Of a DNA stretch of 64,000 nt, positions 1 through 64,000 are shown in pieces. The DNA is from Streptomyces sp. HUAS 15-9. Lineage in GTDB: Bacteria; Actinomycetota; Actinomycetes; Streptomycetales; Streptomycetaceae. The notes beneath the pieces are model-generated. The model did no database searches. It saw only the letters and a program-made list of their open reading frames with translations, and had not been told where the DNA came from. Location: positions 5,890,001 through 5,954,000 of the forward strand of contig NZ_CP106798.1 in the NCBI RefSeq assembly GCF_025642155.1, in the 5' to 3' direction. The position numbers and the translations under genes were made by a program. Numbering within the stretch: position 1 is the first letter of the stretch; each line of letters begins with the position of its first letter.

Positions 1-225
1 GCCCCAAATGAGATGGTTTCCAAGGAGGAGGGCTACGCGGCCGCGCGCGAGCACGGCATGCATGCGCTGAGGCACTTCTACGCGTCCGCGCTCCTGGACG
101 GCGGTGAGAACGTCAAGGCTGTCGCTCAGTACCTTGGACACAGCAACGCGGCGCTGACGCTGCGGATCTACGCGCACCTCATGCCGAGCAGTCGGGGAGG
201 GTGCCTTACTGAGACGAATCTCTAA
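1..225 (+). CDS. tyrosine recombinase (integrase), C-terminal part, cut by window start
   Basis: The reading frame is open from base 1, so the gene begins outside the window. The visible 74 residues hold the C-terminal catalytic boxes of a phage-type tyrosine recombinase: an LRH box (HALRHFYAS), then GHSNAALTLRIYAH, which supplies the second histidine and the nucleophilic tyrosine. Such enzymes insert and excise integrative elements at att sites. It is unrelated in detail to the integrase at the right end of the window (different spacing and residues), so it marks another element. Its last 20 bases overlap the convergent DUF6082-type gene. Confidence 0.85.
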   Translation, partial: APNEMVSKEEGYAAAREHGMHALRHFYASALLDGGENVKAVAQYLGHSNAALTLRIYAHLMPSSRGGCLTETNL

Positions 226-856
226 AGTAGTCGTCCTCCGTTACTGGAGGCCCCGCAGTAATTGCTTCACGGTATGCCTGATCTGCAAGGTCGACGAATC
301 GCAGTCCCAGGGCATCTCCCTCTTGGGCCTCGGAGAACGCGCGCCATTTCTCTCTTCCTTCAGCCCAGTGGGCACGGGCAACTTCGCCGCGGAAATGGTC
401 CCTGAGATTAGCCAGGGCTGCCCCCTCGCTGGTTCTTCGCAACCGGAGGTCGGTAATCCATGCAGCCATGATCAGGTTGACGAAGAGAATCTTTTTGTAT
501 CTTTCGCGTGAAACGGGGATGCGTGGGGGCTCCCAGCAAGTAAGAAGTTCCGGGTCATTCAAAGACCAAAGAATCAGCTCTCTGTGCCACGCGCGCTGCC
601 CTTCCTGGTGCTCGATGCGAACTTGCCTTGCCTGATAGGAGATGGAGGCGACGACGCCTATGAGGGCGGCGGTCGAGACCAAGATTGACAAGCCTCCGTA
701 AGTCTGGCTGATGTTGCTGAGTTTTCCCCAATTAAGTCCTGAGGGTGCCATCCAATTGAGAATGAATGGAGTGATCAGGACTGAGGCTGTGCTGCCGGCC
801 GCAAGAGCAACCCAAGCCGCTATTCTTCGCAGCGCAACTCGTTCCATTAACGCCAC
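206..856 (-). CDS. DUF6082-type membrane protein
   Basis: A 216-residue protein with two hydrophobic segments near the N terminus (about residues 13-35 and 53-72). A soluble part follows with the pattern of the Streptomyces DUF6082 family: an RQVRIEHQEGQRAWHRELI stretch, then NDPELLTCW, then a conserved Asn/Trp region (FVNLIMAAWITDLRLRR). I assign the family from memory of this pattern; its function is unknown. The gene is convergent with the integrase tail. Members are common and often multicopy on Streptomyces accessory regions. Confidence 0.6.
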   Translation of the reverse strand: MALMERVALRRIAAWVALAAGSTASVLITPFILNWMAPSGLNWGKLSNISQTYGGLSILVSTAALIGVVASISYQARQVRIEHQEGQRAWHRELILWSLNDPELLTCWEPPRIPVSRERYKKILFVNLIMAAWITDLRLRRTSEGAALANLRDHFRGEVARAHWAEGREKWRAFSEAQEGDALGLRFVDLADQAYREAITAGPPVTEDDYFRDSSQ

Positions 857-1120
857 TTCGCCCCCTGTCAGGTGCCTGAAGCCTCATGGTGGCGACCAAG
901 TGTCCTGCCAGCAAGACCGCGTCAAGGGCTCGGATTCGCTTCACAGTCCCGTAGCTGGTCCGCAGCGGCGCCGCAACGCGGCCCCGCTGCGGAGGAACTG
1001 CGCCTCTCGTGACGAGCGGCCAGGGGCGGCGCGCAGGGCAAGCACGACCGTCTACGACAAGGCCAACGTCCGGCTTGACGGCCCACAGACGGCCCACCAC
1101 CCCTTGTGTGCCTCTGGCTG

Positions 1121-1149
1121 AGAAGAAACCACAGGTGAGAAGCCTGTGG
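1121..1149 (-). terminator. probable intrinsic terminator after the NlpC/P60 gene
   Basis: On the minus strand a perfect 7-bp stem CCACAGG/CCTGTGG (1129-1135 with 1143-1149) and a 7-base loop are followed at once by TTTCTTCT. It lies about 40 bases past the stop of the minus-strand NlpC/P60 gene. The rest of 857-1189 shows no convincing gene. Confidence 0.55.
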
Positions 1150-1189
1150 GGTTACGGGCCGGTTTCTGCGAGCCCGAGAAGACCGAGGC

Positions 1190-2326
1190 CTACCTCGCCG
1201 CCGTGGCCGGAGCGGCGGCCGGGGCGTAACCCTGGTCGGCGCCCTTCAGGGCACCGCGGGGGAGCCTCGGCGGCGAGTAGCGCGGCAGGGGCTCCCCGCC
1301 CGGGTCGGGGCGTACGGCGCCGAGCACCGGGTTGGCCGCGATCGGTGACACCTTGACCTTGGCGCCGGGCCGCGGTGCCTGTACGACCTTGCCGTCGCCG
1401 AGGTAGAGGGCGACGTGCGTGGCCTGCGGGAAGTACACGACGAGGTCACCGGGCCGCAGCTCGCGCAGCGGAACGTGCCGCAGCTGGGCCCACTGCTCCT
1501 GGCTGGTCCGCGGGATGGGCGTCCCGGCGTGCTCCCAGGCCTGGGAGGTCAGCCCCGAGCAGTCGTACGCCGCCGGGCCCACCGCACCCCACTGGTACGG
1601 CTTGCCGAGCTGGGCCACCGCATAGCGAACGGCCTCGTCGCCCTGCTTCGACGGGGCCCGCACGCTGCTGAGGGCACCGGACGCCATGACCTTCCGCTGC
1701 GCGCCCGCGATCCCGACGCGCTCGAACTCGGCGAGCGCGGCGAGCTGGTCGCGGCTGAGCGAGGCGAGCATCTCCTCGACGTCGTCGAGCCGCTTGCGCA
1801 CGTCGTCCCGCTGCTTCTTCTGCCGCTCGGCGAGGCTGAGTTGTCTGTCGAGGGCCTTGCGGGCCTCCCGCGCCAGGTCCTCCTTCTTCTTCTCGCTCCC
1901 CACGAGCCGCCCCACCGTCTCGGCCCGTTCCCGTGACAACTGCCCGATCACATGTCCCGCGTCGAGCGCGTGCTGCGGGTCGTCGGCGAGCAGGAGACGT
2001 ACGTACGAGGAGATCCCGGTGCTGCCCTGGTACTGCTGCCGGGCCAGCCGTCCGGCCGCGCTGCGGCTGCCGAGCAGGGCGAGCCGGGCACGGGCTAGTT
2101 CGTCGTCCAGCCGCTCCACCCGGGCGCGCTGTTTCTTCAGCCTCTCCCCGGTGGCGTTGTAGGTCTCGGTGGCCTCTTCGGCCTGCCGGTACAGCCGCTG
2201 AAGGTCCGTCAGCAGCTGGGACACCGGGCGCTGCGGGCCGGGCGCGGCCGCCGCGGGGACGGGCGCGAGCATGGCCTGGGCCGCCACAGCGGCCGTGCAA
2301 GCCAGGCGCAGAAACCTTTCTGACAC
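1190..2326 (-). CDS. secreted NlpC/P60 cell-wall peptidase
   Basis: A 378-residue exported protein. A signal peptide (residues 1 to about 28, hydrophobic stretch ending AAAAPG) precedes a long coiled coil (about 40-200, many RARVERLDDELARARL-type heptads) and a C-terminal NlpC/P60 papain-like domain. The catalytic cysteine lies in YDCSGLTSQAW and the histidine in ATHVALYLGDG. Such enzymes cut the D-Glu to diaminopimelate bond in peptidoglycan peptides outside the cell. I chose GTG at 2326 because GGAGGTGA lies 6 bases upstream and the signal peptide begins there; longer in-frame starts add a charged, non-signal extension. A Pro/Ala-rich tail ends the protein. Confidence 0.9.
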   Translation of the reverse strand: MSERFLRLACTAAVAAQAMLAPVPAAAAPGPQRPVSQLLTDLQRLYRQAEEATETYNATGERLKKQRARVERLDDELARARLALLGSRSAAGRLARQQYQGSTGISSYVRLLLADDPQHALDAGHVIGQLSRERAETVGRLVGSEKKKEDLAREARKALDRQLSLAERQKKQRDDVRKRLDDVEEMLASLSRDQLAALAEFERVGIAGAQRKVMASGALSSVRAPSKQGDEAVRYAVAQLGKPYQWGAVGPAAYDCSGLTSQAWEHAGTPIPRTSQEQWAQLRHVPLRELRPGDLVVYFPQATHVALYLGDGKVVQAPRPGAKVKVSPIAANPVLGAVRPDPGGEPLPRYSPPRLPRGALKGADQGYAPAAAPATAAR

Positions 2327-2438
2327 GTCGTCACCTCCGGACCGGGGAGGGCGGGCCTTCCGCTTCTCTCCGCACCGTGAGAAATAGACGTGGTGGTGCG
2401 ACTCGCGCGTCGAACGTACGCGGTTCGGTGCAACGGCT

Positions 2439-2807
2439 TCACCCGTGGGTGTCATCCCGGTTGCCGGACGGCGTGGCGTCTGGCTCGATGCCGGGTTGCG
2501 ACCAGGGCCACCTCAGCCGGCCGCTCTTCCTGCCCTCCGGGTCGTACGCGTACTTCCACGACTGCACCAGCCCGAGCCTCCCCCACGCTCGACTTCGCTC
2601 GCGCGGGGGGACCCCCACGCTGTGCCCCCGGGGCACGCGGCGGTAGACGAGGACGGTGGGCCTGCCGCCGTGCTCGTCCGGGACCGGGATGCGGTACGTC
2701 TTCGGGGGGTGGCCGGTGGGTCCCACCAGCACGGGGAGCACGCGCCCGTCCATGGGCCCGCCCTCGAAGGGGGTGTCCTGTGTCTTCACGCCACCAGTCT
2801 CAGCCAT
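2439..2807 (-). CDS. conserved small protein with an in-frame palindromic repeat insertion
   Basis: A 122-residue soluble protein of unknown function, rich in Pro/Gly, with an N-terminal TPFEGGPMDGRVLPV motif and a C-terminal WKYAYDPEGR motif. I recall short Streptomyces proteins of this type. Its start ATG lies inside the end of the TetR gene (8-base overlap), so the two are probably translated together. Residues around 62-76 (GVPPRERSRAWGRLG) are the translation of a common Streptomyces intergenic palindrome, which splits what looks like one conserved domain. The function is not inferable. Confidence 0.6.
   Translation of the reverse strand: MAETGGVKTQDTPFEGGPMDGRVLPVLVGPTGHPPKTYRIPVPDEHGGRPTVLVYRRVPRGHSVGVPPRERSRAWGRLGLVQSWKYAYDPEGRKSGRLRWPWSQPGIEPDATPSGNRDDTHG
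2574..2618. repeat. REP-like Streptomyces palindrome inside a gene
   Basis: About 45 bases read, on the minus strand, as CCCCCGCGC, a 12-base spacer GAGCGAAGTCGA, then GCGTGGGGG. That is a 9-bp stem with one wobble pair. I recognise this unit as a dispersed intergenic repeat of Streptomyces genomes. Here it sits in frame within a coding sequence and adds 15 codons without a stop. Confidence 0.65.
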
Positions 2808-3453
2808 CCGCCGACAGCGCCGCGACGAGCGCGGCCGTCTGCGGGTCGCGGCCGGCGGTGACCGTCAGGACGGCCACGAACTGCTCGACCAGCCAGTCGC
2901 GGAGGTCGTCGGCGGGGGGCTGCTTGTCCTCGTCAAGCCAGATCAGGGAGGCCGCCTCCACGGCCGTGATCCACATCCGCACGGTCATGCGCAGACGCGG
3001 GCCCGGGGCCGTGACGCCGAGGTGGCTGAGGATGTGCTCGGCGGCGGCCCTGCGCACACCGTCCACGATGGCGGTGGTCCGCGAGGTCTCGACCACGCTG
3101 CCGCCCTGGAGCAGCGCGCTGAAGCCGGCGTCGTGCTCGTCGACGAAGGTGAGGTAGCGGTCCAGGGCGCGGGCGAGGCGGGGGAGGAGGGGGCCCTGGC
3201 GGGCCTCGTCGAAGCACTGCTGGAGCTCGTCGGCGGCGGACCTGAGCGCGGCCTCGTACAGCTGCTGCTTGCCGCCCGGGAAGTACCGGTAGACCAGCGG
3301 CCGCGAGACCCCGGCCGCCTCCGCCACATCGTCCAGCGACACGTCCTCCGGGGCGCGGTGCGCGAAGAGCGAGAGCGCCGTGTCGAGCAGCTGGCGCCGC
3401 CGCTCCTCGACGCTGAGGCGACGGTAGGCGGGGGTGGTTGCCGACGGGGTCAT
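2800..3453 (-). CDS. TetR-family transcriptional regulator
   Basis: A 217-residue one-component regulator. An N-terminal helix-turn-helix (about residues 12-58; DDVAEAAGVSRPLVYRYFPGGKQQLYEA is the recognition region, with the typical YRYF motif) is followed by an all-helical ligand-sensing domain. The start ATG at 3453 places the DNA-binding domain at the usual distance from the N terminus; a longer in-frame extension to 3783 is antisense to the next gene and is rejected. Upstream lies a divergent zinc-ribbon-like gene. Two diiron proteins lie just beyond, and the palindrome between them is a plausible target. Confidence 0.88.
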   Translation of the reverse strand: MTPSATTPAYRRLSVEERRRQLLDTALSLFAHRAPEDVSLDDVAEAAGVSRPLVYRYFPGGKQQLYEAALRSAADELQQCFDEARQGPLLPRLARALDRYLTFVDEHDAGFSALLQGGSVVETSRTTAIVDGVRRAAAEHILSHLGVTAPGPRLRMTVRMWITAVEAASLIWLDEDKQPPADDLRDWLVEQFVAVLTVTAGRDPQTAALVAALSADG

Positions 3454-3502
3454 GTCCCGCAGCGTAACCGTGGCGGCGCTACGGTGACGGCCGGAGGTGG
3501 GG

Positions 3503-3964
3503 ATGAGTGACAACTGGCTGATCGTGATCCCGGAGGATCCGTACTGGCAACCGGAGCGCGCGGCGGCGGACCGAGCCGCCGCGGCACTCGCCGGGATGCT
3601 CTCCGAGCAGGGGCGACGGGGCCTCGAGGCGTTGTGGCACGACACCGTGGAGGTGGTGCACAGCTTCGGGAACCTGGAGCGGGTCACCTGCCCCCGCTGT
3701 GGCGCGGATCTGTCCACCGGGAGCCGGCTGGGCGAGGCGATCACGGAGCGTTTCGAGGACGGCTTCGCCACGCTCGACGTCACCGTCCCCTGCTGCGGCG
3801 CCGGAATCTCGCTGAACGACCTGGTCTACGACTGGCCGATGGGGTTCGCGAGATTCCGGCTCGAGGTCCTCTACCCCGACCGCGCATGGCTGACGGACGC
3901 CGAGCTGACCGAGATCGCCGACGCCCTCGGTCACCCCGTACGCCAGATCCTGGCCCGTCTGTGA
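3503..3964 (+). CDS. conserved hypothetical protein with two CxxC-type metal motifs
   Basis: A 153-residue soluble protein. It contains CPRCGADL and, about 35 residues later, PCCGAGISL, which together could form a zinc ribbon. GGAGG sits about 6 bases before the ATG at 3503, which decides the start over an upstream GTG. I recall uncharacterised actinomycete proteins of this type; no function can be inferred. It is divergent from the TetR gene and convergent with the AurF-like gene. Confidence 0.7.
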   Translation: MSDNWLIVIPEDPYWQPERAAADRAAAALAGMLSEQGRRGLEALWHDTVEVVHSFGNLERVTCPRCGADLSTGSRLGEAITERFEDGFATLDVTVPCCGAGISLNDLVYDWPMGFARFRLEVLYPDRAWLTDAELTEIADALGHPVRQILARL

Positions 3965-3980
3965 GTCCGGGCAGACACCC

Positions 3981-4919
3981 CTAAGCCAGCAGCCCCGAGG
4001 ACTTCCACAGGCGTCGGCCGACGCCTCGCAGCACCCCGATGTCGTCCAGGAAGTCGGTCAGGCGCCTAGCTCCCGTCTGCATCACCTCGCGGCGGTGGGC
4101 GCTGGCCTTCACCTGGGCCATCGCCTCCCGCTTGTCCAGGCCCACGTTGGTGTAGACCTCGGGGTTCACGAAGGCCACCGAGAACACGCGGGCGAACTCG
4201 CCGGACGTGACCCGGGTGAACTCCTGGGACCAACGGGGAGCCGCCAGCATCTGGCGGCGGAGCTCCTCGCGGGCGTAGCGGACGTGACGGGCCTCCTCGA
4301 CCACGTGGATACGGGTCACCCCGCGGATGAGCGGCTGGATGCGCTCGTCGGGGAACGTCAGCCGCTGCATCCAGTCGAGGACCTCCTCACCGAGCAGCGT
4401 GGCGGTGAAGGAACCCGGGGTGGTGGAGATCGTCTTGAAGACCCGGCCCAGCGTCAGGTGGGCCGGGCTCACCGGGTACCAGGGCGCGTCGCCCCTTGAG
4501 ATCAGCCGGGCGAACATCTTGGAGTGCCGGCACTCGTCCTCGATCTCGGTGAGCGCGTACCGGACGTGCGCGCTCGTCGCCGCCTTGTCGTAGATGTGCC
4601 GTACCAGCAGCTGCATCAGGATGATCTCGAACCAGATGCCCAGCGAGGCCAGCGCCGCCGACTCGTGCTGGGAGAGCAGGATCCGCTGCTCCTCGCTCAT
4701 CCGCTTCCACAGCGGCGTGTCGTACAGCGACACCAGCTCCGGTGGCCAGAACCACTTGCCCTCCTCGAAGGGCGCGTCCCAGTCCAGCTCCTTGTCGGGG
4801 TCGAAGGAGTGCTTGGCGGAAGAGACGAGCAGCCGCTCGGCCACCTGCTCGCGGTCCTTGAGCAGGCCCAGCGCGTCGCGCAGACCCTCGACCGCGTCGG
4901 CTTCCGTCAGGGTCGTCAT
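3981..4919 (-). CDS. AurF-like diiron oxygenase
   Basis: A 312-residue helical protein of the AurF (p-aminobenzoate N-oxygenase) diiron family. The carboxylate/histidine ligands are visible as SQHESAALA, EIEDECRHSKMF (ExxxH), a later glutamate in TLLGEEVLDW, and HVVEEARHVRYA (ExxxH). Family members use Fe-O-Fe to oxidise amines or other small substrates; the substrate here is unknown. It is divergently transcribed from another diiron protein across a 121-base region carrying palindromes, so the two are probably co-regulated. Confidence 0.85.
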   Translation of the reverse strand: MTTLTEADAVEGLRDALGLLKDREQVAERLLVSSAKHSFDPDKELDWDAPFEEGKWFWPPELVSLYDTPLWKRMSEEQRILLSQHESAALASLGIWFEIILMQLLVRHIYDKAATSAHVRYALTEIEDECRHSKMFARLISRGDAPWYPVSPAHLTLGRVFKTISTTPGSFTATLLGEEVLDWMQRLTFPDERIQPLIRGVTRIHVVEEARHVRYAREELRRQMLAAPRWSQEFTRVTSGEFARVFSVAFVNPEVYTNVGLDKREAMAQVKASAHRREVMQTGARRLTDFLDDIGVLRGVGRRLWKSSGLLA

Positions 4920-4934
4920 AACTCCCTCATCTCG

Positions 4935-4979
4935 TTACCCGGAAGTAAGTAGTCGACTCTTATGAGACTGCCTGTCAGT
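4935..4979. promoter_or_regulatory. palindromic operator candidates between two diiron genes
   Basis: The divergent intergenic region holds ACTG-CCTGT-CAGT at 4967-4979, extended on one side to CTTACTGACAGGCAGT when read on the minus strand. It also holds TTAC-CCGGAA-GTAA at 4935-4948. These dyads have the size of TetR-family operators. The TetR gene 1.5 kb away is the obvious candidate, but its own promoter shows no matching copy. Confidence 0.4.
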
Positions 4980-5040
4980 AAGACCGTCAATCCCTTGCGC
5001 ATGACTTGTTGACTCGCCGTCTACGTGTGAGCCTGCGGGT

Positions 5041-6153
5041 ATGCCGACCAACGACCTGTACGCCAAGCACCCGGGAGACCCCCACTGGCAGGTGCCCGCG
5101 ACCGGAGCGGCCCGGTTCAGCTGGGAGTACGACGAAGGACGTGACCGTCTGCTCGCCCTTTACCAGAAGGGCAAGGACAAGCAGTGGGACGGACAGAGGC
5201 GGATCGACTGGCACCTTGAGGTCGACCCGTACGACCCGCTCGGCACCCCCGACGAGGCGATGTCCCTCTACGGCAGCAAGTACTGGCCGAAACTCACCGA
5301 CAAGGACAAGGGCGACCTGCGGCAGCACTACGCCTCCTGGCAGTTCAGCCAGTTCCTGCACGGCGAGCAGGGCGCGATGATCTGCGCGGCACGCATCGTG
5401 GAGTCCGTCCCCGACCTGGACGCCAAGTTCTACTCCGCGACCCAGACCATGGACGAGGCCCGGCACGCCGAGATCTACGGCCGCTTCCTGCACGAGAAGA
5501 TCGGGATGCTCTACCCGATCAACGACAACCTCCAGTCCCTGCTCGGCGACACCCTCCGCGACAGCCGCTGGGACATGCCCTACCTGGGCATGCAGGTCCT
5601 CATCGAGGGGCTCGCGCTGGCCGCCTTCGGTATGATCCGGGACACCACGGACAAGCCCCTGCCCAAGCAGATCCTGGCCTACGTCATGCAGGACGAGGCC
5701 CGGCACGTGGCCTTCGGCCGCATGGCGCTGCGCGACTACTACAAGCAGCTCACCGACGCCGAACTCCGTGAACGCGAGGAGTTCGTCATCGAGGGCTGCT
5801 ATCTGATGCGCGACCGGCTGCGCGGGGTCGAGGTCCTGGAGAACTTCGGCATCCCGAAGGCGGAGGCCGAGGAGCTCAGCGAGCGCTCCGAGTTCCTCCA
5901 GCTCTTCCGCAAGCTGCTGTTCAGCCGCATCGTGCCCTGCGTGAAGGACATCGGCCTGTGGGGCGAGCGCCTGCAGCGGGCCTATGTCGACATGGGCGTG
6001 CTGGAGATGGGCGACTCCAACCTGGACCTGCTGATGGCCCAGGACGAGGAGATAGCCGAACACCTGGACGCGGAGCGCTTCGCCGTGGAGGAGCGGGAAC
6101 GGGTGGCGGAGGTGGAGGAGGCGATCGACGAGGGTCAACGCCTCATCGGTTGA
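5041..6153 (+). CDS. ferritin-like diiron protein (oxygenase/desaturase type)
   Basis: A 370-residue soluble protein with a four-helix ferritin-like core. Iron ligands are apparent in LHGEQGAM, DEARHAEIY, LIEGLALAAFG and QDEARHVAFG, giving two E/D-E-x-R-H repeats typical of the ferritin-like superfamily. The C-terminal 40 residues are acidic and coiled-coil-like. It is divergent from the AurF-like gene. The substrate is unknown. No strong Shine-Dalgarno precedes the ATG, and it is the first in-frame start giving the full domain. Confidence 0.8.
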   Translation: MPTNDLYAKHPGDPHWQVPATGAARFSWEYDEGRDRLLALYQKGKDKQWDGQRRIDWHLEVDPYDPLGTPDEAMSLYGSKYWPKLTDKDKGDLRQHYASWQFSQFLHGEQGAMICAARIVESVPDLDAKFYSATQTMDEARHAEIYGRFLHEKIGMLYPINDNLQSLLGDTLRDSRWDMPYLGMQVLIEGLALAAFGMIRDTTDKPLPKQILAYVMQDEARHVAFGRMALRDYYKQLTDAELREREEFVIEGCYLMRDRLRGVEVLENFGIPKAEAEELSERSEFLQLFRKLLFSRIVPCVKDIGLWGERLQRAYVDMGVLEMGDSNLDLLMAQDEEIAEHLDAERFAVEERERVAEVEEAIDEGQRLIG

Positions 6154-6234
6154 TCACTCGATCGACGGGCGAATCGGCATATTCCTCTGGGTACGCTGAC
6201 TCTGCCAGGCAGACTCCGGCGTATGGGAGCAATC

Positions 6235-6834
6235 ATGAGCGCCGCACGTGACTACGGGCTGGACGACGACTACGAGTGGCCCCGCCCGCCGGAGGGCGGC
6301 TGGACGGCGGACGACCTCGACGAGCTTCCCAATCTTCCTCCGCACACGGAGCTGATCGACGGGAGTCTTGTCTTCGTGAGTCCGCAGACCACATTCCACT
6401 CACGTGCCATGCGCTTGCTGGACAACACTCTGCTGGATCAGGTGCCGGACGAGCTGGACGTCATCCGGGAGATGACCATCAAGCTCAACAAGCGCAACCG
6501 TCCGGAGCCCGACGTCCTCGTGTTCCGTGCGGGGGCCGACACCGGTCCGAAGCAGACCTGGTTCCGGCCGGAGGACGTCGTGATCGCTGTCGAGGTCGTG
6601 TCGGAGGATTCGGAGGAGCGGGACCGGGAGGTCAAGCCGCGGAAGTACGCGCACGCGGGCATTCCGCACTACTGGCGCGTCGAGGAGAACGAGGGTCTTC
6701 CGGTGGTCTACGTCTACGAACTCGACCCCGCGACCCAGGCCTACGGCCTGACCGGAATCTTCCACGACAAGCTTGAGCTGACCGTCCCGTTCCCCATCGA
6801 GATCGATCTCACCGCGATCAACCGCCGCCGCTAG
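6235..6834 (+). CDS. Uma2-family (DUF820) putative endonuclease
   Basis: A 199-residue protein of the Uma2/DUF820 restriction-endonuclease-like fold. The family signature is visible: HTELIDGSLVFVSP near residue 40, then RPEPDVLVF, VAVEVVSEDSEERD and a following lysine (KPRKYAHAGIPHYW), giving the E...PD...ExV...K layout of PD-(D/E)xK nucleases. Streptomyces genomes carry many copies and their role is unclear. I chose ATG 6235 because GGGAG lies 5 bases upstream; ATG 6223 is an alternative adding four residues. The stop overlaps the end of the convergent DUF3291 gene by 4 bases. Confidence 0.85.
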   Translation: MSAARDYGLDDDYEWPRPPEGGWTADDLDELPNLPPHTELIDGSLVFVSPQTTFHSRAMRLLDNTLLDQVPDELDVIREMTIKLNKRNRPEPDVLVFRAGADTGPKQTWFRPEDVVIAVEVVSEDSEERDREVKPRKYAHAGIPHYWRVEENEGLPVVYVYELDPATQAYGLTGIFHDKLELTVPFPIEIDLTAINRRR

Positions 6835-7340
6835 ACACCGCAGCCCAGCCCCTGCGGCACCTCGCCGAGCACCGGCGCCGACGCCCTCGCCGGGAACGAC
6901 GTCCGGAGGGTGAAGGCGTACGGTGTCGGGCCGTTGGCGCGCAGATGCAGCAATCGCTCCTCCGCCTCCCCCACCGTGGGCCGATGCCCCGCCGGCACCC
7001 ACCACAGCGTGGCCATGGCCTCGTTCACCCGCTCGAACCACTCCCGCCGCCGGGCCAGCAACTCCCGGTGCTGCCCCTGATACATGAACGCCGTGAGCGC
7101 GTTGGTGTCCCGCCACACCGACATGTTGATGACCAGCCACTCGTCCCCGAGGACGGGGATGTCGGTCGCGTTGCCGGTGTCGCTCTGCAGGCGCCACACG
7201 AACCCGTCGGCGGCGTCCGCCACCGCGTTCACGGGGTCGAGCGCATCGACGAAGTACTTCAACTCGGGTGAATCCAAAGGGAACTTGAGGCGGGCGATAT
7301 TGACCTGGGCGAGTTCGTACGCGGCTGTGGATGCGGTCAT
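6831..7340 (-). CDS. DUF3291 domain protein
   Basis: A 169-residue protein starting MTASTAAYELAQVNIARLKF. It shows the DUF3291 pattern: NIARLKFPLDSPELKYFVDALDPVNAVAD, FVWRLQSD, LVINMSVWRD and MYQGQHRELLARRREWF, a dimeric alpha/beta barrel (ABM-like) family sometimes annotated as monooxygenase-like. No catalytic residue can be assigned. The ATG at 7340 fits the domain start; a longer frame reading into the PBP gene is antisense shadow. Confidence 0.75.
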   Translation of the reverse strand: MTASTAAYELAQVNIARLKFPLDSPELKYFVDALDPVNAVADAADGFVWRLQSDTGNATDIPVLGDEWLVINMSVWRDTNALTAFMYQGQHRELLARRREWFERVNEAMATLWWVPAGHRPTVGEAEERLLHLRANGPTPYAFTLRTSFPARASAPVLGEVPQGLGCGV

Positions 7341-7384
7341 GACCGAACGGTAGGTCGGGACATCGGCCCGCGGTAGCCCCCGTC

Positions 7385-8842
7385 TCACGAGTCGAGAACC
7401 GCCCTCATCACCGCCTTGGCGATCGGTGCCGCGTCCCCGCCCCCGCTGATGTCCCCGCGGTCCGCCGCCGCGTCCTCCACCACCACGGCCACCGCCACCC
7501 TCGGCTCCAGCTGGTCGTCGCGCTGCGCCCACGACACGAACCAGGCGTACGGCACACCGGAGTTGCCGATGCCGTGCTGGGCGGTGCCCGTCTTGCCGCC
7601 GACCGTGGCACCGGGGATCGCGGCATTGGCGCCGGTGCCCTCCCGCACCACGTCGGTCATCAACTCCCGCATCCGCACGGCCGTCGCCGGGTTCATCGCC
7701 TGGCGGATCGGACGGGAACCGGTCGTCGCGACCGTCTCGCCGCCCTTGCGGACGGTCCGCTCCACCAGATACGGCGTCCGCACCTGCCCGCCGTTGGCGA
7801 CGGCCGCCGCGACCATCGCCATCTGGAGCGGCGTGGCCCGCGTGTTGTACTGGCCGATGGAGGACAGGGCCAACTGCGCCTTGTCCACCTGGGTGTCGAA
7901 CGTGCTCGGCGCGACCGAGAAGGGGATCCTCAGGCCGGTGTCGTTGAAGCCGAAGGCCTGGGCCGTCGAGGCCATGGCCTCGAGCCCCACGTCCACGCCC
8001 AGCTTCGCGAACACCGTGTTGCACGACCACTCGAACGCGGTCCGCACCGAGGTGTCCTCGCAGTCGTCGGACTCGTTCGTCAGACGCGTCCTCGTACCGG
8101 GCAGCCTGTAGGGGTCGGGGGAGTCGGTGGGCGCGTCCAGGTCGCTGACGGTCCCCGCGTCCAGCGCCGCCGCCGCGGTGACCACCTTGAAGGTGGAACC
8201 CGGCGGATAGGTCTGCCGTACGGCCCGGTTGAGCATCGGCTGCTCCGGGTCGTCGTTGAGCCGCGCCCAGGCCGAGGTCACCCGGTCGCCGTTCCCGGAC
8301 AGCTCGGCGGGGTCGTACGAGGGGGTGGAGACCAGCGCCAGGATCCGGCCGGTCGACGGCTCGACGGCCGCCACCGCGCCCTTGCGCGCGCCGAGCCCCC
8401 GGTAAGCCGCCTCCTGCGCGGCCCGGTTGAGCGTCGTGACGACGTCGCCGGGCCGGTTCCGCGCGCGCGTGACGTCGTTCCACAGGGGGAACGGCGACAG
8501 CATCGGGTCGGTGCCGGACAGGATGCCGTCCTCGGCGTGCTCCAGGAACGTCGTGCCGTACACCTGCGAGGCGAAGCCGGTCACCGGGGCGTACAACGGC
8601 CCGTTCCGGTACGTCCGTTCGTGGCGGAGCTGCTCGCCGGTGTCCTTGGAACCGGTGACCGGGATGCCGTCGACCAGGATGTCGCCGCGCGGCTGGCCGT
8701 AACGGGCGATCGCGGAGCGGCGGTTGGCCGCGTTCCCGTCGTAGGAGGGAGCCTGGACGACCTGGACGCGGGCGGCGTTGACGAGCAGCGCCACCATCAG
8801 CAGGGCGCAGAACGCGGCTGCGTGCCGCATGTACTTGGTCAC
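7385..8842 (-). CDS. class B penicillin-binding protein (PbpA type)
   Basis: A 485-residue inner-membrane transpeptidase with one N-terminal membrane anchor (about residues 8-24), a pedestal domain and a C-terminal penicillin-binding domain. The serine-acyl-transferase motifs are S216TFK219, S273CN275 and K417TGTA. It cross-links peptidoglycan outside the membrane and is the partner of the SEDS glycosyltransferase encoded immediately upstream with an ATGA overlap. Such PBP/SEDS pairs build wall during division, elongation or sporulation. The usual PASTA kinase neighbours are absent, so this may be a second, specialised pair. Confidence 0.93.
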   Translation of the reverse strand: MTKYMRHAAAFCALLMVALLVNAARVQVVQAPSYDGNAANRRSAIARYGQPRGDILVDGIPVTGSKDTGEQLRHERTYRNGPLYAPVTGFASQVYGTTFLEHAEDGILSGTDPMLSPFPLWNDVTRARNRPGDVVTTLNRAAQEAAYRGLGARKGAVAAVEPSTGRILALVSTPSYDPAELSGNGDRVTSAWARLNDDPEQPMLNRAVRQTYPPGSTFKVVTAAAALDAGTVSDLDAPTDSPDPYRLPGTRTRLTNESDDCEDTSVRTAFEWSCNTVFAKLGVDVGLEAMASTAQAFGFNDTGLRIPFSVAPSTFDTQVDKAQLALSSIGQYNTRATPLQMAMVAAAVANGGQVRTPYLVERTVRKGGETVATTGSRPIRQAMNPATAVRMRELMTDVVREGTGANAAIPGATVGGKTGTAQHGIGNSGVPYAWFVSWAQRDDQLEPRVAVAVVVEDAAADRGDISGGGDAAPIAKAVMRAVLDS

Positions 8843-10200
8843 GGGGCCACCCGGCCGTCGTACTGGCTGCGGGCCGAGTCGCTCACCCGGATCAGCAGGG
8901 CCACGATCGTCCAGTTGGTGACCACGGAGGAGCCGCCCTGCGCCAGGAACGGCATCGCCATGCCGGTCAGCGGGATCAGCCCGGTCACCCCGCCCGCGAT
9001 CACGAACACCTGGAGCGCCACGATCGAGGCGAGGCCGAGGGCGAGCAGCCGGCCGAAGGGATCGCGCAGCGCGAGCCCGGCCCGGTAGCCGCGCTCCACG
9101 AGGAGCCCGTAGAGGATGAAGATCGCCGACAGGCCGGCCAGGCCCAGCTCCTCTCCGGCCGTCGCCAGGATGAAGTCCGACTTGGCCGCGAAGCCGATCA
9201 GGATGGAGTGGCCGAGGCCGAGCCCGGCGCCGAGGACCCCGCCCGCCGCGAAGGCGAACAGGGACTGGGCGAGCTGGTTGGGGCCGAGGCCCGCCTCGAT
9301 CGTGGCGAACGGGTGCTGCCAGTCCTGGACCCTGCTGTGCACATGCGGTTCCAGCCAGCCGACGGCGACCGCGCCGAGCACCGCGAGCAGCAGGCCGACC
9401 GCGATCCAGCCGGTGCGGCCGGTGGCCACGTACAGCAGCACGACGAACAGGCCGAAGAAGAGCAGCGAGGTGCCGAGGTCCCGCTCCAGGACCAGGACGC
9501 CCACGCTGATCAGCCAGATGGCGAGGACCGGGCCGAGGACCCGCCCGGTGGGCAGTTGCACGAACCAGATCCGGCGGCCGGCGTAGGCGAGCGCGTTGCG
9601 GTTGGCCGCCAGGTACGCGGCGAAGAACACCGCGAGGAGCACCTTCGCGAACTCGCCCGGCTGGATGGAGAATCCGGCGAACAGGATCCAGATGTGGGCG
9701 CCGTTCACGGCCGGGAAGAGAATCGGCACCATGAGCAGGGCGAGGGCGGTGACCACGCTGACGTACGCGTAGCGCTGGAGCACCCGGTGGTCGCGCAGCA
9801 GCAGCACCACCACGATGAACAGCGCCACCCCGAGCGTGGACCAGACGAGTTGGGCGGGGGCGGCCCGGTCGCCGGGTGTCTCCAGGTCGAGCCGGTAGAT
9901 GAGGACCAGACCGAGGCCGTTGAGCAGCACGCCGATGGGCAGCGGGAGGGGATCGGCGTACGGGGCCCGGACGCGGACCGCGATGTGTGCGAGCAGGGCG
10001 AGCACGCCGAGCCCGGCGCCGTAGCCGAGGGCACCGGGCGGGACGGTGCCGGTCTTCGCCAGGCCGACATCGCAGTAGCCGTACACGGACAGCAGTACGG
10101 CCAGCACGATCAGGGCGAGTTCGATGCCACGGCGCCGGGGGAGACGTACATCGGACGCGGGGGCCTGCCTCGCCGCCACGGTGGTTCCGGCCTTCGTCAT
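8839..10200 (-). CDS. SEDS peptidoglycan glycosyltransferase (RodA/FtsW/SpoVE family)
   Basis: A 453-residue polytopic membrane protein with about 12 hydrophobic segments. SEDS signatures include FSIQPGEFAKVLLAVFFAAY, ERDLGTSLLFFGLF, NQLAQSLFAFAAGGVLGAGLG and the terminal LPLTGMAMPFLAQGGSS-like loop. The enzyme polymerises lipid II into glycan strands. Its stop codon overlaps the start of the class B PBP gene (ATGA), indicating coupled translation of a polymerase-transpeptidase pair. An N-terminal tail of about 25 residues precedes the first membrane span. Confidence 0.93.
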   Translation of the reverse strand: MTKAGTTVAARQAPASDVRLPRRRGIELALIVLAVLLSVYGYCDVGLAKTGTVPPGALGYGAGLGVLALLAHIAVRVRAPYADPLPLPIGVLLNGLGLVLIYRLDLETPGDRAAPAQLVWSTLGVALFIVVVLLLRDHRVLQRYAYVSVVTALALLMVPILFPAVNGAHIWILFAGFSIQPGEFAKVLLAVFFAAYLAANRNALAYAGRRIWFVQLPTGRVLGPVLAIWLISVGVLVLERDLGTSLLFFGLFVVLLYVATGRTGWIAVGLLLAVLGAVAVGWLEPHVHSRVQDWQHPFATIEAGLGPNQLAQSLFAFAAGGVLGAGLGLGHSILIGFAAKSDFILATAGEELGLAGLSAIFILYGLLVERGYRAGLALRDPFGRLLALGLASIVALQVFVIAGGVTGLIPLTGMAMPFLAQGGSSVVTNWTIVALLIRVSDSARSQYDGRVAP

Positions 10201-10278
10201 GTCCGGAACTTACCTAAATGGGACGCCTTGCGCGCCCTGTGGCCGACGCCAGCGTGGCGAGCCCCGGCCAAGGCTCCG

Positions 10279-11568
10279 TCACGTCGCCTCGGACGCCACC
10301 GGACCGGCCGCCGACGGGGCCGACGGCAGCGTCAGTGTGGCCACCGCGCCGTCGTCGAGGGCGTTGGCGAAGGTCAGCCGGGCGCCCAGCACCTCCGCCT
10401 GGCCCAGCGCGATGGTCAGCCCGAGACCGTGGCCCCTCGCCCCGCCCTCGGTACGGAAGCGCTGCGGTCCGTGCTCCACCAGGTAGTCCGGATAACCGTC
10501 CCCGTGGTCCCGTACGACCACGACCGGACCGTCCACCGTCAGCACCACCGGGCCCCGCCCGTGCTTGTGCGCGTTCGCCACGAGATTCCCGAGCACCCGC
10601 TCCAGCCGGCGCCGGTCGGTCTCCACCCGGACGTCGCGTACGACCTTCACCTCGGTGTCGGTGCCCGACGCCCGCACCACCCGCCGGGCCAGCGCGCCCA
10701 GCTCCTCCGTGTCCAGGTCCAGCCGCTCCCGCCCGGTGTCGAGCCGGGAGATCTCCAGCAGGTCCTCGGTGAGCGTGCGCAGCGCCGCCACCCGGTCCCG
10801 CACCAGCTCCGTCGGCCGGCCCGGCGGCAGCAGCTCGGCCGCCGCGTGCAGCCCGGTCAGCGGGGTGCGCAGCTCGTGCGCCACGTCCGCGGTGAACCGC
10901 TGCTCGCTCTGCAGCTTGCTCTGCAGCGACGACGCCATCGAGTCCAGCGCGGCGGCGACCGCGGCCACCTCGTCGTGGGAGCGTGCCACGTCCTTCGTAT
11001 GCGGGTCGTTCACGCGCGCGTCCAGGTCGCCCGCGCTGATCCGCCGGGCCACCCGTGCCGTGCCGTGCAGCCGCCGGGTCACCCGGGTCACCGCGAACGC
11101 GCCGATCAGCAGGGTCACCCCGATCGCCAGCGCCGACGACCACAGGATCGACCGGTCGAGCGCGGAGATGGTGCGGGCCTGCTGCGAGTAGTCGACCTCG
11201 ACGGCCAGCGCCCGCTCGCCGTCGGCGGGGCCCGCCGCCCACATCGTGGGGTGCCCGCGATGGGCCGCGACCATCGTGCCCCGGTCCCCGGCCACCGCCA
11301 GCGTCCGCAGCGGCTCCGGCAGCCCGGCGGGGTCGACCCCGGCGCCCGGCAGCAGCGCGTCCCCGGCCTGGTACGCCCTGGTCGCGTCCGCCAGCCGGTC
11401 CAGCGCCTGGTCCCGGGCCTGGCCGACGGTCTGGTTGGTCACCGAGACGTGCACCAGGATGCCGAGCAGGGCGGCCAGCGCACAGAGCATCACCGCGATG
11501 AACGCGGCGGACTTCGCCGCGAGTGTCCCGGCCCACTGGGGCAGGCTCATCCTCATCCTCATCCTCAT
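10279..11568 (-). CDS. sensor histidine kinase without adjacent response regulator
   Basis: A 429-residue two-component sensor. A transmembrane helix (about 18-42), an extracytoplasmic domain, a second helix (about 145-163), HAMP (165-220), HisKA with phospho-acceptor H231 in ADVAHELRTPL, then an HATPase_c domain with NLVANAHKHG (N box), RDHGDGYP and GHGLGLTIA (G boxes). The first ATG overlaps the lipoprotein stop (ATGA). Tandem ATGAGG repeats give four possible starts at 11568, 11562, 11556 and 11550; I use the first because of the overlap. No response regulator gene is adjacent, so its partner is encoded elsewhere or it works with the lipoprotein. Confidence 0.9.
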   Translation of the reverse strand: MRMRMRMSLPQWAGTLAAKSAAFIAVMLCALAALLGILVHVSVTNQTVGQARDQALDRLADATRAYQAGDALLPGAGVDPAGLPEPLRTLAVAGDRGTMVAAHRGHPTMWAAGPADGERALAVEVDYSQQARTISALDRSILWSSALAIGVTLLIGAFAVTRVTRRLHGTARVARRISAGDLDARVNDPHTKDVARSHDEVAAVAAALDSMASSLQSKLQSEQRFTADVAHELRTPLTGLHAAAELLPPGRPTELVRDRVAALRTLTEDLLEISRLDTGRERLDLDTEELGALARRVVRASGTDTEVKVVRDVRVETDRRRLERVLGNLVANAHKHGRGPVVLTVDGPVVVVRDHGDGYPDYLVEHGPQRFRTEGGARGHGLGLTIALGQAEVLGARLTFANALDDGAVATLTLPSAPSAAGPVASEAT

Positions 11569-12293
11569 CGCCCGCTCGCGGAGGGGGAGGCAGAGGGGGA
11601 CGGGGCGGGTGACTGCTTCCTCCGGCCGGTGCGCAGGAACTCGTCGCGCGTGAACACCATCGCGTGCTGGCTCTGGTCCCACTCCCAGGTCGTGCGGTAC
11701 TCGTAGCCGGTGATCCCGGCCGGAGAGCGGACGATCACCGCCCGTCCGGCGAGCTCGACCCCGATGATCGCGTCGTTGTCGGACATGACCTGGACCAGCC
11801 GGTCCCCTTCGAAGGCGTAGACGCGCACGGCGGTCTGGTTGGTCGGGAACAGCCGGAAGCCCAGCGTCATGTCCTGCCGTCCGTCGCCGGTCAGGTCCCG
11901 GTAGTACGCCTTCAGCAGCGGGCACCGGCCGCGGTCCCCGCCCTTGCCGCACTCGTCCATCCGCACGGCCGTCTCGTGGTACGGGCCCTTGGCGCCGTAG
12001 TCGGCCGGGTGCGCGGCGATCTCCGCCCGTACGACGGCCACCGGATCGATCTTGCGGATGTCCCGTCCGGGATCGGTCAAGCCCTTCACGACCTCGGTCG
12101 ACCCCTCGTCGTACTCATAGGCCGGGCTGGACGCGGGCCGCAGATCCGGCCAGAGCTTCACGGGGCTGATCGCGGTGGGGGTCGCACCGTCGCGCCGCAG
12201 TTCGCCCGTGTCGCCGCAGGCTGCCGCCGTCGCCGCGAGAAGGCCGACGGCGAGGGCGGAGAGGGCGGTGCGCGCGGGACGGCTGAAGGGCAC
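11565..12293 (-). CDS. secreted lipoprotein cotranscribed with a sensor kinase
   Basis: A 242-residue lipoprotein. An Arg-containing, hydrophobic signal peptide ends in a lipobox (ATAAAC, Cys about 26), so the mature protein is lipid-anchored outside the membrane. It has four further cysteines or Cys-rich spots (DECGKGGDRGRCPL) and a YYRDLTGDGRQDM stretch resembling a calcium-binding FG-GAP repeat. The C terminus is a Ser/Pro/Ala linker. It overlaps the kinase start by 4 bases, suggesting it modulates or feeds the kinase, as accessory lipoproteins do in other actinomycete systems. Confidence 0.8.
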   Translation of the reverse strand: MPFSRPARTALSALAVGLLAATAAACGDTGELRRDGATPTAISPVKLWPDLRPASSPAYEYDEGSTEVVKGLTDPGRDIRKIDPVAVVRAEIAAHPADYGAKGPYHETAVRMDECGKGGDRGRCPLLKAYYRDLTGDGRQDMTLGFRLFPTNQTAVRVYAFEGDRLVQVMSDNDAIIGVELAGRAVIVRSPAGITGYEYRTTWEWDQSQHAMVFTRDEFLRTGRRKQSPAPSPSASPSASGR

Positions 12294-12441
12294 GGTACTC
12301 CTGTGGCTCGGATCGATCGGTGGCGCCGTACACCCTATTCGTCCGGAGAAACGGTTATCCCGCTACTTGGGTCATCCCGCTGTCTGGAGGTCCCGGCGGC
12401 GGGCCCTGCCGCTCGGCGGCGGGCTCAGCGGCAGGGCTTCA

Positions 12442-12972
12442 CTACTCGGCCAGTTCCTCCAGGAGCCGTACGGTCGGCAGGCCCGTGCGCAGATAGTCGA
12501 CGAACAGCTCGTTGTGCAGGGCCCAGGGGGAGCGCCGGCGGCGGATGAGCCGGATGGCCTCCTCGGCGGAGTGCCCCCGGTCGACCAGGGCGTGCGCGAC
12601 CACCAGCCCCGAGCGGTTGTAGCCGCTGTAACACCGGACGAGCACGCTGCGCCCCGTGTCCAGCGCGTCACCCGCGGCCCGGGCCAGCCGCATGACACCG
12701 GCGAGCTGGGTGCCGTCCAGCGGACCGTCCGGTATCGGCCACACATGGTGCTCCACACCGGGGTCCGGCCCGTGCCCCGGCAGCCTCAGCAGCGTCTGCA
12801 CAAGATCGAACTCATCCCGGACGACGGCGAGCTCCAGCCCCGAGGGTCCCTTGAACTCGTGCCCGCCCATCCACAGACCGGGCACTATCTCGCTCCACGG
12901 GCTGTCCGGAGCCGGTACGTCGGGTTGCTTCCTGCGGGTCCGCAATGGCGCCTCCCCACCTGCCCCTCCCAA
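12442..12972 (-). CDS. dual-specificity / tyrosine protein phosphatase
   Basis: A 176-residue cytosolic phosphatase with a Cys-x5-Arg loop at C114-R120 (VRCYSGYNRSG), an upstream general-acid region (WPIPDGPL) and a following helix with the SAEEAIRLIRRRR pattern typical of dual-specificity phosphatases. It hydrolyses phosphotyrosine or phosphoserine/threonine through a cysteinyl-phosphate intermediate. The GYN within the loop departs from the usual xGxxR, yet Cys and Arg are conserved. It is divergent from the NERD-like gene. Confidence 0.85.
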   Translation of the reverse strand: MGGAGGEAPLRTRRKQPDVPAPDSPWSEIVPGLWMGGHEFKGPSGLELAVVRDEFDLVQTLLRLPGHGPDPGVEHHVWPIPDGPLDGTQLAGVMRLARAAGDALDTGRSVLVRCYSGYNRSGLVVAHALVDRGHSAEEAIRLIRRRRSPWALHNELFVDYLRTGLPTVRLLEELAE

Positions 12973-13045
12973 CTGGTCTCAAAGGTAGCCGGGTTCTTGC
13001 CCCTGGAGCACCCCTCCTGTTCCCATGGTCAAGGGGTGATGGCAC

Positions 13046-13849
13046 ATGAGCGGACTGCGCGTCGTGCCGGTCTGGCGGCACGGCCAGGAACGGCTGTACG
13101 TCTGTCTCACGGACGGAAGGAACATCGCCTGGTACGACCGTGAGGCGGCCAGGGTCAACCTGCTCAGCGAGGAGAGCAGACAGGACGTACTGGAGGCGCT
13201 GGGCCCCTTCCTGACCGGCCCGGTGGCGGTGGGCCCGCCCCCGGTCCCGACACCGGCGGAGCTCGCCCGCCTCTCCCTTCACCCCGACGACGACCTGGCC
13301 CCCAACCGCCCCGGCGAGGCCCTGCTCGTGGCCCTCGACCGGGACCCGGCCCCGCCCCACCGCCTCCGCCCGGACCCGCGCCGCCGTGCCCTGCTGGCCG
13401 AGCAGGCGATCGGCGAGGCCCTGGACCGCCTGGACGGCGTGGGCTGGCACGCGCTGCACTCGATTCCGTTGCCCGGCGGCGACCGCATCCACCATCTGCT
13501 CATCGGCCCCGGCGGGCTGTTCGCCCTGTACGCCCTCTACGCCCGGAAGCAGCGGGTCCACGTCGCCGATCCCATGGTCGCCCTGGGCCGCCGCGAGCCG
13601 GGCCCGCTGCTGCGCCGCGTCCGCGCCGACGCCGACCGGGCGTCGTACGCCCTGACCGCCGAGGTCCGCCCGGTCCTGGCCCTGGCGGGCCCCGCGACCC
13701 TCTCCGTCCCGGCCCCGCTCCGCGAGATCCGCGTCCTGCAGGACACCGAGCTGGCGGGGCTGGCCCGGCTGGGGGGTGTGCTGAAGCCGGCGGATGTGGA
13801 GGCGTTGCACGCGATGGCCCGGGACCGGAACACGTGGTCCAGGGTGTGA
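13046..13849 (+). CDS. NERD-like (nuclease-related domain) protein
   Basis: A 267-residue soluble protein. The middle (about residues 110-200) resembles a NERD domain: RRRALLAEQAIGEALDRL, GWHALHSIPLPGGDRIHHLLIGPGGLFAL. The first 100 residues are a separate conserved N-terminal part (YVCLTDGRNIAWYDREAARVNLL). The usual NERD catalytic lysine segment is replaced by YARKQRVHV, so nuclease activity is uncertain. It is encoded between a phosphatase and the NHEJ genes. Confidence 0.6.
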   Translation: MSGLRVVPVWRHGQERLYVCLTDGRNIAWYDREAARVNLLSEESRQDVLEALGPFLTGPVAVGPPPVPTPAELARLSLHPDDDLAPNRPGEALLVALDRDPAPPHRLRPDPRRRALLAEQAIGEALDRLDGVGWHALHSIPLPGGDRIHHLLIGPGGLFALYALYARKQRVHVADPMVALGRREPGPLLRRVRADADRASYALTAEVRPVLALAGPATLSVPAPLREIRVLQDTELAGLARLGGVLKPADVEALHAMARDRNTWSRV

Positions 13850-13884
13850 GGGCTCGCCTCCCGGTCATCGGGTGAGCGCGGCGT

Positions 13885-14766
13885 TCACGGCAAGGGACTC
13901 GCGCGCCCCGCGTCCAGCAACGGCGCCATCAGATCCCCGAAGTCCTGCAACCGCGGCGCGATGTCCCCCGCCCGGAACGCCAGCTGCCCCGCCTCCCGGC
14001 ACTGCTCGACCTCCTCCCACGTCACCGGAGTGGAGACGGCCGGCTCACGCCGCGCCCGAACGGTGTACGGAGCCGCCGTGGTCTTCCGCGCGGCGTTCTG
14101 GCTCCAGTCCACGAACACCCTCCCGGGCCGCAGACTCCGCGTCATCCGGTGCACCACCAGCCGGGGCAGCGCCCGCTCCGCCTCCACGGCCAGCCCCTTG
14201 GCGTACTCCGACGCCCGCTCCGACGACACCCCCCGTACCGCCGCGAGCAGATGGAGCCCCTTCGACCCGGACGTCTTCGCATACGCCTCGACCCCGTCGT
14301 CGGCCAGCCGCGCCCGCAGCCACAACGCGACCTCGCAGCAGTGCGCGACCGTCGCCGGGGAGCCGGGATCGAGGTCGAAGACGAGCCGGTCCGCCTCCCC
14401 GGGCGCCTCGATCACCCACTGGGGCGTGTGGAACTCGGTGACGAGGTTCGACGCCCACATCAGCGAGGCCAGATCCTGTACGAGCACCATCCGCGCGGGC
14501 CCGTCCGACCGCGGCACCTGCGCGGAGGTGACCCAGTCGGGCGTACCGGGCGGCACGTTCTTGGTGAAGAACACCTGGCCGTCCGGCCCGTCCGGGTACC
14601 GCAGGAAGGACACCGGCCGGTCCCGGAGATGCGGAAGGAGGACCTCGGCGACGGTCGCGTAGTAGTGCAGCAGCTCGCCCTTGGTGAAGCCGGTCGCCGG
14701 ATACAGCACCTTCTCCAGATTGCTGAGCGCGACCCGCCGCCCCTCCACCTCAGTGATCGGCGTCAT
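13885..14766 (-). CDS. LigD-type NHEJ polymerase/primase domain protein
   Basis: A 293-residue stand-alone LigD polymerase domain of the archaeo-eukaryotic primase fold. Motifs seen: LSNLEKVLYPATGFTKGELL at the N terminus; the metal-binding FDLDPG (two aspartates); TSGSKGLHLL with its histidine; and FVDWSQN with the third aspartate. It fills and extends broken ends during non-homologous end joining. No ATP-dependent ligase or phosphoesterase domain is fused, so a separate ligase is expected elsewhere. It is divergent from ku across 62 bases, the typical Streptomyces arrangement. Confidence 0.93.
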   Translation of the reverse strand: MTPITEVEGRRVALSNLEKVLYPATGFTKGELLHYYATVAEVLLPHLRDRPVSFLRYPDGPDGQVFFTKNVPPGTPDWVTSAQVPRSDGPARMVLVQDLASLMWASNLVTEFHTPQWVIEAPGEADRLVFDLDPGSPATVAHCCEVALWLRARLADDGVEAYAKTSGSKGLHLLAAVRGVSSERASEYAKGLAVEAERALPRLVVHRMTRSLRPGRVFVDWSQNAARKTTAAPYTVRARREPAVSTPVTWEEVEQCREAGQLAFRAGDIAPRLQDFGDLMAPLLDAGRASPLP

Positions 14767-14828
14767 ACGATGAGAATCCCACGAAACTGCAACAAACCCG
14801 GCTTATGTCGAGGGGAAGGGTGCTGCAC

Positions 14829-15971
14829 GTGCGATCCATATGGAACGGCGCCATCTCCTTCGGCCTGGTCAGCATCCCGATCAAGCTGGTGAACGCCACC
14901 GAGAGCCATGCGATCTCCTTCCGCCAGATCCACACCGAGGACGGCGGCCGCATCCGCTACCGCAAGGTCTGCGAACTGGAGGACCGTGAGGTCAGCGGCG
15001 GGGAGATCGGCAAGGGGTACGAGGACGCGGACGGCACGATCATCCCGATCACCGACGAGGACCTGGCCAACCTCCCGATCCCCACGGCACGGACCATCGA
15101 CATCGTCGCCTTCGTCCCGGCCGACCGGATCGACCCGCTCCAGATGGACGCCGCGTACTACCTCGCCGCCGGCGGCGCCCCGGCCGCGAAGCCGTACACC
15201 CTGCTGCGCGAGGCACTCAAGCGCAGCAACAAGGTGGCCATCGCGAAGTACGCGCTGCGCGGCCGCGAACGCCTGGGCATGCTGCGCGTGGTCGGCGACG
15301 CCATCGCCATGCACGGCCTGCTGTGGCCGGACGAGGTCCGCGCCCCCGAGGGTGTCGCCCCGGACGTGGACGTCACGGTCCGCGACAAGGAGCTCGACCT
15401 CGCGGACGCCCTGATGGACACCCTCGGCGAGGTCGACCTGGAGGACCTGCACGACGAGTACCGCGTGGCCCTGGAAGAGGTCATCGCCGCGAAGGCGGCC
15501 GGCGAGGAACTCCCCGAGGCCCCCGCTCCCGCGCCCGGCGGCAAGGTGCTCGACCTGATGGCGGCCCTGGAGAAGAGCGTGCGGGCGGCGAAGGAGTCCC
15601 GGGGCGAGGAAGTGGCCGGTGAGGTGGGGGAGGCGGCCGAGGTGGGCGAGCCACGGGATGCCGAGGTCACCCCGCTCCCGCCGCGCAGAACGACCCGGGC
15701 CGCGCCCAAGGAGACCGGCGGCAAGAAGACGACGGCCGCGGCGAAGAAGACGGCGGCGCCCAGGACGACGACGAAGAGCACGGCGAAGGCCACGGCGAAG
15801 ACCGCGGCCAAGTCGACATCGAAGACCACGGCGAGCACGTCCAAGAGCGCCGCGAAGAAGACGACCGCGAAGAAGACGACCGCTGAGCAATCGACCGCCA
15901 AGAAGACGACCGCCAAGAAGGCGACGAAGGCGGCGGCGAAGAAGGCCACACCCCGCAAGCGCACCGCGTGA
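14829..15971 (+). CDS. ku: Ku, DNA end-binding protein of bacterial NHEJ
   Basis: A 380-residue protein. Residues 1 to about 255 form the bacterial Ku core (SIWNGAISFGLVSIPIKL, KVCELEDREV, DEDLANLPIPTARTIDI, YYLAAGGAPAAKPYTLL). The dimer threads onto DNA ends and recruits the LigD proteins. From about residue 300 the protein becomes a long Lys/Ala/Thr tail of TTAKK-type repeats, as in other actinomycete Ku proteins that bind internal DNA. I chose GTG at 14829 (GGGAAGGG about 9 bases upstream, product starting MRSIWNG) rather than ATG 14805, which has no ribosome site. Confidence 0.93.
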   Translation: MRSIWNGAISFGLVSIPIKLVNATESHAISFRQIHTEDGGRIRYRKVCELEDREVSGGEIGKGYEDADGTIIPITDEDLANLPIPTARTIDIVAFVPADRIDPLQMDAAYYLAAGGAPAAKPYTLLREALKRSNKVAIAKYALRGRERLGMLRVVGDAIAMHGLLWPDEVRAPEGVAPDVDVTVRDKELDLADALMDTLGEVDLEDLHDEYRVALEEVIAAKAAGEELPEAPAPAPGGKVLDLMAALEKSVRAAKESRGEEVAGEVGEAAEVGEPRDAEVTPLPPRRTTRAAPKETGGKKTTAAAKKTAAPRTTTKSTAKATAKTAAKSTSKTTASTSKSAAKKTTAKKTTAEQSTAKKTTAKKATKAAAKKATPRKRTA

Positions 15972-16001
15972 ACGGCGGGCCGGAGCCTCGGCGCCCCGGC
16001 G

Positions 16002-17336
16002 TCAGTGCTGGACCGTGACCTTGGCGGCGGCCCTCTGCTCAAGAGCCTGATCACGCTGATCCACCGCATCGGCGACATCGGCCGCATTGGCAACTTCGCC
16101 CGCATTGGCAACGTCGACCACATCAGCCACATTGACCACGTTGGCTACACCAGCCATGTCAGCAGCATCAGCCACGTCGGCCACATCGGCCCCGTCGGGC
16201 TTGCGAAGCAAGAGCAGAGCCGCGTCGTCATGCAGCCGGCCGCCCACATGCGCCAGCAGGTCGTCGTGGAGTGCGGTCAGCGTGCGGGCCGGCTCATGGC
16301 ACACGTGCCGCGCCAGTCCTTCGGCGAGCGGATAGAACTCACGGCCGTGGTCGCGGGCCTCGGTGACCCCGTCCGTGTAGAGCAGCAGCTGGTCCCCGTC
16401 GCAGAAGGACAGCACCTGGAGGCGGGGGCTCTCACCGCTGAGGGCGCGCAGTCCGAGGGGCGGAGCGGGCTGGGCGGGCTCGACGGCGACGACCTCCGAG
16501 TCGCGTACCAGCAGCGGGGGCGCGTGGCCGCAGTTGACGACCTCCAGCCGCCCGGGCTCGGGACAACCGGCGACCACGGCGGTGACGAAGTCGTCCTGGC
16601 CGAGGTTGCGCGCGAGGCTGCGCTCGATCCGGTCGACGACGGCGAGGAGATCGGGCTCGTCGTAGGCGGCCTCGCGGAAGATGCCCAGTACGAGAGCGGC
16701 GGTCCCGACAGCCGGCAGTCCCTTGCCGCGTACGTCGCCGACGATGAGCCGTACACCGTGCGGGGTGGGCACCAGGGCGTACAGATCGCCGCCGATACGG
16801 GCCTCCGCGGCGGCCGCGCTGTAGCGGACGGCCACCTGGAACGGGCCGACGGCCGCCGGGACGGGCTGCAGGAGCGCGTGCTGGGCGGCCTCCGCCACGG
16901 AGCGAACGGCCGCGAGCACCAGCTCCCGGCGTCTGCGCAATGCGCTGGCCAGGGCACTCGCCAGGGAGACGGCCACCAGTCCGGCCAGTACGATCGCCAG
17001 CTCGTGGCCCGAGGAACGGTCCCGGAGGCCGAGGGCCGTGCCCAGCCCCGTGGCCAGCAGGCCCACGCACAGGACGCCGCGGGGCCCGTTGGTGGTGGCG
17101 GCCAGCGCGGGCCCGGCGGCGAGCAGCGGTACCCAGGTCAGCCCGGTGCCGCAGACGAGGTCGACGGCCACGACGGCGGAGACGATCAGCACGGGCAGAA
17201 CTGGCAGAACCGGCAGCAGGGCGGTGGCCGGCTGCTCGGCGGTCCACCCCCGGACCGTCAGCGCGGAACCGGCCGTACGGCTGATGAAGGGCCACGTCCG
17301 CCGGCGTTCGCCACCGTGGTCTCGCCTCTGGCTCAT
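16002..17336 (-). CDS. membrane-bound PP2C/SpoIIE-type serine phosphatase
   Basis: A 444-residue protein. Three to four hydrophobic segments lie between residues 38 and 135, then a SpoIIE-type PPM phosphatase domain (about 165-385): ARIGGDLYALVPTPHGVRLIVGDVRGKG has the metal-binding aspartates, followed by VNCGHAPPLLV, LLLYTDGVTEARD and a final DDAALLLLR. Such enzymes dephosphorylate anti-anti-sigma factors in partner-switching stress or development pathways. The last about 60 residues are a low-complexity tail built of VAD/VAN triplets (see the repeat entry). No GAF/PAS sensor is present. Confidence 0.85.
   Translation of the reverse strand: MSQRRDHGGERRRTWPFISRTAGSALTVRGWTAEQPATALLPVLPVLPVLIVSAVVAVDLVCGTGLTWVPLLAAGPALAATTNGPRGVLCVGLLATGLGTALGLRDRSSGHELAIVLAGLVAVSLASALASALRRRRELVLAAVRSVAEAAQHALLQPVPAAVGPFQVAVRYSAAAAEARIGGDLYALVPTPHGVRLIVGDVRGKGLPAVGTAALVLGIFREAAYDEPDLLAVVDRIERSLARNLGQDDFVTAVVAGCPEPGRLEVVNCGHAPPLLVRDSEVVAVEPAQPAPPLGLRALSGESPRLQVLSFCDGDQLLLYTDGVTEARDHGREFYPLAEGLARHVCHEPARTLTALHDDLLAHVGGRLHDDAALLLLRKPDGADVADVADAADMAGVANVVNVADVVDVANAGEVANAADVADAVDQRDQALEQRAAAKVTVQH
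16056..16200. repeat. 9-base degenerate tandem repeat encoding a VAD/VAN tail
   Basis: On the plus strand, units such as GCCACATCG, GCATTGGCA and CCACGTTGG recur every 9 bases (three codons of the minus-strand phosphatase). They encode strings such as ADVADVADAADMAGVAN and VVNVADVVDVAN. Codon variation between units suggests an old, slowly diverged expansion rather than a recent microsatellite. Confidence 0.7.
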
Positions 17337-17438
17337 GATCGGTCCGCAGTCCTCACCTGTACGGGGGCGAAGCTCGCCCGGAATGTCTGTTCAGTCCAGG
17401 TAAAGGGTTCGACTGGGGCCGCCACAAGCGGCGGATTT

Positions 17439-18197
17439 TCAGATAGTGAGCGACAGACTCCTGGTCACACGGCTCGCGATCGGGATCAACAGGGCCCTGG
17501 CCTCCTCGAGCCGGGAGAGCTGGTCCGCCCGCAGCGAGACGCCGAGCGAGCCGAGGGTGTCCCCGCAGTAGACGGGCACCGCGACGCATACCGTGCCGAG
17601 CGAGTACTCCTCCATGTCCGTGACCGCCGGTGCCAAGGGCGCGTCGTCGATCCGCCGGAGCAGCTCCGGGCGATCGGTGATCGTCCGAGGGGTGAGATCG
17701 GCCAGCGAGTGACGGGACAGGTAATCCATACGGGAGTCCTCGTCCAGCTCCCGCAGCACGGTCTTGCCCAGAGCGGTGGCATGCCCGGCGTCCTCGAACC
17801 CCACCCACACGTCGACCCGGGGCGCCCGCGGTCCGTCGACGATCTCGGCGACCCGGATCTCGCCCTCCTCGTAGAAGGTGAGGTAGGCGGCGGCCGAGAG
17901 TTCGTCGCGCAGCGTGGCGAGGGTCGGCCGAACGCGGCTGAGCAGCGCCTGCCCGCCACCGGCGTCGGTGAGCACCCGCAGCCGGTCCCCGAGCACGAAC
18001 CCGCCGTCGTCCAGCTTCCGCACGTACCCGTCGTGCACCAGCGTGCGCAGCAGGTGATAGGCGGTGGCCAGGGGCAACCCGGTCTCCCGCGCCAACTGCT
18101 TGGCCGGTGCCCCGTTCACATGCCCGCTCACGGCCTCCAACAGCCGAAACGCCCGCTGGACGGACCCGATGAGCGTGGGCCCCTCACGCGCACCCAT
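17439..18197 (-). CDS. IclR-family transcriptional regulator
   Basis: A 252-residue regulator. An N-terminal winged helix-turn-helix (about 8-70; RAFRLLEAVSGH, APAKQLARETGLPLATAYHLLRTL) is followed by the IclR effector domain (about 85-250; AYLTFYEEGEIRVAEIV, GHATALGKTVLREL, SLGTVCVAVPVY). Such proteins sense small aromatic or carbon metabolites and usually control neighbouring catabolic genes. Here no obvious catabolic operon is adjacent; the divergent gene encodes a DUF4132 protein. Confidence 0.9.
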   Translation of the reverse strand: MGAREGPTLIGSVQRAFRLLEAVSGHVNGAPAKQLARETGLPLATAYHLLRTLVHDGYVRKLDDGGFVLGDRLRVLTDAGGGQALLSRVRPTLATLRDELSAAAYLTFYEEGEIRVAEIVDGPRAPRVDVWVGFEDAGHATALGKTVLRELDEDSRMDYLSRHSLADLTPRTITDRPELLRRIDDAPLAPAVTDMEEYSLGTVCVAVPVYCGDTLGSLGVSLRADQLSRLEEARALLIPIASRVTRSLSLTI

Positions 18198-18402
18198 GGC
18201 ACCAGGGTGCTCCTGGGGTGAAGGAGAGGCAAGACAAGCAGAACTCTCGCGCGAGTACGAGTGACGGTGCCGTCTGATCCACCTGATCTACTGCCTGTCG
18301 GCGAACCGGCGTTCTGTGAGGCTGTCGGGCTTGTTCCCGAAGCCTTGCGGGCTGATCGCATTGGCTGATCGCATTGTCAGTCCCCCCTGTCATCATCCCG
18401 CC

Positions 18403-20898
18403 ATGCTTTTCGACGCCTTGGTGGCCGAATCCCGCAGGAACGACTCGCTCGACGACGTGAGGTCCGCGGCGCTGCACCACGTCCGTTGGCTCGTCGACCT
18501 CCTGGAACGTCAGCGGACCGAGTTCCGGCGATCCATACACGGCGACCACCGGCGATACGAGGCGGCGGGCGCGGCGACCCGGGCCGAGATCGACAGGCGG
18601 CTCGCGGCCTGCGCGGACGAGGAGGGCAGGGCGGCGGTCCTGTGCCTCATGCTGGCCGCCTGCTTCGACGACACGAGCCTGTGGCAGTACGACACCGAGA
18701 TCGGGACCCTGGTCTCGCGGGTGCGTGGCTGGACACCCGACGAGGTCGCGGTGATGCTGCTCCGCGCCACCGAGTACGACATGGGCCACTGGTTCGGCAG
18801 TTCGCTTGGGCTCGTGCTGAACGCCGCCGAGCAGCTCGGCGCCGACGGCCGCCGTGCGGTCATGCCCTGGCTGCAGCACGCACACACGGAGCTCATGGAC
18901 ACCACTGTCGGGGCGAGCTCGCACGCATCGCTCGCCCAGCGCCTCCGCGCACTGCTCGCGAGCGTGGACGAGGCGCACATCCCCGAGGGACTGATCCCCG
19001 CCGACGCTCCCTGGGCCGTCCCGCTGAGGGACCGCGCGAAGACCTCTCCGACGCCGGAACTGGCCGGCCTCGTAAGGCACTTGGCGAGCTTGTCGGGGCC
19101 GCGCCCCGCGCAGAGGTGGCGGCGGACGTGCCTCGGACTCGTAGACGCGGCGTCGGCGCGGGACGTCGTGGCCGACGTCCTGCGGATGCTGGCCGAGGAC
19201 GATCCGCTGTGCAGCAGGGAAAGCGGTACGCACACCGGCTGGCTGCATGACGGATACCACTACCACTACGTCATCCACCAGAACGACGGTGACCTGGCGC
19301 GAGGCGCCGTCTGGGCGGCCGCGCTGACCGGCGGCCCGGCCGCGGTGCGCCACCTCGGCGCGCTCGCTCTGCGGACCGGCGGCCCCCGAAGCGACGTGAC
19401 GCAGGACCTCAAGCTCGCGGGCGCCGCGATCAACGCGCTGGCCGAGACCGGCGATCCGGCCTCGCTCGAGGCCCTGTGGCGGTTGCAGTCCCGGATCAGG
19501 CACCGGGCTCTGCGCAAGCAGCTCGACACCGCGCTGGTGACGGCAGCCGGGAAGCAGGGCATCACGGCGGAGCAGCTCATCGAACGCAGCGTGCCGGACC
19601 ACGGCCTGACGCCGGACGGCTCGCTGGAACGGGAGCTGGGCGGACACCGGGTACGGGTGGCGATCGAGGAAGCGGCGACCGTACGGCTCACCTTCACGCG
19701 CCCCGACGGGGCAACGTCCCGCACAACTCCGCCAACAGTGAAGGACAACTTTCCCGACGAGCTCCAGGAGTTGAAGACGCTGGCCAAGGAAGTACGGAGC
19801 ACACTCTCGGGGGAGCGGGCCCGCGTCGAGGCGCTGATGTCGGCCGGGCGCGAGTGGCCGTACGACGAGTGGTGCCGCCACTACCGCGACCATCCGGTCA
19901 CCGGGACTCTGGTCCGCGGCCTGGTCTGGGAGTTCCAGGACGCCGACGGCGAGTGGTGTGCGGTGGCACCGATGGCCGAGCCGCCCGGCGAGCCCGAGCG
20001 CGTCCGGCTGTGGCATCCGATCCGGGCGTCGAGGGACGACATCAGGGCGTGGCGGGAGCGGCTCGTCGCCGAGCGGCTGCGGCAGCCGTTCAAGCAGGCC
20101 TTCCGGGAGATCTACCTGCTCACCCCGGCGGAGGAGGAGACCGGCGTCTACTCCAACCGGTTCGCCGCCCACATCGTCCACTACCGGCAGCTCTACGCGC
20201 TGTTCAAGGAACGCGGCTGGCAGGCCAACTTCCTCGGCCGCTACGACGGCGGCTACGACGGGCAGGCACGGGCCGAGTTCGCCGACGGTGAGTGGCGGGC
20301 CTGCTTCCACCACGAGCCCGCCGCGGACGACGTCGGCGGCTACGCGCCCGAGCACGCCGCGACGGACCAGGTCCGCTTCGAGCGGCGCGACGGCCGACGC
20401 TGGCGCCGGGTTCCGCTGGCGGAGGTACCCCCGCTGGTGTTCAGCGAGGCGATGCGCGACCTCGACCTCTTCGTCGGCGTGACGTCGATCGCCGCCGATC
20501 CCGACTGGACCGACCGGGGCGAGGACCGCTACACCGCGTACTGGCGGACGGCCACGTTCGGCGCCCTGACGGCAAGCGCCGAGGTCCGCCGCGAGGCCCT
20601 GGAACGGATCCTCCCGCGCCTGAAGATCGCCGCCCGCTGCACGCTCGACGGCCGCTTCCTACTGGTCCGCGGGGATCTGCGCACGTACAAGATCCACCTT
20701 GGCTCGGCCAACATCCTGATGGAACCGGACGACGCCTACCTGTGCATCGTCCCGGCACGCGGCAAGGCCGACGGCAAGGTATTCCTCCCGTTCGAGGACG
20801 AACGGCTCTCCCTGATCCTCAGCAAGGCGTTCCTGCTCGCCGCCGACACCAAGATCACCGACAAGACCATCCTCCGCCAGATCGAGCGAGGTGCCTGA
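18403..20898 (+). CDS. DUF4132 domain protein
   Basis: An 831-residue soluble protein. The C-terminal half matches the DUF4132 pattern: WPYDEWCRHYRDHPVTGTLVRGLVW, VRLWHPIRASRDDIRAWRERL, QPFKQAFREIYLLTPAE and HYRQLYALFKERGW. The N-terminal half is helical and HEAT-like. E. coli MolR/YehI-type proteins share DUF4132; the molecular function is unknown. The ATG at 18403 was chosen because upstream codons read through the promoter region. The stop overlaps the next start (TGATG). Confidence 0.75.
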   Translation: MLFDALVAESRRNDSLDDVRSAALHHVRWLVDLLERQRTEFRRSIHGDHRRYEAAGAATRAEIDRRLAACADEEGRAAVLCLMLAACFDDTSLWQYDTEIGTLVSRVRGWTPDEVAVMLLRATEYDMGHWFGSSLGLVLNAAEQLGADGRRAVMPWLQHAHTELMDTTVGASSHASLAQRLRALLASVDEAHIPEGLIPADAPWAVPLRDRAKTSPTPELAGLVRHLASLSGPRPAQRWRRTCLGLVDAASARDVVADVLRMLAEDDPLCSRESGTHTGWLHDGYHYHYVIHQNDGDLARGAVWAAALTGGPAAVRHLGALALRTGGPRSDVTQDLKLAGAAINALAETGDPASLEALWRLQSRIRHRALRKQLDTALVTAAGKQGITAEQLIERSVPDHGLTPDGSLERELGGHRVRVAIEEAATVRLTFTRPDGATSRTTPPTVKDNFPDELQELKTLAKEVRSTLSGERARVEALMSAGREWPYDEWCRHYRDHPVTGTLVRGLVWEFQDADGEWCAVAPMAEPPGEPERVRLWHPIRASRDDIRAWRERLVAERLRQPFKQAFREIYLLTPAEEETGVYSNRFAAHIVHYRQLYALFKERGWQANFLGRYDGGYDGQARAEFADGEWRACFHHEPAADDVGGYAPEHAATDQVRFERRDGRRWRRVPLAEVPPLVFSEAMRDLDLFVGVTSIAADPDWTDRGEDRYTAYWRTATFGALTASAEVRREALERILPRLKIAARCTLDGRFLLVRGDLRTYKIHLGSANILMEPDDAYLCIVPARGKADGKVFLPFEDERLSLILSKAFLLAADTKITDKTILRQIERGA

Positions 20899-21290
20899 TG
20901 GCCACCGTGACGTTCCGGGACGAGACCGCGACGGGCAAGCCGCTCACCGAGTTCGAGGTGGCCGGGCAGCCGGCGCGGATGACCGTACGGGAGCTGATCA
21001 GGCTCCGGGTCCGCGAGGAGGCCGCCCGGCACAACGCCCGCCCGGCCAACCGCTTCAACGGCCTCGTCCGCCCCGACGACGCCGAGACGGAGCTGAACGG
21101 CTACCGACTCCGCGAACCGCGCCGCATCGACGGGGAGCGCCAGGCCGAGATCGCCGAGCGCGCCTTCCTGTCCAACGGCTTCTTCGTGCTGGCCGGCGAC
21201 CGCCAGGTCGAGGACCTGGACGAAGCCGTGGATCTCACCACCGATCCCGACCTGGTCTTCATCAAGCTCGTCGCCCTCGCCGGCGGCTGA
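20898..21290 (+). CDS. small partner protein of the DUF4132 gene, unknown function
   Basis: A 130-residue protein translationally coupled to the DUF4132 gene (TGATG). It begins MATVTFRDETATGKPLTEFEV, has a charged central helix (VRELIRLRVREEAARHN) and ends in a small beta-rich part (FFVLAGDRQVEDLDEAVDLT). No metal or catalytic motif is visible. The tight coupling suggests a stable complex or shared pathway with the DUF4132 protein. Confidence 0.65.
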   Translation: MATVTFRDETATGKPLTEFEVAGQPARMTVRELIRLRVREEAARHNARPANRFNGLVRPDDAETELNGYRLREPRRIDGERQAEIAERAFLSNGFFVLAGDRQVEDLDEAVDLTTDPDLVFIKLVALAGG

Positions 21291-21324
21291 GAGACCGGAC
21301 CTCGCAGGGGATCCCGAAGGCAAC

Positions 21325-21483
21325 GTGTCGGGCGACGGCCTCGTACGCCTCGGCATCGTGCGGCCCGATGCGGCTCTGAAGCCGGCTGAACTGATCGTGT
21401 CGCGCCTCGCGGCAGAGGCGCTGATGCCCGCCGAGACGTCGCAAGAGGGCAAGAGCACTCGCCGCAACCGGTCTGTCGCCTGA
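21325..21483 (+). pseudogene. relic resembling the small AICE-cargo proteins at 48.4-49.0 kb
   Basis: About 52 open codons contain SGDGLVRLGIVRPDAALKPAEL. This resembles the FGDGLVQLGNVRPETAELLA segment of the protein encoded at 48697-49014 and the similar stretch at 48372-48692. The upstream half of that domain is missing. It is probably a decayed copy. The remaining bases up to the IS at 21747 show nothing else. Confidence 0.35.
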
Positions 21484-21750
21484 CCACTTTGCGTCGGAGT
21501 CCCCGGCCGGTTGCGGTTGGAGCAGGCTCCCGCGACTGGCCGGTCCTGCCGCACGGCCTTCCCGCGCAGGCGGAAGGCGTTGACGCCAGCCGGGCAGCGA
21601 CAGGTTTTACGGTGATTTGTCTTTCGGTCGGGCTCTTGCGTGGGCGGCGAGTGTAGCCACAACCGTTACCGCGGGTGTGTCCGAAAGAGGCCTGACGGGT
21701 ACCGCGCCATGGCGGCTGTGACGTCCAACCCCGTCCGTGCGCTGGACTAG

Positions 21751-23187
21751 TAGGGCTTGGTCATCTTGCTATCGGTGCGGGTATGTCGCGGCGGCAGGTG
21801 GGGCAGGCGCCGGTCCAGAGGGCGAGGAGTGTCTGCAGTTCACGGACGATCTGGTAGAGACTCAGACCGCCGCTGTGTCTTTTGGGGCGCGAGCCATGCG
21901 CCTGAGGGTGCAGAAGGCATGGGCGGCGGAGACGAGGGTGACATGGTGGTGCCAGCCGCCCCAGGTGCGGCCTTCGAAGTGGGCAAGTCCCAGGGCCTGT
22001 TTCATCTCCCGGTAGTCGTGCTCGATGCGCCAGCGCAGCTTGGTCAGCCGCACCAGGGTGGCCAGTGGCATGCCGGAGGGCAGGCTGGACAGCCAGAACT
22101 GCACCGGCTCGCTCTCGGTGGCGGGCCTCGGCCAGCAGCCAGCGTTCAGGCAGCTCGGGAGCGTCCGTGGTCTTGCGTAGGCCCCGTCCGGCGGGCCGGA
22201 CCCTGAGGGCGACGAACCGCGAGTACATGCGCTTGAAGCCGTTTCGGCCCGTGCCCGGCCGGGAGCCTACCCGCCAGGAAACCGGCCGTGCAGCCGCCCG
22301 GTTACCGCGATGACCAGGTCTTTCACCGTCTGCGCAGGGTCGGGGTACTGCGCTTTCGGTGGCGGCCGGTGCCCGCGTAGGGGGCTGGACGGGCCGGGCG
22401 TCGGCCGGATGGGCGGTGTGGCGGCAGGAGATCCCGACCGCATAGGGCAGGCTGCGTTCCTCCAGCCCCAGACGGAAGGCGGCGGCATCGCCGTATCCGG
22501 CATCCGCCACGACCAAGGGGACATCGACGCCCCACGACCGGGTTTCGTCGATCATGTCCAGGGCCAGCTGCCACTTCTCCACATGCCCCACCTGGGCGGG
22601 GATGCCGCAACGGCCGCGGCGGGCGACCTTGGCCGCATCCGCCTGTCCAGAGGCCGGATCCCATGAAGCGGGCACGAACAGCCGCCAGTTCACTGCGGCC
22701 GAGGCCTGCTCACGGGCCAGGTGCAGCGACACTCCCACCTGGCAGTTGGTGACCTTGCCCGCGGTGCCGGTGTACTGCCGCGACACACACGCAGACGCGT
22801 CCCCGTCCTTGAGGAAGCCGGTGTCGTCAACGATCAGCGCCTCCGGACCGATCGCCTCGTGCATCCTCCAGGCCAGCCGGGCCCGCACATGCGCCGGATC
22901 CCACGGGCTGGAGGTGATGAAGTGCGCCAGCGCCTGCCGGTTGCCGTCCTCGCCGAGGCGGGCTGCCATCGGCTCCACCGACTTACGCCGCCCGTCCAGC
23001 AGCAGCCCTCGCACATACGCCTGTCCCCACCGCCGCTGGTCCGCACGGAAGAACCCGTCGAACAACTCCGCCGCGAACGCCTCCAGGTCCCCCCGGGCCT
23101 CGGTCATCTCCTCAGGTGTCACACCACGACAACGCCACCCACGAGGCAACAGACACGCCACTCAGGAGTGAAGATGACCAAGCCCTA
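21751..23187 (-). mobile_element. IS701-family insertion sequence, intact ends
   Basis: A 1,437-bp element bounded by perfect 17-bp inverted repeats: TAGGGCTTGGTCATCTT at 21751-21767 and its complement at 23171-23187. It is flanked by a 4-bp direct repeat CTAG (21747-21750 and 23188-23191). A 4-bp CTAG target duplication is the preference known for the IS701 family. The ends and duplication are undamaged, so insertion is fairly recent, although the transposase frame is broken. Confidence 0.9.
21761..23161 (-). pseudogene. IS701-type transposase with several frameshifts
   Basis: The N-terminal half is intact: LEAFAAELFDGFFRADQRRW, LIVDDTGFLKDG with the first catalytic Asp, and VVADAGYGD with the second. 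After the GISCRHTAHPADARPVQPP region the homologous frame jumps near 22.38 kb, back near 22.28 kb, to another frame near 22.12 kb (FWLSSLPSGMPL... with RWRIEHDYREMKQALG, carrying the catalytic Glu) and back near 21.87 kb to GGLSLYQIVRELQTLLALW. At least four single-base shifts are needed to restore one protein. It would be inactive if the sequence is right. Confidence 0.8.
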
Positions 23188-23335
23188 CTAGTTGGTTGCA
23201 GGGAAATGCGTAGTCGGGCGCCCCTGCCGTGCCTGGATCACGCGGAGTCGCACCCTCACCTGCCGCTGATGGTTTTCAGCCACCTGTCCGATGTACGGTG
23301 CCGGGACAGCAAGGCCGGAAAGGGAAAGAACAGCC

Positions 23336-24709
23336 TTGACGACGATCCAGCACAGCCGGGCGGGAAGACGGCAGGCCATGCGCCGGATCCGCCCCCGGCG
23401 TTCGCCCGCGACACCCCTCCTCGTGCTCTCCTGGACGGGTGCCGCCGCCGTGCTCTGGCTCTGGTGGCACAACACTCCCGCCGTCGCCGCGACCACCGCC
23501 GACCGGATGGTGAACGCGGGCCGGATCACCGGACTGCTCGCCGGCTATGTGATCGCGCTGGTGATCGCCCAGATGGCGCGCATCCCGGCCCTCGAACGCC
23601 GGGTCGGGTCCGACCGTGTGGTCCGCTGGCACGCGCGAACCGGCCGTTACGCACTGTGCCTGACCCTCGCCCACGTCGTGCTGATCCTGTACGGATACGC
23701 GCTGCAGGCGGACACCGGCATCGTGGCGCAGACGGTCTCCGTCGTCACCGACTACCCCAGGATGATCGAAGCGGCCGCAGGAACGCTGCTCCTGCTCCTC
23801 GTCGGCTTCGTGTCCGCCGGTGCCGTGCGCCGCCGTATGCGCTACGAACTCTGGTACTACCTGCACCTGCTCACCTACGCCGCGGTCTACCTCGCCTTCT
23901 GGCACCAACTCGCCACGGGCAATGAGTTCGTCGCCGACGCCACCGCCCGTACGGCCTGGTACGCCCTGTACGTCGTGGTGGGCGCCCTGCTCCTCTGGTA
24001 CCGGGCGCTCACCCCGGTGCGGCTCAACCTGCGGCACCGCATGCGGGTCGAGTCGGTCGTGCAGGAGGCTCCGGGCGTGGTCTCCGTGCTGATCCGGGGC
24101 CGGCGGCTGCACCGTCTGGGCGCCGAGGCGGGCCAGTTCTTCCGCTGGCGGTTCCTCGCCAAGGGGCTGCGGTGGAGCGCCAACCCGTACTCACTCTCCG
24201 CCCCGCCCCGGCCCGACCTGCTGCGGATCACCGTCAAGGCCGTCGGCGGGCACAGCGCCGCGCTTGCCGGGCTGCGGCCGGGCACACGCGTGTGGGCCGA
24301 AGGGCCGTACGGTGCTATGACCGCCGCTCGCCGCAGTCGCGGCAAGGTGCTGCTGCTCGCGGGCGGAGCGGGTATCACGCCGCTGAGGGCGCTGTTCGAG
24401 ACACTGCCCGGTGCACCGGGAGACCTGACCCTGCTCTACCGGGCCCGCACGGCCGAGGAACTGGCGCTGCGGGACGAACTGGAGGAGATCGCGGACGAAC
24501 GAGGGGCCCAGTTGCTGTACGCGGTCAACAGCCCGGACGGTCGACGACCCGCGATCACCGCGAAGATGCTGCGCAGGATCCTGCCGGACATCGCCCGTCA
24601 CGACGTGTACCTGTGCGGGCCGCCGGGACTGGCCGAGGAGTCGTACGCCGCACTCCGCGAGGCCGGCGTCCCGCACCGCCGCATCCACCACGAGTCCTTC
24701 GAGTTCTGA
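23336..24709 (+). CDS. ferric reductase-like transmembrane flavoprotein
   Basis: About 457 residues. An N-terminal ferric-reductase-like membrane domain with about six helices carries paired histidines for heme (HARTGRYALCLTLAHVV, YYLHLLTYAAVYLAFWHQ). It is fused to a ferredoxin-NADP reductase-type module: an FAD region (AEAGQFFRWRF, NPYSLSAPP) and an NAD(P) region (LLLAGGAGITPLRALFE, VYLCGPPGL). It passes electrons across the membrane. The start is uncertain: TTG 23336 (product MTTIQHSR...) or ATG 23378. The next gene encodes an FMN-binding protein, a common partner. Confidence 0.85.
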   Translation: MTTIQHSRAGRRQAMRRIRPRRSPATPLLVLSWTGAAAVLWLWWHNTPAVAATTADRMVNAGRITGLLAGYVIALVIAQMARIPALERRVGSDRVVRWHARTGRYALCLTLAHVVLILYGYALQADTGIVAQTVSVVTDYPRMIEAAAGTLLLLLVGFVSAGAVRRRMRYELWYYLHLLTYAAVYLAFWHQLATGNEFVADATARTAWYALYVVVGALLLWYRALTPVRLNLRHRMRVESVVQEAPGVVSVLIRGRRLHRLGAEAGQFFRWRFLAKGLRWSANPYSLSAPPRPDLLRITVKAVGGHSAALAGLRPGTRVWAEGPYGAMTAARRSRGKVLLLAGGAGITPLRALFETLPGAPGDLTLLYRARTAEELALRDELEEIADERGAQLLYAVNSPDGRRPAITAKMLRRILPDIARHDVYLCGPPGLAEESYAALREAGVPHRRIHHESFEF

Positions 24710-24752
24710 GCGAGCCTGTGACACCTCGTATCCCCGACGCGCTGGGAGTCCT

Positions 24753-25370
24753 GTGAGGAAGAAGCATCCTTTTCGCCACGCGCTGCTGGCCACAGTCGGC
24801 ACCGTCTCCGGCATTGTGCTGCTGCTCGCGCTCAAGCCGACCACGGACCCGTCGCCGGCGCGGGCCGGTGGCCCCACGGCCGGGATCACGGCGGTGGCAT
24901 CCGAGTCCCCCTCCGTGCCGGCGTCCCCTTCCTCCTCCCCGTCCACGTCGGCCTCGCCGTCGAAGGCGCCCAGGAAGAAGCACGCCCAGCCCTCGTCCAG
25001 CATGAGCGCGTCGCCGCCGCGCCGGGTGTCGGCCGCTCCGGCGAAGACCAGCAGCGCCCCCTCCGCCCCGAAGACCACGTCGGCCGCGCCCACCACGCGC
25101 TCCGTCACCGGCGCCACGGCCCAGACGAAGTACGGTCCGGTCCAGGTGCGGATCACCCTCAGCGGCAGCAGGATCACCGGGGCGACAGCCGTCCAGTCTC
25201 CCGACGAGACGGCGCGGAGCAAGGACATCTCCTCCATGGCCGTCCCCAAGCTCAACCAGGAGACCCTTGAGGCGCAAAGCGCGAACATAGACACGGTGTC
25301 CGGCGCTACGTACACCAGCGCGGGGTACAAGCAGTCCCTGCAGAGCGCCCTGGACCGGGCCGGTGTCTGA
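24753..25370 (+). CDS. exported FMN-binding domain protein
   Basis: A 205-residue protein. A signal anchor (about 8-26) is followed by a long Ser/Pro/Ala linker (30-110) and an FMN_bind domain (115-205). The flavinylation motif DTVSGATYTS is present; in this family ApbE attaches FMN by a phosphoester bond to the threonine. It lies 44 bases after the ferric-reductase-like gene and probably accepts its electrons outside the membrane. The apbE flavin transferase that usually follows is absent: the next sequence is an integrase relic. Confidence 0.85.
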   Translation: MRKKHPFRHALLATVGTVSGIVLLLALKPTTDPSPARAGGPTAGITAVASESPSVPASPSSSPSTSASPSKAPRKKHAQPSSSMSASPPRRVSAAPAKTSSAPSAPKTTSAAPTTRSVTGATAQTKYGPVQVRITLSGSRITGATAVQSPDETARSKDISSMAVPKLNQETLEAQSANIDTVSGATYTSAGYKQSLQSALDRAGV

Positions 25371-25442
25371 GCCGGACAGGGCTCCGAGCCAACAGGCCAC
25401 TGCGGTACTGGGCGACAAACAAACCCCAGGTCGCCGACCTGG

Positions 25443-25764
25443 GGAGGCGGACGATCGGCGCGGCCTCAAGCAACGGGCGCAGGGTGAGGTGCGCATCGTG
25501 CCGATTCCGCCTCCGCTTGTGCGTCTGCTCCGGGACCACTTGAAGGAGTTCGGTACGGCGAAGGACGGGCGGCTGTTCTCCAGCGAACGGGGCAGCGTGA
25601 TCGCGGCCTCGTCCTACTCCCGTGCATGGAAGCAGGCTCGGGAACCGGCGCTCGTCCCCGATCAGGAGGCCTCGGCCCTGGCCAAGTGCATCGACGGCCA
25701 GGAGCAGGAGATGAATGACCGGATCATGCAGGGACTGGGGGAGGAGGACGACACCGCGGACTGA
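25443..25764 (+). pseudogene. integrase relic with internal deletion of the catalytic core
   Basis: The frame matches, almost residue for residue, the C-terminal part of the integrase at 62644-64000 (GEVRIVPIPPPLVRLLRDHL, EFGTAKDGRLFSSERG, AASSYSRAWKQARE, KCIDGQEQEMNDRIMQG). The block of about 40 codons between VLA and KCID, which holds the LRH box, GHS and the catalytic tyrosine, is missing in frame. The N-terminal 60% is also gone. It is a dead remnant of a second element of the same integrase type, lying directly behind the FMN-binding gene. Confidence 0.85.
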
Positions 25765-25932
25765 TACAACGGCGCTACTGGCGAACAGGAGCCCCAGACG
25801 AGACATCCGCCGGCCGGAGCAGTGGAACCCGGCGCCCACCCGACGCGACAGCCGGGCTGGCCTGCCCGTCACGAGCCTGAAAAGCCGAAACGGCCCGCCG
25901 GATGACTCGACGGACCGTCACGAAGATCGAGG

Positions 25933-27279
25933 CTAGGGGGCCGACACCCCGTACAGGGTGCGCCTATAGCGACCAGGGAACTCCGTCAGCGACCACAGTT
26001 GTCGGTTGTTGGTCCGCAGCCAGTAGAGATCCTGGACGCCCACACCCGCCTGGTACCTGAGCGGGGCGACGTTGGGCCGGTCGACGTAGAGGGTGCCCAG
26101 TGCGTGGCGGGTGTTGCTCGCGGTGAAGTAGTAGACGCCGTTCCACGAGACGCCACCCTGGATGTAGGGGCCGGGCTGTGTGTATACCGCGGTGGCCCTG
26201 GCCACACCTGAGGCGTCGTGTTTCAGGCAGCCGTTGGTACAGTTGCCCGTCTCCATCGTCCACCGGGCCGTCTGGCCCGGGCACCCGCTCGAGTCGGGGT
26301 TGCCGTTGCAGAATTCCCCCGTGAGCATGGTCGGCGGTGAGGTGCTGCGGTCCAGTCCCGTGTAGTCGTAGCAGGGCTGGCTCTTCTTGTTGGAGGTGCA
26401 GCGCGGGGCCAAGTTCCCCCCGTTGGGCAGTTGCGTCTGCCACTGGCCGATCAACGGCAGCACGTACCGGTAGCCGTAGGTGCCATAGGTGCCGTCGCTC
26501 CGGCGACCGAAATGGGTGGCGCTCCGATCCCATGCGGAGCTCTGCTGCATGTCCCACAAGTTGCGCATGTCGAAGACGAGCAGGCCGGTGGCGCGGTCCG
26601 CGACCAGCAGGTAGTCGTGGTACCAGAGCAGGCCCCCGGCATGGGTGGCCACGTTCTCCCAGTCGGGCTTGCCCCCCTTCATGACCGGCCGGACGAACAG
26701 GACGTGCCGGTATTGCGGCGACGTACCGGCTTGCGGCTCCTCGTTGAGGAAGGTCACCCTGGACCGGCTGTCGCCGGAATGGTGCCAGGTGAAGGCGAAG
26801 GCCCGGGAACCGTCGACGGTGCCGCCCTGCTGGGCGTCCGAGGTGCCGCTGACGCCCTGTGGCATCCAACGGGTAGTCCGTGCATCGGAGTTGGGGGCGG
26901 CGTCCTGCAGGCAGAACCAGTTCACGGGGTTGACGCCGTCGTAGAGCGCGCCGTTGTCCTGCCGGCTCCTGGCCCTCGGGCACCTCTGGGTCGCCGTGCG
27001 GTTGGCGGCCAACAGCAGCTCGTTGAGCTTGGTGTACGTGTAACCCGACCGGAATTTCAGGGCGGTGCGCAGGCTGGAGATCGCGTTGGCGTAGTTGTCG
27101 GGCTGCCACTTCACCACCCAGTTGCCGGTGGTGGACTGCATCGGCGCGGCCGCCTGCGCCGCCGGACGGTCGGGGGCTCCGGCGGCTGGTTCCCCGGGCG
27201 GCCGTGCCGCCGCGATCAGCGGCAGCACCACAGCTGCGGATGCCGCAGCCAAGGTGAGTCGATAGGTGCGTGTACGCAA
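25933..27279 (-). CDS. large secreted protein of unknown function
   Basis: A 448-residue exported protein. The signal peptide (MRTRTYRLTLAAASAAVVLP...) is followed by an Ala/Pro linker and a domain rich in Trp, Tyr and Cys (NWFCLQDAAPNS, HAGGLLWYHDYLLVADRATGLLVFDMRNLWD, SNTRHALGTLYVDRP). The repeated LLVFD/LYV strands suggest a beta-propeller-like fold, but I do not recognise the family. TTG at 27279 was chosen: GAGGAGG lies about 5 bases upstream and the signal peptide starts there. The next genes also encode secreted proteins. Confidence 0.7.
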   Translation of the reverse strand: MRTRTYRLTLAAASAAVVLPLIAAARPPGEPAAGAPDRPAAQAAAPMQSTTGNWVVKWQPDNYANAISSLRTALKFRSGYTYTKLNELLLAANRTATQRCPRARSRQDNGALYDGVNPVNWFCLQDAAPNSDARTTRWMPQGVSGTSDAQQGGTVDGSRAFAFTWHHSGDSRSRVTFLNEEPQAGTSPQYRHVLFVRPVMKGGKPDWENVATHAGGLLWYHDYLLVADRATGLLVFDMRNLWDMQQSSAWDRSATHFGRRSDGTYGTYGYRYVLPLIGQWQTQLPNGGNLAPRCTSNKKSQPCYDYTGLDRSTSPPTMLTGEFCNGNPDSSGCPGQTARWTMETGNCTNGCLKHDASGVARATAVYTQPGPYIQGGVSWNGVYYFTASNTRHALGTLYVDRPNVAPLRYQAGVGVQDLYWLRTNNRQLWSLTEFPGRYRRTLYGVSAP

Positions 27280-27492
27280 GGGGCCTCCTCGTCCGTGCCG
27301 CTTCCGTGTGGGGCGGAGCCGGGCCGCATTGCGCGGCCCGACCGAGGCTTCCCCTCCCGAGCACCGCCGCCTGCCCGTTCGGGGCAGATTTGACCCGCTT
27401 TCCGTACATCCGCGTGGGCTGTGGGAGTGTCGTGGTCCAATACTGCGGAGCACGGGCTCGTGCACAGGCGGGGCCCGGATGTGTCGCGCGTG

Positions 27493-28074
27493 TCAGCCTA
27501 CGGGCGTACCCGGTACCGGGATGAACCGGTCTCCGCAGAAAGCCGCGATGTTGTAGGCCCTGAACGGGTCATCCTTGTTGATGGTGCACACGGCCTGGTA
27601 GACGGTGCCGTTCGCGGCCAGCAGGTCCACGTAGAGGCTGTTGGGCTTCTTGGGGGCAGGGGGAGTGGCTCCGCTCTCGGTGTACCCGAGAGCGGCATCC
27701 ACCACGCAGCTCGGTGCGTACGGGATCGCGGCGAGATTGATCCAGTCTCCCTCGGCCCGGCTGTCGTTGAAGAACGCACGTCCTTCGGTGTCCGTCGTCA
27801 CGCGGAACTGCGTGCCCGCGAATTCCCCGTCGTCCACGACGACCGAGGCGAGATCGCGACTTGTCACGCACTTGTTGCCGCCTTTCTCGAAGGCGCCGGA
27901 GCCGACGTGGCTGTCCATGCGGACCGCGTTCTGGGCGGCCGCGGGCGGGGCGACGAGAACCCAGGAAAGGACCGTTCCTGTCACCGCGAAAAGCCCACTG
28001 AGGCGCCACGCGTAACCCCTGCGGCCGCCGGATCGACACGATTTCTTAACTTCGGGCACTGTCGGGCTCCTCAT
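27493..28074 (-). CDS. secreted cysteine-containing protein of unknown function
   Basis: A 193-residue protein with a long signal peptide (Arg-rich n-region, hydrophobic core about residues 24-42, AAA cleavage site). The mature part of about 145 residues has four cysteines (NKCVTS, PSCVVDAA, AVCTINK, AAFCGDRF), probably two disulfides, and a C-terminal GDRFIPVPG. I do not recognise the fold. It is divergent from the TNT-toxin gene across 331 bases, so it could be its extracellular partner or inhibitor, but that is only positional. Confidence 0.65.
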   Translation of the reverse strand: MRSPTVPEVKKSCRSGGRRGYAWRLSGLFAVTGTVLSWVLVAPPAAAQNAVRMDSHVGSGAFEKGGNKCVTSRDLASVVVDDGEFAGTQFRVTTDTEGRAFFNDSRAEGDWINLAAIPYAPSCVVDAALGYTESGATPPAPKKPNSLYVDLLAANGTVYQAVCTINKDDPFRAYNIAAFCGDRFIPVPGTPVG

Positions 28075-28405
28075 TTCTGATCACTGGGCATCGCCTCACC
28101 TGCCCAACGCCTTCTCGCTTTCGTGGCGAGGTTCCCACAGTGACCACGAGTGTCAGCGGGACGATTCGGCTCGATCGGTAATTCGTGTCAAGGGATTCCG
28201 CCGAACGGATCCAGGCCTTGTCGCCACCATCAGCAGATTTTCGTTGCGTGCTGGACTGCCGGTTCACCACCGCCGCTCGGGCATTGGAGGGATCGTGCGC
28301 CGACATTCGGGTGTGTGGCGGCGGCGCTTGCCTCTTTGCCGCGGGCGATGCCGGTGGACTGGGACTAATCCATGTGAAGGCGGTTTTCAGAAGGAGGAAT
28401 ATCCG
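28075..28405. other. 331-base divergent promoter region
   Basis: It separates the small secreted protein from the TNT-domain gene. It ends in AAGGAGGAAT, a strong ribosome site 6-8 bases before ATG 28406. I see no further gene or repeat in it. Confidence 0.5.
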
Positions 28406-29089
28406 ATGCGCTTTCCGCGGCGTCTGGTGTGGGGTGCGCTCGCGTCGCTCCTGCTGATCGGCTCCACACCGGCCACAGTCCAGGCCGACGCGGCCCGTAC
28501 GTCCCACGGCGGCGACTGCCCGGTGCAGAACCGGGTCAGGGTGGTGAACAACGCACCTACTGTCAAGCAGGTCTACTACCACGGCGACTGGCGCCTCGGA
28601 CCGAAGGACCTTCCCAGAACCGGTCGGATCGGCGAGATCCTGCGCGGCTACAACCGACTGGGCGGGAAGCCGCAGGACGCTTTCTTCCAGTGCTACTGGC
28701 AGACGAACCTTCCGACAGGGCAGTCCGGCTGGTGGTTCCCCAGCAACAGCGGCTTCGTCATCAGGAACCAGCAACCGGTCGAACGACGCGTCACCCTCCG
28801 CGCGGGCACACTGCTGGACCTCTTCGGCAGGGGCGACTCCGGTCACTTCCTGGCGGCGGCGGGTACCCCCTTCGGCGAGCGTGCGATTCCGCCGAGCAAC
28901 CTCATCACTTTCGAAGCGGCCCACCCGAACAGCTATCACCTCTACCGGGTCGACCAGGACTTCACCGTCCAGGCCGGTCCCACGAGGCCCTGGTTCGCCC
29001 AGCCCGGCCTGGCCCTGCAATATGCGACAGTGCCCAGCGTCGGGCAGCTGAAGGAGGCCCACTACCTGACGGAGCTGCCAGTGACCTGA
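28406..29089 (+). CDS. secreted TNT-domain (NAD glycohydrolase-type) toxin
   Basis: A 227-residue protein. A signal peptide (residues 1 to about 28) precedes a domain matching the tuberculosis necrotizing toxin (TNT) pattern: YYHGDWRLGPKDLP, GEILRGYNRLGG, WWFPSNSGFVI, RAGTLLDLFGRG, GHFLAAAGTPFGERAIPPSN, YHLYRV and PWFAQPGLALQY. TNT enzymes hydrolyse NAD+ in target cells. The conserved Gln in the final motif and the PFGERAIPP arginine are present, so it may be active. No cytosolic immunity factor of the IFT type is recognisable next to it. AAGGAGG lies directly upstream. Confidence 0.75.
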   Translation: MRFPRRLVWGALASLLLIGSTPATVQADAARTSHGGDCPVQNRVRVVNNAPTVKQVYYHGDWRLGPKDLPRTGRIGEILRGYNRLGGKPQDAFFQCYWQTNLPTGQSGWWFPSNSGFVIRNQQPVERRVTLRAGTLLDLFGRGDSGHFLAAAGTPFGERAIPPSNLITFEAAHPNSYHLYRVDQDFTVQAGPTRPWFAQPGLALQYATVPSVGQLKEAHYLTELPVT

Positions 29090-29556
29090 CGTGAGGGGAC
29101 CCGATGGTGCCCCGTCCGACGGTCGCTCCTGGCGGAGCCGGCGGTCACACTCATGACGGCCCGGAGACGGCCCAGCCACGGGGTCTGGCCGGCCCTGGCG
29201 CAGCCGGGTGCCAGGGAGATGGCCTGGTAGCGGGATGGGCCCCCTTCCCAGGCTGCAGCTGAACCGGTAGGCCGGGGGCGCGCAGCGGCGGGTTCGAGTC
29301 CCTGGGGGCGCATGACTGGGGCACAGAGAGATGTTTGCCGGAGCGCGAACCCGCCGCCTCTGGCGTGGCGGCCCTCGCGCGGACCTCGCCGGCGCCCGCC
29401 TCGACGCGCGTCGTGCGGCACGCCCTGATCCCGAGCAGCTCGCGCGCCGGCTGGTCGGCCATGCGCTCGGGGACATCGACGACGGATTGACCGACGTCGA
29501 TCACAGCCCGGCGCTCCGACGAGGCGCTGCGCGGCGAGTGCCGGGCCCAGAGCCGG
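29090..29556. other. gene-poor stretch with a weak tRNA-like remnant
   Basis: No convincing gene. Around 29285-29313 there is a GGGTTCGAGTCCC segment followed by an acceptor-like GGGGGCGCA, resembling a tRNA 3' end, but only 3 of the 5 T-stem pairs form and no 5' half is present. It may be a decayed att site. Confidence 0.25.
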
Positions 29557-29815
29557 TCATACCTGCTTCAGGTGCTGAGTGAGGTGTTGGAACGCGGCCC
29601 AGCTCTGGGGGTCGGTTCCGTCTCCGAGCGGGTAGTGGAGGGCGGGTTCGGCCATCTGGTCGAGTCGGGTGGGAGTGGGGCCGAGCGGCGGGTGTCCGGC
29701 TCGGCCGCGGCCAATGCTCTTGATCTCGTCGTGGCCGAGAGTGAGCGCGACGGGGATGGGCGGAGCTTCGAGGTGTGGCGGCACGGTGAGGTCGCGGCGG
29801 GCTGTGCGGAGTGGT
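29557..29815 (-). pseudogene. C-terminal fragment of an unknown gene cut by an IS4-type remnant
   Basis: An open frame of about 86 codons without a convincing start. It ends LDQMAEPALHYPLGDGTDPQSWAAFQHL and is followed by a stop. Codon use is Streptomyces-like and the antisense frames are poor. Its upstream (right) edge abuts the transposase fragment that begins at about 29811, so the gene's N-terminal part was probably lost on that insertion or rearrangement. Confidence 0.4.
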
Positions 29816-30323
29816 GACCACGCTCCTGGACCCCGCCCGCTACCCGGCCGCCGAACTGGCCGCCCTCTACCACCAGCGGTGGGAGATCGAGACCGCCTAT
29901 TACGGGCTGAAGGTCACCCTGCGCGGAGCCAACCGCGTCCTGCGCTCGCGCACGGTGGACGGCGTCGAGCAGGAACTCTACGCGTTGCTGGTCCTCTACC
30001 AGGCCAGTCGCCGGGCCATCACGGAAGCCGCCACCACTGCACGTCTTGATCCGGACCGGCTGTCCCTGTCCATCGCCCTGCACACCGTCCGGCTCACCGT
30101 GATCAACGCCAGCACGTCAGACCCTGCAGCCCTGGCTGCGATCCTGGTCCCGGCCCGCAATCTCGCACCCGCCAGGCGTCGTTCCCGCACCAGCCCACGC
30201 TGCGTCAAGCGCACCCTCTCGCCTTACGCCTACAACAAGACCAAAGGAAGCGTCGGGCACAAGACGACAGTGACCACCGCCATCACGCTGACCAGCCGCT
30301 CCAGCATGATCGAACCGCCCTAA
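29811..30323 (+). pseudogene. IS4-type transposase, C-terminal fragment
   Basis: 170 codons with the C-terminal DDE signature of IS4-like transposases: PAAELAALYHQRWEIETAYYGLK contains the YREK-type Glu region (Y-x2-R-W-x-I-E). The first two catalytic aspartates and the whole N-terminal part are missing, and no terminal repeat is seen on the left, so it is a remnant. It sits directly against the truncated minus-strand gene at 29557-29815. Confidence 0.75.
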
Positions 30324-30518
30324 CTTCCCGGTCTTGGCCTTTAGCCCCCAGCCCGCATTGGCCGGGGGCTTCGTCGTGTCTCGGCCGTGTACTTTCGGCC
30401 GCTGGTTGCTAGTTGCACCTGCCGGGTCGCGTCCCATTTCACGGATGGACGACTGTCGCAGGCGTCCCGTCCAGTTCGCGGTCTACGCATACGTCGTCGG
30501 GCTGCCGACTCTCGCGGT

Positions 30519-30902
30519 ATGGGGGTTTTAGAAGAGGGACCGCGCCGGCTGGGAGGTGGGCAGCCGCGCTGCCTGTACTGCGGCCTGCCGGCGGATCGCG
30601 TGGCGACGCTGGAGCAGGACTGGGTGTTGCTTGAGCCGGACATGACTCCGCTGGCCCATACGGTGCCAGCGGAGCATCGGTGGATCGAGCTCTCCGACGG
30701 TCGGGTAACCGTCTATGGGGTGTGTCCGCCGGATCCGTTTCAACGGTGCCGTATCGAGCACCGGCTGGCCTGCTCGGCGCAACCGCAGCCGGATCTTTGG
30801 CCGTGGTTGACGACGCTGCGAGCGGAGAACGGGCGGCGAGTGGAGCGGCAGGCCGACCCGGAGCCGCCAGAGCCTCCGGAGGAATGGCCGGATGCGGGGT
30901 AA
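30519..30902 (+). CDS. DUF6083-type small protein with zinc-binding cysteines
   Basis: A 127-residue protein containing RCLYCGLPAD, VPAEHRWIELSDG, VCPPDPFQRCRIEHRLACSA and a final PWLTTLRAENGRR. The Cys/His spacing matches the DUF6083 family frequent in Streptomyces accessory regions; a zinc site is likely. Function unknown. The ATG at 30519 places CxxC near residue 16. Confidence 0.65.
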   Translation: MGVLEEGPRRLGGGQPRCLYCGLPADRVATLEQDWVLLEPDMTPLAHTVPAEHRWIELSDGRVTVYGVCPPDPFQRCRIEHRLACSAQPQPDLWPWLTTLRAENGRRVERQADPEPPEPPEEWPDAG

Positions 30903-31015
30903 CGGTCGCTTAAGGCAGACACGAAGCTGAGGGGCATCGACTTTCCAGGAGCCCACCGGCCTCTTCGTCATCTGACCAACGGAGGCCAATACTGTCCGCC
31001 GCTACCCGTATGAGC

Positions 31016-31486
31016 TCACCGAGCGGGGAAGGTCAGTCGCAGAACGATCTCGCCGTCGTCGATCTCGCCCGTAGGCTCGAACCCGAACTTTTGGTAGAAG
31101 GGCCACGGTTCGCCGTCGCCGGGATCGTAGCTGGTCAGCAACTCGGTGGCGCCGTCCGCGCGAACCAGGGCGGCGATCTGCGTGAGCGTCTCTCGGCCGA
31201 TTCCTCGCCTCTGGTGCCGTTTGTCGACGAGGAGGCGCCAGATGAAGTGCCGCCCTTTGTAAGGACCAGCCGGCGGCTTCCACGACAGCATCACGAAGCC
31301 GACCGGCTCGTCGCCGCGGTACACGGCGCGGTACCAGGGATTGGCCTCTGGTTTCTTTGCCGCCTCCTTAAGCGACTTGGACACGGAGGCGACGAACTGC
31401 TTCTGGTTGCGTCGGACGCGGAGGGCACGAACGGCATCCCGGTTGTCGTCGGTGATCTCCCGGAGATGCACGGCTGGGGACTTCAT
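31016..31486 (-). CDS. GNAT-family N-acetyltransferase
   Basis: A 156-residue enzyme with the full GNAT fold order: VHLREITDDNRDAVRAL (strand 1), YRAVYRGDEPVGFVML (strands 2-4), RLLVDKRHQRRGIGRETL (motif A, acetyl-CoA pyrophosphate loop RRGIGR) and PFYQKFGFEPTGE (motif B). It resembles polyamine-type (SpeG/PaiA-like) acetyltransferases, but the substrate is not determined. It is the last intact gene left of the tRNA-Arg repeat. Confidence 0.85.
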   Translation of the reverse strand: MKSPAVHLREITDDNRDAVRALRVRRNQKQFVASVSKSLKEAAKKPEANPWYRAVYRGDEPVGFVMLSWKPPAGPYKGRHFIWRLLVDKRHQRRGIGRETLTQIAALVRADGATELLTSYDPGDGEPWPFYQKFGFEPTGEIDDGEIVLRLTFPAR

Positions 31487-31768
31487 GCCTCACCCCTTCC
31501 TGCATCCGCCGGCTGCGCCATCCCGGCCGACGCGAAGAGCCACCGCCGTGCGTCAGTCCGCTGCGTGCACGCAATGTCAAGGACGTCCGGTTGAACGTCT
31601 TCGCAGCGTATTCGGCGCAGTGGCTCTGGAGCGGGACTGGCACGCCGGGCTGTGTCCGCTCGGAGGTAGCTGCTTTGACCCGGGCAGACGCTCCAAGATC
31701 CTGTCCACAAATAGTCCACGGCCCCCGTCCTAGGGCCGCTCAGCGCTGCATATGGCTGCACATACGCG
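31487..31768. other. left part of the first tRNA-Arg repeat region, no gene
   Basis: From 31687 this sequence aligns with 44914 onwards (diverged direct repeat). It includes paired GTCCAC hexamers at 31703-31708 and 31714-31719, mirrored by 44930-44935 and 44942-44947, which could be integrase arm-type sites. No protein-coding stretch is convincing. Confidence 0.45.
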
Positions 31769-31808
31769 AAGACCCCGTCCTCAGCGTTCTCGCTGGTGGC
31801 GGGGTCTT
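31769..31808. terminator. bidirectional terminator hairpin next to att copy A
   Basis: AAGACCCCG at 31769-31777 pairs perfectly with CGGGGTCTT at 31800-31808, and CAGCG/CGCTG forms an inner stem. The same hairpin recurs at 44997-45036. Its position beside a tRNA 3' end and its T-rich edge fit a transcription terminator. Confidence 0.65.
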
Positions 31809-31825
31809 TGGGCACCTTATAAGGG

Positions 31826-31867
31826 GTGCCCCCGGCAGGATTCGAACCTGCGCACACGGCTCCGGAG
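31826..31867 (-). repeat. tRNA-Arg(CCG) 3'-half, attachment-site copy A
   Basis: Read on the minus strand, these 42 bases run from the anticodon loop CTCCGGA (anticodon CCG) through a 5-base half stem, a variable region, a perfect T-stem GCAGG/CCTGC around TTCGAAT, an acceptor strand CGGGGGC and A. The 5' half of the tRNA is absent beyond 31867. The 42 bases are identical to 45054-45095. Such 3' tRNA halves are what tyrosine-recombinase elements leave as their far att site. Confidence 0.88.
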
Positions 31868-32173
31868 TGATTGCGCTGATGACCCCGCAGAACTCTCTGA
31901 CGTGCGACGGAGTTCGCCAGAGGGCGCCAGGGACCCAGACTGTGTCGGAGGTGTGTCGGGGTGCGGGCATGGTGAGCCGGCTCAGCGCAGCTTCCCGCCA
32001 GGCTGGGCTCGCCAGGGACACGGAGCCGCCACCGACCACTGCTTAGGAGAGAGGCTGGGGCGCACGGATGGACCGGACCACCGCGCGTGGCGGGCGATGT
32101 ACACCTCGCGGGATCATTTATCAGGAGACTCTTCCGACGCTTGCACGAGCATCCCTGACATTGTCCACGGCCT

Positions 32174-33532
32174 TCAACCAAGTTCCGTGACGATCAGGTG
32201 AAGCACCTCAGTTCTAGGCAGATTCGACGGACCGTAGCGCAGAGCGGATTTCAGGTCTGAGATAAGCATGGCGCGGAGAAATTGCGCGGCCTCCGGGGAC
32301 AGCGGTGCGGCGGCGTCAGCGACCAGAGCCCGGGTTATTCCTCGGAGCGCATACGCATCCGCCAAGGTCGGATGGGAGGCCACCATCAAGTCGCAGACGA
32401 CCAGCGCTTCTACTCCCTCACCCGCGCTCCACAGCAGTCGATTGAGCTGGGCATAATAAAGGAAGTTACCTGCGATGGACAGCGCCTTGCGGGCGTTCGT
32501 GATCGCCGCCTCAGGATCGCCGAGGCGTTCGTATACCGCCGCCAGGTTGCCATAGCCGGCAGATGCCCCTGGTTCTGCCTCGATCGCCTGGTGGGCGTAC
32601 CGGAGCGCCGCCGGATCGTCGCCAAGGCTACTAGCTGCCGCCAGACGTTCGGTGTAGTAATTAACCCGAGGCCCCGATGGAGTGTCGCCGTTCAGCAGCG
32701 CGGCGGCCCGACTCAGCTCGGCGTCCGCAGCCTCCGAGTCGCCAGCCTCGTTGTAGGAACGGGCGATGAGGATGTGAGCTCGAAGTTCGTCATCCTGCGT
32801 AATGTTTTCGGTGAGCAGTTGCTGCGCAGCGCGCCGCCCCTCCGAGTGGAGCCCGAGATTGAGCAATCCCCATGCAGCGGTGAGACGCATATGGCTCTCG
32901 GCAGGGGCAGCCTCTGGGAAAGGTAGCCGAATTCCGAGCTTGGCCGCAATGGCGCGTAAGGTGTCGCGAACCTCAACCAAAGAAGGGCGGGCTTGCGGTG
33001 CCTTCGCGAGCATCGTGGCTACCAGCTCCGCGAATGCAGGCGGGGTACCAGTGCGGACTGCCTCCAGCCGCAGCGGCTGGCGATATAGGTGGCGCAGGAG
33101 GTAGTCCGCCGGGGTGGATGGCAGGCCGTAGGCGGGGGTGCCAGTGGCCAGCTCATGGGCGATACAACCGATGGCATACACGTCGCTCTCGGGCTGCGCT
33201 CTGCCAAGGGTGATCTGCTCAGGAGCCATATAGAGGGGGGTGCCGCCACCGACCGACACGCCGGTCCCGGCCGTGGTGGCGTCGATGAGGTGGGGCGTGT
33301 CAGGTGAGCGCCCATCAAACCGTTTGTCAGACTTGGCTATATGCGACAGGCCAAGATCTGTGATCTTTGCGGTACCGCTCTCATTGATCAGTACATTTTC
33401 TGGCTTGAGGTCGGCATGCACGAAACCTGGAATCTTCTCGCGTACATATACGAGGCCGTCAGCAATGCCAATCAAGATTGCCAGCGTCGTCTTCAGGCTC
33501 GGCGGATTGTCCCGGAGTAGGTCGCGGAGCGA
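32174..33532 (-). pseudogene. serine/threonine kinase with TPR repeats, N-terminus lost
   Basis: About 452 open codons, entering at a transposase junction. The kinase C-lobe is present: HADLKPENVLI (catalytic loop), ITDLGLSHIA (DLG instead of DFG), GTPLYMAPEQ and YAIGCIAHEL. The glycine loop, the ATP-binding lysine and the C-helix are missing because the frame runs into a stop at the IS5-type fragment near 33530. The C-terminal half has TPR-like helices (LAAVYERLGDPEAAITNARKAL). In this form it cannot bind ATP normally. It lies just inside att copy A. Confidence 0.8.
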
Positions 33533-33534
33533 TC

Positions 33535-33806
33535 ATGAACGCGATCCTGTACGTGGACCGCACCGGGGTGCAGTGGCGCTACCTGCCGCACGACTTCCCG
33601 CCCTGGGAGACCTGCTACGGCTACTTCGCCAAGTGGCAGAAGAAGTGGCGTGTTCGCCCAGCTCACCGGCGTACTGCGCAGGCTGTTACGGCAGCAGGAG
33701 GGCAAGCGTGCGGAGCCGTCCGCGTGCGTCATCGATGCCCAGAGCGTGAAGACCTCCACCAGCGTCCCGGCCGCCGGCCAGGGCACCGACGCGGCGAAGC
33801 AGACAT
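33535..33806 (+). pseudogene. IS5-type transposase, first half, frameshifted and interrupted
   Basis: MNAILYVDRTGVQWRYLPHDF... in one frame continues as VFAQLTGVLRRLLRQQEGKRAEP and VIDAQSVKTSTSVPAAGQGTDAAK in another (shift near 33648). The protein then stops matching at about 33806, where an IS110-type element begins; the remainder resumes at 35590. The catalytic DAQSVKTS region is present. Confidence 0.8.
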
Positions 33807-33823
33807 CCGATGCGGAAGAACTG

Positions 33824-35065
33824 TCAAGCGGCATCCGCTAGTTGAGTGTCTGATGGGGCGGCGAAGGCCACCGTTTCGCTGTAGTGGACGCGGTGGGTGA
33901 GGCAGTGGTGGAGGCAGCCGAGCATGCGGTTGAAAAGGTTGCGCTGAGCGGCGGTGTGGCGGTCTCCGGCCTTGCGGCGGCGGTCGTAGTGGGCTCTGGC
34001 GCCGTCTGAGTGGGCCATGGCGGCGAAGGCCCACACGTAGCCGACACCGGCCAGTCGCTGGTTCTTGACCCGGCGGGCAAGGACGGCCACGCTCTTGCCG
34101 GAGGCCCTGGTGATCGGGGCCGAACCGGCGTAAGCCTTGAGGCTTTTCGCGTCGGCGAAGCGGGATCGGTCGTCGCCGATCTCGGCGAACACCCGGGCGC
34201 CGCTGAGCGCGCTGAGCCCTGGGAAGCCGGTGATGATCTCGGCGTCCGGGTGCTGCTTAAAAGACTCCATCGCGGCCTCGGCGAGGTCGTCGGCGCTGGC
34301 GCAGGCGGCATCCAGCTGCCGCAGCAGGGCGAGGGTCTGGCGGCCCATGGCCTCTTCGACCAGCGGGAGCTGGCGCATCTGCGGGGCGCGCAGCGCGGTC
34401 TGGAGACGCTCTGCCTCTGCATCGATGGTGTTCTTGCGACCGGCCTTCTTCAGCAACGACCGCAACTGGGCGCGGGTCAGCTGGGCGGCCTGGCCGGGGG
34501 TGGGGGCGGCCGCAAGCAGGACGCGGGCGATGGGGTGGCAGACGCCCTCGCGGCGCACGCCGACGGAGGCGAGGAAGCCGGGGAAGTACGCGCGGAGGTG
34601 CGAGGTGAGCTTGTTGGCGGCCTGGGTGCGGTCCCACACGGCGTCCTGCTGAGCGCGGGCGAGGACCGCGATTGCCTGGGCGAGCTCGGAGTCGGCCGGC
34701 AGCTGGCGGTGGGCGGCGGCGTCGGTGCGCAGGATGTTCGCGAGTACCACGGCGTCGAGGTGGTCGGACTTCTTGCGGGAGACCGCATGCCGGTCGCGGT
34801 AGCGTGCTGCGGCCAGCGGGTTGATCGCGTAGATGGGGCGGCCGGTCGCGCGCAGGCAGGCGACCAGCAGCCCGCGGGAGGTCTCGATGGCCACCGGAAT
34901 GGGAGCTTCGGCGCTGTCGCCGTGCTCGGTAAGCATCTGCAGGAGGTGGGCCAGGCCGTCGGCGTTGTCGTCGATACGGGCCTTGTCCAGTAAGGATCCG
35001 GCGTTGTCGACCAGGACGACGTCGTGGTGGTCGCTGGCCCAGTCGATGCCGCAGAACACGCTCAA
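33824..35065 (-). CDS. IS110-family transposase (DEDD/Tnp20)
   Basis: A 413-residue recombinase. The N-terminal RuvC-like DEDD domain has FCGIDWASDHH (D8), VAIETSRGLL (E) and KKSDHLDAVVLANIL (two Asp). The C-terminal transposase-20 domain has GFPGLSALSGARVFAEIGDDRSRFADAKSLKAYAG, with the serine nucleophile region near RASGKS. It appears full length and unbroken. Related IS110 proteins are guided by a bridge RNA transcribed from the element's own non-coding end. Confidence 0.9.
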   Translation of the reverse strand: MSVFCGIDWASDHHDVVLVDNAGSLLDKARIDDNADGLAHLLQMLTEHGDSAEAPIPVAIETSRGLLVACLRATGRPIYAINPLAAARYRDRHAVSRKKSDHLDAVVLANILRTDAAAHRQLPADSELAQAIAVLARAQQDAVWDRTQAANKLTSHLRAYFPGFLASVGVRREGVCHPIARVLLAAAPTPGQAAQLTRAQLRSLLKKAGRKNTIDAEAERLQTALRAPQMRQLPLVEEAMGRQTLALLRQLDAACASADDLAEAAMESFKQHPDAEIITGFPGLSALSGARVFAEIGDDRSRFADAKSLKAYAGSAPITRASGKSVAVLARRVKNQRLAGVGYVWAFAAMAHSDGARAHYDRRRKAGDRHTAAQRNLFNRMLGCLHHCLTHRVHYSETVAFAAPSDTQLADAA

Positions 35066-35590
35066 TACGGTTCACGTCCTCTCGGGTGAGTCGCGTATTT
35101 TGGCTGGTCACAGCCGTGCGGGGCACGCGTCTCCCTAATGGCAGGGCTCGATGGCCCGTCATCCGATTAGCCGTTCGTGACCCCAGCGACCTGCAGGGTC
35201 CTCAGTCTTGAGAAGAGCTCGATGGCTCCTGAACAGGTCAGAGGTGATCCCTGCGAGCGGCTCGGACCATGAACGTCAACGGTCTGATCATGTGATCGGT
35301 CACGTTGCCGACCACGAGCGCCAGCACCCGCCGGTCTTTTCAGGGGCTCAAGCCCGGATCAACGGAGGGCATCGTGCTGACGCCGGTGTCCGGCAACGTG
35401 ACCGGGACGGCGGGAGAAGCGGCGGCTCGACTCTGCATTCAAGGGGTCCTGGCCCCGGGAACCCACGACGAGTACAACCCGTCCCTCCCGCCATCGATCG
35501 GAGTCAGAACCATCGAGCCACTCTCGATTTCAGGGTTCATCCACCTGGGTCAGGACGAGGCTTCTCCGGCTCCAACTGCTGCCCATTAGA
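35066..35590. other. non-coding flank of the IS110 element
   Basis: 525 bases upstream of the IS110 transposase start. The part nearest the gene (35066 to about 35300) is where a bridge RNA would be encoded in IS110-group elements. The distal part (35300-35590) has an open frame (VLTPVSGNVTGTAG...) that I do not recognise; it may be unrelated sequence carried between the two insertions. Confidence 0.4.
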
Positions 35591-36048
35591 TCGTGGGCCG
35601 CAAGCGGAGCATCGTCACCGACACCCTCGGACTACTGCTCGCGGTACTGGTCACGGCCGCGAGCGTGCAGGACTCCGCAGCAGGAACTCACCTGATCGAC
35701 CAGGTCGCGGCCGCTCACCCCACCATTCGCAAGGTCTGGGTCGATGGCGGCTACCGCCAGCACCTCGTCGAGCACGCCGCTCAGCTCGGCATCGACATGG
35801 AAATCGTCCAACGCACCCCCGGGACCAGGGGGTTCACTCCGCTGCCTAAGCGCTGGACCGTGGAGCGCACGTACGGATGGCTGATGTTCCACCGCCGCCT
35901 GGCGCGCGACTACGAGACCCTGCCCGCCCGCTCCGAAGCCATGATCCACCTCGCCATGACCGACCTGATGGCCCGCCGCCTCACCGGCGAAGCCACCATC
36001 TCCTGGCGCGACCCGACACCTGGGGATCAAACACCAATTCCGGGATGA
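35590..36048 (+). pseudogene. IS5-type transposase, second half
   Basis: Continuation of the transposase begun at 33535: VGRKRSIVTDTLGLLLAVLVTAAS, IRKVWVDGGYRQHLVEHAA (second catalytic Asp), KRWTVERTYGWLMFHRRLARDYE (catalytic Glu region). With the frameshift in the first half and the IS110 insertion, no functional product is expected. The 249 bases after it hold nothing recognisable. Confidence 0.8.
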
Positions 36049-36297
36049 AACATCGGGAGAAAACGACCTCTCAGTGGGCGTTCAGGTATGCCTCATGCCG
36101 GTATGCGAGTTCTGTCGCTGTGTCAGTTTGAGGTCTTTCGGCGGATCAATGCGCTTCATCACTTCAAGACTTCCGGACCTGCCCGCCCGTTTCGCTCGGC
36201 TTCGATCCTCGAAGCGTGTCTGACGTAGAGATGGCACGGAACCGCCCGATGATCACCGGAACCCGATCTTCCGTCACACCCATGATCCCTCTGGAAC

Positions 36298-37138
36298 GTG
36301 AGCCAGCGGAAGCCGTACCCCAGCGACCTTTCCGACGCCCGATGGGCCCTAATCGAGCCGACGTTGACGGCCTGGAGAAAAGCCCGGCTCGACCGCAGAC
36401 CCACCGGGCAGCTCTACCAAGGTCGACCTGCGCGACGTATTCAACGCACTCCTCTACATCAACCGCACGGGAATCCCCTGGAAATACCTCCCACACGACT
36501 TCCCGAACTACGGCACCGTCTACGCCTACTATGCCGCCTGGCGCGATGAGGGAATCCTCGCCCAGCTCAACTACGACCTGACCGGGCTCGCCCGCGTGAA
36601 GGAAGGGCGCAAGCCCGAACCCACAGGGTCCGTCATCGACACCCAGAGCGTGAAGACCTCCACCAACGTGCCCCTGACCAGCCAGGGAACGGACGCCGCC
36701 AAGAAGATCGTCGGCCGCAAGCGAGGCATACTCACCGATACGATCGGACTCATCCTCGCCGTGACTGTCACCGCCGCGAGCCTCTCCGAGAACGCCGTAG
36801 GAATACGTCTTCTCGACCAAGCCAAGAAGACGTATCCAACCATCGCCAAGAGCTGGGTCGACACCGGCTTCAAGAACGCCGTCATCGAGCACGGCGCACG
36901 TCTCGGAATCGACGTCGAAGTCGTCAACAGAAACCCCGGAGTTCACGGCTTTCACGTTGTCAAAAGACGCTGGGTAGTCGAGCGAAGCCTGGGTTGGCTT
37001 ATGTTGCACCGGCGCCTTTCTCGCGATTACGAGACCCTTCCCGCCAGCTCCGAGGCCATGATCCACGTCGCCTCGATCGACAACCTCGCCAAGCGCATAA
37101 CGGACGAGACGACACCAACCTGGCGAGGGACTTACTAG
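36298..37138 (+). pseudogene. second IS5-type transposase, split over two frames
   Basis: The first frame begins MSQRKPYPSDLSDARWALIEP (typical IS5/DUF4096 N terminus). Homology moves to the next frame near 36416 (VDLRDVFNALLYINRTG...) and runs to the stop at 37138, with DTQSVKTSTNV, KSWVDTGFKNA and RRWVVERSLGWLML as DDE motifs. IS5/IS427-group elements can use programmed frameshifting, so this may be a working two-frame gene. The extra G at CCAAGGTCG could equally be a mutation. Confidence 0.7.
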
Positions 37139-37288
37139 AATAGAAAGGGCAATTCGCCTAGATCAAATGCCCTCTAAGGACCGGGCTCAGCAGCGTGACG
37201 CTCCCGGTGGCGCCCCCGGCCGGAAGCTGAGGAGCCGGCCCCGGGCCCCGCCCCGGACTCCCGTACCGGCGCGGGGGCCCGGCGGCCG

Positions 37289-37320
37289 CTGTATGTCCGC
37301 TGTACGGGCCGGTCTATGGC
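37289..37320 (+). promoter_or_regulatory. SARP-type operator and -10 of the first Cys-rich peptide gene
   Basis: Two direct heptamers, CTGTATG (37289-37295) and CTGTACG (37300-37306), start 11 bases apart. The second is followed, after exactly 8 bases, by a -10-like TATGGC (37315-37320). This is the geometry known for SARP activators, and the identical geometry recurs before the second peptide gene. The peptide ATG is 38 bases downstream of the -10, behind AAGGAGGAGGGG. Confidence 0.7.
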
Positions 37321-37357
37321 GCGTGCGTACCGTCTGCCGAAAGGAGGAGGGGAACTC

Positions 37358-37555
37358 ATGATGCCGTCATTGAGCAAGGTCGCCGACCGGGTGCTCGAGC
37401 GTTTCGTGCCGAAGGCGTCCGCGTCCGCGGACACCAGCTGGTGGGAGTACTGCTACTGCACCGCCGACTGGCGCAAGATCTACCGCCTGTGTCACGTGGT
37501 GGGCGGACGAACCTCGTGCGGAAAGTGCGAGAACGTCCGCTACATCGGCTGCTGA
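37358..37555 (+). CDS. secreted six-cysteine peptide precursor 1 (candidate new RiPP/bacteriocin)
   Basis: A 65-residue peptide. A 24-residue leader (…RVLERFVPKASASA) without a hydrophobic core ends in an A-x-A motif followed by Asp25-Thr. The 41-residue core has Cys at 32, 34, 45, 54, 57 and 65, the block CHVVGG-x-TSCG-x-C, and many aromatic residues (WWEYCYC). A paralogue sits at 43349-43552. Downstream lie a MauE-like protein, a thioredoxin and an exporter. I infer AxA cleavage by the local S26 peptidase and disulfide maturation; no lanthionine or radical-SAM enzyme is nearby. I do not recognise a named peptide family. Confidence 0.75.
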   Translation: MMPSLSKVADRVLERFVPKASASADTSWWEYCYCTADWRKIYRLCHVVGGRTSCGKCENVRYIGC

Positions 37556-37636
37556 CAGAACACGAGTGCGGGGCGGGCGGCGCTGGCACGCGTCCGGGCC
37601 GTCCGCTCCCGTGCCCCACATACGAGGACTTCGCGC

Positions 37637-38207
37637 ATGACCTACGTCGCTTTCGCATGCCGGATTCTCTTGTTCGGTGTCTTTCTGCTGGCGCTCGCCG
37701 GAAAGGTGCGCAGCAGGACCGCCTTCGCCTCGTTCGCCCGGTCGATCACTGACCTGCGGCTCTTTCCCCGGAAGGTGTCGAGGGCGGCGGCCGCCGCGGT
37801 GATCGCCGGAGAAGTCGCGGTACTTCTGCTGCTCGTGCCCCCGCGAACGGCGCCCCTGGGGCTGGCGGCCGCGGTGCTCCTGCTGCTCGCCTTCACCGCG
37901 GGCATCGTGGTGGCACTGCGCGGCGGACGCCGCGCCCCGTGCCGTTGCTTCGGAGCATCGGCCACTCCGCTGGGACCGCTGCACGTGGTCCGCAACCTGA
38001 TCCTGGCCGGAACGGGCGCGGCCGGCTTCGCGGTGATGACCGCGCTGCCCGCCGCCGGATGGTACTCACGCCGGCGGCGGCGCGGTCGCGGCGGTCGCGG
38101 CGATCGTCGCGGCCCTGCTGGTCGCCCGGCTCGACGACCTGGCCGCCCTCTTCCGCACCGGCCGGCCGGCCCCGGTCGCCGCCCGTCCACGCGCCGTCCA
38201 CAAGTGA
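37637..38207 (+). CDS. MauE/DoxX-type membrane protein, apparent frameshift
   Basis: Begins MTYVAFACRILLFGVFLLALAGKV, with four hydrophobic helices and a CRCFG motif after the third, as in MauE-family redox membrane proteins that support disulfide formation (MauE serves methylamine dehydrogenase maturation). Near 38055-38075 homology moves to the +1 frame, where a proper fourth helix (AVAAVAAIVAALLVARLDDLAALF) and stop at 38205-38207 follow. The unshifted frame instead gives an Arg-rich tail that runs into the next gene. Either a single-base sequencing error in a GC run or a recent mutation. It follows the peptide gene by 81 bases. Confidence 0.75.
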
Positions 38208-38217
38208 GGTCCCCTTC

Positions 38218-38721
38218 ATGCCTTTTCTGATTGCCGCCGTCGTCCTGGTCGGTGTGCTGTGCCTGTTCGACCTGCTCCTCACTTTCGCGGTGCTGCGCCG
38301 GCTGCGCGAGCACACCGCGGAACTCGAACGGCTGGCGGGTCGGCCCGGCTTCTCCTCGTACGACCCGGGCATGCTGGTGGGCCACCGGCTTCCGGAAGCC
38401 GCCCGGGCATCCGGCGCCACCCTCGTGGCCTTCTTCGACGCGCAGTGCGACACCTGCCACGACCACGCGCCGAAGTTCGCCGTCCGGGCCCGCCGGTACG
38501 GGGCGCTGGCGGTGGTGTCGGGCGACGGGGCGCGCGCCGACGAGCTGGTCGCCGCGGTGGGTCCGGACGCGGCGGTGATCCGAGGTGAGGACGCCCACGC
38601 CGTGGCCGACGACATGGGCATCCAGGCCTTCCCCACCTTCGTCCTGGTCGACGGGGAGGGGTCCGTGGTGCAGGCGTCCACCGAGCTGGCCGAGCTGCCC
38701 GAGCCGGCCCCGGCGGCGTGA
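38218..38721 (+). CDS. membrane-anchored thioredoxin-like protein (MauD/TlpA type)
   Basis: A 167-residue protein. An N-terminal membrane helix (about 3-25) is followed by a thioredoxin fold with the redox pair C77-x-x-C80 (DAQCDTCHDH) and the cis-proline loop AFPTFVLVD. The active site faces outside, suited to forming or isomerising disulfides in exported peptides. It pairs naturally with the MauE-like protein just upstream. Its stop overlaps the exporter start (GTGA). Confidence 0.85.
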   Translation: MPFLIAAVVLVGVLCLFDLLLTFAVLRRLREHTAELERLAGRPGFSSYDPGMLVGHRLPEAARASGATLVAFFDAQCDTCHDHAPKFAVRARRYGALAVVSGDGARADELVAAVGPDAAVIRGEDAHAVADDMGIQAFPTFVLVDGEGSVVQASTELAELPEPAPAA

Positions 38722-40712
38722 GCGTGGAGAACGGACCGCAGGCCGGGCCCGCCGGGCGGGCGGTCACGGCGGGGCCGAGGCGGACCGTGCGGCACCTCGG
38801 GGTCGCCTGGTCGATGTGCTGGCGGGCGGGACCGTGGCACGCGCTGGCGTACTCGCTCGTCACCGTCGTCCTCGGCCTGCTGCCCACCGCCACGGCATGG
38901 CTGACGAAACTCGTCGTGGACGACCTGGCCGGCGGACGACCGGAACACATGCTGGAGTTGGCGGCGGGCCTGGCCGCCGTGGGCCTCGCGGCCGGTGTGC
39001 TGCCGCACCTGAGCGGTTACCTGCAGAACGAACTGGGCCGCCGGCTGGACCGCTTGATGCAGGACCGCCTGTACGGCGCCGTCAACCGGCTCCAGGGGCT
39101 GTCCCGGTTCGAGAACCCCGGGTTCCGTAACGACCTCAACATGGCCATGCAGGCGTCCGGGGGCGGGCTCGGCCCCGTCACCACGGGCCTGTTCGACACC
39201 GCGCGCAACGTCATCACGCTCGTGAGCCTGCTCGGGACGCTGGCGCTGCTGAGCCCGTCGATGGCCGCACTCGTCACGGTGGCCGCCGTCCCCGCGCTCC
39301 TCGCGCGGCTCTCCCTGTCCCGGCGCAGGGTCGGCATGCTCGCGGGAGTCTCCCCCGCGGTCCGCCGCCAGGTCTTCTACTCGCTGCTTCTCACCGACGT
39401 CCGCAGCGCGATGGAGACCCGGCTGTTCGGCCTCGGCGACTTCCTCAAGGGGCGCATGCTCACGGAGCTCGCGATCCGGCAGGAGGGCGAACAGCGGCTC
39501 GACCGCCAGGAGGCGCGGACGCAGTCCCTCCTCGCGCTGCTGTCCACAGTGGTCGCGGGACTGGGACTAGTGTGGGCGGTGCGGGCCGCCACGACCGGGA
39601 CCCTGAGCGTGGGCGACGTGACGGCGTTCGTCGCCGCCGTGGCCGGTACCCAGGCCGCCCTGACCGGTCTGGTGGACAACGTCGCGATGGCGCACGAGGC
39701 GCTGCTCGTCTTCGGGTACCACGACAAGGTGATGTCGCTCCCCGACGACCTGCCGTCGGCGGACCCTTCGGGGCGACTGCCGGCCCTGCGCCGGGGCATC
39801 GAACTGCGCGGCGTCTGGTTCCGGTACGCCGAGGACCATCCGTGGATTCTCCGGGGCGTCGACCTGACCGTCCCGCACGGAACCGCGGTCGCCCTCGTCG
39901 GGCTGAACGGCGCGGGGAAAAGCACCCTGATCAAACTGCTCTGCCGTTTCTACGATCCGACCCAAGGGGCGATCTACTGGGACGGAGTGGACATCCGCGA
40001 CGTGCCGCCGGCCGAACTGCGCCGTCGTATAGGCGTGTTGTTCCAGGACTACATGTGTTACGACCTGACGGCGGCGGAGAACATCGGCGTCGGGGAACTC
40101 CAGGCGCTCGACGACCGCCCGCGACTGCGCGAGGCCGCCCGGCTCGCCGATGCCGACGGCACCGTGGAGCGGCTGCCCCGTGGCTACGACACCATGCTCA
40201 GCCGCATATTCGCCGACCAGGCCGAGGACGACCCGCAGTCCGGGGTCGTGCTCTCCGGCGGCCAGTGGCAGCGGCTGGCGCTCGCCCGCACCCTGCTGCG
40301 CGACGACCGGGACCTGCTGATCCTGGACGAGCCCAGTGCCGGCCTGGACGCCCAGGCGGAGGCGGAGATCCACGCCCGGCTGCGCAAACACCGGGCGGGG
40401 CGCACCAGCCTGCTCGTCTCCCACCGGCTCGGCGCGGTCCGCGAGGCGGACGCGATCGTCGTGCTGGAGGGCGGCCGGATCGTGGAAAGGGGAACGCACG
40501 AGCAGCTCATGGCCGGGGAGGGCGAGTACGCGCGTCTGTTCGCCATCCAGGCCGAGGGCTATCGCGCCCCGGACGCCCCGGACGCACCCGAGGCCGTGGA
40601 CGCCCCGGACGCACCGCAGGCCCCGGACGCACCGGCTCGTCCGGACGTGGCGGACCGGCCCGGGGCACCGGCGGCGGAGCCGTCGCACGCGGTCATATCG
40701 CCGATCGGCTGA
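38718..40712 (+). CDS. ABC exporter (fused membrane and ATPase domains), no peptidase
   Basis: A 664-residue half-transporter. Six-helix ABC membrane domain (about 30-320), then an ATPase: Walker A LNGAGKST, Q-loop LFQDYM, signature LSGGQWQRLALA, Walker B LLILDEPSAGLD, H-loop VSHRL. There is no N-terminal C39 peptidase, so leader removal needs another protease. The last 60 residues are a repetitive PDAPDAPEAVDAPDAP tail. GTG start coupled to the thioredoxin gene. Most likely exports the six-cysteine peptides. Its 3' end overlaps the convergent SARP gene by 20 bases. Confidence 0.9.
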   Translation: MSVENGPQAGPAGRAVTAGPRRTVRHLGVAWSMCWRAGPWHALAYSLVTVVLGLLPTATAWLTKLVVDDLAGGRPEHMLELAAGLAAVGLAAGVLPHLSGYLQNELGRRLDRLMQDRLYGAVNRLQGLSRFENPGFRNDLNMAMQASGGGLGPVTTGLFDTARNVITLVSLLGTLALLSPSMAALVTVAAVPALLARLSLSRRRVGMLAGVSPAVRRQVFYSLLLTDVRSAMETRLFGLGDFLKGRMLTELAIRQEGEQRLDRQEARTQSLLALLSTVVAGLGLVWAVRAATTGTLSVGDVTAFVAAVAGTQAALTGLVDNVAMAHEALLVFGYHDKVMSLPDDLPSADPSGRLPALRRGIELRGVWFRYAEDHPWILRGVDLTVPHGTAVALVGLNGAGKSTLIKLLCRFYDPTQGAIYWDGVDIRDVPPAELRRRIGVLFQDYMCYDLTAAENIGVGELQALDDRPRLREAARLADADGTVERLPRGYDTMLSRIFADQAEDDPQSGVVLSGGQWQRLALARTLLRDDRDLLILDEPSAGLDAQAEAEIHARLRKHRAGRTSLLVSHRLGAVREADAIVVLEGGRIVERGTHEQLMAGEGEYARLFAIQAEGYRAPDAPDAPEAVDAPDAPQAPDAPARPDVADRPGAPAAEPSHAVISPIG

Positions 40713-42567
40713 GCACCGGCTCCCTGTAGCGGACCTGGTCGCGGGCGGCGAGCTCTCTCGCGTACAGGCCCGCGAGATCAGGCATCCGGAACCCCTCGCG
40801 CGCCACCGGAGTGAGCAGCCCGACGGTCACCAGGCAGTCCAGGGCCCGCTCAGTGGCCGGCAGGGCGGCGCCGATGGCCTCGGCGGCGCGCGTCGCGCTG
40901 AAGGGCGCCCCGAGGGTGCACAGCCGGCGGAACGCCCGTGCGGCGGCGCGGTGTTCGGGGTCGTGGGCCGACAGCTCCCGGTAGCTCCTGGCGTACGACG
41001 AGCGCATCGTCAGGTCGGCGACCCGTAATTCGTCGAGGGTGCGCGCCGGGTCGCGCAGCCGGGCGGCGAGTCCGGCGAGGCTCCCCTGCGGGCGGCCGGC
41101 GCAGCGGGCCCCCGCGATGCTGAGCGCGAGGGGGTTTCCGTGGCAGAGCCGTGCGATCTCCCGCGCCGCCCGGGGCTCCGCGGTGACGCGCGGGTCCCCG
41201 GCCAGCAGGGACAGCAGGCGGACGGAGTCCGTTTCGTCCAGGGGGTCCACCGGCACATGCACCGCGTCCAGCGCGGGCAGGACGCTCCGGCTCGTGACCA
41301 GCACCGCGCACCCCGGGCCTGCGGGCAGCAGCGGAAGGACTTGGCCGCGGTGGAAGGCGTTGTCGACGACCACGAGGACGCGCCGGCCCGCGACCATGGA
41401 CTGGTAGTAGGCCGAGACCTCGGAGAGGGCGGTCGGCACGTCCGCCCTGGGCATGCCGAGCGAGCGGAGGAAGTGGCGCAGCACGGTGACCGGGGTCAGG
41501 GGGCCGGCGCCGGCCCGCGGGCTGTCGAGATCGACGTAGAGCTGGCCGTCGGGGTAGTCCGCGGCGGCCCGGTGGGCGACGTGCAGGGCCAGCGCCGACT
41601 TCCCGCGTCCGGCCGGCCCGTGCAGCACCACGACCGGCGCCCCGGCGGTCGTCCCGTCCCGGGTGCGCAGGGCGTCCCGCACCAGGGACGTCTCGTGCGC
41701 CCGTCCGGCGAACGGCCCGGGAGCCCGGGGGAGCTGGCGCGGCACCGTACCGGTGGCCGGGTGCGCGGGCCGCGCCGTCGTCAGGGCGGTGACCTCCCGG
41801 ACGGACGTCGGATCCGGTTCCCGGCGCAGCACGGCCTGTTGGGTGCGGCACAGCTCCGGCCCCGGGTCCAGGCCGAGTTCGTTGCGCAGCGTTTCGCGGG
41901 CGTCGGTGAAGGCGGCGAGCGCGCCGGCCGTGTCGCCGCTGTGGTGCAGGGCGAGCATCAGGCGGCTGCGCAGCCGTTCGCGCAGGGGATGCTGGCGCAC
42001 GGCCCGGCGCAGGGTGTCGACCACGGCCGCCCCGGTACCGCGCGCGAGTTCCACGTCCGCCTGTGCCTCGATCGCGCTCAGGTACCGCTGGGTGAGGTCC
42101 GCCGCGATGCCCTCCAGGGCGGGTCCTTTGACGACGTTCTCCAGTGGCGCCCCGTGCCAGAGTGCCAGGGCGCCGCCCAGTGCGCGGGTGGCCCCCGCCA
42201 GGTCGTGCCCGGCCGCCGCCTGCCGTGCCCGCTCGACGAGGGCCTCGAAGCGGGCGATGTCGGTCTCGCCGTCGTCCGTCCGGAGCGCGTAGCCGGAGCG
42301 GGACGTGATCAGCCGGGGGTGCGTGCCGTCCGCGGCGGGCGGCAGGAGCCGGCGCAACTGCATCACATACGTGCGCAGATTGGGCACCGCCGACCGGGGC
42401 GGGGTGCCGCCCCAGAGTTCTTCCACGAGGGCGGGCACGGAGACGACGCCGCCCCGGTGGGCGACCAGCATCGCGAGAATGGTGCGCTGTTTGTCAGCGG
42501 CTATACGGACGGTCTGGCCACCGTCCACTATTTCCAGCGGGCCGAGGGCCCGGAACTCGACGGTCAT
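40693..42567 (-). CDS. SARP-family regulator with NB-ARC domain (AfsR-like)
   Basis: A 624-residue activator. A winged-helix OmpR-type DNA-binding domain (1 to about 95: FRALGPLEIVDGGQTV, LVEELWGGTPPRSAVPNLRTYVMQLRR), a bacterial transcriptional activation domain with TPR-like helices (about 100-245), then an NB-ARC ATPase with P-loop HGPAGRGKSALALHVA and LVVVDNAF. SARPs bind direct heptamer repeats 11 bp apart upstream of -10 elements. Exactly such repeats precede both peptide genes. It follows the S26 peptidase gene by 29 bases on the same strand. Confidence 0.9.
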   Translation of the reverse strand: MTVEFRALGPLEIVDGGQTVRIAADKQRTILAMLVAHRGGVVSVPALVEELWGGTPPRSAVPNLRTYVMQLRRLLPPAADGTHPRLITSRSGYALRTDDGETDIARFEALVERARQAAAGHDLAGATRALGGALALWHGAPLENVVKGPALEGIAADLTQRYLSAIEAQADVELARGTGAAVVDTLRRAVRQHPLRERLRSRLMLALHHSGDTAGALAAFTDARETLRNELGLDPGPELCRTQQAVLRREPDPTSVREVTALTTARPAHPATGTVPRQLPRAPGPFAGRAHETSLVRDALRTRDGTTAGAPVVVLHGPAGRGKSALALHVAHRAAADYPDGQLYVDLDSPRAGAGPLTPVTVLRHFLRSLGMPRADVPTALSEVSAYYQSMVAGRRVLVVVDNAFHRGQVLPLLPAGPGCAVLVTSRSVLPALDAVHVPVDPLDETDSVRLLSLLAGDPRVTAEPRAAREIARLCHGNPLALSIAGARCAGRPQGSLAGLAARLRDPARTLDELRVADLTMRSSYARSYRELSAHDPEHRAAARAFRRLCTLGAPFSATRAAEAIGAALPATERALDCLVTVGLLTPVAREGFRMPDLAGLYARELAARDQVRYREPVLSRSAI

Positions 42568-42596
42568 GCTTGTGGCTGTCCCCCGGTATGTGATTT

Positions 42597-43049
42597 TTAC
42601 AAAGCACTGCCGCCCAGTCGGCGGACCGCCACGCCCATGATCCGGTCGGCCTCGAAAAATCCCCGATGACGGGAATCAATACTGTCCGGATTGTCGCCGA
42701 GCACCACCAGCCGCCCGTCCGGGACCTCAGTGAGGTCTCCGCCTCCCGGTATTCCTTCCGGAATACGGTCCCCGGGAAGCGCGGCGGCCCGCTTGATGTT
42801 CCATGCGCGGTCGCTCAGCGGTTCGTAGTCGCCCGTCCTTCGCGGGGGCTGCAGTACGACGATGTCCCCGGTCCGCACCTGGTCGACGGTGCGGCGTTCC
42901 ACCACCACCCGGTCGCCGGGCGAAAGCGTCGGCGCCATGCTGGTGCCTTCCACGGTGACCACGGTGTATCGGCCGCGTATGCGGAGCGCGGCAAGGACGG
43001 CGCCAGCGAGGCCGACAAGGAACCCAACGGCAATCAACAGAACAGGCAT
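42597..43049 (-). CDS. S26-family signal peptidase
   Basis: A 150-residue membrane-anchored protease. One N-terminal helix (about 3-22), catalytic Ser37 in VEGTSMAPTL, general-base Lys86 in AWNIKRAAALPGD, and the later VVLGDNPDSIDSRHRGF box. It is smaller than housekeeping SipS/SipW-type enzymes, as pathway-dedicated copies often are. The local peptide leaders end in A-x-A, the signal peptidase I preference, so it is the likely leader protease. ATG 43049 is preceded by GGGGGGTG. Forms an operon with the SARP gene, divergent from peptide gene 2. Confidence 0.9.
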   Translation of the reverse strand: MPVLLIAVGFLVGLAGAVLAALRIRGRYTVVTVEGTSMAPTLSPGDRVVVERRTVDQVRTGDIVVLQPPRRTGDYEPLSDRAWNIKRAAALPGDRIPEGIPGGGDLTEVPDGRLVVLGDNPDSIDSRHRGFFEADRIMGVAVRRLGGSAL

Positions 43050-43255
43050 AGACACCCCCCGTGGGTTCCGCCGGTCGGTGTGATCGTGCCCGCCCGCCGT
43101 ATTGCCTGTCAATGTATTTCTTCTTGCCCCCGCGGGAAACCCGGGGGTGCGTCGCGCCCTGTTCGCCCCCTTTGCAATTCGCGTGGAAGTTGGGTGTCTA
43201 TGGGTGTATCGGGCGGTTCGCTGGACACGGTTTGCGGACTGGTCTCTTCCGCTCG

Positions 43256-43287
43256 CTGTATCCGAACTGTACGAAGCGCCGTATCTG
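43256..43287 (+). promoter_or_regulatory. SARP-type operator and -10 of the second Cys-rich peptide gene
   Basis: CTGTATC (43256-43262) and CTGTACG (43267-43273) start 11 bases apart. After exactly 8 bases comes TATCTG (43282-43287). The layout and heptamer sequence match those before the first peptide gene 6 kb away, while surrounding bases differ, which argues for selection. The rest of 43050-43348 is the divergent promoter region of the S26-SARP operon. Confidence 0.7.
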
Positions 43288-43348
43288 CCGTTGCTACGGT
43301 CGAATCTGCTTCTTTCCGGCAGTGCGTACTCGAAAGGAAACGGCAGTG

Positions 43349-43552
43349 ATGGGATTCATGGGGACGATGGGCGACAAGATTCTGGGCAGGCTCGTGCCCA
43401 AGGCCGTGGCCCAGGCGGACACCACCTTCGAGAAGATCTGCTACTGCAGCCAGCGCAACAGCTTCTACTACCGGCAGATCTGCCATGTGGTCGGTGGCTA
43501 CACGTCCTGCGGCACCTGCTACCTCAGCTCGCCCTGCCGGCCGTCGGCCTGA
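43349..43552 (+). CDS. secreted six-cysteine peptide precursor 2
   Basis: A 67-residue paralogue of the peptide at 37358. The leader (GDKILGRLVPKAVAQA) again ends AxA before Asp24-Thr. Core cysteines are at 31, 33, 45, 54, 57 and 63; CYC, Y-R-x-x-CHVVGG and TSCG-x-C are shared, with one extra residue between CYC and CHVV. The C-terminal tail differs (SSPCRPSA against a terminal Cys). Two related but distinct peptides suggest a two-component product or target variants. AAAGGAAA lies about 10 bases before the ATG. It has its own operator and a strong terminator. Confidence 0.75.
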   Translation: MGFMGTMGDKILGRLVPKAVAQADTTFEKICYCSQRNSFYYRQICHVVGGYTSCGTCYLSSPCRPSA

Positions 43553-43563
43553 CGGTGACATGG

Positions 43564-43600
43564 CGATCGGGCCGCGGACGCGCCGTCCGCGGCCCGATCG
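43564..43600 (+). terminator. perfect 16-bp hairpin terminator after peptide gene 2
   Basis: CGATCGGGCCGCGGAC (43564-43579) pairs without mismatch with 43585-43600 around a 5-base loop, 11 bases after the stop. It lacks a T run, as is normal in Streptomyces. It makes the second peptide gene a single-gene transcript. Confidence 0.75.
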
Positions 43601-43763
43601 GCGCGCTGTTCGTCCGGAGGCCGCTCAGCCGTCGTCCCGCACCTGCTGCCGGGGGACGGCGGCGGCGTCCTTCAGGACCCCGAGAGAAGCTTCCCGCTCC
43701 TGAAGGACGGTCTGCCAGAGGATGCCCTGCTGCCCCTGGGGCGACGCTCTGACAGATCTTGCA

Positions 43764-44647
43764 GTCGGTGAGGTTCTTCGAGCTGGCCACCGATCAGGTG
43801 ACGGTCGATGAACCGCAACGAGCGAGGCCACCGAGCTGTTGATCGAGATGTCTGACGTCTCAACCACGCTGCTCGGGGCCTCGTTGGTCATCTATCCTGC
43901 CGCACTCGACCTGCCCCATGCGCTCGTGGAGTGGGTCACCATGCTTCTCGTCACCCGCGAGGGTGACCGGCGGTGCAAGCTCCGCCCGTCCCAACGCGCG
44001 ACGGTGGCACTGGTGTACCTGCGCGAACACACGACCCTGGCGAAGATCGCTGCTGGGTTCGGGATCAGCGAGTCCACCGCCCACGCCTACACCAGCGCAG
44101 TCATCCACCTGCTCGCCGAACGAGCGCCAGGTCTGCTGAAGGTCCTGCGCGAGGCCGATGTGGACTTCGTCCTGCTGGACGGCACGCTCGCCGAGTGCGA
44201 CCGGGCCGGCGACGGACGGGCCGACTACTCGGCCAAGCACCGCCGACACGGAGTGAACGTGCAGGTGGTCACCGACCCGGACGGCCGGCTGCTGTGGCTG
44301 TCACCCGCCCTGCCGGGCCGAGCTCACGACCTGACCGCTGCCCGTACCCACCGGATCATCCGCATCTGCGAGCGCCAGGGCGTTCCCGTCCTGGCCGACC
44401 TCGCCTACCAGGGCGGCGGCCCTTGGCTGACCACGGGCATCAAACGCAGACCCCTGCAAGAACTCACCCTCACCGAGAAGACCGTCAACCGGGCCCTGGC
44501 CGCGACACGGGCACCGGTCGAACGCGGCGTCGCACGACTGAAGTCCTGGAGGATCTTCCGCAGATCCCGATGCAGCCCAAACCGCATGACGTCAATCGCC
44601 AAAGCCATCCTCACCCTGGAGCGGCAACGCTGAAGAAGCTCAGTGAG
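43764..44647 (+). mobile_element. IS5-superfamily insertion sequence
   Basis: Contains one intact transposase gene. Candidate imperfect terminal repeats of about 25 bp: 43764-43788 and the complement of 44623-44647 share TGAG-x-TTCTTC and a terminal GCC. No clear target duplication was found, so the edges are approximate. Confidence 0.5.
43848..44633 (+). CDS. IS5-type DDE transposase (DDE_Tnp_4)
   Basis: A 261-residue transposase, apparently complete. An N-terminal helix-turn-helix ([18 protein letters not shown]) is followed by the DDE domain: [12 protein letters not shown] (Asp), [14 protein letters not shown] (Asp), and [17 protein letters not shown] (Glu). ATG 43848 or TTG 43839 are possible starts. 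It lies between the peptide cluster and att copy B. Confidence 0.85.
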
Positions 44648-44667
44648 ATTGATGCCACGATCTTGGG

Positions 44668-44823
44668 ATGGCTGGCGTGATCACGGTGCCGGAGTCGCCC
44701 TGGACAACCCCGTTCACCGGGCTCGGCCCGCGGCAGTTCACCAGGCTGGTTGCCGCACTGCGGTGCGAGGGTGGCGACGCGGTGGGGCGAGGCTGGGCCT
44801 GGGGTCAGCCGCGAGATTATTGA
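44668..44823 (+). pseudogene. N-terminal fragment of another IS5-type transposase
   Basis: 51 codons beginning MAGVITVPESPWTTPFTGLG, with PRQFTRLVAALRCEGGDAVGRG, the usual N terminus of a second Streptomyces IS5-like transposase. The frame ends at a TGA where similarity to that family stops (…WGQPRDY). The DDE part is missing. It is cut close to the start of the repeat region at 44914. Confidence 0.6.
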
Positions 44824-44996
44824 CGGGACAGACTCAAGGGGGGCCGATACCGCTTCGCGATGCGGCCCCGCGCTCGTCCGGGGTCGCGTTGCTTTGGCGG
44901 GGCTCACCTGCGGCGATGCTTCAAGATCCCGTCCACGCCTCGTCCACAGACCTCGACATAGGGCCGCTTCGGGTTGCATCCGCCTGCACATACGCG

Positions 44997-45036
44997 AAGA
45001 CCCCGGCCTCAGCGTTTCCGCTGTCGACGGGGTCTT
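44997..45036. terminator. terminator hairpin next to att copy B
   Basis: AAGACCCCG (44997-45005) pairs with CGGGGTCTT (45028-45036), with an inner CAGCG/CGCTG stem, the counterpart of 31769-31808. The flanking 44914-45095 aligns with 31687-31867 as a diverged direct repeat. Confidence 0.65.
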
Positions 45037-45053
45037 TGGGCACTTCATGTGAA

Positions 45054-45095
45054 GTGCCCCCGGCAGGATTCGAACCTGCGCACACGGCTCCGGAG
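45054..45095 (-). repeat. tRNA-Arg(CCG) 3'-half, attachment-site copy B
   Basis: 42 bases identical to 31826-31867: minus-strand tRNA-Arg from the CCG anticodon loop to the discriminator base, without the 5' half. By the geometry of tRNA-targeting integrases, the sequence to its right is the body of an integrative element whose other end, with the complete tRNA gene, should lie to the right of the window. Confidence 0.88.
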
Positions 45096-45232
45096 GCCAG
45101 CAGAGACCGTTGCGCTTTGGGGGTGGTGACCTGCGGCGGAGGGGCTGCGGAGGTCGGCGCTGATCAAGATCATTACGTCCCTATTACGTGGGCGGCCTGT
45201 CGGGCTCTCGATCCGGCCCGTATGGTCGAAGC

Positions 45233-46159
45233 ATGATCTCGGGCAGCAGCGGGGGAGCGGACGGCGGCGCGGAGTTCACGGCGGAGGGCCTCGAGCCTGT
45301 CCTCCGGGAGGCATGCGCCACGGCCGAACTCGACTCCCGCGGCGCCGAGTTGTTGCGGCTCGGCTCGAACGCAGTCTATCGCCTGGCGTCGTTACCGGTC
45401 ATCGTCCGCATCGCGCGTGATCCGGCGGTGCTCACTGAGATGGAACGGGCTGTGAGCGTGGCCCGGTGGCTTGAGACGCGGGACTTCCCGGCCATGCGCG
45501 TGCCGGCGTCGGTGGCCCAACCACTCGTCATCGGCGGCTTCGTGGTGACCTTCTGGGAGAGCGTTCAGGAGAACGAGGAGTACGCGACGGTCCGGGAACT
45601 CGCCGACCTTCTACGCCGGTTGCACTGGCTGGAAGAGCCTGAATCTCTGGGCCTGCCGTACTTCGAGCCGCTGGCCAAGGTGGCGGCTTCCCTCGAAGGT
45701 CTGGACGGCATCTCGGCAGAGGACCGAACGTTCCTGGAGGAGCGAGCGGCGAGCCTCGGCAAGGAGTACGACCGACTGGACTTTGTCCTTCCCTTCGGCA
45801 TGATCCACGGCGATGCCAGTATCGGGAACATCCTCCGCCATCGGGACGGGCACGCAGTGCTCATCGACCTGGACGGCTTCGCTCTCGCCCCACGTGAGTG
45901 GGACCTGGTCCAGACAGCGATGTTCTACGAGCGGTACGCCTGGCACACCGAGGCGGAGTACGCGGAGTTCGTGCACCGGTACGGCTTCGACCTGATGAAC
46001 TGGCCTGGGTACGAGACCCTCGCGGACCTGCGCGAACTGATGATGGTTGCCTGGCTCGGCCACCAGGTGACGAGCAGCGACCGGGCTGCGGCGGAATTCG
46101 CCCGGCGGGTTCGGTCCCTCCGCACCGGGGAGGGCCGAGACGAATGGGGCCCGTTCTGA
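45233..46159 (+). CDS. aminoglycoside phosphotransferase-family protein
   Basis: A 308-residue kinase-fold protein. Motifs: NAVYRLASLPVIVRIAR (nucleotide-binding Lys replaced by Arg), MIHGDASIGNILRHRDG (Brenner catalytic loop with Asp and Asn) and VLIDLDGFALAPREWDLVQT (metal-binding Asp). Members phosphorylate small molecules or act in regulation. I see no reason to predict drug resistance specifically. It is the first cargo gene of the right-hand element, convergent with the XRE-TPR regulator. Confidence 0.8.
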   Translation: MISGSSGGADGGAEFTAEGLEPVLREACATAELDSRGAELLRLGSNAVYRLASLPVIVRIARDPAVLTEMERAVSVARWLETRDFPAMRVPASVAQPLVIGGFVVTFWESVQENEEYATVRELADLLRRLHWLEEPESLGLPYFEPLAKVAASLEGLDGISAEDRTFLEERAASLGKEYDRLDFVLPFGMIHGDASIGNILRHRDGHAVLIDLDGFALAPREWDLVQTAMFYERYAWHTEAEYAEFVHRYGFDLMNWPGYETLADLRELMMVAWLGHQVTSSDRAAAEFARRVRSLRTGEGRDEWGPF

Positions 46160-46168
46160 CCGGGCCTC

Positions 46169-47614
46169 TCAGGAACCTACGTGATCACCAGAGGCGATCC
46201 ACAGTCTGTGCTCTCTGACCTGCTCGGTGAAGGCCTGTACGTCCTTGTTTTTGCTGACCCCCGCAAGGTTCTGCCGGAACTCGGCAAGGTAACTGACGCA
46301 GCGGGCCGACTTGAGCTGCTCGCCCAGGTCGAGGGCATCGAGCGCCACGCTGCAAGCCTCCTCGACGTTGCCGGCCCGTAAGTGGGCGTCGGCGAGAACC
46401 ATCGTCGCGAAGAAGTCGCTTCGGACGTGATTGCCGCTCATGGCGTTCTCGGCGTGGGCGACAGCCTGCCGGGCGCTGTTGACGTCGCGGAAGCAGTGGG
46501 CAGCTTCAGCCGCAAGCTCAGTCTCGTCGAAGTAGCTGATCCATTCGGGCTCGTCGTCGCTGTTCCGACTCTCCAACGCCCGTGTGGCCGCATTCAACGC
46601 GGCCTCGCAGGCCCCCACGTCACCGGTCCGAGCAAGAGCGCGGGCCTCCATGACGTGGAATTGGGCGCGCAGCGTCGGCGTGGCTACGGGAGAGATGCCC
46701 ATGAGAGCGGCGCGGGCGAGCGTCGCGGCCTGCGTGTAGCGACCGAGGAACGTTGCCTGATGGCTCATGGCGGACAGGATGCTTCCGGCGAGCCGGCGGT
46801 CATTGGCGTCCTGGGCCAGCCGGAGGGCCTGGAGGAAGTACCGCTGTGCCAGGCCGTGACGGCAGGCGTCGTAGGACATCCAACCGGCCAAGAGGGTTGC
46901 CTCTGCCACGGTCGAGAACAGCGCTCGCCCAACCTGCTCGCTGTACTGCCCGTGCAGGAGCGGCGTCACCTCTGTGCTGAGGTACTGGACGGCCGCGTGC
47001 CGAGCGTGGTCGCCGCCGAACCGGTCGTCCAACTCGGCGAACATGTCCGCGGTGGTCTTGATGGCGGCGACGTCCCCGAAACCGACGCGCATTCCGTCCC
47101 GACGCTGCCGAGGAACGGCGGGCTCGGGTGCGACCAGCCAACGGAGCGAGGCTTCGTTCCACGCGGGCTCGGACGGCTCGGCCTGCAATAGGGGCTCGTA
47201 CCGGTTGAGATCAGCGCGCCACAGCTGCCCGACGGTATCGATTGCTCCTTCGGGGCTCGCCGGATAGTTGGCGTCCAAGAGCCCGGTGTCCCGCACGCCC
47301 TCGTGGTTCAGCCCCAACTCGGCCGCGCTGAGATCGTATGCCTCGCACAACAACGGACCGTAGAAGTCGTCCGGCGCGCTGTGGGCGTTCTCCCAACTGG
47401 CGATACGGCGCTTCACGCTGGCGTCCGACGGAAGTTGGTGTCCGCGGCGAAGCGCAACCTGACGCAGTTCGCGCACCAACCGCGGCTGACTCCAGCCGCG
47501 GCCCACGCGCGCTTGACGTAAGCGAACGCTGACCGGTTCCAGCGAAGACGTGACCGTTCCCTCCCCATCTGAGCACGGGTGCGACTTCTGGGGCGCACGA
47601 CTCTTTGGCCTCAC
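46169..47614 (-). CDS. XRE-type regulator with TPR domain
   Basis: A 481-residue protein. An N-terminal helix-turn-helix (about 30-85: VRLRQARVGRGWSQPRLVREL, SDASVKRRIASWENAHSAP) is followed by a long TPR-like helical region (about 170-460). This layout is frequent on Streptomyces plasmids and AICEs. The start is uncertain: the GTG at 47614 gives about 25 extra residues before the domain and no better in-frame start is evident. It probably controls neighbouring cargo. Confidence 0.8.
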   Translation of the reverse strand: MRPKSRAPQKSHPCSDGEGTVTSSLEPVSVRLRQARVGRGWSQPRLVRELRQVALRRGHQLPSDASVKRRIASWENAHSAPDDFYGPLLCEAYDLSAAELGLNHEGVRDTGLLDANYPASPEGAIDTVGQLWRADLNRYEPLLQAEPSEPAWNEASLRWLVAPEPAVPRQRRDGMRVGFGDVAAIKTTADMFAELDDRFGGDHARHAAVQYLSTEVTPLLHGQYSEQVGRALFSTVAEATLLAGWMSYDACRHGLAQRYFLQALRLAQDANDRRLAGSILSAMSHQATFLGRYTQAATLARAALMGISPVATPTLRAQFHVMEARALARTGDVGACEAALNAATRALESRNSDDEPEWISYFDETELAAEAAHCFRDVNSARQAVAHAENAMSGNHVRSDFFATMVLADAHLRAGNVEEACSVALDALDLGEQLKSARCVSYLAEFRQNLAGVSKNKDVQAFTEQVREHRLWIASGDHVGS

Positions 47615-47845
47615 AACCGAATGTACGCGCTGTTCTTCACTGTGCGCTGCAAGTAACCGGAGATCGAGGCTTGTTGATCCGTGACAGGGGATGACGCGTC
47701 CACGCGTGACGCGTCATCCCCCGTCACCTCTTGTCATCTGCCCTGGCCACGGTGGCGACCCCGAGCCTGGACACAGGGCGGCATTGCGGCCGCAACCGAG
47801 TCTCGATCGAGGTGAGTTGACGTGCAGAGGATGACCAGGAGAGGC

Positions 47846-48382
47846 ATGGAGTGGCTGTCGGCGGCAGCGGACAACCCCGCCGAGTGCCGGCAGATCTGGG
47901 CGGACGATCCCCGGATGCCCTGCCTGCTGCCGACCGGCCGCTACTTCGACGTGCTGAGCGTGGAACAGCGCCTCGGGATGGAGATGTTTGATCGCCTCCT
48001 CCGAAGTGCGATGCCGTTCGGACCGACGGTCGTCGACCGCAAGGCCCAGCGAGTCGGGTTCTTCCTCTGCTCGCAGAGCCGCGAGACCTTCACGCATTAC
48101 CTCGAACGCGAAACGTCATCGCCGCCGCCATACCGGTACCTGAGCCACGACTGTGCCGTCGTCGTACCGGGCCCCATCCCGCTGTCCGATGACCGCTATC
48201 AGTGGCTCCGCGCACCTACACGCCGACCGGAAGCCAACCCGCTGCGCCCCGTCGCTCTCGCCACCGCGCTGGTCGCCTCCGCGGAACTCCTGGCACGGAT
48301 TGACCGCTTCGACGAGCAGTACCCGACGCCGTACGCGGCGGTCGCCGCGCTCTCCGAGGAGACGAGCACGGATGCCGACTGA
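47846..48382 (+). CDS. Prim-Pol N-terminal-like protein
   Basis: A 178-residue protein beginning MEWLSAAADNPAECRQIW. It has CLLPTGRYFDVLSVEQRLG, RVGFFLCSQSRE, YRYLSHDCAVVVPGPIPL and YQWLRAPTRRPEANPL. The pattern resembles the N-terminal domain of bifunctional DNA primase/polymerases of actinomycete mobile elements, though catalytic acidic residues are not obvious. An AGGAG lies just before ATG 47846; GTG 47822 and ATG 47831 are alternatives. It overlaps the next gene by 11 bases. Confidence 0.55.
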   Translation: MEWLSAAADNPAECRQIWADDPRMPCLLPTGRYFDVLSVEQRLGMEMFDRLLRSAMPFGPTVVDRKAQRVGFFLCSQSRETFTHYLERETSSPPPYRYLSHDCAVVVPGPIPLSDDRYQWLRAPTRRPEANPLRPVALATALVASAELLARIDRFDEQYPTPYAAVAALSEETSTDAD

Positions 48383-48692
48383 GCCGACCGACGGGCGCGA
48401 CGCTGCCGCATGGTCGCCCCTCGACAGCGACGGCTGGTACGCGGCCCGAAACGCCACCACCGCGTTGCGAGACGTCCTCGTGCGCGCCGGCCTGGAGAGG
48501 GACTTCCCCTACCTGCGCGCGGACTTGAACGCCTTCGGGCACGGTCTCGTCGAACTGGGCCGAGTGTCCCCCGCAACGGCCGAGCGTCTCGCAGAGCTCT
48601 TGCGCCTGGCCCTGGCAAGCGGCTTCGGCCGGGACCATACCGACGACGATCACGGGCAGACCATCGCAGAAAAACACAAAGGAAGGGCCTGA
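48372..48692 (+). CDS. small AICE-cargo protein A
   Basis: A 106-residue protein with WYAARNATTALRDVLVRAGLERDFPYLRADLNAFGHGLVELGRVSPATAERLAELLRLAL, a short all-helical domain. Its neighbour at 48697 is a paralogue (shared FPxL-x-AD-x-N-x-FG-x-GLV-x-LG). Function unknown; such proteins recur in Streptomyces near XRE regulators. It is translationally linked to the Prim-Pol-like gene. Confidence 0.65.
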   Translation: MPTEPTDGRDAAAWSPLDSDGWYAARNATTALRDVLVRAGLERDFPYLRADLNAFGHGLVELGRVSPATAERLAELLRLALASGFGRDHTDDDHGQTIAEKHKGRA

Positions 48693-48696
48693 CGAC

Positions 48697-49014
48697 ATGA
48701 CCGACCGGCGCGGAGTGGTAGCCAAACGAGCGGAGAACCTGTCGCCCGGCGTGCCCTACGTACGCGGCTGGAACCGCGCACGACGAAGCGCCGGCGCCCT
48801 GGCTGATCAGCTCGTGCTCCTCGGGCTGGACTCGGACTTCCCCGGCCTGGTGGCCGACGTGAACGTGTTTGGTGACGGACTGGTGCAGCTCGGGAACGTT
48901 CGACCCGAAACGGCTGAGTTGCTGGCGACGCTGATTGCGGCCGGACTGGCCGCAGAAGCGAGTGACGCGACGACGGACGGCCCTCTGCTTCCGCAGGAAG
49001 CCCCTGCGGCCTGA
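48697..49014 (+). CDS. small AICE-cargo protein B, paralogue of the preceding gene
   Basis: A 105-residue protein. VRGWNRARRSAGALADQLVLLGLDSDFPGLVADVNVFGDGLVQLGNVRPETAELLATLI aligns with the core of protein A. It starts 4 bases after that gene's stop. No catalytic motif. A relic of the same domain lies at 21325-21483, showing that this small family has moved within the region. Confidence 0.65.
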   Translation: MTDRRGVVAKRAENLSPGVPYVRGWNRARRSAGALADQLVLLGLDSDFPGLVADVNVFGDGLVQLGNVRPETAELLATLIAAGLAAEASDATTDGPLLPQEAPAA

Positions 49015-49319
49015 ACTGCACCCCAGCAGTCAGTTGCCCTGCCGCTCGGCCGGGACCGGCGCCCCAGCGCCGCAGCCCGGACGAACGGCAGGGCTGAGAC
49101 TGGAGTAGGGAGCGTCTGTTCCTGAGCCGATGACAGTGGGCTTGCCGACCGACTGCGCACACGTACGTCTCGTTGCATCCCCACCCGGCCTCAGCCACGC
49201 TGTCGGCGGGTGTCGTCGACCAAAGGGAGCCGCGATGGCACCCGCACCCTTGAATTCACTGGCGAGCGCTCGCAGTCTCGCAGGACACTGGGCCATCAAC
49301 GCTTGGGCGGAAGGATTCA
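49015..49319. other. 305-base non-coding stretch
   Basis: No gene, repeat or clear hairpin. It ends in GGAAGGA, the ribosome site of the following HEPN-type gene. Confidence 0.4.
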
Positions 49320-50498
49320 GTGAAGGTGGGCACGAAGCGAGAAAAGCCAGCAACGAGGTTTGACGCACCCGACGCATGGCAGATCTGGAAACACCCAGAC
49401 CTAGAATCGGATGGTTTCGAATGTCTAATTTATAGTGATTCGATGATCCAGGGCGAACCCTATTGGGGGTCGCCGACAAGCGTTGGTCCGATCAGGCTGT
49501 TTCCAACCGCTGCAGAAGTCGGGAACGGGTACCTCTCGGGTCAACTGGTGGTGCGTTTTAATCACGGTTCGCCGGTGTTGCCACCAGGGAATCGTCCTTA
49601 TGAGTCGTCGCCTAACCACTACATCGAAATGTATGCAGGTGAGGAAGTTGCGGCACTGCTCAGCGTGGCTCTCGGGGTTCGTCTACGCGACGGTGGGCTG
49701 ATCCGTAGGTTCCAGCATGGCAAAGATCCGGCTGGGGAACCAGAATTGCACAATCATCGTGCACCCACCTCAATTCCGGTACCAGACCGACGAATCCAAT
49801 TCCCAGGTCTACGCGGCAAGGAGGTCAAGCTTGCTCATGGTGTCAAATGGCTGCTTCTGTATCCTAAGCTACAGCCGGCAGAGGCGATCGCCTTGGCGAA
49901 GGCGGCCCGCTGCTACGCCGACGCACTTTGGGTCGGTGACAACGATCCGCAACAGGCATGGCTTCACCTAGTGACGGCGCTGGAGACACTGGCTGTGCAC
50001 ATGCAGACGGACGCCCTTAATCCTATGGAGGTACTGCAGGATGCCTATCCTAAACTCGTCGAACTGATCACTGGCAGGGAAGTTTCTGACATCTTGCCAG
50101 CGGTTGCCAATGTTTTGGTTGAGACGGCGAAGGCTACCAGGAGATTTCTAGATTTTACCTGCCACTATGCACCCCCGCCGCCGTCCGAACGGCCCGATAA
50201 CGAGGGTGTGCGACTGGACTGGGATTCACTCAGGAGGGCACTTGCCTTCGTTTATGAGCACCGCTCTAACTATCTCCACGCTGGGCGACCGATGCCACCA
50301 GGCATGATCGGTGTAGATCTAGAGCTCGGTGACGACGGGAGGCCACCGGAGTGCATTGAGCGGGACACCGAGATCATGGCTGGTAGGAGTGCGTGGAAGG
50401 CCAAGCAAGTCCCTATGCACCTATGGGTCTTGGCCTACATCACTCGTGGCGCACTGTTGAACTGGTGGCAGGAGCGAGTGGAACTCTCAGGTATGTAG
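49320..50498 (+). CDS. Apea-like HEPN-domain protein, candidate RNase
   Basis: A 392-residue protein. The C-terminal half is helical and contains AFVYEHRSNYLHAG, an R-x4-H motif (R315, H320) as in Apea-type HEPN domains, which in phage-defence and toxin systems cut RNA. The N-terminal half (FECLIYSDSMIQGEPYWG, VRFNHGSP) is beta-rich and unassigned. Codon use is less GC-rich than in the core genes, suggesting recent arrival. GTG start with GGAAGGA upstream. Confidence 0.6.
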   Translation: MKVGTKREKPATRFDAPDAWQIWKHPDLESDGFECLIYSDSMIQGEPYWGSPTSVGPIRLFPTAAEVGNGYLSGQLVVRFNHGSPVLPPGNRPYESSPNHYIEMYAGEEVAALLSVALGVRLRDGGLIRRFQHGKDPAGEPELHNHRAPTSIPVPDRRIQFPGLRGKEVKLAHGVKWLLLYPKLQPAEAIALAKAARCYADALWVGDNDPQQAWLHLVTALETLAVHMQTDALNPMEVLQDAYPKLVELITGREVSDILPAVANVLVETAKATRRFLDFTCHYAPPPPSERPDNEGVRLDWDSLRRALAFVYEHRSNYLHAGRPMPPGMIGVDLELGDDGRPPECIERDTEIMAGRSAWKAKQVPMHLWVLAYITRGALLNWWQERVELSGM

Positions 50499-50606
50499 CT
50501 GCGATAGCTGTGCTCCACTGGGCCGGGGCGCTCAAAGTGCTTTCGGGTGCATATGTCCTCGGCGTTGCAGCGTCCAGGCAGAGCATATCGAGAGAGAGGC
50601 TTCGAG

Positions 50607-51089
50607 ATGGCGTTGGTTGATCAAATCCCCACTCTGCTTGGTGTGGTGGTTGGTGCTGCTACTTCCTACCTGGCCACGGTGGCTACGGAGCGGTCGCGCT
50701 GGCGTCGTCAGCAAGCCGTTAGGTGGGATGAACGCCGACTGTCGGCATATACGGACTACGCCAGGGCCGTGAAGGAGGTATGCATGGTCAGCCTCCGCCT
50801 CGCGGCCGGTCGTGGTCTCACTGACTACCCGTCGCCATTGGAACCCACGCAAGAAGCGCTCGGTGAGGCGGCGGCTGCCGAAGATCGGCGCGGTCATCTC
50901 CTGGAGAACCTGCGACTCCTGACCGACACGGACACGATCAGCGCTGCACGCGTCCTCAACCACGCCTTGTGGCAGCTGTCCTGGATGGCGCACGGCAAGA
51001 TCCCGGCCACGAGAGACAGCTGGGCGCAGGCATGGCGCGAATATCGCGAAGCACGCGACGAATATCATCGATGCGCGCGAAGCCCATGA
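50607..51089 (+). CDS. membrane-anchored helical protein of unknown function
   Basis: A 160-residue protein with an N-terminal hydrophobic helix (about 7-28, LLGVVVGAATSYLATVATERSRW style) and a cytosolic helical body (RRLSAYTDYARAVKEV, RVLNHALWQLSWMAHG, REYREARDEYH). I recall similar uncharacterised actinomycete proteins. No motif points to an activity. Confidence 0.65.
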   Translation: MALVDQIPTLLGVVVGAATSYLATVATERSRWRRQQAVRWDERRLSAYTDYARAVKEVCMVSLRLAAGRGLTDYPSPLEPTQEALGEAAAAEDRRGHLLENLRLLTDTDTISAARVLNHALWQLSWMAHGKIPATRDSWAQAWREYREARDEYHRCARSP

Positions 51090-51319
51090 TCAAACCTGGC
51101 CACCACGGTGGATGGTCGCTGGCCGGCAGGAGTGAGGGGCGGCGGAGCGCCCCTGGGGCCTTACTGACTGGCGCCCTGGTCCCCGTCATCCCCCGTGGTT
51201 CCCTGCACGATCTGGCACGGTTCTGGCACGACCTCTTCGTCCGCTTTTAGAAGTACGGGGCGGTGTCTGGCCGGTACGATGCGCAGGCTGAGCAGTCTCC
51301 ACGCGGTGGGGGAGGGACA

Positions 51320-51682
51320 GTGAGGATCAAGGATCCGGAGTACCCGGCAGCGGTCGAAGTGGCCGTGGAGATCCTGCGGAAGCGGGCCCGGCAGGAACAG
51401 ACCATCACGTACGGGGAGCTGAGCGCCGAGTTGGCGGCACAGGGCTTCGACTCCATCCCGCCTCACCACGGAGTCATGACCTACCTGCTCAAGGATGTCT
51501 GCCTCCACCGCAACGAAGACGGACGAGCAGCGATGCTCTCGGCGATCGTGGTGAACAAGGCCAGCCGGGAGCCATCCGACCAGTTCTCCGGCCTTGCCCG
51601 AAGCCTGCCCTTCTCCCGGCCGGCTAACTGGAGCTGGCGGGACGAGCAACAGCAGGTGTTCGCTCAGTGCCGCGAGGATTGA
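51320..51682 (+). CDS. small protein of unknown function
   Basis: A 120-residue soluble protein: AVEVAVEILRKRARQEQTITYGELSAEL has a helix-turn-helix-like arrangement similar to the wing region of MGMT-type folds. HHGVMTYLLKDVC and AIVVNKASREPS follow. The last feature resembles proteins in which an early helical domain recognises DNA, but I cannot assign a family. GTG at 51320 with GGAGGGA upstream. Confidence 0.6.
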   Translation: MRIKDPEYPAAVEVAVEILRKRARQEQTITYGELSAELAAQGFDSIPPHHGVMTYLLKDVCLHRNEDGRAAMLSAIVVNKASREPSDQFSGLARSLPFSRPANWSWRDEQQQVFAQCRED

Positions 51683-51811
51683 CGTCGGTCCTCGACACCC
51701 GCTTTAGGAGTTCGATCCGAGACTGCTTCGGCTGAGGTCGGTGACTGATACGACGGCCGGTCAGTGACGCTGATGTTCGCCCCCGTCCAGCGTCGTTGAT
51801 GCCAGCCGTGG

Positions 51812-52060
51812 ATGTCAGAGGCACCCGGGATTCGTAGTTCAGTGTGGATCCGGCACGCGTTCGTCTGGTGGTGGGAGCGCAGCCCGATCGTTACCGGCGG
51901 TGTAGGTGGCGCCCTGCTGGCCTTCCTCGTCTATGGCGGCTGGGAACTGCTCCGTCCCTCGAGGCCAGGGCGGCGCGGGCGACTGGCTGGCGGGGCGGCC
52001 GCCACGTTTGCCGTGGCGGCCGCATTCATTGCCTACGCCTGGTCCTGCAATTGCTCCTGA
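51812..52060 (+). CDS. small two-helix membrane protein
   Basis: An 82-residue protein with two hydrophobic segments (about 24-45 and 58-77) separated by RPSRPGRRGR and ending in CNCS. Function unknown. It has no strong ribosome site, so it is only moderately supported. Confidence 0.45.
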   Translation: MSEAPGIRSSVWIRHAFVWWWERSPIVTGGVGGALLAFLVYGGWELLRPSRPGRRGRLAGGAAATFAVAAAFIAYAWSCNCS

Positions 52061-52282
52061 GCGGTCAGGGTGGAGACAAGCCTGAAAGTCGTCGCGACGG
52101 ATGGGCGCGGACCTCTTCGTCCCGAAGCAACTCGGATGGGGGCGCTGCCTTTGGCTGGTGTACCTCTCACCTGCGCTGATGGTCCGCAGACGTTCGCGCT
52201 CGCCCGCCGTTGTTCGTCGGCGTTGTCACGCAGTTAGACACTCACCTTGTCGCTGCCAGAGGTCTCCTGGTCAGAGCGCGAC

Positions 52283-53254
52283 TCAGAGATCCCGTCGCAG
52301 AGTCGGGCTAACACTGTGCAGCCGTGTGTGATCCCCTATGGTGAGGCTGTAGGACAAAAGGCCCCTAAGTTTCAGGTCCTCAAGGAGCTCACGCACCACG
52401 AGTAGGGGAACGTTCGCACGCTCTGCGAGCTCGTGCATGATGCGGTCCCCGGTCGGTGGATCATTGACCAGCAGCGCGATTGTGCGGCGGCGGCCCTCGT
52501 CGACATCGGGCATGACGGCCTCGATGCCCGCGTCATACCCGTAGGGCGTCAAATCAGCCTGATTCACACGTTCGCCGAAAAAACGGATATCGAGGTAGTT
52601 CTGCTCGGCCAGTGCCATGGTGGACTCGTGCAAGTTGGCGCCCACAAGGCCGGCCTCATTAGCCTTCCGTTCGATCCCAGGCCAGTCCAGTAGCTGCGGG
52701 TGGCCTGTATCGATTGCGGCTCGGATCGCCAGCGTGAGCAAAAAGGCGTCTGCTGAAGCTAGCCCAGGAATCTGAGCTGACGCCTGCGTATAGGTAGGGG
52801 CGGCGCCGATGCTCGGCTTGCGAGTCGTTCCATGCAACGTGTCAGCGATCTCTTGGGCTGCCTTGGCAATGCCCTCCGGGCTGCGCTCTGCGTTATGCCA
52901 CACCAGGTGGCGCAACGGCGCGGGGACCTCGACATCGTCCAATCGGACAGGAATCAGCCGGGTGCCACGCTCGATCCGCGAGACCATGCCCTGGTCCAGT
53001 TCTTCCCGCACCCACGCCTTCGTTGCCGAGTGGCGAGAAACGATCACCACTACGGCATCGGCGGTTGCGAGCCCTTCGTCGAACAACTTCTGCACCAGGC
53101 TGTCGCCCGGGCGGATCTCCCACCTATCCAGCCAGGGATCGATCCCTAGCCGGGCCAGATCACGAGCGAGTGGTTCCGTGAACGAGGCCTTGTCCTCGCT
53201 TGCATGCGAGAGGAATGCCTTAGGGCTGTGTGCTGGGGGTGATGCGTCGGTCAT
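52283..53254 (-). CDS. TIR-domain protein, candidate NADase immune sensor
   Basis: A 323-residue protein. The N-terminal TIR domain (about 10-145) has KAFLSHASEDKASF (box 1), IDPWLDRWEIRPGDSL (box 2), VVVIVSRHSATKAWVREELDQG (catalytic Glu region of NAD-cleaving TIRs) and RLIPVRLDDVEVP. The C-terminal part (about 170-320) is helical with a winged-helix-like end. Bacterial TIRs make NAD-derived signals on infection. About 0.6 kb away, divergent, is a DUF4062-HEAT gene, and next to that a TM-macro effector. ATG 53254 or 53266. Confidence 0.85.
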   Translation of the reverse strand: MTDASPPAHSPKAFLSHASEDKASFTEPLARDLARLGIDPWLDRWEIRPGDSLVQKLFDEGLATADAVVVIVSRHSATKAWVREELDQGMVSRIERGTRLIPVRLDDVEVPAPLRHLVWHNAERSPEGIAKAAQEIADTLHGTTRKPSIGAAPTYTQASAQIPGLASADAFLLTLAIRAAIDTGHPQLLDWPGIERKANEAGLVGANLHESTMALAEQNYLDIRFFGERVNQADLTPYGYDAGIEAVMPDVDEGRRRTIALLVNDPPTGDRIMHELAERANVPLLVVRELLEDLKLRGLLSYSLTIGDHTRLHSVSPTLRRDL

Positions 53255-53842
53255 GTAGCCCAGCATGCCTGCTCGGGGTGCGGTCTGTGCGTAAAAGCGC
53301 TCGATGTCTGGGTGGTGCGGTACCCGCTCGCCCTCTCGACTGGACTACCAGAAACCCCGAGGACGCGCCACGCGGGTCTGCCAAAGCAGATAGGATAATC
53401 GAACGTGTGCTCTTTTCTGTGAAGTTCGGATTACTGAAGGGTAGTGACTTTCGGGCCGCTGCGGAACACTGTAGGCGTTACCTGTTCGCGAGTGTCGTTG
53501 CCCAATGCTTCCCACTATTGTGCAGACGTGGCATGAGTTGAACGGGCTCACAGCCGTGCTCTTGCGAAAAACGCCGGTCCGCACCGGGCTAGGTGGGCTG
53601 GCAACTACCGTTGGAGTTCGATCAGAGATCGGGAGTGGGTAGGGGCAGTTCGGCGCTTCGTCACGCACAGGCGCGAAGCTACCTGGTTGGCGAGCGCGCG
53701 ACCTTGGACGCCGTCAACTCGCGGGTTGCGCCGCATCTGGACAGCGCGGGCTGCAGAACTCCGTGCATACGGCTGCCGTGTATTGACCATGTCCAGTAAG
53801 ATGCCTGGACGTAGCTAACAGCAAGCGGGGAGGAATAGGCAA
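53255..53842. other. 588-base divergent region between TIR and DUF4062 genes
   Basis: Only short, poorly coding open frames on both strands. GC is lower than in the chromosome. Ends with GGGGAGGAATAGG, the ribosome site of the DUF4062 gene. I see no clear promoter or RNA gene. Confidence 0.4.
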
Positions 53843-56221
53843 TTGGCCAGCGTGCAGGAGATGGTGGTCTTTATCGCGTCACCTGGGGATCTGGTTGATG
53901 AGCGTAACGCTGTACGTCAAGCAGTTGCCAGCGTTAATTCTCTCTTCGCATCTAAGGTCGCACTCCGACTACGCGTAACGGGGTGGGAGGAAACTCAACC
54001 AAGCTTTGGGCGACCGCAAGCGGTAATCAATCCGCTAGTTGAGCAGTGCGATGTGTTCATTGGATTGCTTTATCGCAAGTGGGGCACCCCGACGGGTGAA
54101 TACACTTCCGGCTTTGAGGAGGAGTACGAACAAGCGGCCAGCCGAGCAAGAAACGGAGAACGGCCGCGCATTAGCATCTTTTTTAAGAGGGTGCCCGATG
54201 ATCAAATTGAAGACGCTGGACCTTCCCTGTCGAGGGTCCTCGCCTTCAAGAGGAGACTAGAAGATCAGCATATTGCTCTGTACCGCCAATTCGATTCGAC
54301 AAGTGATTTCCGAGACCTAGTTACCCACTACCTCACTTCGGTGATAATAGATGAGTGGAACCCAGTAGAGAATTCTTCACCTGACGGAACGGTCGCGAAG
54401 CCTGATGCGACCACTACCACCCCGCTCACCGCTTCTTCCGAGCCGCAAATTGAGGACGAAGCCAGAAGTCAAATCGCCACCACACTGCGGAATTTTTACA
54501 ATCTTGCCGAGCGGGGAAATGAAGTCTCCGAGGAGGAACTGGACTCTGATAGGCTTCTCCTTTTTTCGATGGCCGCTCAGCCGGAAATGATCGCGATGCC
54601 TATTCACTCATTGAATAGGATTTACGCTAAGGCTCATGAACTTGTACTGTCCGTTATGGAGTACAGGTTGATTCTTTGGACGATTGCGGACAATATTAGA
54701 AGAGAGAAAGACGGCACTCTGCACAGCATCGCACCCGGATTTAAGATTGTTGCACCGCCGAGCGGCGAATACACAAGTGATCTTGTAGATACTCTGACCT
54801 ATCAGATCCTAAATCCGAGTGCAGATTTCTCGGTTGTGACCGGGTCTTTTTACATTCTCGCCGAGATGAAGGCACGCCCATTGGAACTATGGGAAAGTGA
54901 CGAGCATGGAGTCGCCGAGGCAAACCTAGCAGGCGGCTCACTAGCGGTGGTGGGCGAAGCGCCCGTTGACAAGTGGGTGCACATTCTTGAGTCACTCCAG
55001 GTAGAAAATGCCGCCCTTGAATATATTGCAGTTGTAGTAAGGGACTCTGATGCCGATCTCCTGGGAGCTGTTATTGAGCGATTGGATAATAAGGCCGTGT
55101 CGTTCAAGCTTCGCGCCCTCGTGGAGCACGCGAAGGGCGATCTTTCGGGGCTCGCTGAGATGGCAGCGACACGTTACGTGAGCGAAGGATCGTGCTTTGA
55201 GCACCTACTTCTGTCTTCCATCCCTAGGATGACGACCGAGCAGCTTGCATCCGTGCTACTGGGGCGTGCTCTACCGGACCGAGTAATCCACAATGCTCTG
55301 GACTTGGTTTCTCAACGTCGCGTTCCGTCTGCGGAAGAGTTTAGTAGGGTACTCAACAGTGGGAGCGATCACCTGATTGCATTCGCATTCGACGCGGCCG
55401 AGCGCTGTGACGCGACACGCAATCTACTCGCTGCTGTCTCTGAACTCAAGAACGAGAATGCGCTGAGTAATTTCGCGCCACGATTGAAGTCTCTCACGGC
55501 AACCGAGGAGGAGTTGAGCGCTGAACTTTTGAGCCCGCCATCTTTCGTGGCTGCATGGTCTGCCCTTTCGTGGCGACGTGGAGCAGGCATGGCAGATGAA
55601 GCTCGAGAAATCCTTGATTCTGATTGCGCCAACTCGCTCGATGCCGAGAAGCTCGTTGAGTTGGGGTACGATGACGACTTGACGGAGTTCCTTAAATCAA
55701 AACTTAAGGCTGCTGCAGTGGATCTTCTCGCACGAGTCCCTGCTTCAGACAAGAGAGAGCTCGACCTGGTCCGATTTCGCGAGGAGCTTGCCCGTAATGA
55801 CTGGCTGAGCGCTGCGCCGGCTGCGCGGGCGTTGGCAAGACTTGGAACTTCACAGGACGTGGATACCTTGCTCGCCCGGGCAGCGAAGAGCTATGGAGAT
55901 GAGAAAGAGGAGATGCTCAGAGGAGCGGCCAGAGCAGGTGGGGTGGACACCGCTAGAAAGATGGCGCATGACAAAGATGGGGAGGTTGCGCTTATCGGTG
56001 CTAAAGAGCTCGCCTGTAATCAGTCCATTTCACTTGGCGAACTTCAGCAGCTACTTTACAGTTCTCATCAGGAAGTGCGGATGGTGGTATGGGAGTCGGT
56101 CGCGCTGCGAATGGGAAGGGATGAACTCGAAGCTTTCTTGGATAAGTATCGCGAGCGAGACGAGGGCTACTACTATGATGTTGTTGCCGCCATCGACATG
56201 GCCCTTTACTTGCCGCGGTGA
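53843..56221 (+). CDS. DUF4062 (TIR-like) protein with HEAT-like repeats, candidate defence sensor
   Basis: A 792-residue protein. The N-terminal 140 residues are DUF4062: VVFIASPGDLVDERNAVRQAV, CDVFIGLLYRKWGTPTGEYTSGFEEEYEQA, a fold related to TIR/SEFIR. A long middle and C-terminal helical region has HEAT-like repeats (AARALARLGTSQDVDTLLARA, GAARAGGVDTARKMA, DKDGEVALIGAKELA). DUF4062 proteins occur as sensors in bacterial immune operons. It is AT-richer than its surroundings. TTG start at 53843, GGAGGA 8 bases upstream. Its stop is one base from the end of the convergent TM-macro gene. Confidence 0.75.
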   Translation: MASVQEMVVFIASPGDLVDERNAVRQAVASVNSLFASKVALRLRVTGWEETQPSFGRPQAVINPLVEQCDVFIGLLYRKWGTPTGEYTSGFEEEYEQAASRARNGERPRISIFFKRVPDDQIEDAGPSLSRVLAFKRRLEDQHIALYRQFDSTSDFRDLVTHYLTSVIIDEWNPVENSSPDGTVAKPDATTTTPLTASSEPQIEDEARSQIATTLRNFYNLAERGNEVSEEELDSDRLLLFSMAAQPEMIAMPIHSLNRIYAKAHELVLSVMEYRLILWTIADNIRREKDGTLHSIAPGFKIVAPPSGEYTSDLVDTLTYQILNPSADFSVVTGSFYILAEMKARPLELWESDEHGVAEANLAGGSLAVVGEAPVDKWVHILESLQVENAALEYIAVVVRDSDADLLGAVIERLDNKAVSFKLRALVEHAKGDLSGLAEMAATRYVSEGSCFEHLLLSSIPRMTTEQLASVLLGRALPDRVIHNALDLVSQRRVPSAEEFSRVLNSGSDHLIAFAFDAAERCDATRNLLAAVSELKNENALSNFAPRLKSLTATEEELSAELLSPPSFVAAWSALSWRRGAGMADEAREILDSDCANSLDAEKLVELGYDDDLTEFLKSKLKAAAVDLLARVPASDKRELDLVRFREELARNDWLSAAPAARALARLGTSQDVDTLLARAAKSYGDEKEEMLRGAARAGGVDTARKMAHDKDGEVALIGAKELACNQSISLGELQQLLYSSHQEVRMVVWESVALRMGRDELEAFLDKYRERDEGYYYDVVAAIDMALYLPR

Positions 56222-56222
56222 T

Positions 56223-57086
56223 TCAAAGGGACTTTAGAAATTTCTCCGCATCCACTAGATTGACAGATTGTCGATCTTTCGGGTGTATGACTATCGTGAG
56301 TCGACGAGAGACTATTTCCTGCCTCGATGAGGCTACGAATGAGAGTGCGATCATCTTGAGCAAGCTCGTTCTGTCCAGCGAGCCCACGCGCGCAAGCTCT
56401 GACCCGATGATGGGTATTGCCACAGGCTCAAGACCTCCGTTAGTCCTAACAGCGTCCCAGGCGGATGTCAGGCTTTGCCACAGTGCATCAACTGAGCAGC
56501 TCACGCGCAGGTCGTTTCTCATGAATCCATAGGCCACTGCATAAAATCGCGTATCGTTGTTGGTCAGAACGATTGTTGTGCCAATCGGATACCGGTCGAG
56601 TTTTCCTCTGCGCTTAGCTATTGCCGTTTCGCGGCTTGCAATGGGAATATCTTGCAGTTTCTCTTGTATCTCTAGGTCCAAGCGCGAAGTATCCTGGCTG
56701 TAGTATTTTCTTTCGAATTGCCCCTGTATGCTACTTGGATTAATTACAACGCCGTCGTGAATGTCGGTGTCGAAGGTGTCCGTGAATCCAATAATCACGT
56801 TCTCCTGTTCATTCAGGAGATCGCCGCACTTTATTTGGATTGTGAAATCCGGATACCGGTAATGGTGACTTGTATCTATCTTCGGCCATGCGTGAATAAT
56901 GCCAGCCATGAGGCAACTCCCGGCAAGGGAGGTTAAAATAGCGACATCGTGTCGTGCCATATCTGGCCACACAGCAAGGGCGACCTGAAACGCCGCGCTG
57001 AGTAGTCCAAAGGACGCCAAGGATGCGGATGCTATTCCGCCTATGCCTTGACGTGTGAGTAGCACCTCGCGTGCTTCTTGCCGCAT
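56223..57086 (-). CDS. two-TM macro-domain effector (ThsA_Macro/DUF6430-like)
   Basis: A 287-residue protein. Two membrane helices (about 20-42 and 46-66, LASFGLLSAAFQVALAVWPD, VAILTSLAGSCLMAGIIHAW) are followed by a macro-like domain: FTIQIKCGDLLNEQENVIIGFTDTFDT, GVVINPSSIQGQFERKYY, RYPIGTTIVLTNNDTRFYAVAYGF and AIPIIGSELARVG. This is the architecture of the TM-macro ThsA effector of type II Thoeris, activated by a TIR-made ADP-ribose conjugate. A TIR gene lies 3 kb away. AT-rich. Confidence 0.8.
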   Translation of the reverse strand: MRQEAREVLLTRQGIGGIASASLASFGLLSAAFQVALAVWPDMARHDVAILTSLAGSCLMAGIIHAWPKIDTSHHYRYPDFTIQIKCGDLLNEQENVIIGFTDTFDTDIHDGVVINPSSIQGQFERKYYSQDTSRLDLEIQEKLQDIPIASRETAIAKRRGKLDRYPIGTTIVLTNNDTRFYAVAYGFMRNDLRVSCSVDALWQSLTSAWDAVRTNGGLEPVAIPIIGSELARVGSLDRTSLLKMIALSFVASSRQEIVSRRLTIVIHPKDRQSVNLVDAEKFLKSL

Positions 57087-57481
57087 GGCTCTCCTGCCGT
57101 CTTCAGCTCAACCAACCCCGGCGTGGTCGTGCGAGGGGCGCGATTGCCCGGTGAGCCTGCCCAGACTCCGCTTACGCGATTCGCCAGCTGCTCGGAAAGT
57201 TGGTCGGCGGAGCGGGTTTGGCCGGTGGCCTGCCCGGTCTGGGGTCGAGCATGATCAGGGGGCCGTACGCTGGTTGGCAACTCGGGCAGGCTTTGGGCCT
57301 GACCGCAATTAGCACGAGTGGCCCCCTGGTCTTGTTCGATGCGGGACCCGGACCGGGGAGGTGGCTAAAGCCGTGGAGCCGACCGCCCCAGCCACGACGT
57401 ACCCGTTCTCTGGCATTAGGTGGCTGATTGCTCTGAGCGCGGCACGGGCGCCGGCCGGGCTGGAGCGGAGACATGAGCGCA

Positions 57482-57502
57482 GGCCCGGCCGGGGGCCGGG
57501 CC
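57482..57502 (-). terminator. GC hairpin downstream of the GntR gene
   Basis: GGCCCGGCC (57482-57490) and GGCCGGGCC (57494-57502) form a perfect 9-bp stem with a 3-base loop, about 65 bases beyond the stop of the minus-strand GntR-type repressor. The rest of 57087-57567 contains no convincing gene; it may include part of the element's transfer or replication control region. Confidence 0.6.
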
Positions 57503-57567
57503 GCGCGCGGGGAGCGGAGCGAGCCGCCTTGATTACGTGAAGAAATTCTGAGCCAACCGAGGGTCGG

Positions 57568-58308
57568 CTACAGCCTGAACGACAGCTCCAACTCGTCGCC
57601 CGGTAGGTGGAATTCCTCCAGGGCCAAGGGCTTGTCGGCCTCCGTGAGCGTCACGCGCAGGACGTGCAGGAGGGGGACCCCGTCTGCCAGGCGGAGGGCT
57701 TGGGCCTGGTCCGGTAGGGGCATGCGGGTGCGGACATACTCCGTGAAGTGGAGTTCGTGCCCCAGGTCGGCAAGCGCGGCGTAGAGCTCTGGCGCCGGCG
57801 GTGGGGCCTCCTCCTCGTACTTGGAGTCGATGAGCACCGAGAACGGCACGTACGTGCGGTGGAGTTGGCGGAGACGGCCGTTGTCTGCCGTCTGTAGAGC
57901 GTCGTACGTGAACATCGGCTCGCCCGGAGGGATACGCAGTAGGTCCGCCAGGGCCATCGGAGCATCCGTGCGGGTGGCGACCGGGGGCTCGGCGTCGGCC
58001 CAGCGGATACCGTCGGCCTCGATGTAGCGGCCGTCGGAGGCTCGGCGTACGCCACGCGGGCGCGTGAGACCTGGGCGGCTGTGGGGGGAACGGGCGAAGG
58101 TGCCGCGGCCCATGATGGCCTCGACGAGACCTGACGCCCGTAGCTCAGCGAGGCCCTGACGGACTGTGGGACGCGTCACGCCGAACTGCTTCGCCAACGC
58201 TTCCTCGGACGGTAGCGGTTGGCCGGCCGGGAAGGTGCCGTCCAAGATGCCATCGCGCAGGTAGTCGGCGATCTGCCGGTACTTCGGCTGCGTGTCCTTC
58301 GGCGGCAT
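57568..58308 (-). CDS. GntR/HutC-type repressor, KorSA-like
   Basis: A 246-residue regulator. An N-terminal winged helix-turn-helix (about 8-75: KYRQIADYLRDGILDGTFPAGQPLPSEEALAKQFGVTRPTVRQGLAEL) is followed by a UTRA/HutC ligand domain (about 95-240: HRTYVPFSVL, GHELHFTEYVRTRMPLPDQAQAL, LHVLRVTLTEADKPL). In pSAM2-type elements KorSA represses the excision/replication activator and itself. Two perfect palindromes in its upstream region are the probable operators. ATG at 58308 places the helix-turn-helix correctly. Confidence 0.88.
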   Translation of the reverse strand: MPPKDTQPKYRQIADYLRDGILDGTFPAGQPLPSEEALAKQFGVTRPTVRQGLAELRASGLVEAIMGRGTFARSPHSRPGLTRPRGVRRASDGRYIEADGIRWADAEPPVATRTDAPMALADLLRIPPGEPMFTYDALQTADNGRLRQLHRTYVPFSVLIDSKYEEEAPPPAPELYAALADLGHELHFTEYVRTRMPLPDQAQALRLADGVPLLHVLRVTLTEADKPLALEEFHLPGDELELSFRL

Positions 58309-58405
58309 GTGGGCCCTCCGTGGCCGTTGCTTCTGCGGCTGTGCGTTGGCGTAGACGACTCGTCTACGAGCGTGAACAGCTTCCCCCATCGCTAGACGGT
58401 TGACA

Positions 58406-58454
58406 ACCCGTACTACGGGTCGTCACTCTGGTTTGCGTCACCCGTACTACGGGT
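58406..58454. promoter_or_regulatory. two identical 15-bp palindromes, probable KorSA-type operators
   Basis: ACCCGTA-C-TACGGGT occurs at 58406-58420 and again at 58440-58454. Each is a perfect dyad with 7-bp arms and one central base; the two start 34 bp apart in the divergent region between the GntR repressor and the SCO3933-type gene. They would let a dimeric repressor control both directions. Confidence 0.8.
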
Positions 58455-58511
58455 GGTCTAGCAACCCGGAGGGTCGGCCTTTGGGTGCCCAGTGATGAGG
58501 AGAGACGAAAA

Positions 58512-58859
58512 GTGGCAAGCCTTCCGATCGACACCGCGAAGTTCACGGGGATCATCTGCGCCGTACCCCCGGCTCCGCGGGTCGCCAACCGTGAGACCGG
58601 TCAGCTCCGCGTGGACCGCGAGACCGGCAAGACCATGTACCAAGTCGGCCTCTGCCTGATGGCAGGGGCGTCGGCGGACGTTGTGAACGTGAGCGTGGCC
58701 GGTGAACCGAGCGGCGTGCAGCTCGGCATGCCGGTGGCCGTGCGGGACCTGGTCGCGACGCCCTGGGAGAACGACGGGCGGCACGGGATCGCGTTCCGCG
58801 CGGCAGAGATCCGGCCCCTGAGCGCTCCCGCTCCGGCGGGCAAGGGGGCCGCACAGTGA
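58512..58859 (+). CDS. SCO3933-family small regulatory protein of AICEs
   Basis: A 115-residue protein: LPIDTAKFTGIICAVPPAP, RETGQLRVDRETGKTMYQVGLCLM, GMPVAVRDLVATPWENDGRHGIAFRAAEIRPL. It is the usual gene between the repressor and the FtsK-type translocase in Streptomyces integrative elements, named after SCO3933. GTG 58512 is preceded by GAGGAGAG. Its stop overlaps the translocase start (GTGATG). Its precise role is unknown. Confidence 0.75.
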   Translation: MASLPIDTAKFTGIICAVPPAPRVANRETGQLRVDRETGKTMYQVGLCLMAGASADVVNVSVAGEPSGVQLGMPVAVRDLVATPWENDGRHGIAFRAAEIRPLSAPAPAGKGAAQ

Positions 58860-60181
58860 TGAATCTGGCCTCCTCCACCGCTTCGGCCGGTTCGTCCGGG
58901 CCGAGTTGGGTTCTGGTGGTGGCCGCAGTGCTGGTGCCGGGCCTGCTTCTCGCGGGCCCGGCCCTGCGCCGCCGCTACCCCGTCGCCTGGTGGCTGTTAC
59001 TCGGCTTCCCGGTCGTGGCCTTGCGGGTCATGCAGACCTGGCGGCCCTTGATGGCGGGCTGTGGGCTCGCCGTCAGTCGGCGACCGGCTCTGACGGTCGT
59101 GTCCGGGCTTGTCGGCAACGGTGCGCCTCCACCGCAGCCGCGCGTACCGCGTCGCGGTCTCATACACCCGACCTCCGGCGGCTTCGTGCTGCTGGTACGG
59201 CTGTTGCCAGGCCAGGTGCCGGAGGACTTCGTCAAGGCTGCGCCTGCTATGGCCGAGGACTGGCAGGTTCACGCGGTGCGGGTGACCTCTTGGAAGCCGG
59301 GAGTCGTACGGATCGTCGCGTCGGCGTCCGACCCGTTGGCCGCTCCTCGGGCTCCTAAGCAGCGGGGGTCTGGTCATCTGCTTCGGGTGGCCGTGGGTGT
59401 GCTGGAGACCGGTGCCGCCTGGGTGGTCGACCTGCGGCGCGTGCCGCACTGGCTGATCGTGGGAGCCACGCGTTCAGGCAAGTCGACGTTGATCAACGCG
59501 CTCGTGGCGGGCCTGGCTCCTCAGCACGTCGCCCTGGTCGGGATCGACTGCAAGGGCGGTATGGAACTGTCGCTCTACGAGCTGCGGTTGTCCGCCCTCG
59601 CCACCAACCGTGAGCAGGCGGTCCGGCTGCTCTCCGCGCTCGTGGACCTGACCCTCGACCGCATGAGCCTGTGCCGGACGGCGCGCGTTCGCAACGTCTG
59701 GGGATTGCCGGACAAGGAACGACCGGTCCCCGTCGTCGTGATCGTCGACGAGATCGCGGAACTGTTCCTCATCGCGAGCCGGAGTGAGAAGGACGAAGCC
59801 CACGCCGCCGGTACGGCACTCATCCGCCTGGCCCAACTCGGCGCGGCGCTGGGGGTTTTCCTCGTCGTCGCCGGCCAACGCGTCGGCTCCGATCTGGGGC
59901 CCGGTGTCACCGCGTTGCGGGCACAGCTCGGCGGCCGGGTCTGCCATCGCGTGGCCGACCCGGGGACAGCGGAAATGGCGCTCGGCGACCTCAACCCCGA
60001 TGCGCTCAAGGCTGCGCAGGCCATCACCCCGGAACAGGCCGGTACTGCCGTCCTCGCCTCAGGCGACGGCTGGGAACGTGCCCGGTCGCACCTGATCACG
60101 GAGGCGGAGGCGGAAGCCGTCGCTGCCGAGTACGCGTACCTGACTCCTGTCCTGTCCGAACTGCACGTCGAAGCGTCGTGA
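58859..60181 (+). CDS. FtsK/SpoIIIE-type DNA translocase, TraSA-like
   Basis: A 440-residue protein. Two N-terminal membrane helices (about 17-36 and 40-60) precede an FtsK-like ATPase: WLIVGATRSGKSTLINAL (Walker A), ALVGIDCKGGMEL and VVVIVDEIAELFLI (Walker B), then QLGAALGVFLVVAGQRV. In AICEs this single protein moves double-stranded DNA between mycelia as a hexamer. It lacks a clear C-terminal winged-helix gamma domain in the visible sequence. It is the second gene of the transfer operon. Confidence 0.9.
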   Translation: MNLASSTASAGSSGPSWVLVVAAVLVPGLLLAGPALRRRYPVAWWLLLGFPVVALRVMQTWRPLMAGCGLAVSRRPALTVVSGLVGNGAPPPQPRVPRRGLIHPTSGGFVLLVRLLPGQVPEDFVKAAPAMAEDWQVHAVRVTSWKPGVVRIVASASDPLAAPRAPKQRGSGHLLRVAVGVLETGAAWVVDLRRVPHWLIVGATRSGKSTLINALVAGLAPQHVALVGIDCKGGMELSLYELRLSALATNREQAVRLLSALVDLTLDRMSLCRTARVRNVWGLPDKERPVPVVVIVDEIAELFLIASRSEKDEAHAAGTALIRLAQLGAALGVFLVVAGQRVGSDLGPGVTALRAQLGGRVCHRVADPGTAEMALGDLNPDALKAAQAITPEQAGTAVLASGDGWERARSHLITEAEAEAVAAEYAYLTPVLSELHVEAS

Positions 60182-60193
60182 AAGGGGCCTGCC

Positions 60194-60388
60194 GTGCTGG
60201 TGTCCATGTCCGCTGTCCTGCTGCTCGGCCTGCTGATCTGGTTCCTCCTGCGCATCCGCTACCTGCGGTGGGTCGATGCGCTGCTCTGCGGAGCCTTCGG
60301 CTTCCTGCTCTCCAAGACCGTGGCCGCGCCGTTCGCTCAGGCCTTCCTCGACGGCGTGAACGGCATCCTCGGCCAACTCCGCTTCTGA
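60194..60388 (+). CDS. small AICE membrane protein (Spd-like)
   Basis: A 64-residue protein with two hydrophobic stretches (about 5-20 and 27-45). In position and size it matches small spread (Spd) membrane proteins that follow the translocase in Streptomyces elements. GTG start 12 bases after the translocase stop. Confidence 0.6.
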   Translation: MLVSMSAVLLLGLLIWFLLRIRYLRWVDALLCGAFGFLLSKTVAAPFAQAFLDGVNGILGQLRF

Positions 60389-60420
60389 ACCGACCCGCTG
60401 ACCCGAGAAGGGGACTTCCC

Positions 60421-60711
60421 GTGTCCGACTACGTCATCCGCTCCGGTGACCGCGCCGAGTTCCTGGCCGGTCTGCGAGAGCTGGTCGACTTCCTGACAGT
60501 CAACCCCGCGGTCGTCGTGCCGCGCCGTGCGTCCGTCGCCGTCCTGGTCGACGCATCTGACTCCGCCGCTCGCCGAGAGGGAGTGGAGTCCATCGCTGCT
60601 CCGCTCGGCGTACCGACGGAAGACCTCAGCCAGGGCTACTTCAACGCACGCCGCGAATTCGGACCGATCGCGTACGTCGTCGTAGCGATTCCTCCCGAGG
60701 AGCGGCAGTGA
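60421..60711 (+). CDS. small AICE protein of unknown function
   Basis: A 96-residue protein: VIRSGDRAEFLAGLRELVDFLTVNPAVVVPRRASVAVLVDASD, GYFNARREFGPIAYVVVAIP. Compact alpha/beta pattern. Such proteins recur next to Rep genes in AICEs. GTG start behind GAAGGGGA. It overlaps the next frame by 4 bases. Confidence 0.6.
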   Translation: MSDYVIRSGDRAEFLAGLRELVDFLTVNPAVVVPRRASVAVLVDASDSAARREGVESIAAPLGVPTEDLSQGYFNARREFGPIAYVVVAIPPEERQ

Positions 60712-60815
60712 TCGCCCGTACGACGGGCTCCCGACGGGGCGCGAAGTCGCCAAACCCGACCCCGTCAGGAACCCACTCCATCCGCCACATGAGCAGTGAA
60801 AGGAGCACTCACACT

Positions 60816-61076
60816 TTGTCCACCGCGCATCATTCGCGCAAATCCCCGCTGACCGACTGCGACCTCAGGCAGCGCGACGCGGAGGTCTCGACCTGTGCCG
60901 GACGGGAACAGGTCGTCCTCGTCGGGCTCGACGACACCGAGCAGCACCTGTGTCCCGCGCACGCTGCGGCGCTCTGGCTCACGGACCCGACGCTCCGCTT
61001 CAGCGCCAAGACCAGGCCGGAGGGCATCTCGGCTGTGATGGCGCACGCGTTCGGCGGCGGGGGTGGTCGCCGATGA
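60816..61076 (+). CDS. small AICE protein upstream of rep
   Basis: About 86 residues: SPLTDCDLRQRDAEVSTCAGREQVVLVGLDDTEQHLCPAHAAALWLTDPTLRF. Two Cys and a His suggest a small metal site. The start is uncertain: TTG 60816 has AGGAG about 10 bases upstream, while ATG 60789 and GTG 60708 are in frame. The stop overlaps the Rep start (ATGA). Confidence 0.55.
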   Translation: MSTAHHSRKSPLTDCDLRQRDAEVSTCAGREQVVLVGLDDTEQHLCPAHAAALWLTDPTLRFSAKTRPEGISAVMAHAFGGGGGRR

Positions 61077-62445
61077 CCACGACCCTCGTACCGGGCGGCG
61101 CAGCCGCTCTGGTCGCCAGGGCCTCAGACCGGGAGTTCGCTGCCTGGCGCCGGAATATCGTCCGCCTCGGTGGCTGCACCAACCCGATTCACCTCGTCGG
61201 CACGGCGACCGTCTTCGACACGACTACGGGCGCGGCCCTGCTCTCGCACGGGTCGGACGTCTACGGCGGTCGCCTGCTTACTGCATGCGGTAACCGGCGG
61301 GCGACAGTCTGCCGGGCCTGCTCGGCGCTGTATCGGGCGGACACGTACCAACTCGTACGAGCTGGCCTCGTCGGCGGCAAGAACGTCCCGGAGGCGGTGA
61401 GCGAGTACCCGCGCGTGTTCGCCACGCTCACCGCTCCCGGCTTCGGCCCGGTCCACACGCGCCGCGAGCACGATGGGCGCGTACGGGCCTGTCGTCCCCG
61501 TCGGCCGGGGGAGTGCTGCCCGCACGGTCGGCCGACCGGATGCCGTGCCCGCCACTCAGCGGACGACCCCCGCCTCGGCGAACCGCTCTGCCCGGGATGC
61601 TACGACTACGCGGGCGCGGTCCTCTGGCACGCGTTCGCCGGTCGGCTCTGGCACCGGTTCGGGCTGGAGCTGCGGCGGGAGGTGGCACGGAAGTCGGGCT
61701 GTCACGTGAGGAGTTCGGGGAAGTCGCCCGAGTCTCGTACGCAAAGGTCGTCGAGTACCAGCGGCGCGGCCTGGTCCACTTCCATGGCGTGATCCGCCTC
61801 GACGGGCCAGACGGGCCCGACTCGTCTCCGCCGGGCTGGGCCACTGTGGCGCTCCTCATGGACGCCGTACGGACGGTAGTCGGTCGTGTGCAGTTGAATG
61901 CTCCGGGCGCGGACGTCATCGGTCCGCGGGTGCTCCGCTTCGGCACGCAGGTCGACGTGCGACCAGTCACCTCGTACGGACGCAATGCGGGGGAGCGGCC
62001 GGCCTCCGCGGCGTCTGTGGCTGGCTACATCGCCAAGTACGCCACCAAGGGCGCGGAGTCCGCCGGCGCGGTGGACGGCCGGATCTACCACGCGCGGGAC
62101 ATGGTCGTGCTGCCCGTGCGCGCGCACGTGCTACGCATGATCGGCACGTGCTGGTGGCTCGGCGGCCTGCCTGAGTTCGCGCCGCTCGGGCTGCGCCGGT
62201 GGGCTCACATGCTCGGGTACGGCGGCCACTTCTCCACCAAGTCACGCCGTTACTCGACCACGCTGACTGCCCTTCGGGAGGCCCGTGCCGAGCATCGCGC
62301 GGAGGAACAGCGGGCCTCTCTCGGCCTGGCTGACGTCCCGACCGTCACGGTCGGCCAATGGCGCTATGCGGGGCGCGGCTACTCGCCGGAGGCGGCTCTC
62401 CTGGCTGCCTCCGTTCGGGAGGGCGGTGGTCGTCATGACGCGTGA
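61073..62445 (+). pseudogene. AICE replication initiator (Rep), one-base frameshift
   Basis: The first frame (about 205 codons) has FVGTATVFDT-like beta strands, ACGNRRATVCRACSALYRADTYQL (zinc cysteines) and RVFATLTAPGFGPVHTRR, the histidine-containing start of a rolling-circle or RepSA-type initiator. Near 61688 the homology shifts to the +1 frame, continuing EVGLSREEFGEVARVSYAKVVEYQRRGLVHFHGVIRLDG, GYIAKYATK and LRRWAHMLGYGGHFSTKSRRYS to 62445. One G is missing at CACGGAAG (expected CACGGGAAG). As read, the protein is truncated and the element could not replicate. Confidence 0.8.
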
Positions 62446-62647
62446 GAACCGTGGTCCGGCCGTTGAGCTGCTCACGGTGCGGCAGGTACTCGACGAACTG
62501 GGCGGGATCTCCCGACGCACCTTCTACCGCTGGCGGGAACTGCGCATCGCCCCCGCCTGCATCCGCCTGCCGAACGGGGAGCTCCGGGTTCGGCGGGACG
62601 TGCTGAACGACTGGTTGGAGGACCGGGCAGAGAGGGCGGCGTCGTGA
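62435..62647 (+). CDS. excisionase (Xis), MerR-like helix-turn-helix
   Basis: A 70-residue DNA-binding protein: LLTVRQVLDELGGISRRTFYRWRELRIAPACIRLPNGELRVRRDVLNDWLEDR, a winged helix of the excisionase/AlpA type. It bends DNA at att sites to favour excision by the integrase encoded next, with which it overlaps by 4 bases. The ATG at 62435 overlaps the end of rep. Confidence 0.9.
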   Translation: MTRENRGPAVELLTVRQVLDELGGISRRTFYRWRELRIAPACIRLPNGELRVRRDVLNDWLEDRAERAAS

Positions 62648-64000
62648 AGTCGTACAAGGTCTCCGTCTGGAAGATCTCGGTCAACAAGACCACCAAGAAA
62701 CTGACCTACCTCGTGCGCTGGGTCGTCGATGGTCAGCCGTTCAGCGAGTCGTACAAGACCAAGGCGCTGGCCGACCGCTTCCGCGCCAAGCTGGTGCGGG
62801 CGCTCGACAAGGGTGAGCCGTTCGACACCGTCACCGGTCTGCCTGACTCGCTGCGTGGCGGCAAAGCTGCCTTGTCGTTCCTCGACCTGGCGGTGAAGTA
62901 CGTGGATGCCCGTTGGGCGGAGGCGTCGGCCAAGCAGCGGGACAGCATGACGGACGCGTTGGCGACGGTCGTCCCCGTCCTTGTGAAGCCGGGACGTGGG
63001 CGGCCCGCTCCCGAGGTTCTCCGTCGGGCGCTGCGGTCGTACGTCCTGCCCGTCCCCCGTAGGGAGCGGGAGCGGCCGGAGGAGATTGACGCGGCGGTGC
63101 GCTGGATCGAGAAGGCGTCGCTTCCGGTGGGAGAGCTGCAAGAGATCGCCCGTGTGCATGAGCTGATCGATGCGCTGGGGCGGAGGCTGGACGGGAAGCC
63201 CGCGGCGACCCAGACGTACCGGCGACGGCGAGCCGTGGTCTTCAACGCACTTGAGTTCGCGGTTGAACTCGAACACCTGCCCTCCAACCCGCTGAGCCGA
63301 GTTCGACGCAAGCGGGGGAAGCGGGCTGTGCAGGAGGTTGACCGCCGAGTGGTGGTCAATCCTCGGCAGGCTCGGGAGCTCCTGACCGCGCTCACGTACG
63401 TGGGCGGCTATGACCGAGCGAGCGGCCGGCGCCTGCGGGCGTTCTTCGCGTGCCTGTACTACGCGGCCATGCGACCCGGGGAGGCGCTGGGGCTTCGGCG
63501 TTCCGACTGCACCCTTCCGGCGTCGGGTTGGGGCCGTATCGAATTGGCGGAGACTCGTCCCACGGCAGGTAAGGCATGGACCGACTCCGGCGAGGCTCAC
63601 GATCGGCGCGGACTGAAGCAGCGGGCCCATGGTGAGGTGCGCATCGTGCCGGTACCGCCTCCATTGGTGCGGCTGCTCCGCGAGCACTTGAAGGAGTTCG
63701 GTACGGCGAAGGACGGGCGGCTGTTCTTCAGCGAGCGGGGCAACGTGATCGCCGCCTCGTCGTACTCGCGGGCGTGGAAACAGGCCCGGGAACTGGCGCT
63801 GGTCCCCGATCAGGTCTCCTCGGTCCTGGCCTTCCGGCCGTACGACCTCCGCCATGCGGGCGTCTCCCAGTGGCTCAACTCCGGTGTTCCGGCACCGGAG
63901 GTCGCCGCTCGCGCCGGCCACTCGGTGGACGTCCTTCTGAAGATCTACGCCAAGTGCATCGACGGCCAGGAGAAGGAGATGAACGACCGGATCATGCAGG
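62644..64000 (+). CDS. AICE tyrosine recombinase (integrase), runs off the window
   Basis: At least 452 residues without a stop. N-terminal Arm-binding part (YKVSVWKISVNKTTKKLTYLVRW), core-binding domain, then the catalytic domain with Arg in CLYYAAMRPGEALGL, the RPYDLRHAGVSQWLNSG box (first His replaced by Tyr), GHSVDVLLKIYAKC with the nucleophilic Tyr. GTG 62644 overlaps the xis stop. It is the paralogue of the relic at 25443-25764. The stop, attP and probably a complete tRNA-Arg gene should follow shortly after base 64000. Confidence 0.95.
   Translation, partial: MKSYKVSVWKISVNKTTKKLTYLVRWVVDGQPFSESYKTKALADRFRAKLVRALDKGEPFDTVTGLPDSLRGGKAALSFLDLAVKYVDARWAEASAKQRDSMTDALATVVPVLVKPGRGRPAPEVLRRALRSYVLPVPRRERERPEEIDAAVRWIEKASLPVGELQEIARVHELIDALGRRLDGKPAATQTYRRRRAVVFNALEFAVELEHLPSNPLSRVRRKRGKRAVQEVDRRVVVNPRQARELLTALTYVGGYDRASGRRLRAFFACLYYAAMRPGEALGLRRSDCTLPASGWGRIELAETRPTAGKAWTDSGEAHDRRGLKQRAHGEVRIVPVPPPLVRLLREHLKEFGTAKDGRLFFSERGNVIAASSYSRAWKQARELALVPDQVSSVLAFRPYDLRHAGVSQWLNSGVPAPEVAARAGHSVDVLLKIYAKCIDGQEKEMNDRIMQ

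Follow-up and report, generated by a model that had tools for sequence, protein, structure and literature searches.

A Streptomyces locus for putative disulfide-rich peptides and its probable place in a wider actinobacterial family

What might two small cysteine-rich genes produce when they flank a compact set of redox, export and peptidase genes, and is such an arrangement peculiar to one genome? The question is raised by the window, a 64,000-nucleotide stretch of Streptomyces sp. HUAS 15-9, in which two precursor genes lie on either side of genes for a MauE-family membrane protein, a membrane thioredoxin, an ABC exporter without a C39 peptidase domain, a SARP regulator and an S26 peptidase. 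Sequence comparisons make it likely that this system belongs to a large family of secreted actinobacterial peptides that are rich in disulfides, guided by a leader and handled by such a cassette.

Precursor, cassette and promoter elements of the window

Precursor A (37358..37555; 65 aa) and precursor B (43349..43552; 67 aa) are both encoded on the forward strand, at the positions originally given. Precursor A comprises a 24-residue leader (37358-37429, forward strand) with the C-terminus ASASA, part of VPKASASA, followed by a 41-residue core (37430-37552, forward strand). In precursor B, a 23-residue leader (43349-43417, forward strand) ending in AVAQA, part of VPKAVAQA, precedes a 44-residue core (43418-43549, forward strand). 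Both precursors contain the motifs CYC and CHVVGGxTSCGxC, both cores have six cysteines and, if the cut is made after AxA as assumed, both begin with DT; the original prediction had described precursors and cores in just these terms, and inspection of sequence and translation confirms it. Precursor A has a further ATG at 37361. Within the source genome, the family profile matched both window precursors, with one further match at an E-value of 2.7. Compared with two relatives each, dN/dS was 0.10 and 0.24 for precursor A, and 0.39 and 1.03 for precursor B, the latter value coming from a very close relative with few changes. Of 12 precursor pairs across the family, two had a dN/dS of ~1 and another a value of 0.81, so purifying selection is supported for some pairs rather than for all.

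The MauE-family protein (37637..38207, forward strand) matches PF07291 with 97.6 bits against a cut-off of 27. While this supports the predicted identity, the gene is not intact: its reading frame is disrupted near 38063, with the C-terminal part in another frame that stops at 38205-38207. MauE is intact in all five relatives compared, and the window copy may not work given the disruption. Next on the forward strand is a thioredoxin-like protein with a CDTC motif (38218..38721), for which an N-terminal membrane segment was identified by eye. Its thioredoxin matches are all below cut-off, but its CxxC cysteine pair and one proline are invariant in 17/17 aligned proteins, the window protein included. 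A profile of this thioredoxin gave one match in the source genome, and no MauD-named model was among the NCBIfam matches of the window protein. The window system resembles methylamine dehydrogenase maturation (MauE, MauD) in combining a MauE-family protein with a thioredoxin-like partner and a cysteine-rich substrate, predicted here to be secreted. The light chain model PF02975 was not matched in the source genome, the control search likewise being without any match.

The thioredoxin stop is overlapped by the start of the ABC exporter gene (38718..40712, forward strand), which encodes a fused permease and ATPase according to Pfam. No C39 peptidase domain was among the Pfam matches of the window exporter (E ≤ 1); the relatives' exporters were judged for C39 by length alone, with 18 uncut frames (window included) spanning 605-692 residues from a point 25 residues ahead of where the alignment begins. 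On the reverse strand lie the SARP regulator (40693..42567), which has BTAD and NB-ARC domains and is AfsR-like but shorter, and an S26 signal-peptidase-like protein (42597..43112) with an N-terminal membrane segment seen by eye. The latter matches PF10502, contains the serine and lysine expected of S26 signal peptidases in GTSM and IKR motifs, and scores above the curated signal peptidase I cut-off (TIGR02227, 69.7 bits versus 47); this serine and lysine are kept in 19/19 proteins. The actual start of the gene may be the Met near 43049. The membrane thioredoxin, the C39-less exporter, the SARP regulator and the S26 peptidase are thus all as predicted, as is the lack of a RiPP-modifying enzyme, no such family being found among the cassette proteins with Pfam and NCBIfam.

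Each precursor gene is preceded by a SARP-type box of two TGTA repeats 11 bp apart (37290..37306 for A and 43257..43273 for B, both forward strand) and by a -10-like hexamer picked by eye (TATGGC at 37315-37320 and TATCTG at 43282-43287, both forward strand). The pattern TGTAYN6TGTACG, devised post hoc, has two matches in the 64 kb, one before each precursor, with 0.00 expected. According to the part of PMC10936776 drawn on here, SARP promoters have repeats spaced by 11 or 22 bp, and 8 bp separate the final repeat from the -10. Among 28 SARP-like boxes found in 2252 kb (both strands), 18 fall within the 260 bp before a precursor, zones that sum to 17.7 kb of the sequence searched; of the 36 loci with a SARP gene, only 13 showed the box motif.

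Related loci with one leader type and variable cores

The thioredoxin profile was present in 28/150 Streptomyces genomes (source genome included) and in 59/150 genomes of a second family, a survey from which 40 stretches were opened. In total, 59 loci were opened, 40 of them picked through the thioredoxin profile alone; they are not independent, the window, L004 and L032 being near-identical. MauE was detected in 55 loci (not at the thresholds used in L126, L128, L131 and L133), ABC and S26 in 58 each (not at these thresholds in L137 and L165, respectively) and SARP in 36, leaving 23 in which it was not found at the thresholds used. The absence of homologous peptide-cassette pairs from other genomes had been set beforehand as the main observation that would count against the prediction. 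Such pairs were found: a small cysteine-rich gene with a family-type leader occurs in 58/59 loci, L148 being the one in which no precursor was seen, and precursors lie beside the thioredoxin in 39 of the 40 loci picked by its profile alone. The precursor finder gave 69 matches in 526 kb around cassettes, a figure that contains near-identical copies and the false ORF L031:10666. In 600 kb taken elsewhere it gave 3, all of which proved on reading to be family members, and 2631 kb of sequence shuffled in codon blocks yielded 5. A 12-sequence profile recovered 55 proteins at E ≤ 1 from a database of 5.8 billion proteins, with E-values from 1.3e-29 to 4.2e-3, and those precursor homologues with a named source are annotated as hypothetical or uncharacterized. 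DNA similarity of the ABC gene led to plasmids of S. atratus (L170) and S. clavuligerus (L169), the 2 of 342 records that were opened; in both, precursors with the leader and six cysteines directly precede MauE. The S. atratus precursor is missing from the gene table used, which is known to be incomplete.

A single leader type, approximately G-D-R-L-L-x-R-L-V-P-x(3)-A-x-A, describes 72 precursors, the cores of which form 25 groups without mutual similarity at a blastp E ≤ 1e-4. This combination of conserved leader and variable core, together with the clustering of precursors with dedicated maturation and export genes in the 59 loci, is as expected for RiPP-type systems. AxA is present in 58/58 aligned family members, and also in 13/13 clear precursors picked by eye from a list built without the leader pattern. 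The cysteine number is even in 71/72 precursors compared with 27/43 control small ORFs, the exception being an L147 precursor with seven; at certain other loci that carry this cassette, precursors have 8-12 cysteines compared with six in the window. The false ORF was removed by hand before leaders and cysteines were counted, the precursors of L006 (two), L059, L138, L144, L147 and L142 (one each) were added by hand to the cysteine count, and a further eight-cysteine L142 ORF was excluded both from the 72 and from the 13 picked by eye. The leaders have conserved D and P positions, and in 64/65 the hydrophobic moment exceeds that of shuffled sequence.

Proposed maturation route and alternatives

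We infer the following order of steps, redox direction and cleaving enzyme. SARP would activate both precursor genes via the boxes with 11-bp repeats, and the still reduced precursors would be guided by their amphipathic leader to the dedicated ABC exporter. Once outside the membrane, they would be cleaved after AxA by the S26 peptidase, which would release the 41- and 44-residue cores; the membrane thioredoxin would join the six cysteines into three disulfides, disulfide pairing being suggested by the even cysteine count, and MauE would re-oxidise the thioredoxin. With three disulfides, core A would have a monoisotopic mass of 4873.13 Da (4879.18 Da when reduced); Streptomyces sp. NRRL S-118 and S. 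djakartensis JCM 4957, both with an intact MauE, share one core A. For core B the calculated masses are 4974.12 Da (S. djakartensis) and 4987.14 Da (window form). Comparative evidence favours this originally predicted scheme of ABC export, S26 cleavage and MauE/thioredoxin oxidation, in the form of cassette conservation, the invariant AxA, the retained S26 serine and lysine, the almost always even cysteine number and leaders free of any strongly hydrophobic stretch. We lean towards the broader view that one leader and one MauE/thioredoxin/ABC/S26 cassette act across actinobacteria as a general platform for the export, trimming and stapling of diverse cysteine-rich cores, a hypervariable arsenal of secreted mini-proteins and a new ribosomal peptide class.

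As to peptide activity, we infer competition as the most likely role, with evenly balanced confidence, and an antimicrobial function is our guess. There is a real possibility that the mechanism is as proposed while the peptides act as signals, as surface peptides in development or as inhibitors of enzymes, in line with the lack of a recognised immunity gene beside the cassette in the 17 compared loci and with the acidity of some cores (pI ≤ 7 in 13/65). The window copy itself is possibly, if rather doubtfully, a decaying island, as its disrupted MauE lies between insertion elements, with transposase genes at 33824-35065, 35593-36048, 36596-37138 and 43839-44633; however, the remaining genes of this copy have open frames and share 97-100% identity with their L004 and L032 counterparts across the aligned length, and the MauE frame break may be a sequencing error.

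Further modification of the core (cyclophane, thioether or epimer), whether by an unrecognised enzyme or by one whose gene lies elsewhere, is unlikely. Trp and Tyr are abundant in many cores of the window family, and many RiPP enzymes are unknown, but no modifying-enzyme family occurs among the cassette proteins and no further gene family is common to the cassette neighbourhoods (17 loci; ORFs ≥ 60 aa; 25 largest groups). One extra gene group, present in 7 loci but distant from the cassette, was rejected as a partner, as the 4 members that were tested turned out to be a mix of response regulators.

It is very unlikely that the precursors are exported by Sec, the cassette S26 being a mere additional signal peptidase and the ABC cargo something else. 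AxA is an ordinary signal-peptidase motif and the window S26 passes the signal peptidase I cut-off; against this, the leaders lack the h-region of a Sec signal peptide as judged by hydropathy only (12-residue Kyte-Doolittle maximum: median 0.72, highest 1.54, n = 65), as had been predicted, they retain the D and P positions, and the ABC gene lies near the thioredoxin in 58/59 loci. Highly improbable is a metallopeptide, with cysteines that bind a metal or cofactor and MauE/thioredoxin maintaining a reduced state or loading the centre, since the CxC and CxxC pairs and mostly kept CHVVGG-motif His that would suit it in window-family cores are not kept in other core groups, the even cysteine number nearly always is, and MauE is tied to methylamine dehydrogenase disulfide formation in the relevant part of PMC7794033.

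Relation to known systems and significance

The original description of the system as undescribed is too strong, as in 2020 decRiPPter (Kloosterman et al. 2020, PMC7794033) named three Streptomyces mauE families with cysteine-rich precursors as RiPP candidates. These resemble the window system in placing mauE beside cysteine-rich predicted precursors in Streptomyces, one of them also has mauD, and, compared by description only, they likely overlap with the present family. Their precursors have at least 8 cysteines versus 6 in the window, and the sections of PMC7794033 considered here give no leader motif, S26/ABC cassette definition or product for them and term the MauE role speculative. Within open-licence PMC literature from 2018 on, mauE and RiPP occur together as whole words in PMC7794033 only. 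The original prediction did not include the breadth of the family, with its hypervariable cores, nor the SARP-type box ahead of each precursor, nor the disrupted MauE frame.

Pediocin PA-1 with PedC is among the bacteriocins with thiol-disulfide oxidoreductases covered in the portion of PMC4919988 used here; it has in common with the window system a leader, a dedicated ABC exporter, a thioredoxin-fold CxxC helper and a disulfide core, the last being predicted in our case. Pediocin's ABC protein helps to cut the leader (PMC4919988, same portion), whereas the window exporter, with no C39 domain found, lacks the double-glycine/C39 bacteriocin hallmark. Unlike pediocin, the window system has an S26 peptidase and MauE, with no immunity gene recognised. 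The defensin-like bacteriocins actifensin and laterosporulin are, like the window peptides, small, six-cysteine and variable in sequence, and actifensin is actinobacterial and can occur as several copies per operon (PMC6989792, in the passages drawn on).

The family appears to be large and little studied, its varied cysteine-rich ends sharing a leader and genes for oxidation, export and cleavage. Streptomyces and relatives have been heavily mined, yet the 12 precursors tested matched no Pfam or NCBIfam model. As one leader and gene set accompanies varied cores, the family may be an untapped natural-product source. The common leader and compact four-gene cassette would enable systematic discovery of disulfide-rich mini-proteins; the cassette is perhaps usable as a bacterial system for their production, and provides another setting for testing the role of MauE.

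Precursors and cassette in the window

The original prediction of two six-cysteine precursors flanking a MauE, thioredoxin, ABC, SARP and S26 cassette is borne out by coordinates and domain matches. Precursor A (37358-37555, plus strand, 65 residues) and precursor B (43349-43552, plus strand, 67 residues) carry leaders ending in VPKASASA and VPKAVAQA, respectively, each followed by a core with six cysteines, and neither is matched by a Pfam or NCBIfam model. Between them lie genes for MauE (37637-38207, PF07291), a thioredoxin-like protein with a CDTC motif (38218-38721) and an ABC exporter (38718-40712), the start of which overlaps the thioredoxin stop, followed on the minus strand by those for the SARP (40693-42567) and the S26 peptidase (42597-43112). 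A Pfam search detected no C39 domain in the exporter, as predicted. A break near 38063 interrupts the MauE reading frame, which is intact in all five relatives compared, so the window copy is either damaged or contains a sequence error. The window's own genome holds a second MauE-family gene (L171, G000:C1:29000-46999), for which no cassette partner was found.

The cassette may have been transferred, given the transposase genes of IS110 and DDE type on either side of it (33824-35065, 35593-36048, 36596-37138 and 43839-44633). An APH-family phosphotransferase gene (PF01636, 45188-46159) lies past the right-hand transposase. In four other Streptomyces loci (L005, L031, L033 and L054), a branched-chain amino-acid transporter operon flanks the cassette on one side and a thioesterase/DNA polymerase I region on the other (gene names by eye), which may mark a common insertion site.

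Two matches to TGTAYN6TGTACG, a pattern drawn up after sight of the sequence, occur in the window where none is expected (37290 and 43257; 68 and approximately 90 bases upstream of A and B). TATGGC and TATCTG are placed, by eye, 7 bp after the last heptamer; the SARP promoter rule, in the passage cited, sets the repeats at a spacing of 11 or 22 bp, the final repeat being 8 bp from the -10 (PMC10936776). Across both strands of 59 loci (2252 kb, window included), TGTA-N7-TGTA occurs 28 times, with 18 boxes (14 distinct sequences; 14 loci, 13 of which have a SARP) falling within the 17.7 kb directly before precursors. Because 23 of the 36 SARP-bearing loci have no such box before a precursor, the putative SARP-type motif is valid for part of the family only.

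Co-occurrence of precursors and cassette

The small-ORF search proposed with the original prediction did find homologues. The six cysteines are invariant across the first 12 precursors aligned, and a profile of these matched 55 database proteins from Streptomyces, Amycolatopsis, Nonomuraea, Streptosporangium and others, labelled hypothetical or uncharacterized wherever named. The close family is rare in whole genomes: in samples that overlap one another, matches were found in 8 of 293 genomes for the order (five clear, window genome included, and three judged chance), 6 of 392 for the genus, 10 of 396 for the phylum (clear only in the window genome) and 11 of 394 for the class. Of these class-level matches, two are in Streptomyces and the remaining nine all belong to one other family, where leaders are alike in kind and cores different. 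Nine of 12 precursor pairs gave a dN/dS of 0.10 to 0.39, a tenth gave 0.81 and the other two about 1.0; values were 0.10 and 0.24 for precursor A, and 1.03 (few changes) and 0.39 for precursor B.

Thioredoxin, ABC, S26 and MauE are present in the window and in all 18 loci reached via the peptide (MauE in L061 by profile only). For the reverse test, loci were picked with a profile of 17 thioredoxins instead of the peptide, which matched 59/150 genomes of the other family and 28/150 Streptomyces genomes, window genome included. Forty matched stretches, most of them ranking high in the match lists, were opened: 20 from approximately 135 places in the other family, plus another 20 that take in 23 of 39 places in Streptomyces. 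Overall, the 59 loci contain MauE in 55 (not found in L126, L128, L131 and L133), ABC in 58 (not L137), S26 in 58 (not L165) and SARP in 36.

A precursor finder based on a start codon, Shine-Dalgarno-like motif, leader pattern and at least four cysteines gave 69 candidates in 526 kb, spread over 52 of the 59 cassette areas. Flanks yielded 3 in 600 kb, all read as family members just beyond the area limits, and codon-block-shuffled sequence 5 in 2631 kb. One of the 69 (L031:10666) was rejected as a false ORF. A looser reading placed a precursor in six of the seven finder-negative loci (L006, L059, L138, L142, L144 and L147), with none seen in L148. Precursors therefore stand beside the cassette in 58/59 loci, and the pairing on which the original prediction depended does recur in other genomes. 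In a later test, two named plasmids were reached by ABC-gene DNA similarity (2 of 342 records opened); six-cysteine precursors with the family leader lie directly before MauE in both, one in S. atratus (L170) and two in S. clavuligerus (L169). The cassette is thus plasmid-borne in these strains, with an integrase gene nearby in L170.

Individual loci vary: six different six-cysteine precursors surround one cassette at L141:7079-12965, a precursor at L133:8887-9090 has twelve cysteines within a 41-residue core, and L154 has a pair of oppositely oriented cassettes separated by about 10 kb, with identical precursors and an ABC gene apparently in several pieces in both.

Leaders, cysteines and predicted maturation

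Pro18, Ala22 and Ala24 are identical throughout the 58-row family alignment, and AxA occurs in 13/13 clear precursors chosen by eye from a leader-pattern-free list. The leaders lack a strongly hydrophobic core, as predicted, the highest 12-residue Kyte-Doolittle mean having a median of 0.72 and a maximum of 1.54 (n = 65); their hydrophobic moment exceeds that of shuffled leaders in 64/65. This amphipathic character without a strongly hydrophobic stretch argues for putative recognition by the exporter rather than the Sec route.

The 72 distinct precursors contain 6 (48), 8 (11), 10 (9), 4 (2), 12 (one) or 7 (one, L147) cysteines, and the count is hence even in all but one, as against 27/43 small Cys-rich ORFs taken from this DNA as controls. 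Six cysteines are present in 57 rows of the alignment; the seventh of the remaining row is within an over-long N-terminal part. Single-linkage clustering sorts the cores into 25 groups with no similarity to one another at blastp E 1e-4; in 24 of these every member has an even count, and 44 different cysteine spacings occur among the cores. The thioredoxin CxxC is invariant (17/17), and an N-terminal membrane segment is seen by eye. With AxA in 58/58, the S26 Ser and Lys kept in 19/19 and even cysteines in 71/72, the route originally proposed, whereby peptides would be exported by the ABC protein, cut after AxA by S26 and oxidised with MauE/thioredoxin help, is the best available reading of the sequences.

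Relation to known systems

Pediocin with PedC likewise combines an exporter with a thioredoxin helper, but its own ABC protein takes part in leader cutting, according to the part of the source cited (PMC4919988). Actifensin is similarly a variable six-cysteine actinobacterial peptide, although its operon differs as described in the cited section (PMC6989792). Within the open-licence PMC literature from 2018 on, mauE and RiPP were found together in the decRiPPter study alone (PMC7794033). The passages cited list as candidates, with no chemistry given, three Streptomyces families in which mauE (in one case together with mauD) neighbours precursors of eight or more cysteines; compared by description only, these very probably fall within the present system.

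The finding is real. Leader-guided, exported, disulfide-bonded ribosomal peptides are already known as a kind; what is new is the scale, a single leader and cassette serving some 25 core groups, together with the even cysteine count, the reverse test and the SARP-type boxes. Should a product be seen, there would be a fair case for a new peptide class.
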